A DNA stretch of 47,554 nt from Myxococcales bacterium 68-20 (GTDB lineage: Bacteria > Myxococcota_A > Polyangia > Polyangiales > Polyangiaceae), in NCBI GenBank assembly GCA_001899635.1, contig MKVQ01000003.1, forward strand, positions 191,243 to 238,796, in the 5' to 3' direction. The position numbers and the translations under genes were made by a program. Below the pieces are notes generated by a model. It saw only the letters and a program-made list of their open reading frames with translations, did not search any database and was not told the origin of the DNA. Within the stretch, counting starts at the first letter, position 1, and each line of letters begins with the position of its first letter. This document shows, piece after piece, positions 1-47,554 of the stretch.

Positions 1-1350
1 GGAGAAGGCGCAGACGGTCGCGAATGCCGTGTCGAGCTGCGGCTCGCAGAACGAGAACACGTCGGGAGGCGTCTCGGCCACGAGCGTCTTCGGCCTCTCG
101 ACCGAGACGGCCACGATGCGCGCCTCCGGATCGCCGCCGAGGTCCGGCGCGTTGGCCAGCGTGATGAGCGACTCCGGGATCGCGCTCGCGAGCAGCACCT
201 GCTTCGCGCTCCATCCGCGATCGCCTGCGGGGACCGTCGCCGCGCCGAGCGTCATCCCTGCGCGCGCCGTCATCTCCCGGACGCCGGCGAGCCCGCCCAC
301 GCGTGCAGCGGGCGCGATCAACACCGCGAGCTCTCCCGCACCTTCGCGCTGCGCGAGGACGGAGGCCTCGGCCGACGTGCACCACGCCGCGTTGCCCGCG
401 GCGGGTCCGACGGCGAGCGCGCCTCCCTTCATCCGGAGGGTCGGCTTGTCGTCCGGATTCTCCACCGCGAGGAAGACGCATGACTCCGCGGGCACCTCGA
501 CGACCGCAAACGGCGCGTCGGGCTTCAACATCGCGCGCAGGTCGAACCCCGCACCGCGGAGCGCCGCACGTTTCGAGTCCGCAGCGAGCCAGCGCTGGCT
601 CGCTGCCGCGTCGACCGGCGCGAGCGGACGAGCAGCGCCGGCGGACGCCTCCTGCATCCATCGCTTCTCGTCGAGCCAGGCGTCGAGCGATCCTTCGGCG
701 CAAGCCTGATCGCTCTGCCCCATGGTGCCGGGCTTGAACGGAAGGAACGCGAACGCGCGCGAGCCGCCGAGCATGCTCGCTTCCGCCGTGAGCAGCGTGA
801 GGCCATCCCCGCCCTTCGCGTCCGCGCTGACGGAGACGTGACCTCCTTCACAGAGGCACGTGAGCAGGGGCGCCGGCCCTTCGACCGCGCCGCCGGCATG
901 TGCGAGCCGGACCTTCTCTCCGTTCATCGAGCTCGTGGACGACGTCACGAGCAGGCATCCCGCCGGAACGTTCGCCTCGATCGTCGACGGCTCACCGCGG
1001 CTCGACGTCTCGACGACCGCGAACCCCATCGGGCGATACGGCTCGGAGGCTTCCTCGATGCGCCCGCGCCGCGCGAGCTCGCTCCGGACAAAGACGCCGC
1101 CCGCCACTACCACGACGCCCACCGCCGCGATCCCGACTCCGACGAGCGCGCGACGCGATCGAATCCGCTGGGTCTCGAGCGTCGACTCCGCGTCCAACTC
1201 GGCCTTGCGGTGCGCCCGCTTCTCCTCGTCCTCGCGGCGCACGCGCTCGTGCTCCGGGTGCCGGCCATGCAACACGGACAGCGCGCGCTCGACCTCGGCG
1301 AGGTCTTCGGGCGTTTGCTTCGGCTTCGGCTTCGGCGGGGGCGCGGCCAT
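1..1350 (-). CDS. Membrane-anchored hypothetical protein, C-terminus off the window
   Basis: An open frame runs from ATG at 1350 to base 1 without a stop (450 codons), so the gene continues past the left edge. Residues 1-60 are charged and Pro/Lys-rich at the start (MAAPPPKPKPKQTPEDLAEV). A single hydrophobic segment at about residues 67-88 (ALVGVGIAAVGVVVVAGGVF) is followed by a long Ala/Gly-rich domain with scattered cysteines, predicted to lie outside the cytoplasm. The topology is that of a bitopic protein with a small cytoplasmic N-terminus. I recognise no family; such proteins are common beside signalling genes in myxobacteria. It is the last of three host genes on this strand. Confidence 0.75.
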   Translation of the reverse strand, partial: MAAPPPKPKPKQTPEDLAEVERALSVLHGRHPEHERVRREDEEKRAHRKAELDAESTLETQRIRSRRALVGVGIAAVGVVVVAGGVFVRSELARRGRIEEASEPYRPMGFAVVETSSRGEPSTIEANVPAGCLLVTSSTSSMNGEKVRLAHAGGAVEGPAPLLTCLCEGGHVSVSADAKGGDGLTLLTAEASMLGGSRAFAFLPFKPGTMGQSDQACAEGSLDAWLDEKRWMQEASAGAARPLAPVDAAASQRWLAADSKRAALRGAGFDLRAMLKPDAPFAVVEVPAESCVFLAVENPDDKPTLRMKGGALAVGPAAGNAAWCTSAEASVLAQREGAGELAVLIAPAARVGGLAGVREMTARAGMTLGAATVPAGDRGWSAKQVLLASAIPESLITLANAPDLGGDPEARIVAVSVERPKTLVAETPPDVFSFCEPQLDTAFATVCAFS

Positions 1351-1583
1351 CGGTCGAGCTTGCGACCGATCGTGGATCGTGACGCGCCCGGATCACAAGC
1401 CGTAGTTACCGAAATTGACGAATCGCCGGTCTCCCACCTCCGAGCCGCCACGCGCAGCCCACGGCTCGCGGCTCACGCCCACGCTGGCCGGCTTCTTCCC
1501 CCGCTCCCCGCGCCCGCGCTCCCCGCGCTCGATGGAAACGTCGACCCTTCGCGGGTTTGCGCCTCGAACGATCGGCCTCGACG
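1351..1583. other. Intergenic spacer, no supported gene
   Basis: This 233-base gap lies between two minus-strand host genes. The open frames over it are arginine-rich shadow translations. It presumably holds the promoter and ribosome binding site of the membrane-anchored gene below it, but I see no clear motif. Confidence 0.4.
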
Positions 1584-1946
1584 TCAGACGCCCTTCGCTG
1601 CCCAGCTCGCGCCGCGTCGGGCCTCCTGGCGCTGGACGGGCTCGTCTCCCTGGCGGTCGGGGTTCCGCTCGGCCTGCTCGGAAGGCAACCGCGCTTCCTC
1701 GTCGAGCACGATGAACGGCCCGCCCTCCTCGTCGTCGGCGACCTCGTCCTCGGCGTCCTCGCGCACCGACTCGGCGTTCGTCGCGGAGCCGATGAACTCC
1801 TCCGCGAACGCCTCGGCGTCGGCAGCAGGAAGCGGCCTCAGCTGTCCAATCGTATCCGGAAGGAAGGCGTTGCCATCATCCTGCCTCGGTGCCGGACGGT
1901 CTCGCTCGTAAGATCGAACGGGTCGCCCAGTCGGTGTCTTCTTCAT
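1584..1946 (-). CDS. Small acidic hypothetical protein
   Basis: A 120-residue protein starting at ATG 1946 (MKKTPTGRPVRSYERDRPAP); a longer frame begins upstream but its extra 24 residues are Arg-rich and unconvincing. The N-terminus is basic, the middle acidic (DAEDEVADDEEGGPFIVLDE), and the tail polar. The 'GGPF' patch after an acidic run resembles short proteins I have seen in myxobacterial genomes, but no function is known to me. No signal peptide or membrane segment is visible. It sits between two other minus-strand host genes. Confidence 0.55.
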   Translation of the reverse strand: MKKTPTGRPVRSYERDRPAPRQDDGNAFLPDTIGQLRPLPAADAEAFAEEFIGSATNAESVREDAEDEVADDEEGGPFIVLDEEARLPSEQAERNPDRQGDEPVQRQEARRGASWAAKGV

Positions 1947-2145
1947 GATGCTCGAAGAGCGCTGCAAGCGATGCGCCCTCGAGGCATCTCGAGTCGCGCG
2001 AAAACGATCAGCTCGCACATCGCCGCGACATCCCTCGCCCCGCGGCGTCGATCCGCGTGAGAAGGACCGCCGCCGAAGAGCTGTTTGGGACGTCGCACTT
2101 CGTCACGCGTCCCTCGAGCGCACACCGACGGCGCAGCCCCCGCGC

Positions 2146-2805
2146 TCAGTCGTCTTCGTCTTCGTCCTCGTGCGGAGCGGGCACGGCCGAGCCGCTCTTC
2201 CGCAAGCTCGTCACCTGGATGTTCGTCCGTGCGGTGCACACGCCTGAGCAGTCGGTCCCGGTGATCACACGATCGCGGTAGCGCCAGGAGAAGCTCCTCG
2301 CGACGGGCTCACCGTTCTTCGGGAGCGCCCCGGTGATGACGGCCTCCGTTCCCCAACGGCAGCCGTCCTCCCAGTCGAGCTCGGTCGAAAGCTCGAGCTC
2401 GACCTCACCGCCGACGACCCGCCCCGTGTAGCGCTGCTCGCCGAACTCCGCCTCCGCCGGCCCGTCCCCCGCGCACGGATAGTGGAGGAGCCCGGCCTGC
2501 TTACTGACGAGCTCGTCGAGATAGCAGCCCGGCGACGACTTCTCGATCCGACCCGCGACGAGCCGCAGCGAGCACCGCCCGCCGTCGCTCGGCTTGCCGT
2601 TCGTGGCGACGCCCGCCTCCGGGAGGCTCCCGATCGGCGCGATCGCGAGCTCGACGGGCGCCTCCACCGCAGCTCCCCGCGATCCGGCGCACGCCGCCGT
2701 GCTCGCGAGGGTCGCGAGCACCACGCCAGCGAGGCCCGCGACGCTCGAAAAGCGCGCGATCGAGGCGACCGCGAGCGCGTGCGATCTCGATGGATGCACC
2801 GTCAT
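2146..2805 (-). CDS. Predicted lipoprotein of unknown function
   Basis: A 219-residue protein with a basic start, a hydrophobic stretch (VAGLAGVVLATLAST) and a lipobox-like AAC at about residues 38-40, so Cys40 is the likely lipidation site. The mature part has paired cysteines (GGRCSLR, SSPGCYLDE, HYPCAGD, DGCRWG, GTDCSGVC), suggesting disulfides in the periplasm, and ends in an Asp/Glu tail (EDEDEDD). I recognise no enzyme motif. It is the first gene of the minus-strand host group and is divergent from ssrA. Confidence 0.7.
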   Translation of the reverse strand: MTVHPSRSHALAVASIARFSSVAGLAGVVLATLASTAACAGSRGAAVEAPVELAIAPIGSLPEAGVATNGKPSDGGRCSLRLVAGRIEKSSPGCYLDELVSKQAGLLHYPCAGDGPAEAEFGEQRYTGRVVGGEVELELSTELDWEDGCRWGTEAVITGALPKNGEPVARSFSWRYRDRVITGTDCSGVCTARTNIQVTSLRKSGSAVPAPHEDEDEDD

Positions 2806-2915
2806 TCGAGACCGATGCTACCGCCACCGCTCCGGGCGGCGAAGCGGAGCCTGCTACGGCAGTCCTTGCGCCAGCGGCTGGGCGGGCCTAGGTTGCCTTC
2901 GTACCTCATCGCCAT

Positions 2916-3278
<363 letters not shown>

Positions 3279-3281
3279 TCT

Positions 3282-3313
3282 GAGAGCCCGCTCCTCGCGG
3301 GCTCTCGTCTTTT
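3282..3313 (+). terminator. Rho-independent terminator behind tmRNA (phage-supplied)
   Basis: GAGAGCCCGC (3282-3291) pairs perfectly with GCGGGCTCTC (3297-3306) across a 5-base loop, followed by GTCTTTT. It lies just right of the attL core, inside the prophage, so the phage brings a replacement terminator for the gene it integrates into. Confidence 0.8.
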
Positions 3314-3323
3314 GTGCACTCTA

Positions 3324-3344
3324 CACGTGTCCCCGGCGTGTCCC
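3324..3344 (+). repeat. Putative integrase arm-type site, left copy
   Basis: A 21-base sequence (starts CACGTGTCCCC, ends GCGTGTCCC) is identical to 42934-42954. The two copies lie 45 bases outside one core and about 120 bases from the other, inside the prophage, as expected for arm sites on the two sides of attP. Each copy contains two GTGTCCC units 11 bases apart. Confidence 0.55.
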
Positions 3345-3492
3345 GCCTGGCCGTCGTCCTGCCCTTCCGTGGCCCTTCCCTGGCGCTCGGGCGGGCGGGT
3401 GGTGTGCGCATAGTCTAAGCGCGTCCGATGGCCCTCCCGAGGGCAGCGGAGAGGCCCGCGTAAATCGGGGGCCGGCCGGCGTAGCGCCCGGC

Positions 3493-3984
3493 ATGACCCG
3501 GACGCTGTTCCTCGCCGCCATCGCACTCCTGACCGCGTGTGCCTCAGGCGAGCCCGAACACGCCGACTGTCAGGGCTCCTTCCGCATCGAGCCGGGGTTC
3601 ACCGAGGCCCAGGTCTTCAGCATCAAGGCTGCCGGCCTTCGCTGGAACGCCTTCCTCGGACGTGACCACTTCAAGGTCTCGGAGGACGAGGGTATGTGCC
3701 CAATCTACCCCGCGACCATCGCGAGCCCCGAGGCGTTGACCAAGCAGGGGATGGCGAGGTCGGCGGATTACACGCCGGCCACAGGTGAGATCCGCATCGA
3801 CGCCGCGAACATGAAGAGCCCCGACGGTCCGTGGTTCGAGGCGATCGTCATGCACGAGTTGGGTCACTCGATCGACCACGAGCACGTCGAGACCGGCATC
3901 ATGGCCTCCACCGACAAGACCCTCACGTTGGACTTCAGCGACGAGGATCGCGCCGAGTGCCGTCGGGTCGGGATCTGCTCGTAA
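3493..3984 (+). CDS. Metzincin-like zinc metallopeptidase lipoprotein (prophage cargo)
   Basis: A 163-residue protein with a lipoprotein signal peptide (MTRTLFLAAIALLTAC, lipobox Cys16). The zinc motif is HELGHSIDHEH at residues 121-131: His121, Glu122, His125 and His131 have the metzincin/matrixin HExxHxxGxxH spacing, with Asp instead of Gly at 128. A Met-turn-like GIMAS follows at about 136. It should be an envelope-anchored protease; the substrate is unknown. It is the first gene inside attL on the plus strand, with no strong ribosome binding site, a typical position for lysogenic-conversion genes. A role in lysis or host modification is possible but unproven. Confidence 0.72.
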   Translation: MTRTLFLAAIALLTACASGEPEHADCQGSFRIEPGFTEAQVFSIKAAGLRWNAFLGRDHFKVSEDEGMCPIYPATIASPEALTKQGMARSADYTPATGEIRIDAANMKSPDGPWFEAIVMHELGHSIDHEHVETGIMASTDKTLTLDFSDEDRAECRRVGICS

Positions 3985-4017
3985 GTCAGATCCCGACCAC
4001 AACTGCGATCCGCAGCG

Positions 4018-4413
4018 CTACTCGCCCTTGTGCTTGCGGCGATAGAGCCCGATCAGCGGATACCCCGCCTTCACGTGCTCGGTCGGCGTATCGTCCGCCC
4101 CATCAGCATCGGGAACGGTGAAAGATAGGTGCTTCGGATCCAGATACGTCCGCACGGTCTGATCGCGCATTCGCTTCGACTGAAGAGCGCCCGAGATGGT
4201 GGTAACCGCCGTGCGGTGCTCCCCCGCTCCTTGACCGACCTTGCCAGCGGCGATCGCTAGAAGCTCGTCTTGCCACGTCTTCGGCAGGGATTGCAGAATC
4301 TGGTAGGACGACATGAACCAGGGAACGCCGCTCTTTCCCCTGGCCGCCTTGTCGAGGACGGCGAGGATTTCATCTTCAAGGGCGACCTTCTGTGGATCTC
4401 TGTTCGCTGCCAT
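4018..4413 (-). CDS. Hypothetical protein
   Basis: A 131-residue, mixed-charge soluble protein (starts MAANRDPQKVALEDEILAVL, ends GLYRRKHKGE). The composition and helical N-terminus look like a real gene rather than a shadow. I recognise no family. Its pattern (predicted helices, central HRTAVTTISGALQS, a C-terminal strand-like part) would fit a small DNA-binding or regulatory protein, but no motif proves it. It is convergent with the metallopeptidase and divergent from the nuclease-helicase pair, so it could regulate the pair. Confidence 0.6.
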   Translation of the reverse strand: MAANRDPQKVALEDEILAVLDKAARGKSGVPWFMSSYQILQSLPKTWQDELLAIAAGKVGQGAGEHRTAVTTISGALQSKRMRDQTVRTYLDPKHLSFTVPDADGADDTPTEHVKAGYPLIGLYRRKHKGE

Positions 4414-4732
4414 CCACGGAGGGTAACCCCGACCTCACCCGGAGGGAACGCTCCCCGCTCTGGTCTTCACCGCGAGATGGGCGGGTGCTTGCCGCTCATC
4501 TCCCCGAAGACGAGCAGCAGACGAACTAGCTGCTCTCCGACGGGACGAGGGCGCTCCTCCAGGGGGATTGCGGGCTCGGTCGGGGCGTTGGGATCAATGG
4601 GCTCGGCGGTCTGATCGTCTTGCATGCCCGAGCGTTCGGCCCGCGATGACGAGAGTTGCGTCCGAAGTTGTAGGTGCAGGTCGCCTCACCCCGCGGGGTG
4701 ATTGCAGCACCGGCCGCCTATCCCGGAGAGTT
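4414..4732. other. Intergenic region upstream of the nuclease-helicase pair
   Basis: About 320 bases between divergent genes. The upstream part of the open frame covering 4568-4732 is Arg-rich and lacks plausible protein character, so I treat it as non-coding. It should hold the promoter of the defence-like operon. No clear -35/-10 pair or operator could be picked out by eye. Confidence 0.4.
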
Positions 4733-4759
4733 GTGGCTTTATCACCCGTGGCACGCCAG

Positions 4760-5602
4760 ATGAACCTCCCCCAGACCATCAACGCCGAGATTCGTGATGC
4801 GATAGACATCCTCGCGAAGAACCTGCAGTGCGCTTCCGACGCGGCGGCGACACACGAGATCGTCCTGGTAACCGGCTGGTCTCAGGACGCTGCAACCATA
4901 AACGCCATCGGCGTCTATCTCGTGGGTCTCCTGACAAGCTCGATCGCCACGACACTGCAGGTCCGCTCGAGCATAGAGAGTACCGACGAGGATCGCCTTG
5001 AGATCTTGGAAAACGTCAAAGACCTGAGCGCTCGCAACAAGGTGGACGAACGCAATCCGTGGATCGCCGAGGGGCTCTGGCACCTGTGCCTCTTCCTCTC
5101 GAAACGCGTACGGAGCATTCATCCGACCGGCGCAGTGCTCGCACTCGAGCAACCTCACATCGGTGCAAAAGATCATGGCTTCGACGTCGTTGCACTATAC
5201 GAGACTAAGAACGGGGACGTCGGCGTCTCCGTCGTCGAATGCAAGGCCTACGAAAATGACCCCAACGGCGCGATCAATAGCGCCGTCGAGTTCTTCCGCG
5301 CGTTCGACCAAGGGAAATACCATCCCCGGATGCGGCAAGTCGTAGCACAGATGCGAGATCTGCTGCCCAAGGCCAAGCAGCCAATGGTCTCGCGCTCTCT
5401 TTGGAAGAAGCACCGCTGCTACGTCCCTAACCCGCACTATGACGCGAAGCACGCCATGGACTGGACTAACCACAGACGCTCTTTCAAAAACCTGTCCTTC
5501 CCTGTGGTCGTGATGCCACACGCAGTCCCGAAGTTCGACAAGTTCTTCGACAATGTAATGAAGGCAATGTTGAAGTTCGCTAAGGAGCTGCAAAGTGTTT
5601 GA
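4760..5602 (+). CDS. PD-(D/E)xK nuclease, HamA-like (DUF1837-type) defence effector
   Basis: A 280-residue protein from ATG 4760; GTG 4733, behind GGAG at 4725-4728, is an alternative start adding nine residues. The nuclease core is Asp142 (DHGFDVVALYE), then Glu160-x-Lys162 (VSVVECKAYENDP), followed by a helix with a conserved-looking run of Ala and Phe (GAINSAVEFFRAF). This G-x-D ... E-x-K plus helix arrangement matches what I know of HamA of Hachiman. The stop overlaps the start of the helicase gene, so both are coupled. Predicted role: a DNA nuclease controlled by the helicase partner. Assignment to Hachiman is by motif and context only. Confidence 0.65.
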   Translation: MNLPQTINAEIRDAIDILAKNLQCASDAAATHEIVLVTGWSQDAATINAIGVYLVGLLTSSIATTLQVRSSIESTDEDRLEILENVKDLSARNKVDERNPWIAEGLWHLCLFLSKRVRSIHPTGAVLALEQPHIGAKDHGFDVVALYETKNGDVGVSVVECKAYENDPNGAINSAVEFFRAFDQGKYHPRMRQVVAQMRDLLPKAKQPMVSRSLWKKHRCYVPNPHYDAKHAMDWTNHRRSFKNLSFPVVVMPHAVPKFDKFFDNVMKAMLKFAKELQSV

Positions 5603-8600
5603 CCAGCACGCCCAGGAGGTCATCAACGCCATCGCTGATCTGCCCGACCTCGACCCCGACACGTGCCGACGCCTTCTTTCACGTGCATACCTGCTAGTAG
5701 TGGAAGGACGCCTCAACGGTACGGGGCGGTCCGACGACCTCGACTCGACGGTGGACGCGCTCCGGCGGCTTGCCGACGCGCTGGAGAGTGTCGCCGTCTT
5801 TGACGCCGCGCATGGTATCCCTCGCACCGAACTGACACGGACCGCGAGCGCCTTCGTTGCCGGCGAAGCACTCTTCCTTCTAAGCAACCTGTATCCACAA
5901 TCCGAGGTGGAGACCCAATTCGACGACCCCCTCCAAGACCAGAGTTGCTACGCGGCCATCGAAGCTGGACTTCTCTACATGATCGGTGGCTACGACATCA
6001 ACGCGGTCACTGCTGTCGCGAATGTACCGCAGCCTCCGGCGACACCACTGGAAACACTCGAAGATCGCCGCAACCAATCCGCAAAAAGACTCCTACGACG
6101 ACTGGTCAACATCTGCCGCGGCACCGTCAACTACACAGAAGACGCACTTCCGTACGCCGGAGACATACAACCAACGCTCGCGCAAGACCTCCTAGACGAC
6201 ACACGCGCGCGAATCTATGACCTGCTCACGGATGCCGTAGACCACTTTGCAAACTGGCTGACTGGACACGGAAGTCTCGATACAAGTAGCAATATTATTC
6301 AGCGCGTCATCGACGCCACGCGCGCCGATATCGGCCTAAGCCTCTTCGGACTCGACGCAGCGTCTCCTGAAGGCGGCATTCCGCACGGAGCTTCTCAGTT
6401 CGCGGACATCTTCCACCTCGCACACCTTATGGCGGCTGCGTTCCGGGCCATGGGTGCTAGGTCGGTCGTACACTCCGTTCCACCGCCGGACAAGGGTGAC
6501 GCCGCTCTGATCGATGGCTTTCAGAAGTATATCCGTGCGCGCGCCGCAGGCGCCTCAAATAAGCCCGGTCGCCCGCTCCTCTGGCCAACCACAATCGAGT
6601 ACGTACGGGAGTGCCTGCCAGGGCCTCACAAGGACGCCGTCGTCTCGATGCCAACCGGCAGTGGAAAGAGCTTCCTCGCAGAGCTCGCTGTCGTGCATGC
6701 GTTGCCACGAGGCTGGGTCCTGTACTTGGCTCCTACGAATGCACTTGCGCAGCAGATCCGCCGAGACCTAGCGAATGCCCTGGCAATCTTTGGTGACGAC
6801 CTAAGAGTCTCGGCGTTCATTGGAGGAGCAGAGTACGCGGCACTTCACGAGGCGGAGATCACCGGAACTGCGCTCGTTGCAGTAATGACACCCGAAAAGT
6901 GCGCCCTCGCCCTGCGCCTTTACCCTCAAGCCTTTGCTCATTGCGCCCTGTGCGTATTTGATGAATGCCATCTCCTCAACGACGGAAATCGAGGAGCAAT
7001 CGCAGACGTTCTTCTGGCGCAACTATTCCACGTCGCACCCGACATGCGCACGCTGCTGATGTCGGCCATGGTTTCCAATCCCGACGACCTTGCATCCTGG
7101 CTAGCATCGGTGCGCGGACAGAAGGCACTCTCATCACGTATCAAGTGGCGACCATCACGAGCCGCCCGAGGCTTCATCTTCGTCGACAAGCTGGCCGCGA
7201 CCCGAGCAAAGGTGTCCGGACGCACCACTCTTGATTCAGGTCTGGCCAAAAAGCATACGGTTCAGGTGCCCCTGGCATGGCTCGTCGGCTTGTCCGGACC
7301 TTGGACACATGACGGCCCCGACGACTATCGCGTCGCCGCTCTACCGCTCTCAGCAGAATACGTTGCCCGTCAGAAGAAGGACGGCTCCCGAGAAGAAGGC
7401 TTCACAAGCTGGAAGAACTCAACCGGACAATCAGTTGCGGAGCTGTTTGCGTCCCATAAGATGCCGACAATCAACTTTGTCATGACGAGTCGACACCACG
7501 CCTTCAGCAACGCGAACGATGTCAACTCCGCGATACCAGACGCTGTCGGAATCAAAGGCTTACCGTCAATAGTAGTCGCCAAGCTTGCCCTCGCCGACGC
7601 AGAACTAGGTGTTGAGACCGCAATGCGCGACCTGCTTGCTCGCGGAATCGCAGTCCACACTGCCGCGATGCTACCGGTGGAGCAGTCCGCTTCGGAACAC
7701 ATGTTCGCTGAGGGGCATGCAAAACTGATGTTTGCGACCGGCACCCTAGCTCAAGGCCTGAACCTACCCGCGGCAGTAGTGGTAGTATCAGGGAGCAAGC
7801 TCCCGCAGCATGGCGCATCGGAGCTTGATGCCGGCGCCGGCCTCACTCGCGCAAAAGAGCTCATTCTAAATGGCTTCGGACGCGCGGGACGTCCCGGATT
7901 CGCCAACCAGGGAGTCGTTATCCTTGTAAGCGATAAGGAACTCCACGCCCCGGTCGCATCGAACACCAAGACAGGTCCTCTCGTACTTGCACAATACCCC
8001 GTCTTCGGCGAACCCGACGCGTCGGTGAGCGTGCGCAGTCCGATTGAGGACCTAATTGATCGACTTCTCGCCGGGGATCAGGCATCAGACGACCCCTCGG
8101 CGCTCCAGCTCGTTCTAACATCACTCCTGGCCGCCTTCGATGGGCCGGACGAGAACGCTGGAGCAGTGCTAAGAAGAACGTTTGCCGGCTACCAGCGCCG
8201 TGCTGAACTCACTCCTGAGCGCGCAGCCATTGTCAACGATCGCATTCATCTGTTGAAAGACCGGTTCCTGGAGCTGGAGGGCGTCCCCTCGTGGATGGCC
8301 AAGGTCGCCATGAAAGCCGGCGTCGACTTTCAGGTCGCCCATCGGATATGGCAGGCGTATCAGGACCGAGGCACGGTGACGCTCGAAGAGATGCATCGGC
8401 TCGACGTACGGGGTTGGTTCGAACTACTAATCAGCGTTCTCTCACGCCTCCCGCCGATGCGAATTGCGCCATACCTGGCGGATAATAAGACCCCAACGCC
8501 GAGAACGAAGCTGTTCGAGCTGGCGACCAGCACAATGCCTTCGCTCGAAGATACAGACACCATCCCTTGGTCACGACCGAGTGGATGGGAGGACACGTGG

Positions 8601-9125
8601 AACGAGCTTGGAGCGATCGTTTGGTCATTCATGAGTGGGGAGTCCTACGCGAAGCTCAACTCTCTGATCTTTGGAACACCGGTCGCGGATGTTGGCGGAG
8701 GACGCACCTATGCGGCCGAGGGCATCCCCGCCGTATTCAAATTTATCTCCGAAGTCATCGATCGCACCTTGAGCATGGATGCCGGGTGCTTCCTCGCGCT
8801 GCATGAGTGTTGGCTTGCGGAGGAACATCCGGAAGCGACGGTTCCGGAGGCTTTGCAAGGCCTACCACTGTGCATCCGCAATGGGTGCAGCTCGCTCGAT
8901 GTCCTTGCGTGGTATCGTTCTGGCTTCAGACAACGTGTCTCGGCGCATGCACTCGCCGAGGCCTTTCCAATTCCGCCGTTCATCGACAACGACGCAGATA
9001 GAGCGACCTTCGTGCGGAAGGCTCGCCGCGCGTGGCTAAATGACAGGCCGGTGGACGGCGAGCCGCTGGGGCTCCTGGACTATGCTCGCGTCGTTCGCCT
9101 CGACGATTCGTCAGAGCGCAATTAG
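5595..9125 (+). CDS. SF2 (Ski2-like) DNA helicase, HamB-like defence protein
   Basis: An 1176-residue protein from GTG 5595 with AAGGAG at 5582-5587. Helicase motifs: I MPTGSGKS at 352-359, II DECH at 456-459, III SAM at 490-492, the Ski2-type TGTLAQGLNLPA at about 715-726, and VI GFGRAGR at 760-766. About 350 residues precede motif I and 400 follow motif VI with no fold I can name. The start lies within the nuclease gene. The gene uses more A/T-rich codons (CTA, ATA, AGT) than the virion genes beside it, suggesting separate transfer. It is longer than HamB proteins I know of, so it may be a variant or related system. Confidence 0.72.
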   Translation: MFDQHAQEVINAIADLPDLDPDTCRRLLSRAYLLVVEGRLNGTGRSDDLDSTVDALRRLADALESVAVFDAAHGIPRTELTRTASAFVAGEALFLLSNLYPQSEVETQFDDPLQDQSCYAAIEAGLLYMIGGYDINAVTAVANVPQPPATPLETLEDRRNQSAKRLLRRLVNICRGTVNYTEDALPYAGDIQPTLAQDLLDDTRARIYDLLTDAVDHFANWLTGHGSLDTSSNIIQRVIDATRADIGLSLFGLDAASPEGGIPHGASQFADIFHLAHLMAAAFRAMGARSVVHSVPPPDKGDAALIDGFQKYIRARAAGASNKPGRPLLWPTTIEYVRECLPGPHKDAVVSMPTGSGKSFLAELAVVHALPRGWVLYLAPTNALAQQIRRDLANALAIFGDDLRVSAFIGGAEYAALHEAEITGTALVAVMTPEKCALALRLYPQAFAHCALCVFDECHLLNDGNRGAIADVLLAQLFHVAPDMRTLLMSAMVSNPDDLASWLASVRGQKALSSRIKWRPSRAARGFIFVDKLAATRAKVSGRTTLDSGLAKKHTVQVPLAWLVGLSGPWTHDGPDDYRVAALPLSAEYVARQKKDGSREEGFTSWKNSTGQSVAELFASHKMPTINFVMTSRHHAFSNANDVNSAIPDAVGIKGLPSIVVAKLALADAELGVETAMRDLLARGIAVHTAAMLPVEQSASEHMFAEGHAKLMFATGTLAQGLNLPAAVVVVSGSKLPQHGASELDAGAGLTRAKELILNGFGRAGRPGFANQGVVILVSDKELHAPVASNTKTGPLVLAQYPVFGEPDASVSVRSPIEDLIDRLLAGDQASDDPSALQLVLTSLLAAFDGPDENAGAVLRRTFAGYQRRAELTPERAAIVNDRIHLLKDRFLELEGVPSWMAKVAMKAGVDFQVAHRIWQAYQDRGTVTLEEMHRLDVRGWFELLISVLSRLPPMRIAPYLADNKTPTPRTKLFELATSTMPSLEDTDTIPWSRPSGWEDTWNELGAIVWSFMSGESYAKLNSLIFGTPVADVGGGRTYAAEGIPAVFKFISEVIDRTLSMDAGCFLALHECWLAEEHPEATVPEALQGLPLCIRNGCSSLDVLAWYRSGFRQRVSAHALAEAFPIPPFIDNDADRATFVRKARRAWLNDRPVDGEPLGLLDYARVVRLDDSSERN

Positions 9126-9143
9126 CATTGCTAATTGCGCTCT
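9113..9143. terminator. 14-bp perfect hairpin between convergent genes
   Basis: AGAGCGCAATTAGC (9113-9126) and GCTAATTGCGCTCT (9130-9143) pair perfectly across a 3-base loop. The helicase stop codon TAG (9123-9125) lies in the stem. It separates convergent genes and probably acts as a bidirectional terminator, though no long T-tract follows on either strand. Confidence 0.6.
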
Positions 9144-9154
9144 CCCGAGCGAGC

Positions 9155-9577
9155 CTACTTCTTCTTCTTTCCCGCCGTGTAGACCGTCGCGCGCTTGTTG
9201 CCGCTCTTCTTGAGGACGCCGCTCTTGAGGCCCTCAGCGATCGGCTTCGGCATCTCCCGTTTGTCGAGGTTCAAGGCCGCCTTGATCTGCTCCGCTCGGA
9301 GCCCGTCAGCGTGCTTGGCCACAAGCGCGACGATGCTCTCCAACGTCTGCGCGATGTCGTCGGGGGAACGGCGGCCGAGCCGTCCGGCCTTCTTCGTGGC
9401 CTTCGGAGCGGCTTCGGTCGTCTTGGCGCCGCGGGGAGCGCGAGAGGGGGCAGCGGCGGCAAGACCGCCCGTGACGCTCGCGAGTTCGTCGAGGCTGGCG
9501 CTCCGAAGCGCATCAATGAGGGCAACGGCGAACTTCTGGGCGTGGGCTTCGATGGTCTGACGGAGGGCGGTGGACAT
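9155..9577 (-). CDS. DNA-binding protein, winged-helix type C-terminus
   Basis: A 140-residue protein from ATG 9577 (MSTALRQTIEAHAQ), preceded by GAGGGG. The middle is Ala/Lys/Pro-rich and basic (AAPKATKKAGRLGRRSPDD). The C-terminus (IAQTLESIVALVAKHADGLR, then AEQIKAALNLDKREMPKPIA, then a strand and KKKK) looks like a winged helix, as in basic DNA-binding proteins I recall from myxobacteria. It is the last gene of the late strand, after the holin. It could be a late regulator or a chromatin-like protein. Its distance from the holin (67 bases) leaves room for its own promoter. Confidence 0.6.
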   Translation of the reverse strand: MSTALRQTIEAHAQKFAVALIDALRSASLDELASVTGGLAAAAPSRAPRGAKTTEAAPKATKKAGRLGRRSPDDIAQTLESIVALVAKHADGLRAEQIKAALNLDKREMPKPIAEGLKSGVLKKSGNKRATVYTAGKKKK

Positions 9578-9644
9578 GCGCCCCTCGTACCCTCGAAAGC
9601 GTGTAGTAGACAACCACTATTGACAGGCTGCCGCCGAAGGCTCG

Positions 9645-10043
9645 TCACTCGCCCCGGTCTTCCTTCTCTCGCTGCGGCGGCCGGAGCTTCTCGATCACGA
9701 GCTTCCTGAAGTCCATTCCAGAGATGCGCGTGAGGTTCTCGTAGATCGAGAGCAGCTCGGTGGAGCCGACGAAGCCAGCGACGACCTTCGTGATCGGAAC
9801 CAGGTCCTCGAAGACGTACAGCTCGGCAACGTGCGCGACGAAGATCGCGGTCAGATAGACCAAGCTCTTCGTGACGGTGCGCCCGAACCTATCGGACGTG
9901 ACCCGCTGGCCGGCCTTGACCGAGGCCCAGACCCCGGTGATCACGTCGATGACGACGAGGAAGCCGAGAGCCAGCGCGGTCGCCTGAATGGGAGCGAAGA
10001 GCCCCAGGGCGAACATGACGAATGGGCCGATGTGCTGCTTCAT
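9645..10043 (-). CDS. Phage holin (holin 4 family type)
   Basis: A 132-residue membrane protein from ATG 10043 (MKQHIGPFVMFALGLF). Hydrophobic segments: about 7-35, including IQATALALGFLVVIDVITGVWA; 58-78 (SLVYLTAIFVAHVAELYVF); and a weaker one near 85-100. The DxxTG motif after the first segment and the SxELLSIxENL motif near the end match the toxin-secretion/phage-lysis holin family. It makes the membrane lesion in lysis. Its ATG overlaps the TGA of the fibre gene (ATGA). No endolysin lies next to it, which is unusual for a lysis cassette. Confidence 0.8.
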   Translation of the reverse strand: MKQHIGPFVMFALGLFAPIQATALALGFLVVIDVITGVWASVKAGQRVTSDRFGRTVTKSLVYLTAIFVAHVAELYVFEDLVPITKVVAGFVGSTELLSIYENLTRISGMDFRKLVIEKLRPPQREKEDRGE

Positions 10044-10750
10044 GTCGCGAGCGTCTCCTGAACCCGCATCTCGCAAAGCCAGTTGCGTGGGTCTGCGTCA
10101 TCTGCCTCGACCGAAACGACGACGTTGAAGCCCGACACGTACACGAGCACGCTGCCGCCGCTCGTTGTCTGGTCCGTGCCGGACTCTTCGGTGCCGACGA
10201 TGACCGGGGAGGTACCGCCCGTCCGTCGGTACACGACCGAGCGCTTCCACCGTCCCCCCTTGGTGACGTTCGTTCGGCGCGCGCACGTCACGATGATGTC
10301 GAACGCGCAGAGCGTCTCATCCTTCACCGTGAACGACGCCACCGTCTTCTGCGCCGGTGATGTCGTCTCGACCTCGCCGACGACCGAGTAGATGCGCCCT
10401 CTCGTGGCCGCGTACTGCGGCGTTCCCGTGATGACCGGGGATGCCAGCGTCTTGTTACTCAGCGTCTGCGTTACCTGCGTGCCGACGAGCGAACCAGGAG
10501 GAGTAATCGCCGTGCTGTAGCCTCCGGCCCCATTGCTCACTAGGAGCTGGCCGAAGCCGCCGTTCGGCGCGGGCGGGATTGGCGGAAGAGGCGGAGCTTC
10601 GATCGTCACGCGAGTGACCGGCGTGCCGTCGTCAGCGGTCGTGTCTTCCGCGGTGACGCCATCGCCAACGAATTCGAGAATCCCCCTCATCGGGAGATTG
10701 CTTCCGAGGTATCGGACGACTGCCGAGAAATACTTACCGAGCCAGTCCAT
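10040..10750 (-). CDS. Tail fibre protein
   Basis: A 236-residue protein from ATG 10750, overlapping the stop of the upstream gene (TGATG). A Pro-rich linker (PPLPPIPPAP) near residue 60 is followed by a repeat-like element, TLSNKTLASPVITGTPQ, which is typical of trimeric phage fibre shafts. The C-terminal beta-rich half may be a receptor-binding or attachment tip. It lies directly after the glycine-rich adhesin and before the holin, the usual site of fibre genes. The short length suggests a small side fibre or a tip component. Confidence 0.7.
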   Translation of the reverse strand: MDWLGKYFSAVVRYLGSNLPMRGILEFVGDGVTAEDTTADDGTPVTRVTIEAPPLPPIPPAPNGGFGQLLVSNGAGGYSTAITPPGSLVGTQVTQTLSNKTLASPVITGTPQYAATRGRIYSVVGEVETTSPAQKTVASFTVKDETLCAFDIIVTCARRTNVTKGGRWKRSVVYRRTGGTSPVIVGTEESGTDQTTSGGSVLVYVSGFNVVVSVEADDADPRNWLCEMRVQETLAT

Positions 10751-11733
10751 CAGACCTCGTCCTCCACCCACACGATTTCGATGACGCCGTTTCCGCCGGC
10801 TCGTCCGGCATGGGCGCTATCGCCACCGCGACCACCGCCACCACCGCCGCCACCACCGCCCCAGGTGCCGGCGGTCGGTCCGACGCGTCCGACCGCTGTA
10901 GACGCGTCACCACCACGGCCGGACGTGACGCCGAACTGGACCCCCGACGCTCCGCCGCCACCACCACCGCCGTGGTCGCCGTGGACCACGTTCGTGTGGG
11001 GAGCGCCGCCGACACCGCCCGCGTGGATGCCGCTTCCACCGCCGGGCATCCCTCGCCCCCAACCACCGAACTGCGGCCCCAGAAGCGCACGGACGATCGC
11101 TCCCTCGTCCGCCGAGAGTTCGACTCGCGCGAGCGCCGAAGTGGGCTTTACGGGCTGGCCGCCCGGAGCGTCCCCCTCCTCTCCGAGGTTGGCTCCGCCG
11201 ATGCCGCCGCCCGCCCCGTAGAAGGTGAAGTTGGAGAGGACGTTCGTGGCGCTCGTGAACGTCGTGTTGCCGCCGTCGCCTCCGTTGCCGCCCGCAGTCG
11301 CGCCACCAAACGTTCCGGCCGTGCCTCCGATGCCACCTGCTCCGATGAGGATCGCGATCGTGTCCCCTGGAGTGAGGTAGACAAGGTGACGGGTGACGAG
11401 CGCGCCACCTCCACCTCCACCGCCTCCTCCTTGAGTCGAACCGCCACCGGCGGCGCCAGCGCCACCACCGCCGCCACCACCGCCGCCCCCGCAGCCGAGG
11501 AGTAGCGCGAGGGTGCATCGAGCGGGAACGACCCACGACTTCGACAGCCCGCCTTCGCCGTTGAACCCAACGGACTTCAGCCTCGGGCTCTTGGCCTTCA
11601 GGCGAGATGTGCGGTCACCGAGGGCCTCGAATGCGACGTTGACCGAGGCGGCGTCGAGCGAATCCCCGTCGTCCGGGAGGTAGTAGTCCTCCGGCCACGT
11701 TGCGTTCGGATCTCCGGCGTACTGACGGCCCAT
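10750..11733 (-). CDS. Glycine-rich tail tip/adhesin protein
   Basis: A 327-residue protein with an N-terminal attachment region (MGRQYAGDPNATWPEDYYLP) and then long glycine runs of up to ten Gly. The pattern (WxVP near 68, GGGGGG, LTPGDTIAILIGAGGIGG, further Gly blocks to the end, then a final EIVWVEDEV strand) matches the glycine-rich domain of phage tail proteins. Gly runs of this kind form polyglycine II sandwiches in T4-like gp38 adhesins. Likely role: host receptor binding. The Gly codons are nearly all GGC/GGT/GGA in CCACC-rich tracts (on plus), a likely recombination or slippage hot spot. Confidence 0.72.
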   Translation of the reverse strand: MGRQYAGDPNATWPEDYYLPDDGDSLDAASVNVAFEALGDRTSRLKAKSPRLKSVGFNGEGGLSKSWVVPARCTLALLLGCGGGGGGGGGGAGAAGGGSTQGGGGGGGGGALVTRHLVYLTPGDTIAILIGAGGIGGTAGTFGGATAGGNGGDGGNTTFTSATNVLSNFTFYGAGGGIGGANLGEEGDAPGGQPVKPTSALARVELSADEGAIVRALLGPQFGGWGRGMPGGGSGIHAGGVGGAPHTNVVHGDHGGGGGGGASGVQFGVTSGRGGDASTAVGRVGPTAGTWGGGGGGGGGGRGGDSAHAGRAGGNGVIEIVWVEDEV

Positions 11734-11772
11734 GCCAAGGCGCCGTCACTGAAGGGCTATCGAACTGCGGAC

Positions 11773-12537
11773 TCAGGGCTCCCAGTACCGGAACGTGCTT
11801 TGGCGCGCTGGAACGCGCGACGCTCCACGCGTTCCCCACTGGCCCCATGTTCCATCCGGCGTCACGTCATCATCGGCCCAGATGACCGCGCGGATCCGGT
11901 TGTGGTTGCCCTTCCACTGCGAGAGCAGCCCTTTCACGGCGTCGACTTCTTCCCTCAGGCAGTCGTGCCCGAAGCCCATCGGAGCGTCGCCCCAGCTCCT
12001 GTCGCCCCACGCGCTGTCATGCGCCCACTGGCCGGGTGAAGGCGACGTGACGATGACCCAAAGGTCGGAGTCGTAGTTGGCCCGCTCCGGGTTCGAGACC
12101 GAGTCCCAGTCCCATGGAGCCTCGTACGTCGAGGTTGTCCCATCGGCGGCAACGTCGAACCACTGGCCGTGCCGGTTCACGACACGGACGCGAGGACGGC
12201 CACGGAGGAACTCGTGGATCGCGACGCCGATCGCCTCCTCCGAGCCCGCTCTCGCCCAGTACTCGAGCCAGCGGAGGAGCCTCTTGGCGTAGTCGGCGTC
12301 CGACTCGTCTTGCGCGCGGATGATGCCTCGCGACGAACCGATGAGCGTGAGCGCCGTGGGCGTCCCCCTGCCCGGCCACGAGGCGACCATGCCCTGGATG
12401 AGAACGTCCGCGGCAGCATCGAGCGTGGCCGCAAGTGTCCAGAGGACTCGGTAGCCGACGTTCGCCCCCGGCCGATCACGGAGCCAGACGGGCGCGTACC
12501 GCTCGACCGAGTCGCGGAACCTGCGCTCCGATGCCAT
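11773..12537 (-). CDS. Baseplate/tail protein, Mu gp48 (P2 gpI)-like
   Basis: A 254-residue protein placed directly after the baseplate J gene. The N-terminus (RYAPVWLRDRPGANVGYRVL) and the helical domain (YAKRLLRWLEYWARAGSEEA) are like gp48/YmfQ or tail protein I, which connects fibres to the baseplate. The C-terminus is Trp-rich (WAHDSAWGDRSWGDAPMGFG). It starts 1 base from the J stop. The assignment rests mainly on order, with moderate sequence resemblance. Confidence 0.65.
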   Translation of the reverse strand: MASERRFRDSVERYAPVWLRDRPGANVGYRVLWTLAATLDAAADVLIQGMVASWPGRGTPTALTLIGSSRGIIRAQDESDADYAKRLLRWLEYWARAGSEEAIGVAIHEFLRGRPRVRVVNRHGQWFDVAADGTTSTYEAPWDWDSVSNPERANYDSDLWVIVTSPSPGQWAHDSAWGDRSWGDAPMGFGHDCLREEVDAVKGLLSQWKGNHNRIRAVIWADDDVTPDGTWGQWGTRGASRVPARQSTFRYWEP

Positions 12538-12538
12538 C

Positions 12539-13684
12539 TCAGACGATCCTCACGTCGGTGGTGACGGCGAGAGTGACAACCTCGCCCGTAGCGAGGTTGA
12601 GGTCCGACGCGTCGTTCAGATCAACGTCGAAGATGCTCGCGTGGACACTCTTGGCCGTCCCGGTAATGAAGTCCGAGTAGAGCTTCCCCTGGTTGCTCGG
12701 GGGCTTCTTATACCCGCCGATCTTGTACTTCCGGATCTCCTCCCGGAGGGCCGCATCTACGTCGCTCTTGATCTTCTGCGCGTCGACTCCTTGAGTTCGC
12801 CGCATCCACACGGTGAGGCTCCTCGAGTAGGCAACCTCCGTAGCCGGGAGGACGTAGACGCGTACGCCGGCCGGACGCGCGATGGCCTCGATAGAATCTC
12901 GGGCGGCATCGAGGTCCACCGTGAGCGGAGCTCCCGACGGACTCGCGAGGTAGACCGTGACCTCGCTCGTCGACGATGCCTCCGACGGAACAACGCGGTT
13001 GATGTTTGTGGGTGACCCATCGGGCCTCCGTGCCTGACGAACGGCCCACTCGTAGACGCCGCGAGGCCCGAGGCCGGAGATGCTGGCGAGCTTGTTCCGG
13101 CAGGCTTGCCGGAGATCCTCGTCGTTCTCCTCGTCCGAGCCGATGGCGGCATCGGGGTTGATGACCTCGACTCCGAGCAGCTGCGTCTCGAGCGAATCGA
13201 TCGTCTCTGGAGCCGCCGCCGAATCGGCCCCTTGCTCGACGGCGATGATCCCGACGAGCTTCGTCTCGAAGGCCCCGAGCGAGAGGGGCTCGGCGTTCAG
13301 GTACGCCTTCTTGGTCTCGCTCGAGTAGACGCGGACGGAGCCTGCCGGGTAGTCGCCGGGCGCGAAGCTTCCGCCGCCCGTGTTCTTGAACCGGACCTTG
13401 CCGGTCGCGAACGTCGCGGGCTTGCGCTCGACGCCGTAGACGTACTTCGCGAGCGCCGTGAGCCAGTTGCCCTCGGCGAGGTCGAGGAAGCCGCCGCGGA
13501 TAGCGGCCGCCATCAACACCGTGAAGTCCGAGTACACGATCGACGCGACGCGGAGGATCGTCCGCAGCGCGCCGGCCTTCCGCCACGAGCGGGCGGGAAC
13601 CTTGGCGTCTTCCAGGATCTGAAGGAACCGCTCCAAGACCTCGTCGGAGGTCAACGGCCGGATGAGATCCTCGATGGGGTTCAT
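12539..13684 (-). CDS. Baseplate J-like protein (Mu gp47-like)
   Basis: A 381-residue protein. The layout is typical of baseplate J: a helical N-terminus; the conserved beginning of a beta domain (GNWLTALAKYVYGVERKPAT); an FKNTGGGSFAPGDYPAGSV segment; acidic EENDEDLRQACR; and a C-terminal strand/helix domain with IRKYKIGGY. It forms the outer baseplate wedge of contractile tails. Its start overlaps the gp25 gene stop (ATGA). Confidence 0.85.
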   Translation of the reverse strand: MNPIEDLIRPLTSDEVLERFLQILEDAKVPARSWRKAGALRTILRVASIVYSDFTVLMAAAIRGGFLDLAEGNWLTALAKYVYGVERKPATFATGKVRFKNTGGGSFAPGDYPAGSVRVYSSETKKAYLNAEPLSLGAFETKLVGIIAVEQGADSAAAPETIDSLETQLLGVEVINPDAAIGSDEENDEDLRQACRNKLASISGLGPRGVYEWAVRQARRPDGSPTNINRVVPSEASSTSEVTVYLASPSGAPLTVDLDAARDSIEAIARPAGVRVYVLPATEVAYSRSLTVWMRRTQGVDAQKIKSDVDAALREEIRKYKIGGYKKPPSNQGKLYSDFITGTAKSVHASIFDVDLNDASDLNLATGEVVTLAVTTDVRIV

Positions 13685-14040
13685 GACAGCCGGACCCCCT
13701 CGGAGTCGGCCGTCACGTTCATCGTGAGGCGCTCCTCGTTGACGCCGACGACGATCTCGATGTCGTACGCCCCGGCGCTATCTCTGGGCGCGATGGTGGC
13801 CTTACAGGACGCGACTCTGTCGTCCTTCAGGAAGTCGGCTTCGATGAGCCGGGCGAACAGCTCCGGGCGGACGACGCCGGAGAGAAGGTTGGAGATGCCG
13901 ACTCCCCTGTCGGGATCGTCCGGGTTGGAGCCGGGCTCCTCGATGAGCCGGTGATAGAGATCCTGCTCAAGGATCTCCCACTCGTCGGAGGTCTCCGCGG
14001 CAAAGAGGTCGACGTCCTCGTAGCAGACCAGGTCCATCAA
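13681..14040 (-). CDS. Baseplate wedge, gp25/GPW-like
   Basis: A 119-residue protein with the size and order of Mu gp46 / P2 gpW. Signs: an N-terminal DLVCYEDVDLF region, central EQDLYHRLIEEPGS and GVGISNLLSG, then LFARLIEADFLKDDRV and a C-terminal beta strand pair (AYDIEIVVGVNEERLTMNVT). These follow the gp25-like lysozyme-fold wedge scheme. It lies between the spike and the J protein. Confidence 0.75.
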   Translation of the reverse strand: MMDLVCYEDVDLFAAETSDEWEILEQDLYHRLIEEPGSNPDDPDRGVGISNLLSGVVRPELFARLIEADFLKDDRVASCKATIAPRDSAGAYDIEIVVGVNEERLTMNVTADSEGVRLS

Positions 14041-14069
14041 CGGACCCAGGCCAATGGAGGGTTATCGCA

Positions 14070-15194
14070 TCAGCTGGCGAACAGCTTGGTGCTCGCCATG
14101 TCCACCGGAGGCGTGGCCGAACCGGGCGCGAGCAGGTTGATCGCCGTCGTCACGGCCGTGATCCACTGGAGGAACGCTGGCGTCGCCATGAGCACCGGAA
14201 ACGTCCCGAGCCCGACGGAGACCTTCAGCGCGTCTAGCGACAGCTCGAGCGGCGTCGAGTCGTCGAAGCCAACCACGATGGGCTCATGGTCGATGAACGC
14301 GACTAGCACGGTGGAGCTCGGCAGAACCTTCGCGCGCACGCCCGACATGCCGGGCCAGACGGACACCGGGAAGACGTCGGGGACGGGGCCCTTGACCTTC
14401 GACTGCAGAATCAGCTTCCCGTCCGGCTTCTGCGAGACGACCGTGTACTTGTGGAGCTGCAGGAACTCCGGTTGGACGGTGGCGCGCACGAACCCCTGAA
14501 CCGCCTTTGCGAGCCGTCCCATCGGGTTCGGGTCCACTGCCTCGGTCGAGCAGAAGAGCGTTGCGCGCGCTCCGCCCTCACCCCAGCTCTGCTCGACGTC
14601 GCGGACGTGCAGGACGCCGAACCGAGCGTCCGTGAGGATGGTTCCCGGCGTGATGATCTCGTCGCTGGCCGCCTGGACCGTCCGCGTCAGCGGGTCGTAC
14701 GAGACGATCGTCACGCCCGGTGAGGCCGGCGTCGGGATGTGCGGCCCTACCTGGGTGACGCCCTTCAAGTCGACGAACCAAGAGCGCCCGGAGAGAACGC
14801 GCGACGCCGGGCCGGCACCCCTGACGTAGTGCGCCGGGAGAACCTCCGGCGATGCGTCGACCGGAGGTGGTTCGCCGACTTCCGCGGCGGTCGTCGAGAA
14901 GACCGAGCTCGAGAGGACGCCGGCCGGGTTGTGATAGTCGCGTTTTAGGACGGGCTTCATCCAGCCGAAGCCGCCGACCAGCCTCAAGGAGGCCTTCTCG
15001 CCGAACTTCCCGCTTCCAGCCGGATCGACGGTGCAAGGGAGGATCTGCTCTTGAATCTTGAGGGTGACCTTCCCGCTCGGAAGGACGCCCGCGAGGCTGG
15101 GATCCACGTCCACCTCGGCAACCCAACACCCCGACGACGGGATCGTCAGCATCACCGAGAGCGCCGTCAGGTCGTTGACGAGCATCGTGGTCAC
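14070..15194 (-). CDS. Baseplate hub/spike protein (Mu gp45-like OB region)
   Basis: A 374-residue protein. The N-terminal half is beta-rich and unassigned. The second half (LQLHKYTVVSQKPDGKLILQ, then PDVFPVSVWPGMSGVRAKVL, VLVAFIDHEPIVVGFDD) is like the OB-fold domain of gpV/gp45 spikes. The C-terminus (FLQWITAVTTAINLLAPG) is a short helix, unlike the needle of P2 gpV. It may combine hub and spike roles that are separate in Mu. The ATG overlaps the previous stop. Confidence 0.65.
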   Translation of the reverse strand: MTTMLVNDLTALSVMLTIPSSGCWVAEVDVDPSLAGVLPSGKVTLKIQEQILPCTVDPAGSGKFGEKASLRLVGGFGWMKPVLKRDYHNPAGVLSSSVFSTTAAEVGEPPPVDASPEVLPAHYVRGAGPASRVLSGRSWFVDLKGVTQVGPHIPTPASPGVTIVSYDPLTRTVQAASDEIITPGTILTDARFGVLHVRDVEQSWGEGGARATLFCSTEAVDPNPMGRLAKAVQGFVRATVQPEFLQLHKYTVVSQKPDGKLILQSKVKGPVPDVFPVSVWPGMSGVRAKVLPSSTVLVAFIDHEPIVVGFDDSTPLELSLDALKVSVGLGTFPVLMATPAFLQWITAVTTAINLLAPGSATPPVDMASTKLFAS

Positions 15195-15721
15195 GGCGCC
15201 ATCACCTTCTGCAGCTCAGCGAGCTTCGCGGCGATCTCGGCGTCCTGAGCGTCCTTGATCGTGGGCTTCGGAACGGTGCCGGCGGGGATGCCCGGCGTGG
15301 GCTTCACGAGGGCGGGCTTGGGCGCGCGGAACTCCTTGAAGCTCACGACGGTTTCCCAGAGGCCATCATCCACCTGGGTCCACCCCTTCACGTCCGTCAC
15401 CACGACCTGGGTGATCTTGTGGGGCGGCTTGACGAGGACGGGGTTGTAGATGCCGATCGAAGTGCCCTTTAGGCCGAGCTGAGGGGCCATGAAGTGCCTC
15501 GTGGCGTACGCATCCCAAAGCACCGAATGCGCCTCGTCCCAGAAGCGAAAGACGCCATCGAAGACGGCCAACCCGTTGCCCGTGAAGACGAGCGACGCGC
15601 CCGAGTAGCCATACCCCTTCCGCTCGTCCCAGTTGCGAGGCGAGTTGGGCGCCGTGATCGTGACGTTCCCAGGGCTCGGATCGGTGCCGATGAGGATGTA
15701 GTCAGCGTAGGGGAAGCTCAC
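15191..15721 (-). CDS. Tail protein between tape measure and spike (unknown family)
   Basis: A 176-residue protein with an N-terminal beta-like domain (ITAPNSPRNWDERKGYGYSG, GVFRFWDEAHSVLWDAYATR), a strand-rich middle, and a Pro-rich then helical C-terminus (KDAQDAEIAAKLAELQKVMA). In Mu the corresponding place is taken by gpN (gp43) or a tube-baseplate adaptor; a role there is inferred only from order. The start overlaps the tape measure stop (ATGA). Confidence 0.6.
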   Translation of the reverse strand: MSFPYADYILIGTDPSPGNVTITAPNSPRNWDERKGYGYSGASLVFTGNGLAVFDGVFRFWDEAHSVLWDAYATRHFMAPQLGLKGTSIGIYNPVLVKPPHKITQVVVTDVKGWTQVDDGLWETVVSFKEFRAPKPALVKPTPGIPAGTVPKPTIKDAQDAEIAAKLAELQKVMAP

Positions 15722-17706
15722 GGTGTCACCGGAATCCCGGCTCCGAGACTCGCGGTCTCGAGAGCCTTGATGATCTTCGCCATGGCGGAGTCCTCGATCG
15801 CCTTCGCGATCTCCTGCGGCGAGCCGTTGCCGCCCTGGACGTGGATGCCCCCTACGTCGACGATGATGGGCGCTCGGCCTCCGCCAGAGGATGCGCCCGC
15901 CGCTTGCGCGCTCGGCAATGCGGGTGGGCCGACCATCTCGTCAACCGCCCTCTGAGCGGCGGGCGTGCCCTTCTCGATGTTGTCGACGTAGCCATCGACC
16001 GTGTCGTCCGCGTACCGCGCGAACGCCTTGCTCGGACTCGCGATCTGGAGAGAGGTCTTGAACGCCTTCTTCACGTTCTCGCCGAGGCCCGTGACGGTGT
16101 CCCAGAGGGCCTTGCCCTTCGACGTGATGCCGCCGATGAGCCCATCGACGATCGACGATCCAAGGCCCTTCCAGTCGAGGGTCATGAAGAACCTGGTGAC
16201 GTCCTCGGTCTTCTGCTGCAGCCACAGCATGGCGGCGCCGAACGCCGCGAACGGGGCCACCGCCGCTGCGAGGACCGCACCGACGAGCACCACTCCGGTG
16301 ACGAGCATCCCCACGGCCGTCTTCCCCGCCAGAACCGCCCACGTCATGGCGTCCACGTTCTTGAGGAGCGTCGAATCCCCGAAGGCGCTCTTGAGCGCGT
16401 TCTTCACCTTGAAGAACCCGATCGCGAGGTCGAGTCCCGCGATGACCATGCCCTTGAAGAACCCACCCGCGAGTGGAGCGAGTGCCCCCAGTACGCTCGC
16501 GAACTCGTTACCGAAGGTCGTGACGAGGACCTTCAGGCCAGCACCGGACATGCTCCCTTCGTCCAGCAGTCCGATGAGGGACGAGAGCCCCTTGAGGAGC
16601 GGCTCGATGTTCACGTCCGAGGTGAGCCCGCCCAGGTTCCTCTTGAGCGTGACGAGCTGCTCATCGAAGCCGAGGAGCTTGCGCGCGTTGAGGTCGCCGA
16701 ACTTCTTCTTGGTCGCACGGGCGAGCGCCTCGGCTCCGGCTTCGAGCGGCACTCGACCTTCGAGGAGAGCAAGACGCGCCTCCTTCATGCCGACCTTCAT
16801 CGAGCTCGATATCTCCGAGGCGATGTCGTCGAACTTCAGCCCCGAGCCGATCAGCTCTTGCGGGTTGATCTGAAGCCGCTGCGCGAGCCGCCCTCTGGTG
16901 ATGAACTCTTCGAGCTTCTTCGCGCCGTCTGCCCCAAGGGCGCCGGCCGCTTGGCTCATCGCCTCGAGGGTTGAGACGAACGTCTTGCCGTGAATCCCTC
17001 CCTTCAAGAGGGATGCGGCCATGTCGTGGATCGCCGAATCCGCGAGCGGAACCTGACGGGTCAGGTTGTTGATGTGCTGGGTGAGGTGACGGGCATCCTG
17101 AGCGGAGCCCGTGAGCGCCTCCCGCACGAGCCCCGTAGACCGCGCTGCGTTCGCGTTCGTGACGATCCACTTGCCGAGCGCGACGGCCCCGACGACCACG
17201 GCGGCCGTGACGGCAACGATGGCTGCAGCGAGCCCCACAGCGGCCAGGGTGGCGTAGCCCATCCCGCCGCCAGCACCGCGGAGCAGGTCTGCGAAGCCTC
17301 CGAACTGGTTCTTGAGGTTGGCGACGGGCCCGCCGATCTTGTCGACCGCAGATCCCAGGGCGTTCAGTCGATTCGTCCGGAGCTGGTCTTGGGCCTGGGC
17401 GAGCTTCTTCGCCTTCTCGGTGAGCTGCGCGTAGCTCGTCCCTTGCTTCAGCAGCGCGATGTTGCTCCGCGAGATCGACTCACGGAGCGAGTTCATCTTC
17501 CCAGTGATCTGCTGCTTGAGACTCTTGACCTCCTCCGAGTTTCCCCGAAGGGACCCCAGGCTCTTTCGGTACGCCTGGATGGTCCGCTCGTTCTCCTCCA
17601 TCTCCTTGCGGAAATCTTCGAGCGACGAGACCATCTCCTCCGAGGGCTCGGAGATGCTGTTGTCGATCCCGAAGGACCACTTGGTATCGGGCGCGTTACT
17701 TGCCAT
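15718..17706 (-). CDS. Tail tape measure protein
   Basis: A 662-residue protein. Residues 20-125 are coiled coil (KEMEENERTIQAYRKSLGSL and following). Hydrophobic spans lie near 150-185 (ATLAAVGLAAAIVAVTAAVV) and 465-505 (VGMLVTGVVLVGAVLAAAVA). The C-terminal part has the SPSKAFARYADDTVDGYVD pattern common at tape-measure ends. It sets tail length and is injected ahead of DNA. The start lies inside the frameshift extension of the chaperone, as in many phages. Confidence 0.88.
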   Translation of the reverse strand: MASNAPDTKWSFGIDNSISEPSEEMVSSLEDFRKEMEENERTIQAYRKSLGSLRGNSEEVKSLKQQITGKMNSLRESISRSNIALLKQGTSYAQLTEKAKKLAQAQDQLRTNRLNALGSAVDKIGGPVANLKNQFGGFADLLRGAGGGMGYATLAAVGLAAAIVAVTAAVVVGAVALGKWIVTNANAARSTGLVREALTGSAQDARHLTQHINNLTRQVPLADSAIHDMAASLLKGGIHGKTFVSTLEAMSQAAGALGADGAKKLEEFITRGRLAQRLQINPQELIGSGLKFDDIASEISSSMKVGMKEARLALLEGRVPLEAGAEALARATKKKFGDLNARKLLGFDEQLVTLKRNLGGLTSDVNIEPLLKGLSSLIGLLDEGSMSGAGLKVLVTTFGNEFASVLGALAPLAGGFFKGMVIAGLDLAIGFFKVKNALKSAFGDSTLLKNVDAMTWAVLAGKTAVGMLVTGVVLVGAVLAAAVAPFAAFGAAMLWLQQKTEDVTRFFMTLDWKGLGSSIVDGLIGGITSKGKALWDTVTGLGENVKKAFKTSLQIASPSKAFARYADDTVDGYVDNIEKGTPAAQRAVDEMVGPPALPSAQAAGASSGGGRAPIIVDVGGIHVQGGNGSPQEIAKAIEDSAMAKIIKALETASLGAGIPVTP

Positions 17707-18357
17707 TGGACTTCGCCATCGCCTCGAACCACGCGACCATCAGCTCTCGGATGTCTCGGATGTCGTGAGCCATCCTCGCCAGGACGATCGCTCCTGCCCT
17801 GGCCGATATCTCGTGCGAAGGTTCGTCCGGGTCAGGGTGCGCGAACGCGTAGAGGCTCTCTCCCGCGATCCACGTGGACCTGTATGCCGCCTTCGCTCGG
17901 CTGCTTATTCCCCCAGTCGCGCCTCTTGCTTGGCTCCGAGGAGGAGCGCAACGGCCGCGAACGCACGCTGAAGGATCGCAGGCCTACGAGTGATGAGATC
18001 TGTCCACGCCTGCTTGCCTGGATGCTGAACGAACGGGGTGACGAAGTCCGTGACGGCCACCGTGTCGTCCCACTTCTTGTCGTTCTCGTGCTCGCGGCTC
18101 ACCGCTGCAAAGCGCTTCTGCAGGATGTCGGCACCGGGGATGAGAGCAACGACGACGTAGCCCTCACCGTGGACCGTGCAGTCGATGACACGGAACTTCT
18201 CGTTCTCCGGGCCATGCGAGTTCTCGAACTTCTCCACGAGACGGAGCCGTTCGAGCTGCGCGGCCTTGGCCTTCTTCGCCCGCTCGGCCGCACGCTTCTC
18301 GGCGTTGGCGAGAAGCTCCTCTTCCGAGAGTTCCACTTCAGGCTTCTGCTCGCTCAT
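17696..18357 (-). CDS. Tail assembly chaperone, -1 frameshift extended form (G-T type)
   Basis: The 0-frame ends CTG GGG GAA TAA (stop 17907-17905). Slipping back one base at the G-GGG-GAA run (17914-17908) opens a 70-codon frame starting ISSRAKAAYRSTWIAGESLY and ending ELMVAWFEAMAKSNGK, stop TAA at 17698-17696. The fused product has 220 residues. The extension reaches over the tape measure start by about ten bases, the canonical G/GT layout of long-tailed phages. The extension has a coherent helical, acidic composition and no ATG of its own near the start. Slippage at this heptamer is inferred. Confidence 0.75.
17905..18357 (-). CDS. Tail assembly chaperone, short form (Mu gp41 position)
   Basis: A 150-residue protein (starts MSEQKPEVELSEEELLANAE) with a Lys/Ala-rich helix (RAAERAKKAKAAQLERLRLV) and a globular C-terminal domain. 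Its stop follows a G-run that allows the extended form. It binds tape measure during tail assembly in related phages. The start overlaps the tube gene stop (ATGA). Confidence 0.75.
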   Translation of the reverse strand: MSEQKPEVELSEEELLANAEKRAAERAKKAKAAQLERLRLVEKFENSHGPENEKFRVIDCTVHGEGYVVVALIPGADILQKRFAAVSREHENDKKWDDTVAVTDFVTPFVQHPGKQAWTDLITRRPAILQRAFAAVALLLGAKQEARLGE

Positions 18358-18830
18358 CCGATGCTCCTGATCAGGCTGGCGGCCGTGCGGCCGTTCTCGA
18401 CGATGCTGAGAGTCGAAAGGGTGAAGTCGACCGCGCTTGCCTCGACGCCCTCGGCGTACGAGTTCTTCTTCTTGTCCGCCGTGCAGCGGCCGAAGATGGT
18501 CACGATGGGCGGCGCGTCCCGCTCAACCCTCGAGAGGGTCAAGGTGAACTCCGCCGTGGTCCAACTCCCGAGGCCCTTGAGGGTCAGGTAGTCGAGGAAC
18601 GTGTTCGCGCTCGACTCAAGGAGCTTCAGGTTCATCGGCGCGTAGACGACCTTGCCCGCCGTCCGCCCGATCGGAACTCCGCTCCGCTTACCGGCGTAGA
18701 CGATGGCTCGCTCTCGGCCCTCTTCCCAGTCGAAACCGAGGAAGCCCTCAAGCGGGATGTTGTCGTACCGCAGCGAGACCGAGTGGTACGAGAATGGCGT
18801 GCCGTTCAGGAGAACGAGATCAGGCACCAT
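18354..18830 (-). CDS. Tail tube protein (Mu gpM-like)
   Basis: A 158-residue beta-rich protein directly after the sheath gene. Signs: VSLRYDNIPLEGFLGFDWEE, then the GYAGKRSGVPIGRTAGKVVY-like region, paired strands AEFTLTLSRVERDAPPIVTI, and VDFTLSTLSIVENGRT at the end. Size and order match the inner tube of contractile tails. Confidence 0.78.
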   Translation of the reverse strand: MVPDLVLLNGTPFSYHSVSLRYDNIPLEGFLGFDWEEGRERAIVYAGKRSGVPIGRTAGKVVYAPMNLKLLESSANTFLDYLTLKGLGSWTTAEFTLTLSRVERDAPPIVTIFGRCTADKKKNSYAEGVEASAVDFTLSTLSIVENGRTAASLIRSIG

Positions 18831-18842
18831 GATGCAAACTCC

Positions 18843-20300
18843 TCACGCCGCCTGAGCGGTGATGGTCCGAACGAATCGAGACGTGACGCCGAACTGCTTG
18901 GCGTAAGAAAGAGCGACGATGTCGAGGAAGCCGGTGATCTTGGCGCCGGTGTTGGCGCCCAAATCGTCCGTCCGCGAAAGGCGGAACTGGATGGCGCTCA
19001 CGTGCGGGGCCAGCTCGGCCAGCACGGCGGTCTGGACGATCCCCTCGAGGACCATCAGGTCCTCCTCGTTCGCGTAGATTTCGCCGTTCGGGCCAGGCTC
19101 CGGCTTCTTGCGGATGGGCTGGCTCAGCTGGGTTGTCAGCGTGTCGAGGACGATCTCGAGCGCGCGGTTCTCGACGCGAACGTGCTGGTCGTAGACACGG
19201 TCCGACCCTTCCGGGCCGAAGCACTTAGGGTTCGTGATGAAGCACCCCGCCATGCGGTTGATGCTCCGAAGCGTGATGAACCCGAGGTCATCGAGACCGG
19301 GGTTCCGGCTCTCGTCGTGCCGCTCGGGGTTGCCCTGGGAGTCGACGATCGACGCCCCGGCGAGCGGCCCATCGGCCACTGCGGCGGCATCCACAGAGAG
19401 ACCGACCCGGGCCACACGGGCACCGAAGAGGAGCGCCGTCGGACGGAACTGGCGGATCTTCCTGATCGGGCTGACGACGTTCGCGCCGTCGGCACCAACG
19501 TCGACGCGATAGTTCGGCGAACACGCCGCACGGATGGCGGCGAGGTCTTCCTGGTAGTCCGCCGGGGTCTCGTCATCCGCACGCTTCCGCGCGTTCAGCA
19601 GGACGCGAACGAACTTGCCAACGGCCTCGCATTCGAGCGTCCAGAGGACCGATGCATCGATGTGGTCCTCGTCGGCGTCGGTGATGACTTCGACGGCCTC
19701 GAAGGCGAGCGTGGTCTCCTTGAGCGACAGGAACGGCGCATCAAGATCCGACGCGGTGAGCTGCGGCCCCGTTGTCGAGAACCGGGTCGTCCGGCCCGCC
19801 GTGATCGTCTGGGTCGCCGTGCCGAGCGTGACGGTGATCCCGGTGTCGGGGATCACGATGTCGAGGGCCGTTCCCAGCGCTAGGAGCTTCGACTTCGTCT
19901 TCCCGTTGTCGAGGCTGTAGCGGTACTGGATGCCGGCCGTTCCGAGCGTTCCACCGACCGGAAACTCGATGAGGACCGCGAAGTCGTCGAGGGGTTCCGT
20001 GCTTCCCGCGGCTGGCGTGGCCGTTCCACCGCTCGACGTCGTGAAGGAGCTGTAGGCGCCGTCCGTGCTGGCCGTCGCCCGAACGCAGATGACCGGCCTG
20101 CCCGAGGTCATGTGCAGAGCGGCAGCCTCGACCAGCTTGCCGTGCCCATATGTCGCGAGGATGTCCTCGACGCGGGCGAACGAGGCGGGCTTCAGGGGCC
20201 CCTTCTCGCTGGGAGCCACAAGGGCAAAGATCCCCTGCGCCGACGGGTTGACGACGCCGGTGTTGCCGTCGTCGCGGGTGAAGGAGACGTTCGGGATCAT
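18843..20300 (-). CDS. Tail sheath protein (contractile)
   Basis: A 485-residue protein. The N-terminal VSFTRDDGNTGVVNPSAQGI, the turn GPLKPASFARVEDILATYGH and the C-terminal strand-helix block (AIQFRLSRTDDLGANTGAKI, then ITGFLDIVALSYAKQFGVTS) are typical of phage sheath proteins. It forms the contractile outer tube, so the particle is a myovirus type. It follows a 35-base gap that could carry a processing or promoter element. Confidence 0.9.
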   Translation of the reverse strand: MIPNVSFTRDDGNTGVVNPSAQGIFALVAPSEKGPLKPASFARVEDILATYGHGKLVEAAALHMTSGRPVICVRATASTDGAYSSFTTSSGGTATPAAGSTEPLDDFAVLIEFPVGGTLGTAGIQYRYSLDNGKTKSKLLALGTALDIVIPDTGITVTLGTATQTITAGRTTRFSTTGPQLTASDLDAPFLSLKETTLAFEAVEVITDADEDHIDASVLWTLECEAVGKFVRVLLNARKRADDETPADYQEDLAAIRAACSPNYRVDVGADGANVVSPIRKIRQFRPTALLFGARVARVGLSVDAAAVADGPLAGASIVDSQGNPERHDESRNPGLDDLGFITLRSINRMAGCFITNPKCFGPEGSDRVYDQHVRVENRALEIVLDTLTTQLSQPIRKKPEPGPNGEIYANEEDLMVLEGIVQTAVLAELAPHVSAIQFRLSRTDDLGANTGAKITGFLDIVALSYAKQFGVTSRFVRTITAQAA

Positions 20301-20335
20301 CGATCCCGAATCCCGAATAAAGGACTAGCGCTCCG

Positions 20336-20899
20336 TCACTTCAGGGTCCGGTTGATGGGCCCCGGCCTCACCACGACGACCTCTTCCGGAACGTCGTAGA
20401 CGGGAGTGCGAAGCGTGAAGTGGATGGCCAGTTCCCGGCCGTACTGGAGCTGCACCCCCGGCTTCGTCCAGTCGGTGCTGCCAAGCACTACGTCAGCTTG
20501 CCCGGCCACGCGGATGCCGCGAAGAGCCCAGATGCCGAGGAGGATGGTCGGCTCAATTTGAGCGCCGTCGTTCTCCTTGCTCTGCGTCGAATCTACGCCC
20601 CACACGTACGCCGTGAACTCCTGCGTCCACGATGCGATCGGCTGGTGCATGGCGATCGTCTGGCCAGCGGCGTTTTTGATCGGGCGGACGCCAGCTCCGA
20701 GCGGAGGGCCGAGCTTGCCGCCCTTCGCGCCGTCGCTCGGCATGATGACGATCCGGTTCGCCGTACCGGGGCCTTGGTTGATCTGCTTGGGACGCTCAAC
20801 CCATCCAAGGCGGACGGAGGCATCAACCCCGTGACCGGTGAGGAACGCCTGCACGCGCTCCACGAACGCGGAAACGCCGCTCTGAACCGTGAGGGCCAT
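20336..20899 (-). CDS. Tail terminator-like protein (Mu gp37 position)
   Basis: A 187-residue protein directly upstream of the sheath gene, where Mu carries gp37/gp38. It has a helical N-terminus (VSAFVERVQAFLTGHGVDAS), then strands with a central WTQEFTAYVWGVDSTQSKEN segment. Composition and length fit tail terminator proteins. No diagnostic motif was seen. Confidence 0.6.
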   Translation of the reverse strand: MALTVQSGVSAFVERVQAFLTGHGVDASVRLGWVERPKQINQGPGTANRIVIMPSDGAKGGKLGPPLGAGVRPIKNAAGQTIAMHQPIASWTQEFTAYVWGVDSTQSKENDGAQIEPTILLGIWALRGIRVAGQADVVLGSTDWTKPGVQLQYGRELAIHFTLRTPVYDVPEEVVVVRPGPINRTLK

Positions 20900-20902
20900 C
20901 GC

Positions 20903-21319
20903 TCAGCGCCCTCCGAGCATCCGAGCTAGGACGCGGTTCCCCGCTGTCACCAACGCCTGGGCGATCTCGTCGGGGATCTTGGCTCCGGCATCCGGGAGGA
21001 TCTTCCTCTGTGGCCGTGAGTCAGTTCTCCCTCTCGAGCGCTGGTGCCACGCGGCGTTGCCCGTGAGCTTCACGACGATGAGCCCACCCGTGGCCGTGAC
21101 GGAGATGTCCTTCTTGACGCCGACCAGAGCCTTCGAGCCGTCCTTCTTGCTCGCCCACGCCTTGCCGTCCGCGTCGATGCCGGAAGCCACGCGCTGACGC
21201 ACGGCCGCCTCGATGAGCGGCGCGGCCTCCTTCGCCACCTGTTGCGGGGCGTCCTTGAGCCGACGGATCGCGGCGATCATCGCATCGAGCTCGGCGTACG
21301 CGGACGAGTTGTCAGCCAT
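20903..21319 (-). CDS. Tail completion / virion morphogenesis protein (HK97 gp10-like)
   Basis: A 138-residue protein from ATG 21319 (MADNSSAYAELDAMIAAIRR). The longer open frame upstream is Arg-rich and overlaps DUF1320, so I shortened it. The pattern of an N-terminal helix, IEAAVRQRVASGIDADGKAW, then VGVKKDISVTATGGLIVVKL and KILPDAGAKIPDEIAQALV is that of the gp10 / Mu virion morphogenesis group. The ATG overlaps the stop of a 29-residue ORF (TGATG). Confidence 0.68.
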   Translation of the reverse strand: MADNSSAYAELDAMIAAIRRLKDAPQQVAKEAAPLIEAAVRQRVASGIDADGKAWASKKDGSKALVGVKKDISVTATGGLIVVKLTGNAAWHQRSRGRTDSRPQRKILPDAGAKIPDEIAQALVTAGNRVLARMLGGR

Positions 21320-21408
21320 CAGCCGCACCCTCCGGCGAGCCATGCGATGAGCACGAAGAGGCTCGCGAAAGCGACGAGCATCGGCGCGGCGTCGAACTCG
21401 CCGTTCAC
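21319..21408 (-). CDS. 29-residue single-span membrane peptide
   Basis: GTG 21408 preceded by GGAGG at a 5-base spacing; stop TGA at 21321-21319. The sequence is VNGEFDAAP then MLVAFASLFVLIAWLAGGCG, a single hydrophobic span with Cys near the end. It overlaps the stop of the DUF1320 gene and the start of the following gene, so all three are translationally coupled. It could be a small phage membrane protein or merely a coupling frame; I favour a real gene because of the strong ribosome binding site. Confidence 0.5.
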   Translation of the reverse strand: MNGEFDAAPMLVAFASLFVLIAWLAGGCG

Positions 21409-21893
21409 CGAGACCTCCGAACGCGTTGTCTCTGCTGGTCGGCCCATGCGTACGGGGACGCGTTTGATGACGAGAGCGGGCCGCCCTTCTTGACGCCGCT
21501 CTTGTCCTTCTCACCGGGAAGCGGCTCCCTGAGTGGGAGCTCCACGAGCCCTTCCTTCGAGTCGGCCGCTTCCTTGATGTACGCCCACGCTTCGTCCTTG
21601 GCCGCGACGAGAAGCTGGTCCTGCTGCGAACCCGGGTCGAACCCAATCATGATCCGGAGCTGGTGACTGACGAGCGCCGCCACGTGCATCCGGATTGCTT
21701 CCGGAGCGGGTTTCTTCGCCGTGTGCTCGAACGGCGTCGCGTACCGCTTGGCGAGGCGCCCGTCGACGACTCGACAGACAGCCTCAATGACGGCATCTAT
21801 TCGCCCGGGGTATTGCGCCTCGAATTGGTCGAGCACCTCCGGCGGGACGTTCCCGACGATCTTCAGGTAATCGCGGTCGACGTATTGGGTCAT
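21405..21893 (-). CDS. Head-tail connector, DUF1320 (Mu gp36)-like
   Basis: A 162-residue protein from ATG 21893. The start MTQYVDRDYLKIVGNVPPEV, the helical VDGRLAKRYATPFEHTAKKP and MHVAALVSHQLRIMIGFDPG sections follow DUF1320, the Mu gp36 family placed between capsid and tail genes. The C-terminal tail is Gly/Ser/Lys-rich and may be disordered. Confidence 0.75.
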   Translation of the reverse strand: MTQYVDRDYLKIVGNVPPEVLDQFEAQYPGRIDAVIEAVCRVVDGRLAKRYATPFEHTAKKPAPEAIRMHVAALVSHQLRIMIGFDPGSQQDQLLVAAKDEAWAYIKEAADSKEGLVELPLREPLPGEKDKSGVKKGGPLSSSNASPYAWADQQRQRVRRSR

Positions 21894-21933
21894 CAAAGAT
21901 GGCCCGTCACAAGAAAACTAAGGCACATACGGA

Positions 21934-21966
21934 GAAGGCCACCCCACGAACGGAAGGGTGGCCTTC
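21934..21966 (-). terminator. Hairpin after the major capsid gene
   Basis: GAAGGCCACCC (21934-21944) and GGGTGGCCTTC (21956-21966) form 11 perfect pairs with an 11-base loop in the gap after the capsid gene. On the minus strand a T-rich stretch (TAGTTTTCTT) comes only about 15-25 bases further. It is likely a partial terminator or a 3' stabilising hairpin that sets capsid over tail expression. Confidence 0.55.
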
Positions 21967-22004
21967 AGGTGAAGCCGAGAGACGGCGTCAGTGGATGACG
22001 ACGC

Positions 22005-22934
22005 TCACGCTCCGACGTTCCGGTCGACGAGGTACGGGTGGCTGTACTGCGCCGCGACGAGACCGCGGAGCTGGTACTCCAGCTCATTGAGGCGGTTCAG
22101 CTCCGCCTGGGTGACGCCGTCGTACGAGTTGAGACCGAAGTCGATCGCGCGGCTGTAGATGAAGGGGCGCCCCATCGGTCCCGACGTCTGAGCGACGAGG
22201 ATCCACTCCTTGGGCGCGAGCCCAGGGACGTTGAGGGGCTTCACGCCGTACGAGCTGAGAACGTTGTCATTCGTTCCGCCGGACGCCGCACCCAAGAACT
22301 TCGCGCCCGTGACCTCGAGCGCCGTCTTCTTCAGCTCGGGGGAGTGGAGGAGGTGCGTCACGCGAAGGTTGCGGCTAATGCCGTTGATCATCACGCGCGA
22401 CTCCATCGCCGCAACGCGCACAGCGAAGGTCTCAGGCGAGAGCGTCGAGCCCGTGTTGTTGTTCGAGAAGACGCCGTTGGAGTTGTCGACTCCGTTGACC
22501 GGGTGGTCGGCCGACCAGAACGGGACCTTGTCGTAGGAACCCTTCGTGGCGCCGTCCTTGATGAGCTGCAGCGTCATGACCTGCGGGTGCAGAGCCGCGA
22601 GGTCGCCGAGCTGGGCGGCAGCTTCACTCGCCTTGCCGAACTGGTCGAAGTGGAATTGCGCGCGCGTGATCTTGAAGCCCACGCCCCAGTCCTCGTGCTC
22701 GAGCCGGTGGCCGATCGACTTGAGGTCCGCGTAGACCATCGTGCCGTTCGGCAGCTTCTCGATCGTGAGGCTCGACTGGAGCATCTGGAGGTCCTCGTTG
22801 ATGCCGAGACCAGTGCGCTCTGCGCAGACGTCCTTGTGCCACGTGTTCTCACGGGCATTCTGGAAGTCGTCGTTGAAGACCTTCGAGAGGTTGTCTTCCG
22901 CCCGAAGTACGTGCTCAGGTGACCAAAGTGCCAT
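22005..22934 (-). CDS. Major capsid protein, Mu gpT-like
   Basis: A 309-residue protein. The start (MALWSPEHVLRAEDNLSKVF), the DWGVGFKITRAQFHFDQFGK segment, HPVNGVDNSNGVFSNNNTGS and the C-terminal FIYSRAIDFGLNSYDGVTQA match the Mu-like major head subunit. It forms the HK97-fold shell. It lies after the protease/scaffold and decoration genes, as expected. It is followed by a strong hairpin. Confidence 0.85.
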   Translation of the reverse strand: MALWSPEHVLRAEDNLSKVFNDDFQNARENTWHKDVCAERTGLGINEDLQMLQSSLTIEKLPNGTMVYADLKSIGHRLEHEDWGVGFKITRAQFHFDQFGKASEAAAQLGDLAALHPQVMTLQLIKDGATKGSYDKVPFWSADHPVNGVDNSNGVFSNNNTGSTLSPETFAVRVAAMESRVMINGISRNLRVTHLLHSPELKKTALEVTGAKFLGAASGGTNDNVLSSYGVKPLNVPGLAPKEWILVAQTSGPMGRPFIYSRAIDFGLNSYDGVTQAELNRLNELEYQLRGLVAAQYSHPYLVDRNVGA

Positions 22935-22952
22935 TGTCGTAATCCTCCGGGC

Positions 22953-23366
22953 TCAGTGCTTGAAGCGGATCCAGACGCCAGTGGCCCCGGCGATGCCCAT
23001 GACGGTTCCGGCTACGCACGTGTCCGTGCTGGTCATCGAAACCGTCTGCGAATCGACGACGTAGCAGTCCTTGCCGACGTCATCGCCACCGACCGAGCTC
23101 GAGCCGTTGACGAAGAGGAAGTCCTTCTGTCCGCAAGAGAGCTCGACCGATATCTCCCGCGCGCCGTCGGAGCCGCCCGTGTTGTCGACCGAGTCCGCCG
23201 CGCGGCCCCAGACGATGAGCGTGTCGTCCGCCGATGCCTCGACAGCGAAGCCGTCCGCGTCGGTCGCCACCATGAATCCGCCACGGATCACGGCTCCAGC
23301 GGCCACGGGGAACGTGACATATCCGCCCTGGCGGACCTTTCCGAAACGCCCTGCTGACGTGATCAT
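22953..23366 (-). CDS. Capsid decoration-type protein (DUF2190-like)
   Basis: A 137-residue protein made of Gly/Ala/Val-rich beta strands (GRFGKVRQGGYVTFPVAAGA, GGFMVATDADGFAVEASADD, ending ATGVWIRFKH). This resembles DUF2190/gpD-type head proteins that stabilise the shell. It sits between protease/scaffold and capsid, the usual spot. Family assignment is by pattern and order. Confidence 0.6.
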   Translation of the reverse strand: MITSAGRFGKVRQGGYVTFPVAAGAVIRGGFMVATDADGFAVEASADDTLIVWGRAADSVDNTGGSDGAREISVELSCGQKDFLFVNGSSSVGGDDVGKDCYVVDSQTVSMTSTDTCVAGTVMGIAGATGVWIRFKH

Positions 23367-23367
23367 G

Positions 23368-23934
23368 TCAGGCCTCCTTCTTGGCGGCGGTGTCGATGTT
23401 CAGGCGACGGATGCCGGCGACCGGCGCTCCGATGCCGACGGGGCCAGCGCTCTTACGGCGCATGCCCATCGCGGCGTCGAGGTCGGCGAACTTCTCGTCC
23501 TTGCCGGCCTCGTCGTCCTTGCCCTTGCCCTGCGTGATCTTGTTCGGCCGCTCAGAGCCCTTGGGCGTCTCCGAGAGGAACGACTTCACCGTCGCGAGGG
23601 GCTGAGTCGAGAGCCACTTGGCGACGGCCGGAGAGAGATCGGGACGAGCCGCGATGGATTCCTTGGTCTCAAAGGCGTCCATGCGGGCCTTGAGCTTCTG
23701 GTTCTCTTTGGCGAGAGAGACGGTCGCGGCCTTCGCCTCTTCCTTCTTCTCTTCCTCGTCCTTCTGCTCGTCGGACTCGGACGACTTCTCTTCCTGCTCG
23801 TCGTCCTTCTTCTCTTCACCGTCCTCGGCATCGAAGTGAGCCGCGAGCGCCGCCGCAGCCTCCTTCTTCTGATCCTCGGTCGAATCGTTCGACGCGAGGG
23901 TCGCGAGGGCGGCGAGCAACGCCTTCTTGTCCAT
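23368..23934 (-). CDS. Internal-start scaffold (Mu gpZ-like) nested in the protease gene
   Basis: An in-frame ATG at 23934 (residue 176 of the protease ORF, MDKKALLAALATLASNDSTE) is preceded by GGAG eight bases upstream. Translation from here would give a 188-residue highly charged scaffold lacking the protease domain. This nested I/Z arrangement is known in Mu and lambda (C/Nu3). The site is visible; use of it is inferred. Confidence 0.6.
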   Translation of the reverse strand: MDKKALLAALATLASNDSTEDQKKEAAAALAAHFDAEDGEEKKDDEQEEKSSESDEQKDEEEKKEEAKAATVSLAKENQKLKARMDAFETKESIAARPDLSPAVAKWLSTQPLATVKSFLSETPKGSERPNKITQGKGKDDEAGKDEKFADLDAAMGMRRKSAGPVGIGAPVAGIRRLNIDTAAKKEA

Positions 23935-24459
23935 GCTCTTCACTCCGGTTTGCGCCGCCGCTCGGATGTTCGCGAGTGACGGCAATTGGTGAGTCAGCGG
24001 GTTCACGCAGACAGCGCAGTTGATGTAGGAAGTGACTTGCCCGTCCGCGTCCGTGAAGAACGCGGGCGAGAAGTAGCGCCAGAGCGGAGGCTGGGCCTCG
24101 AGCCCCGCCTTCACGTCGCCGCACCACTGAATGCCGACTGCCCAGAGCTCCGACTTGCCTTCCGCGTCCTTGCGGACCGCGAGCGAGTGCCAGCCTGCGG
24201 CGCGTCCGGATTCGGCGGGACGGTCCGTCTGGATGCTCAGGTGATCGAAGTCGAACGAGTAGAGCCGACCGCGCGCGGTCTGCTCATCCATGAGCAGCTG
24301 CGCCGACTTCTCGGTGAAGTAGACCGTCTCGTCGTCGCAGACGTTCGGACCGGCCGCCCAGATGCGGAATGCAGACGGCGCTTCCCCTGGCGAAGCGCGC
24401 TCGACCAATTCCCCTTCCTGGGGAATTGTCAGTGCGAGCTTTCGCAGCTTACGGGGCAT
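23368..24459 (-). CDS. Mu I-type head protease with C-terminal scaffold
   Basis: A 363-residue protein. The N-terminal domain to about residue 165 has the Mu I protease signature (RLYSFDFDHLSIQTDR with His, AAGWHSLAVR, ELWAVGIQWCGDVKAGLEAQ, YFSPAFFTDADGQV). The remainder is an acidic/Lys-rich coiled region (EEKKDDEQEEKSSESDEQKD) typical of scaffold. The full-length form should process the prohead, and the C-terminal part serves as scaffold. An internal start is annotated separately. In Mu the same arrangement makes gpI and gpZ. Confidence 0.8.
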   Translation of the reverse strand: MPRKLRKLALTIPQEGELVERASPGEAPSAFRIWAAGPNVCDDETVYFTEKSAQLLMDEQTARGRLYSFDFDHLSIQTDRPAESGRAAGWHSLAVRKDAEGKSELWAVGIQWCGDVKAGLEAQPPLWRYFSPAFFTDADGQVTSYINCAVCVNPLTHQLPSLANIRAAAQTGVKSMDKKALLAALATLASNDSTEDQKKEAAAALAAHFDAEDGEEKKDDEQEEKSSESDEQKDEEEKKEEAKAATVSLAKENQKLKARMDAFETKESIAARPDLSPAVAKWLSTQPLATVKSFLSETPKGSERPNKITQGKGKDDEAGKDEKFADLDAAMGMRRKSAGPVGIGAPVAGIRRLNIDTAAKKEA

Positions 24460-24482
24460 ACCCCGCGAATGGCATAAGGGTC

Positions 24483-25745
24483 CTAATTATTCGCTGGCGG
24501 GCTAAACACCCCGTCGCGGAGCGGAATCCCATACGTCTGCGCGAGGAGCACGGCGTCGACGACCTTTCCCGTCCCCGTCGCGGCGAGCGCCTCGTTCCAA
24601 CCCTTGATCGCCTGGGCCGCCGTGTTGGCCGCGTCAGCCTCGGCCTTCCGATCCTTCGGCGGGGTCGTGTCCCAACGAACCCTCGGGCTCGAAGGTACAG
24701 AGCCCCAGCCGTATCGCTCGTTGGCCCAGACCGGGATGCACTGCTCGTTGAGCATCGCGGACATCCCGTTGGCGTCCGACTGGATGAGGTCCGACCGAAT
24801 CTTGGCGTGCACCGCCGTGTTCTGGAATCCAGGGCCACCTTCGGTCGTCGGCGTCTGACCGTTGATAGTGAGGACGATCTCCTTGTCGGCCGCGTCGATG
24901 CTCTGCGCGAAGGTCTGGTAGCCCTGGATGTTCGCCTGCAGGAGCGTGAGCTCCCATTCGGGCGGGAGCACGAAGCCGGCGTTCTGAGCCCACTCGTTGA
25001 TCTGTGCGAGGAACTCGTGGCGCTGATCGTCGGTCGCGGCTTGCTTGGTCTTGGCGACCTTGGCAGGGTGCGCCATCGACTGGTTCCAGGCGTCGCGGAA
25101 GAAGATCGCGTGCTCCTTCGAGATGAACGCACGCGAGAGCGCGCGCCACATCGTCTTGGCGCGCCATGGATGCTCAACGCCTCCCGGCAAGTGCAGAACC
25201 CAGTGGCCGTCGCCGGGCGTGATCGGGACGAGCCCGTCGAACTGCGTCTGGATGAACCAACGGTCTTCGGAGCGCCGGTATTGGAGGAACTCCGGGTTGC
25301 GATGGCGGAGGACGAGGCGAGAGCCCTCCTGGATGAACTCGCCGAACATCACGCCGAGAAGTCCGCCGTCCGCCGCGATGAGCGACAGCTCGGACGACGG
25401 GAACACGCGGTCGAAGTCCTCGCGGAGTCCGGCCGTCAGCTTCTCCTCCGACCCCTCGATGAACCTTGGGAGCTGAAGGAGGCCGTCGTAGCGGGTCGAC
25501 AGCTGGCCCGTGATGTTGCCGTCTGAGCGGAGGGCCGAGCAAAGGCGAGCGGCGGGTCCGAGGTTGCCGTTGTCCGCCTCCTGGACCGCGTCTTCGATGT
25601 CCGCGAAGAACAGCCTCGTCTGAACGCGCGACTGCGGCGTGAGGTTGCGCCGCCACCTCGCCAGCGGGTTGTCCGACTGCGTGATGGTCCGAGGCCCTAC
25701 GTAGGACCGGACGAAGTCGACGAGCGAAGAGAAGGCGTTCGCCAT
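24483..25745 (-). CDS. Portal protein, DUF935 (Mu gp29)-like
   Basis: A 420-residue protein from ATG 25745 (MANAFSSLVDFVRSYVGPRT). The MFGEFIQEGSRLVLRHRNPE, GGVEHPWRAKTMWRALSRAF and WELTLLQANIQGYQTFAQSI segments fit the DUF935 portal family. It forms the dodecameric portal ring for DNA packaging. In Mu a gp30 (MuF) gene follows the portal; here the protease gene comes 23 bases later and no MuF is seen. Confidence 0.85.
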   Translation of the reverse strand: MANAFSSLVDFVRSYVGPRTITQSDNPLARWRRNLTPQSRVQTRLFFADIEDAVQEADNGNLGPAARLCSALRSDGNITGQLSTRYDGLLQLPRFIEGSEEKLTAGLREDFDRVFPSSELSLIAADGGLLGVMFGEFIQEGSRLVLRHRNPEFLQYRRSEDRWFIQTQFDGLVPITPGDGHWVLHLPGGVEHPWRAKTMWRALSRAFISKEHAIFFRDAWNQSMAHPAKVAKTKQAATDDQRHEFLAQINEWAQNAGFVLPPEWELTLLQANIQGYQTFAQSIDAADKEIVLTINGQTPTTEGGPGFQNTAVHAKIRSDLIQSDANGMSAMLNEQCIPVWANERYGWGSVPSSPRVRWDTTPPKDRKAEADAANTAAQAIKGWNEALAATGTGKVVDAVLLAQTYGIPLRDGVFSPPANN

Positions 25746-25768
25746 ACCGGCGCCCCGCCACAAGAGGG

Positions 25769-27436
25769 TCAGCGTGGGAACGAGGGCCGGCGCGACGCCC
25801 CGTACACCGCGTCACCCGAGGGCCGGTGCGCGCCGTACACCGCGGCGGGAGGCGGCCTCGGAGGCGTGACCGCCTGCGCAGGAATCACGAACGGTGCGGG
25901 CTGGAACTGGTTCTCGTCCCACACGGCAAGGCAGACCGCGTCGGCGAGGTCCGGGCTCCGCTTCAGTCGCTTTCGGACGTGCTCCTTCGACTCGACCTTC
26001 CTCCGGCCTCGGACGTCGAGCGAGTAGGTCCACGTGTGAAGCTCCGCGGCGAGCCGGTCGTCGTTCGGGAGGGCGCCCCCCTCCCTCAGCCACTGGCGCG
26101 CCGCGAAAATGATCTGGTCCGAAAGATAGGCGTACTCGTTGGGGAGCCTCGGGGTCTCAGCACCATGAAGCGGGACAACCTGGAGCCACCGCGGCTTGCG
26201 TTCGTGCAGGGCGGCGATGACCCGGGTGCCGACGCCAGCGGCGTCGATCTTCGCGATCACGACCTCGCGGGCGACAGCATCCCGATGCTCCTCGGCCGTC
26301 TCGATGATGCGCTCAGCGACGGCAGTTTCGGACAGGCCGTTCCAGTGTGGCACCTCGAGGATCTTGAGCCCACGGCGGACGGCGATCGCCGTGTCGTCGT
26401 TGCCCATCAGGGCCACGTCCACTCCAAGGTGCAACGGCCCCTCAGCTACCGTCAGGGGCCACCGCAGGATCGCGTCGTCGATGAGCGGCCGCGGGATGAC
26501 CTGATGCGTGTGCTCGGGCGCAAACTCGCCCAACACTCGGATCCGGTACTGGCCGCTGTCGATGCCGTACTTGGCGATCTGCCCCTTTCGCCACTCCTCG
26601 GTGGCCAGCGCGACGTCCTTGAGCCCGAGCGCGATGACCCTCTCGGACGAGATGTGGAACGTGCTGTAGAGGTGCTTCTTCGAGGTCTGCGACTCGTAGA
26701 AGAAGCCCTCAGTCCGCGTCGGGTTGCTGATGTAGATGAGCCGAGCGTGACGGCTGGCCAGGTTCCCCTGGATGACCTCGTCAACCTTGTCGTCGACGCC
26801 GGACGCCTCGTCGACAATATAAAGGATGTACATGCCGGAGCGGCCGGCCATCGCCTCCGGCTTCTCCGCCGTGCACCCCTTGATGCGCCGGAAGTCGTCC
26901 GACACGAGCCCGTCGAGGGACGAGACGTGCGGCTCTTCCGGGATGATGGCGCTGTGAGGGCACGGGCGCGGATAGTCCGGATATTCCGGGTTCGCCTCCT
27001 CCGCAGCGCGTCGGCACGAAAGGCACGTGCCCGACCGTTGGATGAGACGTTTGATCTCGTCCCATATGACGTCGTCGATCGTCTTGCCGTTCGGACCGAC
27101 GAGCCAGACCTTGGCCTCCGGAAAGGTGCAGAAGAACCAGAGCGCCAAGATCGCGCAGACCAGCGACTTGCCGACCTTGTGACCGCTCCGTACGGAGGTG
27201 TGCCGGTTCTCGACGACCGAGTTCGCGATGCCCTGCTGGCCCTCCCAAAGCTCGATCGCAACGATGTCCCTCGCGAACCCCGTCGGGTCCGTCGCGTACT
27301 TCGAGCTTGGCCACCTCAGCGTCGTCGCTGCTCGGGCGATCGCGCCGAACGCGGAGGCGCAGACCCCGGCCATCGTGGTCTCGGAATCCGCCTGCGGGCC
27401 GAGCCGAGCTTCCTTCTCCGCCCGTGCGAGGGTCAA
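25769..27436 (-). CDS. Terminase large subunit (Mu gp28-like)
   Basis: A 555-residue protein. I start it at TTG 27436, which overlaps the small terminase stop (TTGA) and follows GGAGGGG; ATG 27373 is the alternative. Motifs: a Walker A-like RSGHKVGKS at about 83-91, Walker B LYIVDEASG at about 206-214, and a C-terminal RNase H-like nuclease starting GVDVALMGNDDTAIAV at about 335. There is also a CxxC-type insertion (GTCLSCRRAAEE ... RPCPHSA). It is the packaging motor and headful or site-specific cutter. Confidence 0.88.
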   Translation of the reverse strand: MTLARAEKEARLGPQADSETTMAGVCASAFGAIARAATTLRWPSSKYATDPTGFARDIVAIELWEGQQGIANSVVENRHTSVRSGHKVGKSLVCAILALWFFCTFPEAKVWLVGPNGKTIDDVIWDEIKRLIQRSGTCLSCRRAAEEANPEYPDYPRPCPHSAIIPEEPHVSSLDGLVSDDFRRIKGCTAEKPEAMAGRSGMYILYIVDEASGVDDKVDEVIQGNLASRHARLIYISNPTRTEGFFYESQTSKKHLYSTFHISSERVIALGLKDVALATEEWRKGQIAKYGIDSGQYRIRVLGEFAPEHTHQVIPRPLIDDAILRWPLTVAEGPLHLGVDVALMGNDDTAIAVRRGLKILEVPHWNGLSETAVAERIIETAEEHRDAVAREVVIAKIDAAGVGTRVIAALHERKPRWLQVVPLHGAETPRLPNEYAYLSDQIIFAARQWLREGGALPNDDRLAAELHTWTYSLDVRGRRKVESKEHVRKRLKRSPDLADAVCLAVWDENQFQPAPFVIPAQAVTPPRPPPAAVYGAHRPSGDAVYGASRRPSFPR

Positions 27437-28035
27437 CGCCCCTCCAAGCGGAGGAGCGCGCGCTCGATGGCGCCGGCAGCGTCGGGCCACGGGCGAACAG
27501 CCTCGGAGATCGTGCTGACGATCTGCCGGAACTCCCGGGAGGCGATGATCTTGGCCTTGTCGAAGGCGTGCGCCCCGGTGATCCGACCGACCTTCTCGAG
27601 CGTGGTCGTGAGGCCGCGGATGACGATCTCCCGCTCCTTCGGGGTCGCGTTCGAGTCGCGCTGAATGCGCCCCAACTCGGCCTGGATGTACGAGGTGAGC
27701 GCTCCGGCCGTGGCCTCGAAGCTGGCTTCCTCGCCAGCGTCCGAATGCTCAGAAACCGTCGGCGGGACGACAGAAGCCGCAGCCGTTGATGAAGCCACGC
27801 TGGCTTCCGTGGCTTCCTCGTCGATCGGCTCGTCCCACGCCGCGATCGGAATCTTGTAGAGGCGTAGCGCGAGCTGGCGCTTCTCGGGCGAAGGCTTCGT
27901 CGTGCCCTTCTGCCAGAAGCTGATGTTCTTCCCGCTGACGCCGAAGTCCCGCGCGAGCTCGGAACCGTCGACCCCCGTTCGCCTGAGGAGCCAGCCGCCA
28001 CGATTCGGCGTCGATCTTCGTACCCGCTTTGGCAT
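27433..28035 (-). CDS. Terminase small subunit with N-terminal HTH
   Basis: A 200-residue protein from ATG 28035 (MPKRVRRSTPNRGGWLLRRT). An N-terminal helix-turn-helix (ELARDFGVSGKNISFWQKGT) is followed by an Ala/Ser/Glu-rich linker and a helical C-terminus (RALLRLEGR). It lies just upstream of the large terminase, so it should recognise the packaging site. Its start codon lies within a 13-bp inverted repeat. Confidence 0.72.
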   Translation of the reverse strand: MPKRVRRSTPNRGGWLLRRTGVDGSELARDFGVSGKNISFWQKGTTKPSPEKRQLALRLYKIPIAAWDEPIDEEATEASVASSTAAASVVPPTVSEHSDAGEEASFEATAGALTSYIQAELGRIQRDSNATPKEREIVIRGLTTTLEKVGRITGAHAFDKAKIIASREFRQIVSTISEAVRPWPDAAGAIERALLRLEGR

Positions 28036-28054
28036 GGGAGCTGCCAAAGCGGGT
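28022..28054. repeat. 13-bp inverted repeat at the small terminase start
   Basis: ACCCGCTTTGGCA (28022-28034) and TGCCAAAGCGGGT (28042-28054) are perfect inverse complements around TGGGAGC. The ATG of the small terminase (28035-28033) sits at the inner edge. It may be a packaging (cos/pac) recognition site, an autoregulatory operator for the HTH-containing small subunit, or an mRNA hairpin that masks the start. Confidence 0.65.
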
Positions 28055-28310
28055 TCATCAACAGCCTATGGCTTCAGACTCGGCTTCTCGGGATATCCCG
28101 CCCCCAGAGTCAACGGCCCCCGCCATTCTCCCCCACCCTTCACTGTCAGGCGTACCCATCGGGACACTCCCACCGGCGACGGCATCGTCCTGCCCTTCCG
28201 CGGGGTCTGCCTGGGGCTCTCGTCGCGCGCAGCTACCTGCGGGCGTCCGGGAGACGAGAGCCCACGGGAGGGCGACGAGACGGCCGCCGCCCAGAGGCTC
28301 TTGCGAGGGT
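28055..28310. other. Non-coding region with hairpins (possible packaging site)
   Basis: I see no convincing gene here; frames on both strands are Pro/Arg/Ser-rich. The region holds a perfect palindrome CGGGATATCCCG at about 28089-28100, and GGGCTCTCGTC (28214-28224) paired with GACGAGAGCCC (28253-28263) over 28 bases. With the inverted repeat at the small terminase start, this is the best candidate for the packaging site and/or late transcription control. Confidence 0.4.
28214..28263. repeat. 11-bp inverted repeat, stem-loop
   Basis: GGGCTCTCGTC at 28214-28224 and its exact inverse complement at 28253-28263, with a G/C-rich 28-base loop. No T-tract follows on the minus strand, so a simple intrinsic terminator is unlikely. 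Confidence 0.5.
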
Positions 28311-28538
28311 TCAGGGGACGATTGCGGTGAGTTGGTCGCGGAACGCCGCTACGGCTGCGAGGCGAGTGCTCCCAGCGCATGGGACCGGAAAACTCTGGCT
28401 CACCAGCACGGCACCATCGACCGTGGCGCGGTACTCGGCGCTCTCATCATCCCCCTGGTAGACGTGGAAGGTGGGGTTCAGGCCGAGGCACTCGGTTTCG
28501 ATGGCGGAGATCGTGGCGTAGTCACATGCGGTTATCAT
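28311..28538 (-). CDS. Small hypothetical virion-associated protein
   Basis: A 75-residue protein (MITACDYATISAIETECLGL, then NPTFHVYQGDDESAEYRATV). It contains the same VYQGDD hexapeptide as the gene at 29130-29525, which hints at a related strand-turn fold. It lies 25 bases downstream of the collagen-like gene and is likely part of the same transcript. No function is known to me. Confidence 0.5.
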   Translation of the reverse strand: MITACDYATISAIETECLGLNPTFHVYQGDDESAEYRATVDGAVLVSQSFPVPCAGSTRLAAVAAFRDQLTAIVP

Positions 28539-28563
28539 TGCTGCACTCCGTTTGAGTAGAGAG

Positions 28564-29133
28564 TCACCCGCCGAATGCCCGGCCCCGGGTGGAGCCGTTG
28601 CGGTAGGAGACGGCGATGGGCACGCCTACGGGGCCCTGGAAGGCAATCTGCACCGTCGGACCGGAGATCTGGAACCAGGCGTCCAACTCGGGATCCGTCC
28701 GACGGGGATTGGGGTCCGTGGTATCGCCAACGAACGCCGCATCACCACTGCCGACGCGATGGGCGTGCGCTACGAGTTCGAAGCGAGCCGTGATGCTCCC
28801 GTCTGCTGAGTACATGATCACCCGCTGCTCGAAGTCTCGGATCTCGTTAGGGGCGAGCGTGTAGAGCCCGACGACCCACGGCGTGGCGGCAGTGATCGGG
28901 CCGCTGAAGCGCCACTTGACCGTCTCCTCCTGGGAAGCGTTGCCGGTGATGATGACCTGGTTGGCGGTCATCTCGACGCTGGAGCCGGTGCCGTTCAGAC
29001 CGGGCACTCCGGAGCCGGCCGGTCCAGGGTCACCCTTTGCGCCGGGGTCTCCCTGCAGTCCGCGCTCGCCCTGCTCTCCACGCTCTCCGCGCTCGCCCCT
29101 CAGACCACGCGACTTGATGACGACGATGCTCAT
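28564..29133 (-). CDS. Collagen-like phage protein
   Basis: A 189-residue protein. Residues 10-45 are G-x-y triplets (GLRGERGERGEQGERGLQG and onward to GLNG) with Glu-Arg pairs that stabilise collagen-type triple helices. The C-terminal domain is beta-rich. Collagen-like phage proteins are usually fibre or head-attached parts. It is upstream of the terminase genes, far from the tail fibre, so a head fibre or decoration role is plausible. The start overlaps the previous stop (ATGA). Confidence 0.7.
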   Translation of the reverse strand: MSIVVIKSRGLRGERGERGEQGERGLQGDPGAKGDPGPAGSGVPGLNGTGSSVEMTANQVIITGNASQEETVKWRFSGPITAATPWVVGLYTLAPNEIRDFEQRVIMYSADGSITARFELVAHAHRVGSGDAAFVGDTTDPNPRRTDPELDAWFQISGPTVQIAFQGPVGVPIAVSYRNGSTRGRAFGG

Positions 29134-29525
29134 GATGCCCTCGTGACGGTGGCCATGACAGTGAACGTGCCGCGCAACCGGAGATGTTGTTTGCCTTCCT
29201 CGTCGCGAAGGAAGAGGTCGTAGGCGTACGTGCCGTCCTGCATACCGAGCGACTGAGCCGCCGAGACGGTCAACACGATGCCGTTCGGAGCCGCGGGGGC
29301 TGCGTCGCCCTCATACGGAGCCGCATCGAACACCAAGCCGCCACCGGGCTCGCTCGTGGACGTCAGGAGGTGCGGGGCGTTGCCGTTGCGATTCGCCCGG
29401 ACCTGCATGCGAGCGGTCAGGCTCGAGAGGTCCTCCGGCGTCCGATCCTCACCGAAGAAGTAGATGGGGATCTCGGTGTCGTCGCCCTGGTAGACCGTGA
29501 TGTTGTACGTCTCGACGCCGCTCAT
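29130..29525 (-). CDS. Hypothetical phage structural protein (YQGDD type)
   Basis: A 131-residue protein from ATG 29525 (MSGVETYNITVYQGDDTEIP). The longer frame adds 40 residues with no visible ribosome binding site. The pattern of an acidic turn in the first strand, EDRTPEDLSSLTARMQVRAN, then GTYAYDLFLRDEEGKQHLRL is like small beta proteins in phage virion operons (BppU-type or head accessory proteins). It is the first gene of the late strand. Confidence 0.6.
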   Translation of the reverse strand: MSGVETYNITVYQGDDTEIPIYFFGEDRTPEDLSSLTARMQVRANRNGNAPHLLTSTSEPGGGLVFDAAPYEGDAAPAAPNGIVLTVSAAQSLGMQDGTYAYDLFLRDEEGKQHLRLRGTFTVMATVTRAS

Positions 29526-30112
29526 CTGACACCCCGCTGTTGGTGCCGCCCAACGCCATGCTTCAAGAGGGGGTCTCGTCCTATGCGCGAGGAGCGAAGC
29601 CTCGTCCTGGGATCTCCCCAGGCACCATGCAGCGGCGGGCGGCATTCAACGCCGGCTCATAGGAGGGCGAAGGCGCGTCAGACGGGTGACCGGGTCTGAC
29701 CAGCAGCGGAGTAGTTCTCTACGCCGGGGCAGGGGATCGAGCCGAACACTGAACTAGTGGATGCACCCGTTCAGCGAAATTTTGTCCTCAGGCGCTGTAC
29801 CTAAGTGCCAGTTCGGAAACGGATTTTGTCTCCCCCCATACCCGAACATCCGGGTATTTCCCCAGGGTTCCCCTCACCTTTTCCACTACTTTTGCACGCC
29901 GTATCCGCCCGTAATCACTGCGAATAAGCGCGCCCAAAGAAATCGACCGTCCCCCCTTTCTTCAAATCACGAACCGGAGTAGGGCTAAGTGAAGAGCACG
30001 GCCGTGGCCTCAGCGGTCGCACTGCTGCACAAAGAGGCAGGGCTGGAAGCGCGCCAACGCGTCCAGCCCTTTGGAGAACCCGAACCCCCTTCCAAGAGGA
30101 ACGAGTCATCGC
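29526..30112. promoter_or_regulatory. Divergent regulatory region between late and accessory genes
   Basis: About 590 bases between divergent transcripts with no convincing gene. It is more A/T-rich than the surroundings from 29760 to 29960. A hairpin ATACCCG (29838-29844) / CGGGTAT (29851-29857) with six loop bases is followed by TTT on the plus strand and may be an attenuator. The late promoter should lie at its left end; I could not identify boxes. Confidence 0.4.
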
Positions 30113-30994
30113 ATGGGCGAACCTATCACAACGAATCCCGAAAACATCCCGAACGAACACCGCGTCCTCAACGCCTGGAACACGAAGGAGATTTTGGTCC
30201 TCGGGATGACCTACCCGGCGTACTCGAACAAGTACACGGAGCTGGTCTGCACCGGCGCAATCGAGGAGGACACGAAGCGCCTCATCAGGATCCACCCGAT
30301 GCCGAAGCGCTACCTCGACGAAGGTCAGGGCTTCAAGAACTTCCAGAGGATCGAGGCGCGCGTCCAACGCAACCGCCACGATCCTCGTCCCGAGAGCATC
30401 CGCGTCGACTTCCCGAGCGTTCGCCCGCTGGACGAGATCCCCGCGAAGACCCCGGAGGCGCGACGTGCGTACCTCGAGCAATCGCCGAGCCTCGTTAGGT
30501 CGGTCGAGGAGCTCCAAGGTCTCAACGCGCGCTTCGGGATGTCGCTCGGCATCGTCGTCCCGAAGTCCATCGACGTGAAGATCCGCAAGCGCACACCGAG
30601 CGAGCGCGCCGAGTGGTACGCGACCGAGCGGAAGTTCATGAGCCAGAAGACCCTCGAGTTGGTCCGGCCTCCGAAGAAGATCGACTTCCCGGAAGCCGAG
30701 TTCCTCGTCACGTGGACGTGCAACGATCCTCGCTGCACGAAGGGCCACACGTCGGGCCTCAGGTCCTGGTCGATCCACGAAGGCTACCGGAAGCTGAAGA
30801 GAGACCCGGCGCGCGACAAGAAGATGCTCGAGACGATGGAGCGCGAGTTCGACCTGACGAAGCGCGACGTCTTCCTCTTCCTCGGCACCTTCCACAACCA
30901 CCAGACCACCTTCGGTTTGATGGACGCCTACCGTCCGAAGAAGCGGATCGTCGAAGCGCCGTCTCCCCAGCTCGGACTGTTCGCGCGGTCATGA
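30113..30994 (+). CDS. Conserved protein of unknown function with CxxxxCxxxH zinc site
   Basis: A 293-residue protein from ATG 30113 (AGAGGAACGAG upstream). The first part (EILVLGMTYPAYSNKYTELV, CTGAIEEDTKRLIRIHPMPK, RVQRNRHDPRPESIRVD) belongs to a widespread uncharacterised family whose members start 'LVKTYP..S.KY.E.VCTAG' and have 'DPRPES'. A zinc site Cys203-x4-Cys208-x3-His212 precedes a Trp/helix block (GLRSWSIHEGYRKL). Such genes are often found near mobile and defence genes, from memory. No activity is known to me. It opens the plus-strand accessory segment of the prophage. Confidence 0.62.
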   Translation: MGEPITTNPENIPNEHRVLNAWNTKEILVLGMTYPAYSNKYTELVCTGAIEEDTKRLIRIHPMPKRYLDEGQGFKNFQRIEARVQRNRHDPRPESIRVDFPSVRPLDEIPAKTPEARRAYLEQSPSLVRSVEELQGLNARFGMSLGIVVPKSIDVKIRKRTPSERAEWYATERKFMSQKTLELVRPPKKIDFPEAEFLVTWTCNDPRCTKGHTSGLRSWSIHEGYRKLKRDPARDKKMLETMEREFDLTKRDVFLFLGTFHNHQTTFGLMDAYRPKKRIVEAPSPQLGLFARS

Positions 30995-31000
30995 TGCCGG

Positions 31001-31031
31001 CGTGGGCGCCCCCGACGGCTTGAGGGCGCCC
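31001..31031 (+). terminator. Hairpin after the zinc-site gene
   Basis: GGGCGCCC occurs twice (about 31002-31010 and 31022-31030) around CCGACGGCTTGA and pairs into an 8-bp stem, just after the stop of the preceding gene. No strong T-tract follows, so it is a weak terminator at best. Confidence 0.4.
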
Positions 31032-31096
31032 GCGCTTCCCTGCTACCGTCGGCTGTCCGTCATATCTGCGCGGCGGGCGAAGAAGGAGGCGTGACG

Positions 31097-32146
31097 ATGG
31101 TCGACCAGAGCACGATCGACACTGTCGTCGAAGTCGCCAAGGTGGCGGGCAACAGCCTTGTGCTCGCAAAGCTCCTCGACGTGGCGAAAAGCGGAATCGG
31201 AGCCGTCGCCCGTCCGTGGATGATTAAGCGCGACGCTCGGGCGCACGCGGAAGCGGACGTGGAGGTCGGCATCATCCGCGAGGCGAGCAGACTGGAGGCG
31301 GAGGAGTCGAGGAGGAAAGCCCTCCCGCCTGCACCGGAGCTTCAGGCGCCGCGCTCCTCCGAGCTGACGAGGCCGGCCGACACGGGGCTCGTGATCGACG
31401 TGGACTGGGAGGACCTCCCTCCCCTTGCGAAGCGGACCGAGCAGCGGCTCACCTACCAGGAGGAGAAGCGCCAGCTCAATGTCGAGAGCGTGATCCGCGA
31501 GGCGGCCGAGGAGCTCCAGGGCGCAACGGAGATCTCCGACGAGCCCGTCGACGACGACTGGACGGCGCGCTTCTTCGGAAGCGTCCAGGATGTGTCAAAC
31601 GGGCGGATGAGAAAGCTCTGGGCGAAGATCCTTGCGGGGGAGGTCGTGAAGCCAGGTTCGTTCTCGCCCCGTACGCTCGAGATACTTCGCAACATAGACC
31701 CCAAGGATGCTGACCTCTTCACTCGCGCCGCACGTTTGGCGACACGCAACGGAGCCATCCTCAGCATAGGCGAAGGCAAGGACTTCCAAGATATTCAGCT
31801 GGCCATGACCCTCACCGAGGCAGGACTCTTCAACACTCGCTTCGCCATGAGCTACGGTCTCCGCTCGACCAACGACGATCGATTCCATTCCCATATCAAC
31901 TTTCGCGACGTCGCCCTCCGGATTGCCGGCGAGAACCCGAAGGGCACCGTCGCAATCGAAGCGGTGGCCCTGACTCGAGTGGGTAGAGAGCTGGCGTCCG
32001 TTGTCGCTACAGAATCGTGTCGCCAACACCTCAGGGACGTCGCCGATTATGTACAAACCTACGGCCACACGGTGACGGCGCATCGAATAGTTCGCATGAC
32101 CGACGAACACACCGCCGATTACGACGAGACACCCATCGATTTCTAG
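31097..32146 (+). CDS. DUF2806 family protein
   Basis: A 349-residue protein from ATG 31097, six bases after a GTG; AGGAGG seven bases upstream favours the ATG. The N-terminal helices (VEVAKVAGNSLVLAKLLDVA, IKRDARAHAEADVEVGIIRE) precede the conserved middle EKRQLNVESVIREAAEELQG, DEPVDDDWTARFFGSVQDVS, then LWAKILAGEVVKPGSFSPRT, which is the DUF2806 signature. The C-terminal 140 residues are a probable sensing or effector domain. The function is unknown; the family is frequent in accessory and phage-related loci. Confidence 0.75.
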   Translation: MVDQSTIDTVVEVAKVAGNSLVLAKLLDVAKSGIGAVARPWMIKRDARAHAEADVEVGIIREASRLEAEESRRKALPPAPELQAPRSSELTRPADTGLVIDVDWEDLPPLAKRTEQRLTYQEEKRQLNVESVIREAAEELQGATEISDEPVDDDWTARFFGSVQDVSNGRMRKLWAKILAGEVVKPGSFSPRTLEILRNIDPKDADLFTRAARLATRNGAILSIGEGKDFQDIQLAMTLTEAGLFNTRFAMSYGLRSTNDDRFHSHINFRDVALRIAGENPKGTVAIEAVALTRVGRELASVVATESCRQHLRDVADYVQTYGHTVTAHRIVRMTDEHTADYDETPIDF

Positions 32147-32195
32147 GATCGAGCGGAGCGTAGCGACCCGGACCGTCGCAGGTCGGGCATATATT

Positions 32196-32257
32196 CCCGC
32201 CGGATTACAGCTGGCATACAATTGGCCTGGGCAATACCAACCAATTGCGGGGAATAA
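32196..32257 (+). promoter_or_regulatory. Nested inverted repeats upstream of the Cys-rich membrane gene
   Basis: CAATTGG and CCAATTG lie about 15 bases apart within a larger near-palindrome TATTCCCGC ... GCGGGGAATA. The region ends at the ATG and is A/T-rich compared with its surroundings. It may be an operator or promoter for the gene at 32258. Confidence 0.35.
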
Positions 32258-32983
32258 ATGGACGACAATCGTGATCAACCTGCTACGCGCTCTCGGGGGA
32301 TGCTCTCTGCCAAGGTCGGGGCGAAGCATGTCCTGCTAGCCGTGGGCCTGCTCGGCGTGGCGGTCGGCGGCGTCTTCTACGCGTCGCAGGGCAGCAAGCC
32401 CGACTTTCTCTGCCGGATGGAGGTCGGCTGCAAGGAGCGCGGTCTGTGCGCCGGAACCCGCGACTCGTGCATCGCGGCGTCCGACCAGGACTGCGCATCC
32501 TCCGAGGCCTGTGCGAAGGACAAAGAGTGCGTCCAGCACGGCGGCCGCTGCGTGACGGAAGCGACGCGAGCGGCAATAGCCACGATGGCGGCGCAGCAGT
32601 CGGCCTCGAAGGAGGTTGCCGATTATCTGAAGCTCGCCGTGCACGACTACAGGCAGTTCGGGACGTCTGACCCCCTCCTGGAAGCCGCCGAGTGGGGAAC
32701 GGCGAAGTTCAACGGCCGTACCCTCCCTGCAGCCATCATCCGCGCGAACATCACGATAACGGACAGGCTAGCGGGTGAGAGACGCCCCACGTGCACGGTC
32801 CTGGCGGCGATCAACGATCAAGAATTCAAGATGTGGCGCGCGAAGGAAGGCTTCATGTGCAAAGAGAAGCTCGGCGGGGAGCTTGCCGACTGGCGTTCGC
32901 GCAACGAGTTCAGGGCGACTGCCTCGTGGGCGCAGACTCCGGCAGTCGCACTGAACGGGACGCCTCCCGAGCCGTCGCCCTGA
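32258..32983 (+). CDS. Cys-rich single-pass membrane protein
   Basis: A 241-residue protein with GCGGGGAATAA upstream. One hydrophobic segment at about 24-43 (HVLLAVGLLGVAVGGVFYAS) is followed by a cysteine cluster (FLCRMEVGCKERGLCAG, DSCIAASDQDCASSEACA, KDKECVQHGGRCV), probably disulfide-bonded outside the membrane, then a C-terminal domain. Small Cys-rich modules of this kind are common on secreted myxobacterial proteins, so it may be host-derived cargo. The function is unknown. Confidence 0.6.
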   Translation: MDDNRDQPATRSRGMLSAKVGAKHVLLAVGLLGVAVGGVFYASQGSKPDFLCRMEVGCKERGLCAGTRDSCIAASDQDCASSEACAKDKECVQHGGRCVTEATRAAIATMAAQQSASKEVADYLKLAVHDYRQFGTSDPLLEAAEWGTAKFNGRTLPAAIIRANITITDRLAGERRPTCTVLAAINDQEFKMWRAKEGFMCKEKLGGELADWRSRNEFRATASWAQTPAVALNGTPPEPSP

Positions 32984-32987
32984 TGCG

Positions 32988-33164
32988 CTAGCTCTCGAGC
33001 GCCTCCCGCAGCGTCCGGTGGGCGGTCACCCAGTAGTCTCCCGAGCCGTCACATTTGGCGAGGAAGACGAGCCAGGGCCGCCCACGCATCGACGAGCGCT
33101 GGACGAACGAGCGCGCGCTCCGGGGGTAGCGACGGCCTACGACGGGGTACCCGGCGACGATCAT
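32988..33164 (-). CDS. Small hypothetical protein (58 aa)
   Basis: Starts at ATG 33164, overlapping the stop of the upstream gene (ATGA); the longer frame upstream is Arg/Gly-rich and rejected. The sequence is basic and Trp/Tyr-containing (MIVAGYPVVGRRYPRSARSF). It is the last gene of a five-gene coupled operon. No function is known to me. Confidence 0.5.
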   Translation of the reverse strand: MIVAGYPVVGRRYPRSARSFVQRSSMRGRPWLVFLAKCDGSGDYWVTAHRTLREALES

Positions 33165-33547
33165 CGGTCGTGGACTCCCATCACCTCGGCGTACGCGCGC
33201 ATCTCTTCGAGCGGTGGCAGCGCCCGGACCGCGTCGAGCCATACGCGGAGCTCGACGTGGTCCTTGACCCACATCCGTCGAAGTCGCCTATTCGGCCAGA
33301 CCTCGAGACGGAGATGGGACAGGTAGGCCGTGCAGACGTCGGGATCGGGCCACATGAGCGTCACAAACACGCGGGGATCCCAGCATGGATCTGAGTCCAC
33401 GAGCACAGCCACCTTCCCTGCGCACTCGCGTTTCCAGCGCTGGCAAATGGACTCCAGACGGCTTCTCGGGATGCGCCTCACCATCGAAGCGGTGATCTCG
33501 AGGTAGCCGCGTCGTCGAGCGCGCCGTAGGAGCTTGCGAGGATTCAT
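33161..33547 (-). CDS. Hypothetical protein (128 aa)
   Basis: From ATG 33547 (MNPRKLLRRARRRGYLEITA). A strongly basic N-terminus is followed by an alternating hydrophobic segment (RECAGKVAVLVDSDPCWDPR) and LRLEVWPNRRLRRMWVKDHV. It overlaps both neighbours by 4 bases. It may bind nucleic acid, but no fold is recognised. Confidence 0.5.
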   Translation of the reverse strand: MNPRKLLRRARRRGYLEITASMVRRIPRSRLESICQRWKRECAGKVAVLVDSDPCWDPRVFVTLMWPDPDVCTAYLSHLRLEVWPNRRLRRMWVKDHVELRVWLDAVRALPPLEEMRAYAEVMGVHDR

Positions 33548-33747
33548 CGGTCGTGGATCTCGTCGACGGTGCACTCGAGGTCCTCGCAGTCGTCGCTCGG
33601 GATCCCGTGCTTGCACGACCGCGTGAGGATGATCTCCCGGATGACCGGGCAGTATCGGGGGAGGCTCTGCTGCGCGGCCGCCAGATCCCGCCACGCAGCC
33701 ACCGCACCAGGACTCGGCATCCAGAGCGGGCTATCCCGGAGGGTCAT
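33544..33747 (-). CDS. Small hypothetical protein (67 aa)
   Basis: From ATG 33747 (MTLRDSPLWMPSPGAVAAWR). The C-terminal part carries paired cysteines and a His (TRSCKHGIPSDDCEDLECTV), possibly a metal site. It is coupled to its neighbours by ATGA overlaps. Confidence 0.5.
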   Translation of the reverse strand: MTLRDSPLWMPSPGAVAAWRDLAAAQQSLPRYCPVIREIILTRSCKHGIPSDDCEDLECTVDEIHDR

Positions 33748-34115
33748 TTGGAGGCCTCCTGGTACGCGCGTATCGACTCGGTGAGCTGGCCGGCAGTCGC
33801 GAGAGCCGCGCGGAGAGCCCCATTGGCGAGGCTGAACCGGTTCTGAAGGACGGCGAGCTTCTCGGCCGGGTCCTCGGGCAGCGGCTGGTCGAGCATCGCC
33901 TCGAGACTGGCGAGGAGCTGGGGCCATAGGTCGAGATGACGGCGGAGGGCCTCCGCGACGATCGCGCTCCTCGCCTCCCCGGTCTGGTCCGCTCGGGCCT
34001 GGAGGGCATCAGCGACGTCCTGAGGGAGCGACACCTCCATCGTCGGACGCCCTCTTGACCGCCGAGATTCCCTTCCCCAACCAGCCGCCGGTTGACGCCT
34101 ATTATCTCCGCTCAT
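33744..34115 (-). CDS. Ribbon-helix-helix-like regulator
   Basis: A 123-residue protein; ATG 34115 overlaps the stop of the first gene in the operon, and ATG 34040 (MEVSLPQDVADALQARADQT) is an internal alternative. The segment MEVSLPQDVADALQARADQT, GEARSAIVAEALRRHLD is a ribbon-helix-helix fold, as in CopG/MetJ-type DNA-binding proteins. The C-terminal helix region would be the partner or tetramer surface. It may control the operon. Confidence 0.58.
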   Translation of the reverse strand: MSGDNRRQPAAGWGRESRRSRGRPTMEVSLPQDVADALQARADQTGEARSAIVAEALRRHLDLWPQLLASLEAMLDQPLPEDPAEKLAVLQNRFSLANGALRAALATAGQLTESIRAYQEASK

Positions 34116-34309
34116 CGGCCCATCTCCTCGCGAGCCTGAGCGGCGAGATCCTCGTAGCAAGCATCGCAGAGCCAGAAGTCCTCCTGGCAATCTTCAGTTA
34201 CCTCGAGAAAGGGGTCCCTGCGGAGGACACACGGTCGCGTTTCATTGCAGGAGTCGCAGAGGCAGGTCTCGGTGCGGCGATTCCCGGGAGCGCTGTTGGC
34301 GTTCGTCAT
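34112..34309 (-). CDS. Small zinc-finger-like protein
   Basis: A 65-residue protein starting MTNANSAPGNRRTETCLCDS. Cysteine pairs CLCDSC and CDAC near residues 16-21 and 48-51 (WLCDACYEDL) make a likely zinc ribbon. It is the first gene of the five-gene minus-strand operon and faces the inverted-repeat region. Similar small zinc proteins are common in phage early operons. Confidence 0.55.
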   Translation of the reverse strand: MTNANSAPGNRRTETCLCDSCNETRPCVLRRDPFLEVTEDCQEDFWLCDACYEDLAAQAREEMGR

Positions 34310-34708
34310 ACTTCAAATTAAAACCCACTGTTGCCCGGACAACAATTATCCACGACGTATTGTCACGTTCGCGAGTGCCGAGAGCACGCTCCGGATCACC
34401 ATGAGGGATGGTGCTCAACCTGATGGCCCTGTGTTTCTCCACGCTCCAACCACCTTGTTCACCCCTCCGTTCCTCTCTCACGTCCGTAAACCACCTTGTT
34501 TGTCTTAGATCTCGTTCTCGGATCTCGCTCTGAGCCCCCAAGAGAAAGAGATAAACAAGGTGGTTTACGGACGTGATGAGAGAACGGAAGGAGAACTCTG
34601 AGGGCTCTGAAGGGGATCTCGACCAGGGGAAGGGCTCTGAGGCGCCAGGGAAAGGCACGCGAAGGGCACGGCACTCGTAGACCTTTTATTGCCTTGTAGA
34701 GTGTTGCC
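34310..34708. promoter_or_regulatory. Divergent control region with iteron-like repeats
   Basis: About 400 bases between the five-gene minus operon and the plus-strand RHH gene. It holds three copies of AACCACCTTGTT and a 24-bp perfect inverted repeat (see separate entry) and an A/T-rich patch near 34680-34700 before the RHH gene. It may be the phage's main regulatory switch or replication origin. Confidence 0.5.
34478..34576. repeat. 24-bp perfect inverted repeat with iteron copies
   Basis: Arms at 34478-34501 and 34553-34576 are exact inverse complements (TCACGTCCGTAAACCACC...), with imperfect pairing extending outward for about eleven more bases and a 51-base loop. AACCACCTTGTT occurs at 34448-34459, 34489-34500 and inverted at 34554-34565. 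The internal loop also carries AGATC...GATCT. Such spaced direct and inverted copies suit a repressor operator or a replication initiator site. Confidence 0.7.
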
Positions 34709-34909
34709 ATGAAGCAAAGCAAATCTAAGTCGATGGTCATGGGCGTTACCCTCGACAAGTCATTTGTAGAGCGGATCGACGCACTCATCGCCCCTATGAG
34801 CTCCAGGCTCTTCGGTGTCGGGCTGGACCGATCGAAGATTGTCAGGATGCTCCTTGAACGATCCATCAAGGACGTCGAGACGGAACTCGGCCTCCAGACC
34901 AACCACTGA
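34709..34909 (+). CDS. Ribbon-helix-helix DNA-binding protein (Arc/CopG type)
   Basis: A 66-residue protein. VMGVTLDKSFVERIDALIAP supplies the strand and first helix; GLDRSKIVRMLLERSIKDVE supplies the second helix. This fits RHH regulators of phages and plasmids. It lies 130 bases downstream of the 24-bp inverted repeat and so may bind it. It is followed by a short acidic gene. Confidence 0.68.
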   Translation: MKQSKSKSMVMGVTLDKSFVERIDALIAPMSSRLFGVGLDRSKIVRMLLERSIKDVETELGLQTNH

Positions 34910-34967
34910 CCACAAACAAGTTTCGACCCCGCACGGATTGCCGTCCGCCGGGGCCTTGGAGAACTCA

Positions 34968-35126
34968 ATGCTCAACGGTAAGAGTACATCAAAGCCCGCT
35001 CATTTGCAGATCGTCCGATACTGGCTCCCCCGGGAGACCTCCGAGGACGAAGTGTTCACGTCAGATGACTCCGTGGACGAGGTCTTCGACGACGACCTTT
35101 ATCTCGACGAGCTGGAGGCCCTGTGA
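34968..35126 (+). CDS. Small acidic protein (52 aa)
   Basis: From ATG 34968 with GGAG seven bases upstream (MLNGKSTSKPAHLQIVRYWL). The second half is very acidic (DEVFTSDDSVDEVFDDDLYL). Its stop overlaps the next gene's GTG (GTGA). Such DNA-mimic-like acidity is often seen in phage inhibitors of host nucleic-acid-binding proteins, but that is inference. Confidence 0.5.
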   Translation: MLNGKSTSKPAHLQIVRYWLPRETSEDEVFTSDDSVDEVFDDDLYLDELEAL

Positions 35127-36004
35127 GGTTCCGCTCGCTCGAACACGACGCCGCCTGCCTCACCTTCGGCTTCGACGACGACGAGCCGAACGATGCAGAG
35201 CTGGATTATGACGAAAGCTCAGCTGGGATGGGCTCGATAGATGGGTATTTCTCCGCCGCCACCACCGATAGCGAAGACGAAGACGAAGACGACACCGACG
35301 ATGACCGTGAGGAGCCGGCTCCGAGCGTCATCGACTTCCGACCATCCCCGGAGTGCAGCTACTCACCGCGCGCTCGGATGATCGTGGAGCGGCTGAGGGA
35401 GCACGCGTCGACGATGCTCAACGTCTACCGCGGGGCGATCTCGGACGCCTTCTGGCTCGACAGGCCAATTATCCCTGGGTTGGGATTCGACCGGCAGACG
35501 CCGCCCATTCAGCGCATCGCATACCTCAACGTACTGAGCGCGGAGGACCATGCGTACCTCCTGGGCGAGATCGCGCACTACGAGGCGCATCTCTTCCCGC
35601 TCCTCGAAAGCGCGACCGGAGAGGAAGGACGCGACTTCTTCGTCGAGATGGGCCATCACGCTAGGGATTACCAGCTGCTCCTCGCGACGGCTGCCCTGCT
35701 CGGCGAGCCGCTCCGGACCGGGCACTCGTGGGAGATCCCCTTCCGCAGGTGGGACGCGTCACCGGCGCGTCGCGCCTATTACCGGGCACGCGACGTCATG
35801 CGGAAGGCCGACCCTCTCGAGCGGGAGGCAGCCCGAACGCGCGACGCCAAGCGTAGGAAGAGCAAGTCGAGGCAGGAGTATCAGGCGGCCTATCAGGCCA
35901 CCTACCAGGCCGCGTACCGGACGACGCCCGAGGCCAAGTCGCGCGACGCGGCCCGTAAGCGCGCCGCCAGAGCAGCGAAGAAGGCCGCTTCCGCGGCAGC
36001 CTAG
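35123..36004 (+). CDS. Hypothetical phage early protein with acidic linker and Tyr repeats
   Basis: A 293-residue protein from GTG 35123. Residues 10-70 are acidic (FDDDEPNDAELDYDESSAG; DSEDEDEDDTDDDREE). The middle domain is helical (MIVERLREHASTMLNVYRGA; LSAEDHAYLLGEIAHYEAHL). The basic C-terminus has YQAAYQATYQAAY repeats and Arg/Lys-Ala blocks (ARKRAARAAKKAASAAA). I recognise no family. It probably binds nucleic acid through the tail. Confidence 0.5.
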   Translation: MRFRSLEHDAACLTFGFDDDEPNDAELDYDESSAGMGSIDGYFSAATTDSEDEDEDDTDDDREEPAPSVIDFRPSPECSYSPRARMIVERLREHASTMLNVYRGAISDAFWLDRPIIPGLGFDRQTPPIQRIAYLNVLSAEDHAYLLGEIAHYEAHLFPLLESATGEEGRDFFVEMGHHARDYQLLLATAALLGEPLRTGHSWEIPFRRWDASPARRAYYRARDVMRKADPLEREAARTRDAKRRKSKSRQEYQAAYQATYQAAYRTTPEAKSRDAARKRAARAAKKAASAAA

Positions 36005-36074
36005 GTAGTTTTCCGCCGCTCCAGGTGGACTCTGGCGATCATGCTTACGCGGGTTCCCCTGACGGCGTAGTCTG

Positions 36075-36434
36075 ATGGCAATGTCGAACAAAAGTGAACA
36101 AATCGCAGTTCAGACCCCGCAGGAAAAGAAGGAGGCAAAGGCGAGGGAGGAAGTCGATAAGTACGAGGCTCTCCTCGGCGCGGAGCTTTCGAAAGGTGCT
36201 GCCGCCGCCCAGGACCAGGCCGCCAGGAACGCTGCCCACGCCATTCGGAACGCCTACGCAAACACCGGCTCCGACGAGTTGAAGGAGGCCATCAAGTACA
36301 TGGAGGGCATCGCAGCGAAGGCCGAGCCTACATATGTGGTCGCAGCCAATCATGTCGTCAGCAAGTACATCGTGCACACGGACCTGACGGCAAAGGCCTT
36401 CCCGCGCATCAGAAAGCACATACCAGTGAAGTGA
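36075..36434 (+). CDS. Hypothetical helical protein (119 aa)
   Basis: From ATG 36075 (or ATG 36081). A Lys/Ala/Glu-rich helical protein (EKKEAKAREEVDKYEALLGA; AAAQDQAARNAAHAIRNAYA) with no membrane segment. It is preceded by 70 bases of gap and followed by a convergent gene. No function is known to me. Confidence 0.5.
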   Translation: MAMSNKSEQIAVQTPQEKKEAKAREEVDKYEALLGAELSKGAAAAQDQAARNAAHAIRNAYANTGSDELKEAIKYMEGIAAKAEPTYVVAANHVVSKYIVHTDLTAKAFPRIRKHIPVK

Positions 36435-36507
36435 CGGTCAGCATCCGTCCACTCTGAGATCCTATAGATCTCTAAAGATGGACCCGGGTGCTCCAAAATG
36501 GAGCAGG

Positions 36508-37113
36508 TCACAGCTTGATGCCGAGCTTCCGGAGACTGTTCGCGAAGCCGCGTGGCGAGTGGGCGTTCGTCAGGCCCATCGAGTACGCGGCATCGCGAAC
36601 GTGTTCGAGCCAGTCGCCTTCCTTGCGGAGCCCCTCACGCACCCTGTCGCTCCCGTCGCGATGGAGGCTCGGCTTCTTCGGCGGCGCGTTGCCGTTCATC
36701 CTCCGGCGGAGCATCTCGCGTGTCGCAGGTGTGATGGCGAAGGCGACCTTGGCGCGGCGGTAGACGGCGCGCACGAGCAGCGGCCACTCGCGCGACGACA
36801 GAGGGACGTCGATACCCGCATCGGCGAGTTCGCTCGCGAGGACGGCTTCGAGCGTCGTCATCCCGCCTTCGCCTGGTGTGCCGCTCACGTCTCGCGGCTC
36901 CTGCCAGATCGTGACCTCACGCACGCCGAAGAACTCCCCGCGGTCCTGCTCCTTGCGCTCGTCGACGAGGTGTTTGGCCGCCCGCATGACGGCGGTGACG
37001 AGCGACGCGAGCTGTGCGGTCTGAGGTGAGGGGTTTGTCACGGCCGAAGGACGCAATCTCTGACCATCGGACGGCGGCACTGAGCCGGCGCCGACAGGAG
37101 AACGCGTCATCAT
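36508..37113 (-). CDS. Hypothetical protein, divergent from the next gene
   Basis: A 201-residue protein from ATG 37113 (or 37110). It contains SLVTAVMRAAKHLVDERKEQ, a central TTLEAVLASELADAGIDVPL, and RGFANSLRKLGIKL at the C-terminus, which looks like a winged-helix or primase-like tail. Its start codon overlaps that of the opposite-strand gene at 37112, so both starts fall within the same few bases. If the true start is further inside (for example GTG near 37040), the overlap vanishes. Confidence 0.5.
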   Translation of the reverse strand: MMTRSPVGAGSVPPSDGQRLRPSAVTNPSPQTAQLASLVTAVMRAAKHLVDERKEQDRGEFFGVREVTIWQEPRDVSGTPGEGGMTTLEAVLASELADAGIDVPLSSREWPLLVRAVYRRAKVAFAITPATREMLRRRMNGNAPPKKPSLHRDGSDRVREGLRKEGDWLEHVRDAAYSMGLTNAHSPRGFANSLRKLGIKL

Positions 37114-37777
37114 GCCCGATACTCTCAACCAGGCCAACGGGGCCATCCCCGACAGCATCACGCCGGTCGCCAAGGCCGACGACTCCATCGTCATCCCCGC
37201 GCTTCCCGAGATCAACCTCGGGGAGCTCGCGATGCCCTCGAACGTTGCCGAGGCCACGGAGAAGGCCGAACTCAGCGTCATGCTCGGTATGCCCGGAAAG
37301 ATGTTCTTCCGGACTCGTCCGGGCTACGTGCTCGGCACGCCCGCCAACCCCATCATCGTCGTCAAGCTCAACGACGAGATTGCTGCGATGCTGGGGCTCC
37401 GCAACGAGAAGTACCGCGTCGTCCACCCATCAATCGTCCCGCACCTCGATCGGGCCGACTATCAGCGCGTCGTGCTCCATGCGGCCGTAACCATCCCCGG
37501 GGCTCTCCATCTGATCCCCGTGCGGGTGGACGGCGACGATGGGTGGGCCACCTCCGCCCGCAGCGCCGTCGCACAGGCGCAGGTCGGCTGGCTCCGCCTC
37601 GTCGCGCGCAAGCAGGGCCAGGGATACGAGATCCGTCACGGCAGCGACGAGAATCCTCCGGCGCCCGCGTGGCCCGCGAACGTGTCGTTCGACACGATCG
37701 TGAAGCTCGCGCTGAAGGACCGCATGATCACGGACCTGAACCACCCCGTGGTCCGCGGACTGCAAGGCCGCTGGTGA
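37112..37777 (+). CDS. Hypothetical protein upstream of the DNA polymerase genes
   Basis: A 221-residue protein from ATG 37112 with AGGAGA at 37096-37101. The sequence is mixed alpha/beta (NPIIVVKLNDEIAAMLGLRN; ADYQRVVLHAAVTIPGALHL) and ends FDTIVKLALKDRMITDLNHP. It is directly followed by the exonuclease gene (3 bases), so it is likely part of the replication operon. Possible roles: polymerase accessory or single-strand DNA handling. No known motif was seen. Confidence 0.5.
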   Translation: MPDTLNQANGAIPDSITPVAKADDSIVIPALPEINLGELAMPSNVAEATEKAELSVMLGMPGKMFFRTRPGYVLGTPANPIIVVKLNDEIAAMLGLRNEKYRVVHPSIVPHLDRADYQRVVLHAAVTIPGALHLIPVRVDGDDGWATSARSAVAQAQVGWLRLVARKQGQGYEIRHGSDENPPAPAWPANVSFDTIVKLALKDRMITDLNHPVVRGLQGRW

Positions 37778-37780
37778 TGC

Positions 37781-38314
37781 GTGAGGCGGCTCACCGCCCT
37801 CACCGAGATATGGTGCGTCGACTTCGAGTATCACGCGCCCGGCGGTGAGCCGCCTCGCCCTATCTGCGTCTGCGGCGTTGAGTTCTGGAGCCGGAGGCAA
37901 CTGCGCCTCTGGCTCTGGGACGGCGCTCCCGCAGAGCCCCCCTTCGACATCACGTCGACGACCGCCCTCTGCGCCTACGCGGCACAGGCGGAGGCGAGCT
38001 GCTTCTTCGAACTCGGGTGGCAGCTGCCGCCCTACGTCATCGACGCGTTCGCCGAGTTTCGCGTCCACACCAACGGGCTCAGGCTGCCCGGCACAAACGG
38101 ACTGCTCGACGCGATTGAACACTACGGGATTCCGCACCCGACCAACCAAGAGCGGAAGGACCAAATGAGAGACCTCTGCATCAAGGGCGGTCCGTTCTCG
38201 GAGGAGCAGGCGAAGGAAATCATGGACTACTGCATGGAGGACGCCGTGGGGCTCGCCAATCTGCTCGCGGCCCTGGAGGCCGACGTGAAGCGCGGATCCA
38301 ATGCTCGACCTTGA
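37781..38314 (+). CDS. 3'-5' exonuclease (DEDDy type), stand-alone proofreading subunit
   Basis: A 177-residue protein from GTG 37781. Exo I: Asp14-x-Glu16 (WCVDFEY). Exo III: Tyr150-x3-Asp154 (DYCMEDAVGL). The Exo II region AYAAQAEASCFF has Glu71 where Asp is usual. The fold and length suit the exonuclease domain of family A polymerases. It overlaps the polymerase gene by 14 bases in a different frame, suggesting a polymerase split into two coupled genes. Confidence 0.68.
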   Translation: MRRLTALTEIWCVDFEYHAPGGEPPRPICVCGVEFWSRRQLRLWLWDGAPAEPPFDITSTTALCAYAAQAEASCFFELGWQLPPYVIDAFAEFRVHTNGLRLPGTNGLLDAIEHYGIPHPTNQERKDQMRDLCIKGGPFSEEQAKEIMDYCMEDAVGLANLLAALEADVKRGSNARP

Positions 38315-39545
38315 TCGCGCTCTGCTCCGCGGGACGTACGCCGTGTGTGTCGCGATGATGGCCCGCATTGGCGTGCCCATCGACATGGTCCTGCTCGGCA
38401 TGCTCATGGCACGCTGGCAAGACCTCCGCGAACGGATCGCCGCGCGTGCCGCGTTCCGGTACCCCGGCGTGTTCGAGGGTACGACGCTCGTCGAAGAGGG
38501 CTTCCGTCAGTTGATCGATCGGCGAGGGTACTGGTGGCCGACGTTGCCCGACGGCGGGCTGAAACTCGACGGTGAGACGTTCGACGAGATGATCGACTTC
38601 TACCCGGAGTTCCGCTTCCTACGCGATACGCGCTGGATGCTCCGCCAGACCGCAAAGCTCAAGATCGTCGACTACATTGGCGTGGACGGACGCAATCACG
38701 TCGCTTCGGCCCCCTTTTCAGCAAAGACCGGGCGCGATGGGCACTCGACGTCGAAGTCCGTGCTCGCTGCACCCACGTTTCTCCGCTCGATAATCCAGGC
38801 TCGTCCCGGGTTCGCACTGCTGTACGCCGACTTCAAGGCAGAGGAGTACGCGCTCATGGCGCGGCTGTCGAAGTGCCCCGGAATGCTCGCCGCGTACGAC
38901 CTGGCCAAGCGCGGGCTGGGTGACGTCTACTTCGAGTTCGCCAAGGCAGCCCGGGCCGTCCTTCCCGATGCACTGCGCAAGGATCACGAGGAGATCCGCG
39001 AAATCTACAAGACGGTGGTCCTCGCCGTTGCGTACGGCCAGGGTGCGCTGTCGCTGGGGCGCCGCCTGAAGACCCCGAGCGACTACGCGCAACGGATCCT
39101 CGACCAATTCAACACCGCATACCCCGAATGTCGAGACTTCGGCAATCGCGTCTATGTGACCTCGCAGATGCGAGGTCGGATGCGCGCCGAACTCGGTTGG
39201 AAGATGTGGGTAACGCCGCTCACCAACGAGGAGCTGTCCATCAAGAACTGGCCGATCCAAGCCTGTGCGGCCGAGATCCTGAAGGTTGCCGTTGTCCTTG
39301 CGTTCCGCCGTGGCATTCGCCTGTGCGGCGCGCTTCACGACGCGGTGCTCGTCGAATGCAGGGAGCAGGACGTGGACTCGACGACCAAACAGATCACCGC
39401 CGTGATGCAGGAGGCAAGCGCCAACGTGCTGGGAGGCTTCGAGCTCGCCGTCGACGTCAAGGCGTTCGCCCACCCCGACCACTTCCACGACAAGCGTGGC
39501 GTCGACACCTGGAACGAGATCCGTGAGGCCCTGGGATGGACGTGA
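38301..39545 (+). CDS. DNA polymerase, family A (polymerase domain only)
   Basis: A 414-residue protein. Motif A: Asp177 in LLYADFKAEEYALMA. Motif B: Arg233-x3-Lys237-x7-Tyr245-Gly246, which reproduces the Pol I spacing (R754, K758, Y766). Motif C: His346-Asp347-Ala348 (ALHDAVLVE), with Ala instead of the usual Glu. It lacks the exonuclease and 5' nuclease domains. It should replicate the phage genome in partnership with the exonuclease encoded upstream. The end overlaps the next gene. Confidence 0.88.
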   Translation: MLDLDRALLRGTYAVCVAMMARIGVPIDMVLLGMLMARWQDLRERIAARAAFRYPGVFEGTTLVEEGFRQLIDRRGYWWPTLPDGGLKLDGETFDEMIDFYPEFRFLRDTRWMLRQTAKLKIVDYIGVDGRNHVASAPFSAKTGRDGHSTSKSVLAAPTFLRSIIQARPGFALLYADFKAEEYALMARLSKCPGMLAAYDLAKRGLGDVYFEFAKAARAVLPDALRKDHEEIREIYKTVVLAVAYGQGALSLGRRLKTPSDYAQRILDQFNTAYPECRDFGNRVYVTSQMRGRMRAELGWKMWVTPLTNEELSIKNWPIQACAAEILKVAVVLAFRRGIRLCGALHDAVLVECREQDVDSTTKQITAVMQEASANVLGGFELAVDVKAFAHPDHFHDKRGVDTWNEIREALGWT

Positions 39546-39805
39546 AGTTCTTGAAGGGTCCGATCCCATGGCCCTGGCTCCTGGCAGCAGTGCATCTGCG
39601 AGGAAGCGCCTTGGCCGTCGGCGTTCACCTTTGGCTCTGGTCGGGGATCCGCAAATCGCCGACCGTTCCGTTGAATCTCTCACGCCTGCCCATCCCCCGT
39701 GCTGCGGCCTCGCGTGCTCTCCGCGACCTCGAGGAGGCCGGCCTTATTCGCGTCGATCAGAAGCGAGGACAAAAGCCCGTCGTCACCATCGTCAACAGAC
39801 CGTAA
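39536..39805 (+). CDS. Winged-helix DNA-binding protein
   Basis: An 89-residue protein from ATG 39536. PRAAASRALRDLEEAGLIRVDQ is the recognition helix and wing start, followed by a strand pair (KPVVTIVNRP). It overlaps the polymerase stop. It could be a replication or transcription accessory factor. Confidence 0.6.
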   Translation: MDVKFLKGPIPWPWLLAAVHLRGSALAVGVHLWLWSGIRKSPTVPLNLSRLPIPRAAASRALRDLEEAGLIRVDQKRGQKPVVTIVNRP

Positions 39806-39830
39806 TTCCACTTCAGACAACCTCTGGTTT

Positions 39831-39893
39831 GCCACCAATTGTGGCCAAATCCGCCGCCGTGTTTTCCTACAATTGTTGGGCGAATTGCCCAAC
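39831..39893. promoter_or_regulatory. Tandem inverted repeats upstream of the basic small protein
   Basis: GCCAC-CAATT-GTGGC (39831-39845) and GTTGGGC-GAATT-GCCCAAC (39875-39893) are perfect inverted repeats with five-base centres containing AATT. The region is A/T-rich. They are operator-like, and one resembles the repeat at 41313-41327. Confidence 0.45.
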
Positions 39894-39922
39894 GATACGA
39901 ATACGGAAAGGCGGATACCCAG

Positions 39923-40288
39923 ATGGCAAAGAAGACCGCGAAGCGCACGGCGACCAAGCGCACCAGCAAGCCCGCGGCGAAGACGGCCGCCCCTAAGGTC
40001 CGGCCCATGAACGCGCGGCTCGCCAAGATGACGGCCGAGCCGGTGAAGACCGAGAAGGCCGCCAAGCCCGCGCCGAAGTTCAGCTGTCTGTGCGGCTGCG
40101 GGCAGCCCACTAAGCGTGATTGGGCGCAGGGGCATGATGCCAAGGCCAAGAGCCAATTGATGGTTAAGCTGGGCAGTGGGTTTGGCGCGGCGCTGGCTGC
40201 GGCGGGTAGCGTGGCGACCCTTGCCCGCAAGTGTGGCTACGTCGGCGGCCGTGAGCCCGCACCGGCGAAGAAGGCGGCCTCGAAGTGA
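39923..40288 (+). CDS. Basic Lys/Ala-rich protein with a Cys/His motif
   Basis: A 121-residue protein from ATG 39923 (AAAGGCGG upstream). The N-terminal half is histone H1-like (AKKTAKRTATKRTSKPAAKT). A CLCGCGQPTKRDWAQGHDAK segment is a possible metal site that recurs in phage and plasmid proteins. It should bind DNA non-specifically or package it. The stop overlaps the next gene (GTGA). Confidence 0.6.
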   Translation: MAKKTAKRTATKRTSKPAAKTAAPKVRPMNARLAKMTAEPVKTEKAAKPAPKFSCLCGCGQPTKRDWAQGHDAKAKSQLMVKLGSGFGAALAAAGSVATLARKCGYVGGREPAPAKKAASK

Positions 40289-40548
40289 GCCGGTTTCAGC
40301 TCGGACTCGCGGTCGCCACACCTAGCGCCCTCGCGGCGCTAGGCCCGGTCCGGGTCGCCCTGCTCCTCTCACGCCACGCCCGCGGGGACTGGGGCGATCT
40401 CGAGCCCGAGGACAAGGCAGCCAACGAGGACGCCATCGCGCACGGCGACAGGATCCTGTCCCGCTATGACGTCGGCGGCGAGTGCTACTACGTGATCAGC
40501 GAGGCGGATCGGTCGAGCACCTGCGTGATGCTCCGGTCCGAATACTAG
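40285..40548 (+). CDS. Conserved small mobile-element protein
   Basis: An 87-residue protein. ATPSALAALGPVRVALLLSR, HARGDWGDLEPEDKAANEDA, GDRILSRYDVGGECYYVISE and ADRSSTCVMLRSEY follow a small family common in plasmids and phages whose members end 'TEADRS.T..LLP.EY'. The role is unknown. It starts inside the stop of the previous gene. Confidence 0.6.
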   Translation: MSRFQLGLAVATPSALAALGPVRVALLLSRHARGDWGDLEPEDKAANEDAIAHGDRILSRYDVGGECYYVISEADRSSTCVMLRSEY

Positions 40549-40576
40549 GGCCGGCCCGAGGGTCCCCAACTGCGCA

Positions 40577-40628
40577 GGGTTGTCGGGTGATCCTCGCCCG
40601 ACAACCCCCGGCCGGTCGTCGCCGGCCG
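40577..40628 (+). terminator. Two consecutive hairpins after the small-gene pair
   Basis: GGGTTGTCGGG (40577-40587) / CCCGACAACCC (40597-40607) form 11 perfect pairs over nine bases, followed by CGGCCGG (40609-40615) / CCGGCCG (40622-40628). No T-tract follows. They likely end or attenuate the early transcript. Confidence 0.5.
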
Positions 40629-40791
40629 AGGGTTCGCGCACTTACGGGCCTCGCTACGCAAACATTTCACGCATTCGCCGTGGCACGAAAATCGCGCCGT
40701 CGAGGAAATGCCCCAAGGCCGGAGGTCGGGCCTCTTCCGCAGTATCAGCGAACGCAGTTCGCGAACGAGCTGCGGAAAGACGAGACGACAC
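40629..40791 (+). other. Gap before the next gene, no supported gene
   Basis: The frame through 40708-40791 is Arg/Ser-rich and I do not take it as coding; ATG 40792 is the preferred start of the next gene. I see no clear promoter. Confidence 0.35.
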
Positions 40792-41304
40792 ATGGCGAGG
40801 ACGAAGAACGCGAAGGCTGCGGCGCGTGCGAAGGCGATCCAGATGATCGACAAGCTGATCGACGACACACTGCTCATGGCAGGGCAGTTCCGCTGGCAGG
40901 CGCGAATGATCGCCTCGTGGACCGACGAGGCGATCCTCGCCGGGCGTGACGAGGTCAGCATGCGCGCTCGCGAGTTTCAGGGGTGGATCATGACCCAGAT
41001 TCTGGATGGCGAGTCGAACGAGCTCCTTGCCGCCCGCGATGAGGCCTTCGACGCGGCCGGTCATCTCCTGGGGGTGATTGAGGCTCGCGTCGCGATGGTG
41101 CGGAAGAACGCGAAGCCGGTTGTGGATGCGGTGAAGGCGAAGAAGATTCGTCTGCAACCGGTCCAACATATCGTTGCCTCAAAGCCTGCCCGCCGTAAGA
41201 AGACGGTCCTGATCCTTCTCCCAGAGGAGAAGTTCGCGAAGCTGGATAAGGACATCCGCGACCCTGACGAGCTGATGGCTGCGATAAAGGCACTCCGTCA
41301 CTAA
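40792..41304 (+). CDS. Hypothetical helical protein (170 aa)
   Basis: From ATG 40792 (MARTKNAKAAARAKAIQMID). Basic start, then helices (LIDDTLLMAGQFRWQARMIA; FQGWIMTQILDGESNELLAA). No membrane segment or known motif. It may bind DNA through the Lys/Arg start. It is followed by an inverted repeat and a hairpin. Confidence 0.5.
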   Translation: MARTKNAKAAARAKAIQMIDKLIDDTLLMAGQFRWQARMIASWTDEAILAGRDEVSMRAREFQGWIMTQILDGESNELLAARDEAFDAAGHLLGVIEARVAMVRKNAKPVVDAVKAKKIRLQPVQHIVASKPARRKKTVLILLPEEKFAKLDKDIRDPDELMAAIKALRH

Positions 41305-41312
41305 TCACATAG

Positions 41313-41370
41313 TTGGCATATCGCCAATTCCCGCGACAGGCCCGGCGTGCTCCGATAGCACGCTGGGCCT
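41313..41370. promoter_or_regulatory. Operator-like repeat and hairpin upstream of the excisionase gene
   Basis: TTGGC-ATATC-GCCAA (41313-41327) resembles the core of the repeat at 39875-39893. It is followed by a hairpin AGGCCCGGCGTGCT (41338-41351) / AGCACGCTGGGCCT (41357-41370) with one mismatch. They lie just after the previous gene's stop and could serve as terminator plus operator controlling xis and int. Confidence 0.45.
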
Positions 41371-41407
41371 CGCCGTTCTTGGGACCCAGTTATCAGGAGA
41401 CGTAGAT

Positions 41408-41749
41408 ATGGATACCAAAGTCAGACACCTAAGAGCGCTTCCGGACCTGTCCGGAGCGCAGTTCGTTGGCGTGGACGTGCCGATCCCGGAGTCGCTCCGC
41501 GCGAAGGCCCTCGGTCTGGCGGAAATGCCATCGCCATCCTCGCTGTCCAAGCCGCAGCCGTTCATGCTCTCCGCGAAGGAGGCCGCGGCACTCCTCGGCT
41601 GCAGCTTGTCCGCGTTCTACCAGAGGGTGGAGCGGCGACAGGTGGCCGGCGTCGTCTATGTCGGCTCGAAGATCACGGTGAACCGAGCCAAGCTCATGGC
41701 CTCGCTCGAGAAGGAGGGCCGGCGGTGCCGTTCACGCTCTGGCCGTTGA
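41408..41749 (+). CDS. Excisionase-like HTH protein
   Basis: A 113-residue protein. The helix-turn-helix SAKEAAALLGCSLSAFYQRV, then ERRQVAGVVYVGSKITVNRA fits the AlpA/HTH_17 excisionase family (recombination directionality factor). It overlaps the integrase start, with the integrase ribosome binding site GGAGGG in its end. Its likely role is to promote excision or control int. Confidence 0.68.
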   Translation: MDTKVRHLRALPDLSGAQFVGVDVPIPESLRAKALGLAEMPSPSSLSKPQPFMLSAKEAAALLGCSLSAFYQRVERRQVAGVVYVGSKITVNRAKLMASLEKEGRRCRSRSGR

Positions 41750-42924
41750 TCGAGAAGGGCGAGCGCGTCCCCGACACGTGGATGGCGCGCTTCAAGCTGT
41801 ACCGCCCTGACGGGACGGTGTGGCCCGCCGGCAAGAACGACAAGGGCTCCCGCAAGCGCATCAAGGCGAAGACCGAACCCAAGGCGCGCGAGGAGGCGGC
41901 GAAGTATGAGGCGCACCTGATTGCGAAGTTCGGAACGGAGTACCGGGAGAAGGAGACCCGCGAGCGCGAGGCGGCGGAGCGGGTGAAGGCAAAGGTCCCT
42001 CTGTTCGGTGACTGGACGAAGTCCTGGCTGCGGTACATCAAGCCGGACACGAAGCCGTCCTCGTACGACAGCATCGTCTCCATCCTCGACATCCACCTTC
42101 TGCCGTTCCTCCGCAGTGTCCGCCTCGACCTCATCACGAACCGTGAGATCGCTGAGCTGCGCGTGAAGTTCCACGAGGGCGGCTACCCGGACACGAAGGG
42201 GAAGCCGGTCAAACCGACGAGCAGCCAGAAGACGATCAACAACCGGCTTAGCACACTCCGGAGCTCCCTCGCGCACGCCGTCAAGGTCGGTGACCTATCC
42301 GCCATGCCGTGCAACATAGAGATTCCGCCGGTCGAACCGGACGAGGCAGCCTTCTACACTCCGGACGTCTACGGGAAGCTCTGTGAGGCGGCCCTTGGAA
42401 TCGGGCTGATCGAGTACAATGCAGTCCTCCTTGCCGGCAACCAGGGCATGCGGAGGAACGAGTGCATCTCGCTCCGCTGGTCGGACATCGACTTCGACAA
42501 GAGCGAGGTCGTGATCCGCCGGTCCGTCTACGTGAAGAAGGGCGAGCGGCTGGAATCGACGCCGAAGGGCGGGAAGATCAAACGCCTGCCCGCATCGAAG
42601 CGCCTAATGGCTGCGCTCAAGAAGCTCCACGCGCAGCGGAGGGGCGACCACGTGCTGACGAGGGAGGGCGGCAGTCCGTGGACGCCCAAGGTCTTCCGCC
42701 GCACGATCGAGAAGATCGAGAAGGCCGCCGGGCTCGAGGTGACGGGACGGATCCACGTCCTAAGGCACAGCTTCTGCTCGTCGCTTGCCGCCAAGGGCGT
42801 CGCCCCCATCGTCATCCAGGCGCTGGCTCGACACGCGAACATCAGAACCACAGAGCGCTACACGCACCTACAACCAGGTGCGCTCCGAGAGGGTATCGAC
42901 GCGCTCAGCCGGGAGGGCGAGTGA
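41725..42924 (+). CDS. Tyrosine-family integrase
   Basis: A 399-residue protein from GTG 41725 behind GGAGGG. Catalytic residues: Arg243 (GMRRNECISLRW), His344-x-x-Arg347 (HVLRH), His370 (ARHANIRTTE), Tyr379 (RYTHL). An N-terminal SAM-like core-binding domain spans about 85-190. It integrates the phage at the ssrA 3' end, whose duplicate lies 150 bases downstream. Orientation and distance are as expected for int next to attP. Confidence 0.92.
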   Translation: MPFTLWPLIEKGERVPDTWMARFKLYRPDGTVWPAGKNDKGSRKRIKAKTEPKAREEAAKYEAHLIAKFGTEYREKETREREAAERVKAKVPLFGDWTKSWLRYIKPDTKPSSYDSIVSILDIHLLPFLRSVRLDLITNREIAELRVKFHEGGYPDTKGKPVKPTSSQKTINNRLSTLRSSLAHAVKVGDLSAMPCNIEIPPVEPDEAAFYTPDVYGKLCEAALGIGLIEYNAVLLAGNQGMRRNECISLRWSDIDFDKSEVVIRRSVYVKKGERLESTPKGGKIKRLPASKRLMAALKKLHAQRRGDHVLTREGGSPWTPKVFRRTIEKIEKAAGLEVTGRIHVLRHSFCSSLAAKGVAPIVIQALARHANIRTTERYTHLQPGALREGIDALSREGE

Positions 42925-42933
42925 GGACCCTGC

Positions 42934-42954
42934 CACGTGTCCCCGGCGTGTCCC
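42934..42954 (+). repeat. Putative integrase arm-type site, right copy
   Basis: The 21-base repeat is identical to 3324-3344. Here it is followed by a further GTGTCCC and inverse copies (AGGACACGGC twice), giving a cluster of five GTGTCC-type units between int and attR. It is likely an integrase or excisionase binding array. Confidence 0.55.
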
Positions 42955-43073
42955 CGTGTCCCAGGACACGGCAGGACACGGCAGGATGCCGGAGGACCGA
43001 CGACCCCACGAGACCCCAGCAAGAACGGCCTCTCCTGCGTCCGGGCCGTGTTTGGACCACGGGACGGTCGCGA

Positions 43074-43096
43074 GTTCGATTCCCGGCGCCTCCACC
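43074..43096 (+). repeat. attR core
   Basis: The second copy of the 23-bp ssrA 3' end. Upstream sequence is unlike tmRNA, so only a fragment of the gene remains here. Downstream sequence is the original host sequence behind ssrA. Confidence 0.9.
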
Positions 43097-43099
43097 ACG

Positions 43100-43131
43100 A
43101 GACCCCGGTTTTTCCGGGGTCTTGTCGTTTT
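43100..43131 (+). terminator. Original host ssrA terminator (displaced)
   Basis: AGACCCCGG (43100-43108) / CCGGGGTCT (43114-43122) with a TTTTT loop, then TGTCGTTTT. It lies just after the attR core at the same relative position as the terminator behind attL. Confidence 0.7.
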
Positions 43132-43291
43132 GTGGGGAGCGTGCCAAGCCCACGACGCTCGAGGCATGCGCTGTGGACGCTGGTATCGGTGACGAGAGCA
43201 GCGACGATGGGCGGCTGCGCAGGTTTCCTCGCTAGAGTTCCCTGATCGCTCGGCGCGGCGTACAACTCGTCTGGCTCACTTCGTACCATCG

Positions 43292-44413
43292 ATGGCTCAG
43301 TCGCATTCTCACGCCCGTCGCTGGCTGGCGTCGGCCGCCGTGCTGCTGCTGCTGGCAGCCGATCCGGGCGCCGCGTCGGCCGACGAAAGGGATGGTGGCC
43401 CCCATCTCCGCTCATCGACGTCGCCAGTGACCGACTCCCGCGCGGCGACGGCTGAGGCTGTGGAGCCGATCGCGCTGCGCTACGAGGGGCGCGATGGCTG
43501 CCCGACAGGAGCCCACTTCCTCGGGCGGATCATCACGCATACTTCACACTGGACGCTCGCAAACGCGGAGGACAACGCGCGCCTCTTCGTGGCTCGCGTC
43601 GAGCGTGGCTCCAAAGGATACACGGGAAGCCTCAGCGTTACGGGGACCGACGGCGCGAAGTCGATTCGAAAAGTCGCGGGATCGTCGTGCGACGAGGTCG
43701 TCCGCGGGCTCGCGATGATCACGGCTGTCGCGATCGATCCGACGGTGATCGACGCGCGTCCCGACGTCGTCGAGGACGAGCCCCTACCTGTGCCGCCCGT
43801 CGAGAACGCGCCACCTTGCCCGGTACAACCAGCCGAAAAGCGCTCGCCTATCTCGCGCCTTCATCCGGCTTCGCCGCCAAAACGGTACGCCGTCGTGTAC
43901 GCGGAGGGAGGTCCCGGTGTCTCGTCAGCGTTGGTCGGCTCGCCCGTCACGATCATCACCGTCGAAGTCGGGGTCCGTCTTCCTCCTCTTCGAAGGCGGT
44001 GGCTCGCTCCTTCGTTCACCTTGGGATTTCGGCAGAGCTTACCGTGGGGCACTCAAAGCGGCACGGGTCAATCGCAATTTCTCTGGACGGCCGGGGCAGT
44101 CGGCGTATGCCCCGTCGCGTTTCCCGCCGGAGAATCGCTCGACGTCACGCCGTGCGTTTCGGTGGATGCAGGCACCCTCTTCGCGAAGACGACAGGGTTG
44201 CCGCGTAACGACCTCGCGCATCGCTTTTGGCTCGATGTCGGACTGAACGCAGGCATTCGATGGGCGCTCAGCCCGAAGGCATCGCTTCGTGCGCTGGCGG
44301 GGGTGGTTTTTCCGCTTACCCGCGATCGCTTCTTGCTCGAGGACGCGTCGCTCGTCTCGCAGGCCCCGCCCGTCGGCGTCGCCGGCGAGCTTCGTTTCGG
44401 ATGGCAGCTCTGA
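43292..44413 (+). CDS. Secreted outer-membrane-like protein
   Basis: A 373-residue protein with a signal peptide (WLASAAVLLLLAADPGAASA). Residues 55-135 form a soluble domain, a Pro-rich linker spans 165-190, and the C-terminal part alternates strands ending GVAGELRFGWQL, a beta-barrel-like end with aromatic Trp near the terminus. It is followed by the ECF sigma factor gene and probably belongs to the same transcription unit. I recognise no family. Confidence 0.65.
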   Translation: MAQSHSHARRWLASAAVLLLLAADPGAASADERDGGPHLRSSTSPVTDSRAATAEAVEPIALRYEGRDGCPTGAHFLGRIITHTSHWTLANAEDNARLFVARVERGSKGYTGSLSVTGTDGAKSIRKVAGSSCDEVVRGLAMITAVAIDPTVIDARPDVVEDEPLPVPPVENAPPCPVQPAEKRSPISRLHPASPPKRYAVVYAEGGPGVSSALVGSPVTIITVEVGVRLPPLRRRWLAPSFTLGFRQSLPWGTQSGTGQSQFLWTAGAVGVCPVAFPAGESLDVTPCVSVDAGTLFAKTTGLPRNDLAHRFWLDVGLNAGIRWALSPKASLRALAGVVFPLTRDRFLLEDASLVSQAPPVGVAGELRFGWQL

Positions 44414-44506
44414 GACGATTTACGTGATCGGTTGAGGCTCGCTCCCGGATTAACGTCGGTGAACGCAGCAACCGCCGTCGCACTGCCCGTCGAGAGGAGC
44501 GACGAC

Positions 44507-45034
44507 TTGACGAAGCAAGATGCGCGTGCCGCTCGGCTCCGCACGCTCGTCGAAGGGTACTACGGCCAGGTCTGGCGGCTCCTATCTCACTTCGGCGTGC
44601 CGAGGGATCTGCTCGACGACGCCGCGCAGGAGGTCTTCCTCGTCGCCGCTAGGCGGATCGACGAGATCCGAGTCGATCGCGAGAAGGCGTTCCTCTCCGG
44701 CACGGCGTTTCATATCGCTCGCCGCATCTCGCGCAAAGGCTCACGCGAAGACGTCACAGAGGACATCGAAGCGGAGCCCGATCCCGCGCCCAGCCCCGAG
44801 ACGTCGCTCGCCGACAAGCAGGCGCGTGAGCTGCTCGAAAAGCTGCTCGATACACTCGAGACCGATCTCCGGATGGTCTTCGTCCTCCACGAGATCGAGG
44901 GCCTCTCCAGTAGCGAGATCGCGTCGATCGTCGGGGTTCCTGTCGGGACGGCCGTTTCCCGTCTCCGGCGCGCCCGGGAAAAGTTCCAGACCGCTGTTGA
45001 AGCGCACCAGAAGCACTGGCGAGGAAAGCCGTGA
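44507..45034 (+). CDS. ECF-type RNA polymerase sigma factor
   Basis: A 175-residue protein. I choose TTG 44507 because GAGAGGAG lies seven bases upstream; GTG 44459 and TTG 44432 are longer alternatives. Region 2: LLDDAAQEVFLVAARRID. Region 4: RMVFVLHEIEGLSSSEIASI, VGVPVGTAVSRLRRAREKF. It should direct transcription of envelope or stress genes. Its stop overlaps the next gene (GTGA), as is usual for anti-sigma partners. Confidence 0.78.
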   Translation: MTKQDARAARLRTLVEGYYGQVWRLLSHFGVPRDLLDDAAQEVFLVAARRIDEIRVDREKAFLSGTAFHIARRISRKGSREDVTEDIEAEPDPAPSPETSLADKQARELLEKLLDTLETDLRMVFVLHEIEGLSSSEIASIVGVPVGTAVSRLRRAREKFQTAVEAHQKHWRGKP

Positions 45035-45822
45035 ACGACGAGCGTCCGCTCTCCGAGACCGATCCGCTGGTGGCACGACTCATCGAAGCCGCGCGGCGAA
45101 GGGAGCCGCCGCGCGAAGGACTGGCGGCCACGCTCGAAGCAGTTTCGGCGATATCGACACCAGCCTCGGCGCTCGTTCCTTCGAGGGATACCTCCAACGC
45201 TACGTCCCCGACTTCGTCGTTCGCCCTCAAGGCCGCGCTTGGTCTGGGGCTATGCGCGCTCTTGATCGGAGGCCCCTTCGTCGCGTTCCCCGAGGCCGCT
45301 TCGCCTGCGGGGGTTCGAGAGACCGACGCCCCCCCTGCGACGTTTCGAAACGAGAACAGTCCACCTGCGGTGCTTCGAGAGGCCGACGACCCGTCTGCAG
45401 CTGCGGTGGAGCTTCAAACTCCACCTCCAATGACGCCACTGCCCGCTGCGGAAGAGCGGCCATCCGTACGGCCGTCGATACGGGTAGAAGATCTCCCATC
45501 CGCAATCGTTGCCTCACCGGCGAGGCCCCGCGAAGCGGCACAAGGCTCGCTCGCCGACGAGCTGGCCATGCTCGAGCAAGCAAGGACGCTGCTCTCTTCG
45601 GGGCAGAGTGGCCCCTGTCTGTCGCTACTGAATCGCTACGCTGCACGCTACCCGAACGGCGCGTTCGCGGACGAGGCCGAAGTTACCCGAATCGAGGCGC
45701 TACAGGCAGCCGGCGAGGCAGCGACTGCCGCTTCTCGCGCTCGCGCGTTCCTGTCCCGCCGGACCGACAGCCCGCACGCAGGCCGCGTGCGGTCGATACT
45801 CCAAAGGACAGAGTCACGATGA
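45031..45822 (+). CDS. Probable anti-sigma/regulatory membrane protein
   Basis: A 263-residue protein from GTG 45031. A helical cytoplasmic N-terminus is followed by one membrane span at about 66-90 (FALKAALGLGLCALLIGGPF), a Pro-rich linker, and a C-terminal TPR-like helical repeat (ADELAMLEQARTLLSSGQSG; GEAATAASRARAFLSRRTD). Coupling to the sigma gene suggests anti-sigma function, common in myxobacteria. No zinc anti-sigma motif was seen. Confidence 0.62.
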   Translation: MNDERPLSETDPLVARLIEAARRREPPREGLAATLEAVSAISTPASALVPSRDTSNATSPTSSFALKAALGLGLCALLIGGPFVAFPEAASPAGVRETDAPPATFRNENSPPAVLREADDPSAAAVELQTPPPMTPLPAAEERPSVRPSIRVEDLPSAIVASPARPREAAQGSLADELAMLEQARTLLSSGQSGPCLSLLNRYAARYPNGAFADEAEVTRIEALQAAGEAATAASRARAFLSRRTDSPHAGRVRSILQRTESR

Positions 45823-47057
45823 ATATCCGTATGAACAGTGGGCGACGGCACTCCGTCGTCTGGGCTTTGGGCGCTATAGCCGCCACGGTGATCGCGTGCG
45901 TCTCAGGCGACCGCGTCACCATCGGTGGTGACGATGGGACGGACGGCGGCCAAGGACAAGAGGCCGGCACGCCGGGTGTCTTCGCAGAGCCGCCCAGCGT
46001 CGACAGCGGCAACGGCGCGTGCGCGGCCCTCGGCTGCAACAAAGTCGACATCCTCTTCGTGGTCGACAATTCGCTCTCGATGGGGAGCGCGCAGCGCGCC
46101 TTGAGTGAGGCGTTCCCGACATTCTTTGATCGAATCACTACGCAGCTCAAAGACACCGACTTCCACCTGATGCTCGTCGACACCGATGCCTCGGGCTACG
46201 AGAGAACTTGCGCCAGCAGCTGTCCCACGCCCGACTTCGACGCCTCGGACAGTACAGAAGCTTCACTCGTCTGCCGCGGCTTCTCATGTGCATCGATCAA
46301 TGAGCGTGGCGCGTGCGACGTCACGCTTGGGGCGGGTGTTACGTATCCGGTCGGAACGAACACCTCGAACCGCAACTGCAATTTCCCTGCGGGACGCCGG
46401 TATCTTACGTCCAAAGACGAGAACTTGGCGGAACGTTTCTTGTGCAGCGCGGCCGTCGGCACCGCAGGAAATGGAGATGAGCGGCCGATAGGCGCCATGC
46501 TCGCGGCGCTCGAGGTGGAATCGCAAAAGGGAGGCTGCAACGAAGGATTCTTGCGTGACGATGCGCTGCTCGTCGTCGTGATCGTGAGCGACGCAGGCTC
46601 GACAGCGTCGGAGCTCGACACCGCGTCCACTGCGGAATGGCGAAACCGGCTACTCGCGCTCAAGTGCGGGCGCGAGGAGGGCGTCGTCGTGACGACGATC
46701 AGCCACGACGGTTCACAGATCGCGCCTTGGTACTCCAAACTATCAGAGCCAGTCACACTGGTCGGATGGAATGACAGCCTAGCATCTCAGTGGAACACCT
46801 ATTGTATGCAGGTGCCGGAGAATGACGAGTGCTGCTGCGGAAACCTCCCTTTCCGGTTCCCATGCCCCGCCTGCACGAGCCAGCCACCTCCGTGGGAGCA
46901 ATGCTGGTTCGCCTTTACGGGTTACGGAGCGCCGCTGGTACGCTTTGCTGATTCGTTCGGCGAACGAGGCACGCATCGCGAACTCTGCGATGATTTCAGC
47001 GACGTTCTCGACGGCACCCTGGAGACCGTCAAGAAGGCATGTGTACTTCTAAAGTAG
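45819..47057 (+). CDS. von Willebrand factor A domain lipoprotein
   Basis: A 412-residue protein from ATG 45819 (overlaps the previous stop, ATGA). A lipobox at IACVSG follows the hydrophobic start VWALGAIAATV. The MIDAS motif is Asp83-x-Ser85-x-Ser87 (FVVDNSLSMG). Several Cys pairs lie in the following domain (TCASSCPTPDFD; VCRGFSCASINE; ECCCGNLPFRFPCPACTS). It is likely surface-exposed and binds ligand via metal. It is the last gene of the ECF sigma operon. Confidence 0.75.
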   Translation: MNIRMNSGRRHSVVWALGAIAATVIACVSGDRVTIGGDDGTDGGQGQEAGTPGVFAEPPSVDSGNGACAALGCNKVDILFVVDNSLSMGSAQRALSEAFPTFFDRITTQLKDTDFHLMLVDTDASGYERTCASSCPTPDFDASDSTEASLVCRGFSCASINERGACDVTLGAGVTYPVGTNTSNRNCNFPAGRRYLTSKDENLAERFLCSAAVGTAGNGDERPIGAMLAALEVESQKGGCNEGFLRDDALLVVVIVSDAGSTASELDTASTAEWRNRLLALKCGREEGVVVTTISHDGSQIAPWYSKLSEPVTLVGWNDSLASQWNTYCMQVPENDECCCGNLPFRFPCPACTSQPPPWEQCWFAFTGYGAPLVRFADSFGERGTHRELCDDFSDVLDGTLETVKKACVLLK

Positions 47058-47443
47058 CAAACGTCGAGACGAGCGCGCGTAGAGACTCGTATTATCGCTT
47101 ACCAAGGTGAGCCTTCGCGCACCACACGCGACGTGTGTACCGCCGGACGCGCTTCGTCACTGTCAACTCACTCCGGCACGTGACGAAAACTGTCATGCCG
47201 TCTTCGGGGCGGGGTGACGCCGCCCTCGACATCGGCGCGCGCCGTCTTCGAGGCGGGGTCCGGGGGTATCACGTCCGTCTCGAACGGGCCCAGGCCGTGC
47301 CCCAGCAGGACGACGTCGATGGGCAACGTGTGCTCTACACGCGGACGACATGCCGTCGGCAGAGCCCGGCCTCGCCCCGCATGACCCACGGCCGAACCGG
47401 CCCAGTTCGCGGTCGGGCCGAACGGCGGGCCACTCGCGAACGT

Positions 47444-47469
47444 TCATCAACGCTTGAAGATGTTGATGA
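47444..47469. repeat. 8-bp inverted repeat
   Basis: TCATCAAC (47444-47451) and GTTGATGA (47462-47469) with a 10-base spacer; a weak terminator or operator. Confidence 0.35.
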
Positions 47470-47498
47470 GCACGTGAAGACGCGGGAATATGGTGAAG

Positions 47499-47545
47499 TT
47501 CACCGGTGAAGAACATGGCCGTCGGCGGTGAACTTCACCGGTGAA
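47499..47545. promoter_or_regulatory. Pair of TTCACCGGTGAA palindromes
   Basis: TTCACCGGTGAA occurs at 47499-47510 and 47534-47545, 35 bases apart, each preceded by GGTGAA. Spaced identical palindromes look like a regulator's operators for a gene beyond the window edge. Confidence 0.5.
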
Positions 47546-47554
47546 GTCGAGTCA

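Follow-up and report, generated by a model that had tools for sequence, protein, structure and literature searches.

Genomic Context of the Inverted Repeat

The window, i.e., the whole stretch of 47,554 nucleotides analysed here, contains a prophage of 39.8 kb (positions 3256–43096), and a long inverted repeat lies within a 399-bp non-coding gap of this prophage. The integration site is the tmRNA gene of the host, a probable soil myxobacterium, presumably of the Polyangiales, with a genome of 11.9 Mb. The tmRNA gene occupies positions 2916–3278, and its terminal 23 bp recur at 43074–43096. Since this att repeat is found together with an integrase gene and with genes for a head protease, major head protein, tail sheath, tape measure, and large terminase, we regard the element as a myophage-type prophage. 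Its large terminase is no more than 31% identical to any match among the 20 phage records listed, and by this comparison the prophage appears to be far from sequenced phages. The genes on either side of the gap and the ends of the prophage are as follows.

3256–3278, plus strand: attL, the 3′ end of the tmRNA gene
33744–34109, minus strand: gene of an RHH_1 (CopG-type) protein in the leftward operon (PF01402, E 8.8e-5)
34112–34309, minus strand: Cys-rich ORF of 65 aa without a family match, with which the leftward operon begins
34709–34909, plus strand: gene of a 66-aa RHH-like protein, first gene rightwards (predicted beta-alpha-alpha layout, no profile confirmation)
35123–36004, plus strand: gene of a 293-aa protein, the next larger one rightwards, a candidate initiator from its position only
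37112–37777, plus strand: conserved module protein with no assigned function, aligned with four relatives at 23–30% identity
37781–38314, plus strand: N-terminal part of the phage polymerase, called exonuclease-like from its position and by reading, without a family match
38301–39545, plus strand: family A DNA polymerase
41725–42924, plus strand: integrase
43074–43096, plus strand: attR, the 23-bp copy of attL

The leftward operon itself encodes a ribbon-helix-helix (RHH) protein with profile support (33744–34109; 22.8 bits with a PF01402 cut-off of 20.5), unlike the 66-aa protein on the other side of the gap. The latter had been taken for an RHH protein in a sequence-only reading of this DNA and matches no Pfam or NCBIfam family. 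Its single-sequence structure model consists of a short strand and two helices (pLDDT 77, pTM 0.49); Foldseek returned nothing at E ≤ 0.001 with this model, and CopG (1ea4) came at rank 4 with E 4.8. One homologue weakly matches RHH_1, below the cut-off, and the homologues read like RHH proteins. By predicted layout and homologues, the 66-aa protein is probably RHH-like. Matches to designed repeat proteins in the PDB profile search were taken as artefacts.

Rightwards, the 66-aa protein is followed by proteins without an assigned family, the protein at 37112–37777, the exonuclease-like part, the family A polymerase, further genes, an HTH protein (sub-threshold), and the integrase. The 293-aa protein matched no family, and its structure model was too poor for searching; no initiator gene was recognised beside the repeat. 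It should be noted that the exonuclease-like and polymerase parts are two overlapping ORFs in the window and one fused ORF in relatives.

Elsewhere in the prophage, a lower-GC cargo region adjoins attL (4568–9709) and includes a 1176-aa DEAD-box helicase matching the Hachiman HamB and PDC-M23B defence models, and a 307-aa protein (30071–30994) matches the candidate defence family PDC-M19B (E 4.7e-29) and phrog_25907.

The Inverted Repeat and Its 12-bp Motif

The non-coding gap and its borders carry the following features.

34300–34349: low-GC 50-bp stretch (40%)
34448–34459, plus strand: third (extra, direct) copy of AACCACCTTGTT, iteron-like, by exact-match count and shuffle test
34463–34505, plus strand: left arm extended to 43 nt, with 84% complementarity to the extended right arm
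34478–34501, plus strand: left arm of the 24-bp perfect inverted repeat, by perfect-repeat scan
34510–34527, plus strand: spacer motif matching the spacer of a relative's repeat at 17 of 18 positions (score reached in 0 of 300 shuffles)
34540–34589: low-GC 50-bp stretch (42%)
34549–34591, minus strand: extended right arm, 43 nt
34553–34576, minus strand: right arm of the 24-bp perfect inverted repeat, by perfect-repeat scan
34678–34727, no strand: joint lowest-GC 50-bp stretch of the prophage (38%), overlapping the gap

The sequence-only reading had described perfect arms at these positions and a short motif present twice directly and once inverted, and both descriptions are correct: the 24-nt arms are perfect reverse complements, 51 nt apart, and AACCACCTTGTT occurs exactly three times in the window, at 34448 (plus), 34489 (plus), and 34554 (minus), always at the inverted repeat. 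From base composition, 2.5e-7 perfect repeats of the 24-bp kind would be expected in the window with gaps of up to 200; the repeat is the longest perfect inverted repeat found there, the next being of 16 nt. No flank shuffle out of 100 gave as much as the extra copy of AACCACCTTGTT outside the arms. The 12-bp motif has partial internal symmetry, as judged by eye. The heptamer GATCTCG is mildly over-represented (32 versus 21.6; 2 of 100 shuffles).

When the 50-bp stretches of the prophage are ranked by GC content, three of the lowest 12 fall in or overlap the gap, at 38–42% GC only; this AT-richness also fits promoters. A simple scan, which is weak evidence, gave no sigma-70-like promoter in 34200–35000. 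By eye, a promoter-like pair TTGTTG-17-TTTAAT, unflagged by that scan, is seen at 34310–34345 (minus strand) just before the first leftward gene and would give a leaderless transcript of it.

Weak DNA matches to other genomes cluster at about 34363–34406 of the window (E 0.004–0.09), 36 of 183 genomes having some match at E 0.1, and were judged to be composition noise. A blastn search with the repeat region against phage and plasmid records gave no match, and our literature searches found no description of such an inverted-repeat element.

Insertion sequences and terminators often contain inverted repeats, and the repeat might be a mobile-element remnant, a terminator, or another passive feature. 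We consider this the least likely of the explanations. The repeat is single-copy in its own genome, where the second search match is the repeat against its own complement, and among the 182 other genomes searched no copy was found, only short marginal matches (best E 0.0045); a dispersed repeat, MITE, or insertion sequence was rejected because of this. An intrinsic terminator was rejected because there is no T-run, the loop is large, and the terminator scan flagged only 34367–34351 (minus strand), not the repeat. The counterpart in a relative described in the next section also speaks against a passive feature.

Repeats beside the Replication Module in Relatives

The replication module, comprising the 37112 family, the exonuclease-like part, the family A polymerase, the HTH protein, and the integrase, is common in part or whole to relatives. 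With the genome of the window counted each time, searches detected members of the 37112 family in 6 of 183 and in 11 of 317 genomes, and the exonuclease-polymerase in 12 of 377 at E 1e-40. A profile of the latter also found 22 viral-contig loci, seven of them at E < 1e-100; the polymerase as a single query had given no match in viral contigs.

Perfect repeats were scanned for in 20 elements, with a minimum of 15 bp in the window, G005, G070, G153, G132, G055 (contig 403), G196, G316, and G209, and of 14 bp in L064, L269, L270, L271, L273, L274, L275, and the elements in G352, G464, G430, and G364 (L291–L294). The flanks available before the module ranged from none (L292) or very short (L273, G209) to more than 8 kb and were annotated gene by gene in part. 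A perfect repeat with a long spacer just before the module was seen in two of the 20 elements, the window and G153, and in none of the other 18 module copies, L273, L292, and G209 having little or no flank.

In G153, perfect arms of 18 bp are separated by a 41-nt spacer at the same place before the module. The arms of the two repeats are unrelated in sequence, and the first module genes of the window and G153 have no BLASTP similarity; the spacers share the motif listed above, in opposite orientations relative to the module. Other stretches resembling this motif numbered 8 in viral contigs and at least 116 in genomes; none of the 124 other stretches among the matches listed lies inside a perfect repeat longer than 12 bp, and we read the matches elsewhere as chance. 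A third copy of the arm in G153 is not significant, 87 of 100 shuffles being as good.

Other elements have repeats of other kinds. In G005, the only repeat before the module is imperfect (20 nt, 80%, 24-nt spacer), and in L271, an 18-bp repeat with a 60-nt spacer lies about 4 kb beyond the polymerase. Short-loop hairpins stand between the first module genes in G132 (18 bp, 9-nt loop), G070 (16 bp, 5-nt loop), and G055 (14 nt, 93%, 9-nt loop). The 3′ arm of the perfect G132 hairpin (L054, 2214–2258) holds, by eye, an RBS-like sequence of the next, HTH-like gene, and the hairpin is possibly a translation switch.

In G196, the place before the module holds five same-strand copies of GACACCC within 213 bp, behind which lies a T-rich tract (L075, 5326–5548); five copies anywhere in the 9.2-kb contig were reached in 1 of 200 shuffles. 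This iteron-like array is likely an origin.

Repeats in Other Prophages with Related Terminases

The large terminase has homologues at E 1e-20 in 24 of 309 genomes (own genome counted), and 20 stretches upstream of such homologues were fetched, several shortened by contig ends. Four of these stretches (G108, G037, G067, and G312) contain perfect repeats of 18 bp or more whose spacers measure 20 nt or more, and four others contain repeats of 16–17 bp. The G312 repeat lies directly behind a Prim-Pol/D5 gene, that of G108 behind a UvrD-type helicase gene, and that of G037 within a GC-rich open frame with no assigned role. Extra arm copies went beyond shuffles in G108 and G067 (0 of 100 each) and not in G312 (35 of 100) or G037 (65 of 100). 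The repeats of G108 and G312 stand directly before terminase genes (in G108, the small subunit, by eye) and are possible packaging or late-promoter sites. All four are analogies to the repeat of the window, not homologues.

In G067 (L129, 14890–15030), one inverted and several direct repeats of about 20 bp lie inside the 3′ end of a 1089-aa gene with AAA and HTH matches, both sub-threshold; they resemble a lambda-O-type origin.

The Repeat and the RHH-like Gene

The sequence-only reading had offered two roles for the repeat, a lysogeny switch connected with the adjacent RHH gene or a replication origin. A first search gave homologues of the 66-aa protein in 2 of 58 genomes, and a two-sequence profile gave them in 28 of 183, both counts including the genome of the window; neither viral contigs nor phage records gave a match. 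Upstream regions were scanned with strand respected, over up to 700 nt and in most cases 700 nt, at the 29 loci returned for the 33 profile matches listed outside the window. None of the 29 had a perfect repeat of at least 13 bp with a spacer above 20 nt, and therefore the repeat does not travel with the gene at 34709–34909. One homologue (L042) is preceded by a 16-bp repeat with an 11-nt loop. Since the profile search also found no RHH homologue on the repeat-bearing G153 contig, the comparison gives the switch and its link to the RHH gene no support. It points weakly to the repeat going with the replication module rather than with the RHH gene.

An operator of a divergent early switch nevertheless deserves consideration. 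A phage repressor, either of the proteins encoded at 33744–34109 and 34709–34909 or another, would bind three 12-bp pseudo-palindromic sites and silence the leftward and/or rightward early promoters in the lysogen. The repeat of the window does lie between divergent genes (perhaps that of G153 as well, its far-side genes being uncertain), an RHH gene and an RHH-like gene flank it, AACCACCTTGTT is partly symmetrical, and no CI-type repressor was recognised among the portion of the prophage ORFs that was scanned. Against these points stand the results for the RHH homologues and the promoter scan, and 12-bp sites alone leave arms of 24–43 nt unexplained. On balance, we find such an operator rather improbable.

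A Hairpin at the Start of the Polymerase Gene

Next in length to the inverted repeat of the gap, among the perfect repeats of the window, is a hairpin that begins two bases into the exonuclease-like gene.

37783–37798 / 37841–37856, plus strand: perfect 16-bp hairpin

The first 120 nt of 14 homologues in the right frame were compared with recodings in which the protein sequence was fixed and synonymous codons were redrawn. The z-scores of 5′ structure were negative in all 14, and at the 1% level seven were more structured than expected: the window, G005, G055, G316, and L275 (0/500 each), G132 (4/1000), and G153 (2/500, and 8/1000 on repeating). The remaining values lay above this level (G196, 55/500; G070, 18/500; G209, 426/1000; L269, 40/500; L270, 28/500; L271, 10/500; L273, 42/500). 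Later 120-nt stretches were usual in six of the seven significant genes, with 0 of 53 below z −2.0.

A stem in fixed register pairs the start-codon region with the codons just after a conserved D-F/T-E motif across a spacer of 42–46 nt; the spacer of G005 is 24 nt because its inner pairs are included in the stem. It exceeded all 500 recodings in four of the 14 homologues (the window, G005, G153, and L275), whose arm sequences are unrelated, and was not found in the other 10. This covariation-type evidence suggests that, in part of the family, the polymerase gene begins with a stem that functions as RNA (or as single-strand DNA), possibly a new phage RNA element or operator.

The inverted repeat of the gap could likewise act as RNA: its long arms, if transcribed, would form a hairpin controlling the replication operon, as a leader RNA, an antisense RNA, or an RNase III site. 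The folding energy of the repeat region is far below that of shuffles on both strands (z −10.2 and −8.9), which is what any long inverted repeat gives. Stems that differ between the window and G153 around a kept spacer motif form a pattern typical of RNA, and the polymerase-start hairpin provides the module with another conserved hairpin. Against these arguments stand the opposite strands of the spacer motif relative to the module, awkward for a shared leader, and the Rfam search: no family other than that of tmRNA was above its gathering score, so that a known RNA family was rejected for the repeat, and two microRNA-precursor models far below theirs (best E 0.0057) are expected of any long hairpin. 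We regard control by such an RNA as unlikely. A more specific proposal, in which a class of fast-diverging hairpins with variable stem and kept loop controls the module in phages and integrative elements of this class of bacteria, acting as RNA together with the covarying polymerase-start hairpin, both perhaps recognised by the phage polymerase, has only a slim chance of being correct.

Discussion

What the repeats compared here, those of other prophages included, have in common is a place beside replication-type genes and not beside an RHH gene. The repeat of the window also contains a repeated site and lies in an AT-richer gap, and for these reasons we favour, tentatively and at somewhat less than an even chance, a cis-acting iteron-type site for initiation or control of the phage replication module, formed by the repeat together with the third copy of AACCACCTTGTT and perhaps serving as the phage origin. 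Iteron origins are recognised by three or more copies of one short site, and AACCACCTTGTT is present in three. They would also have an AT-rich unwinding region and an initiator gene nearby, for which the stretches of 38–42% GC and the gene at 35123–36004 are candidates by position. Upon induction, a phage DNA-binding protein would bind these copies and bend or open the adjacent AT-richer DNA; replication, or transcription of the replication operon, would then start. We infer the binding, the binder, and the origin activity from what was directly observed, namely the repeat in single copy, its position, the local AT-richness, and the analogous repeat at the same place in one relative. Of the two roles first proposed, the comparison thus lends moderate support to the origin or replication-control one, through the position before the module, the third copy, the low-GC stretches, the G153 repeat, and the G196 array.

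Our literature searches showed little on how phages of these myxobacteria control their replication. Should the repeat prove to be an origin or operator, it would offer a compact control site and might yield an autonomously replicating vector for these hosts, which are difficult to manipulate.

Arc and Mnt of phage P22 are small RHH repressors with operators in the phage control region. The window is similar in having small RHH proteins in such a region; it differs in that its RHH proteins are putative binders and that the repeat does not travel with the RHH homologues.

Lambda is described as carrying four iterons within the O gene, each an imperfect inverted repeat of 19 bp, and lambdoid iterons as being themselves inverted repeats and giving the strongest hairpins of that gene (PMC7466680). 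As in this account of ori-lambda, several copies of a short site stand in the window beside replication genes and AT-richer DNA. Unlike in ori-lambda, two of the copies are arms of one 24-bp repeat 51 nt apart and one is a separate 12-bp copy, and all lie outside any recognised initiator gene.

For the polymerase-start hairpin, the nearest described case found in the literature is the translational operator of T4/RB69 gene 43, an RNA hairpin about 40 bases upstream of the start codon in T4 (PMC3014915). Both hairpins belong to a phage DNA polymerase gene and are located where its translation starts. Unlike that of T4, the stem of the window lies within the coding sequence, beginning at codon 1, and the polymerase is of family A.
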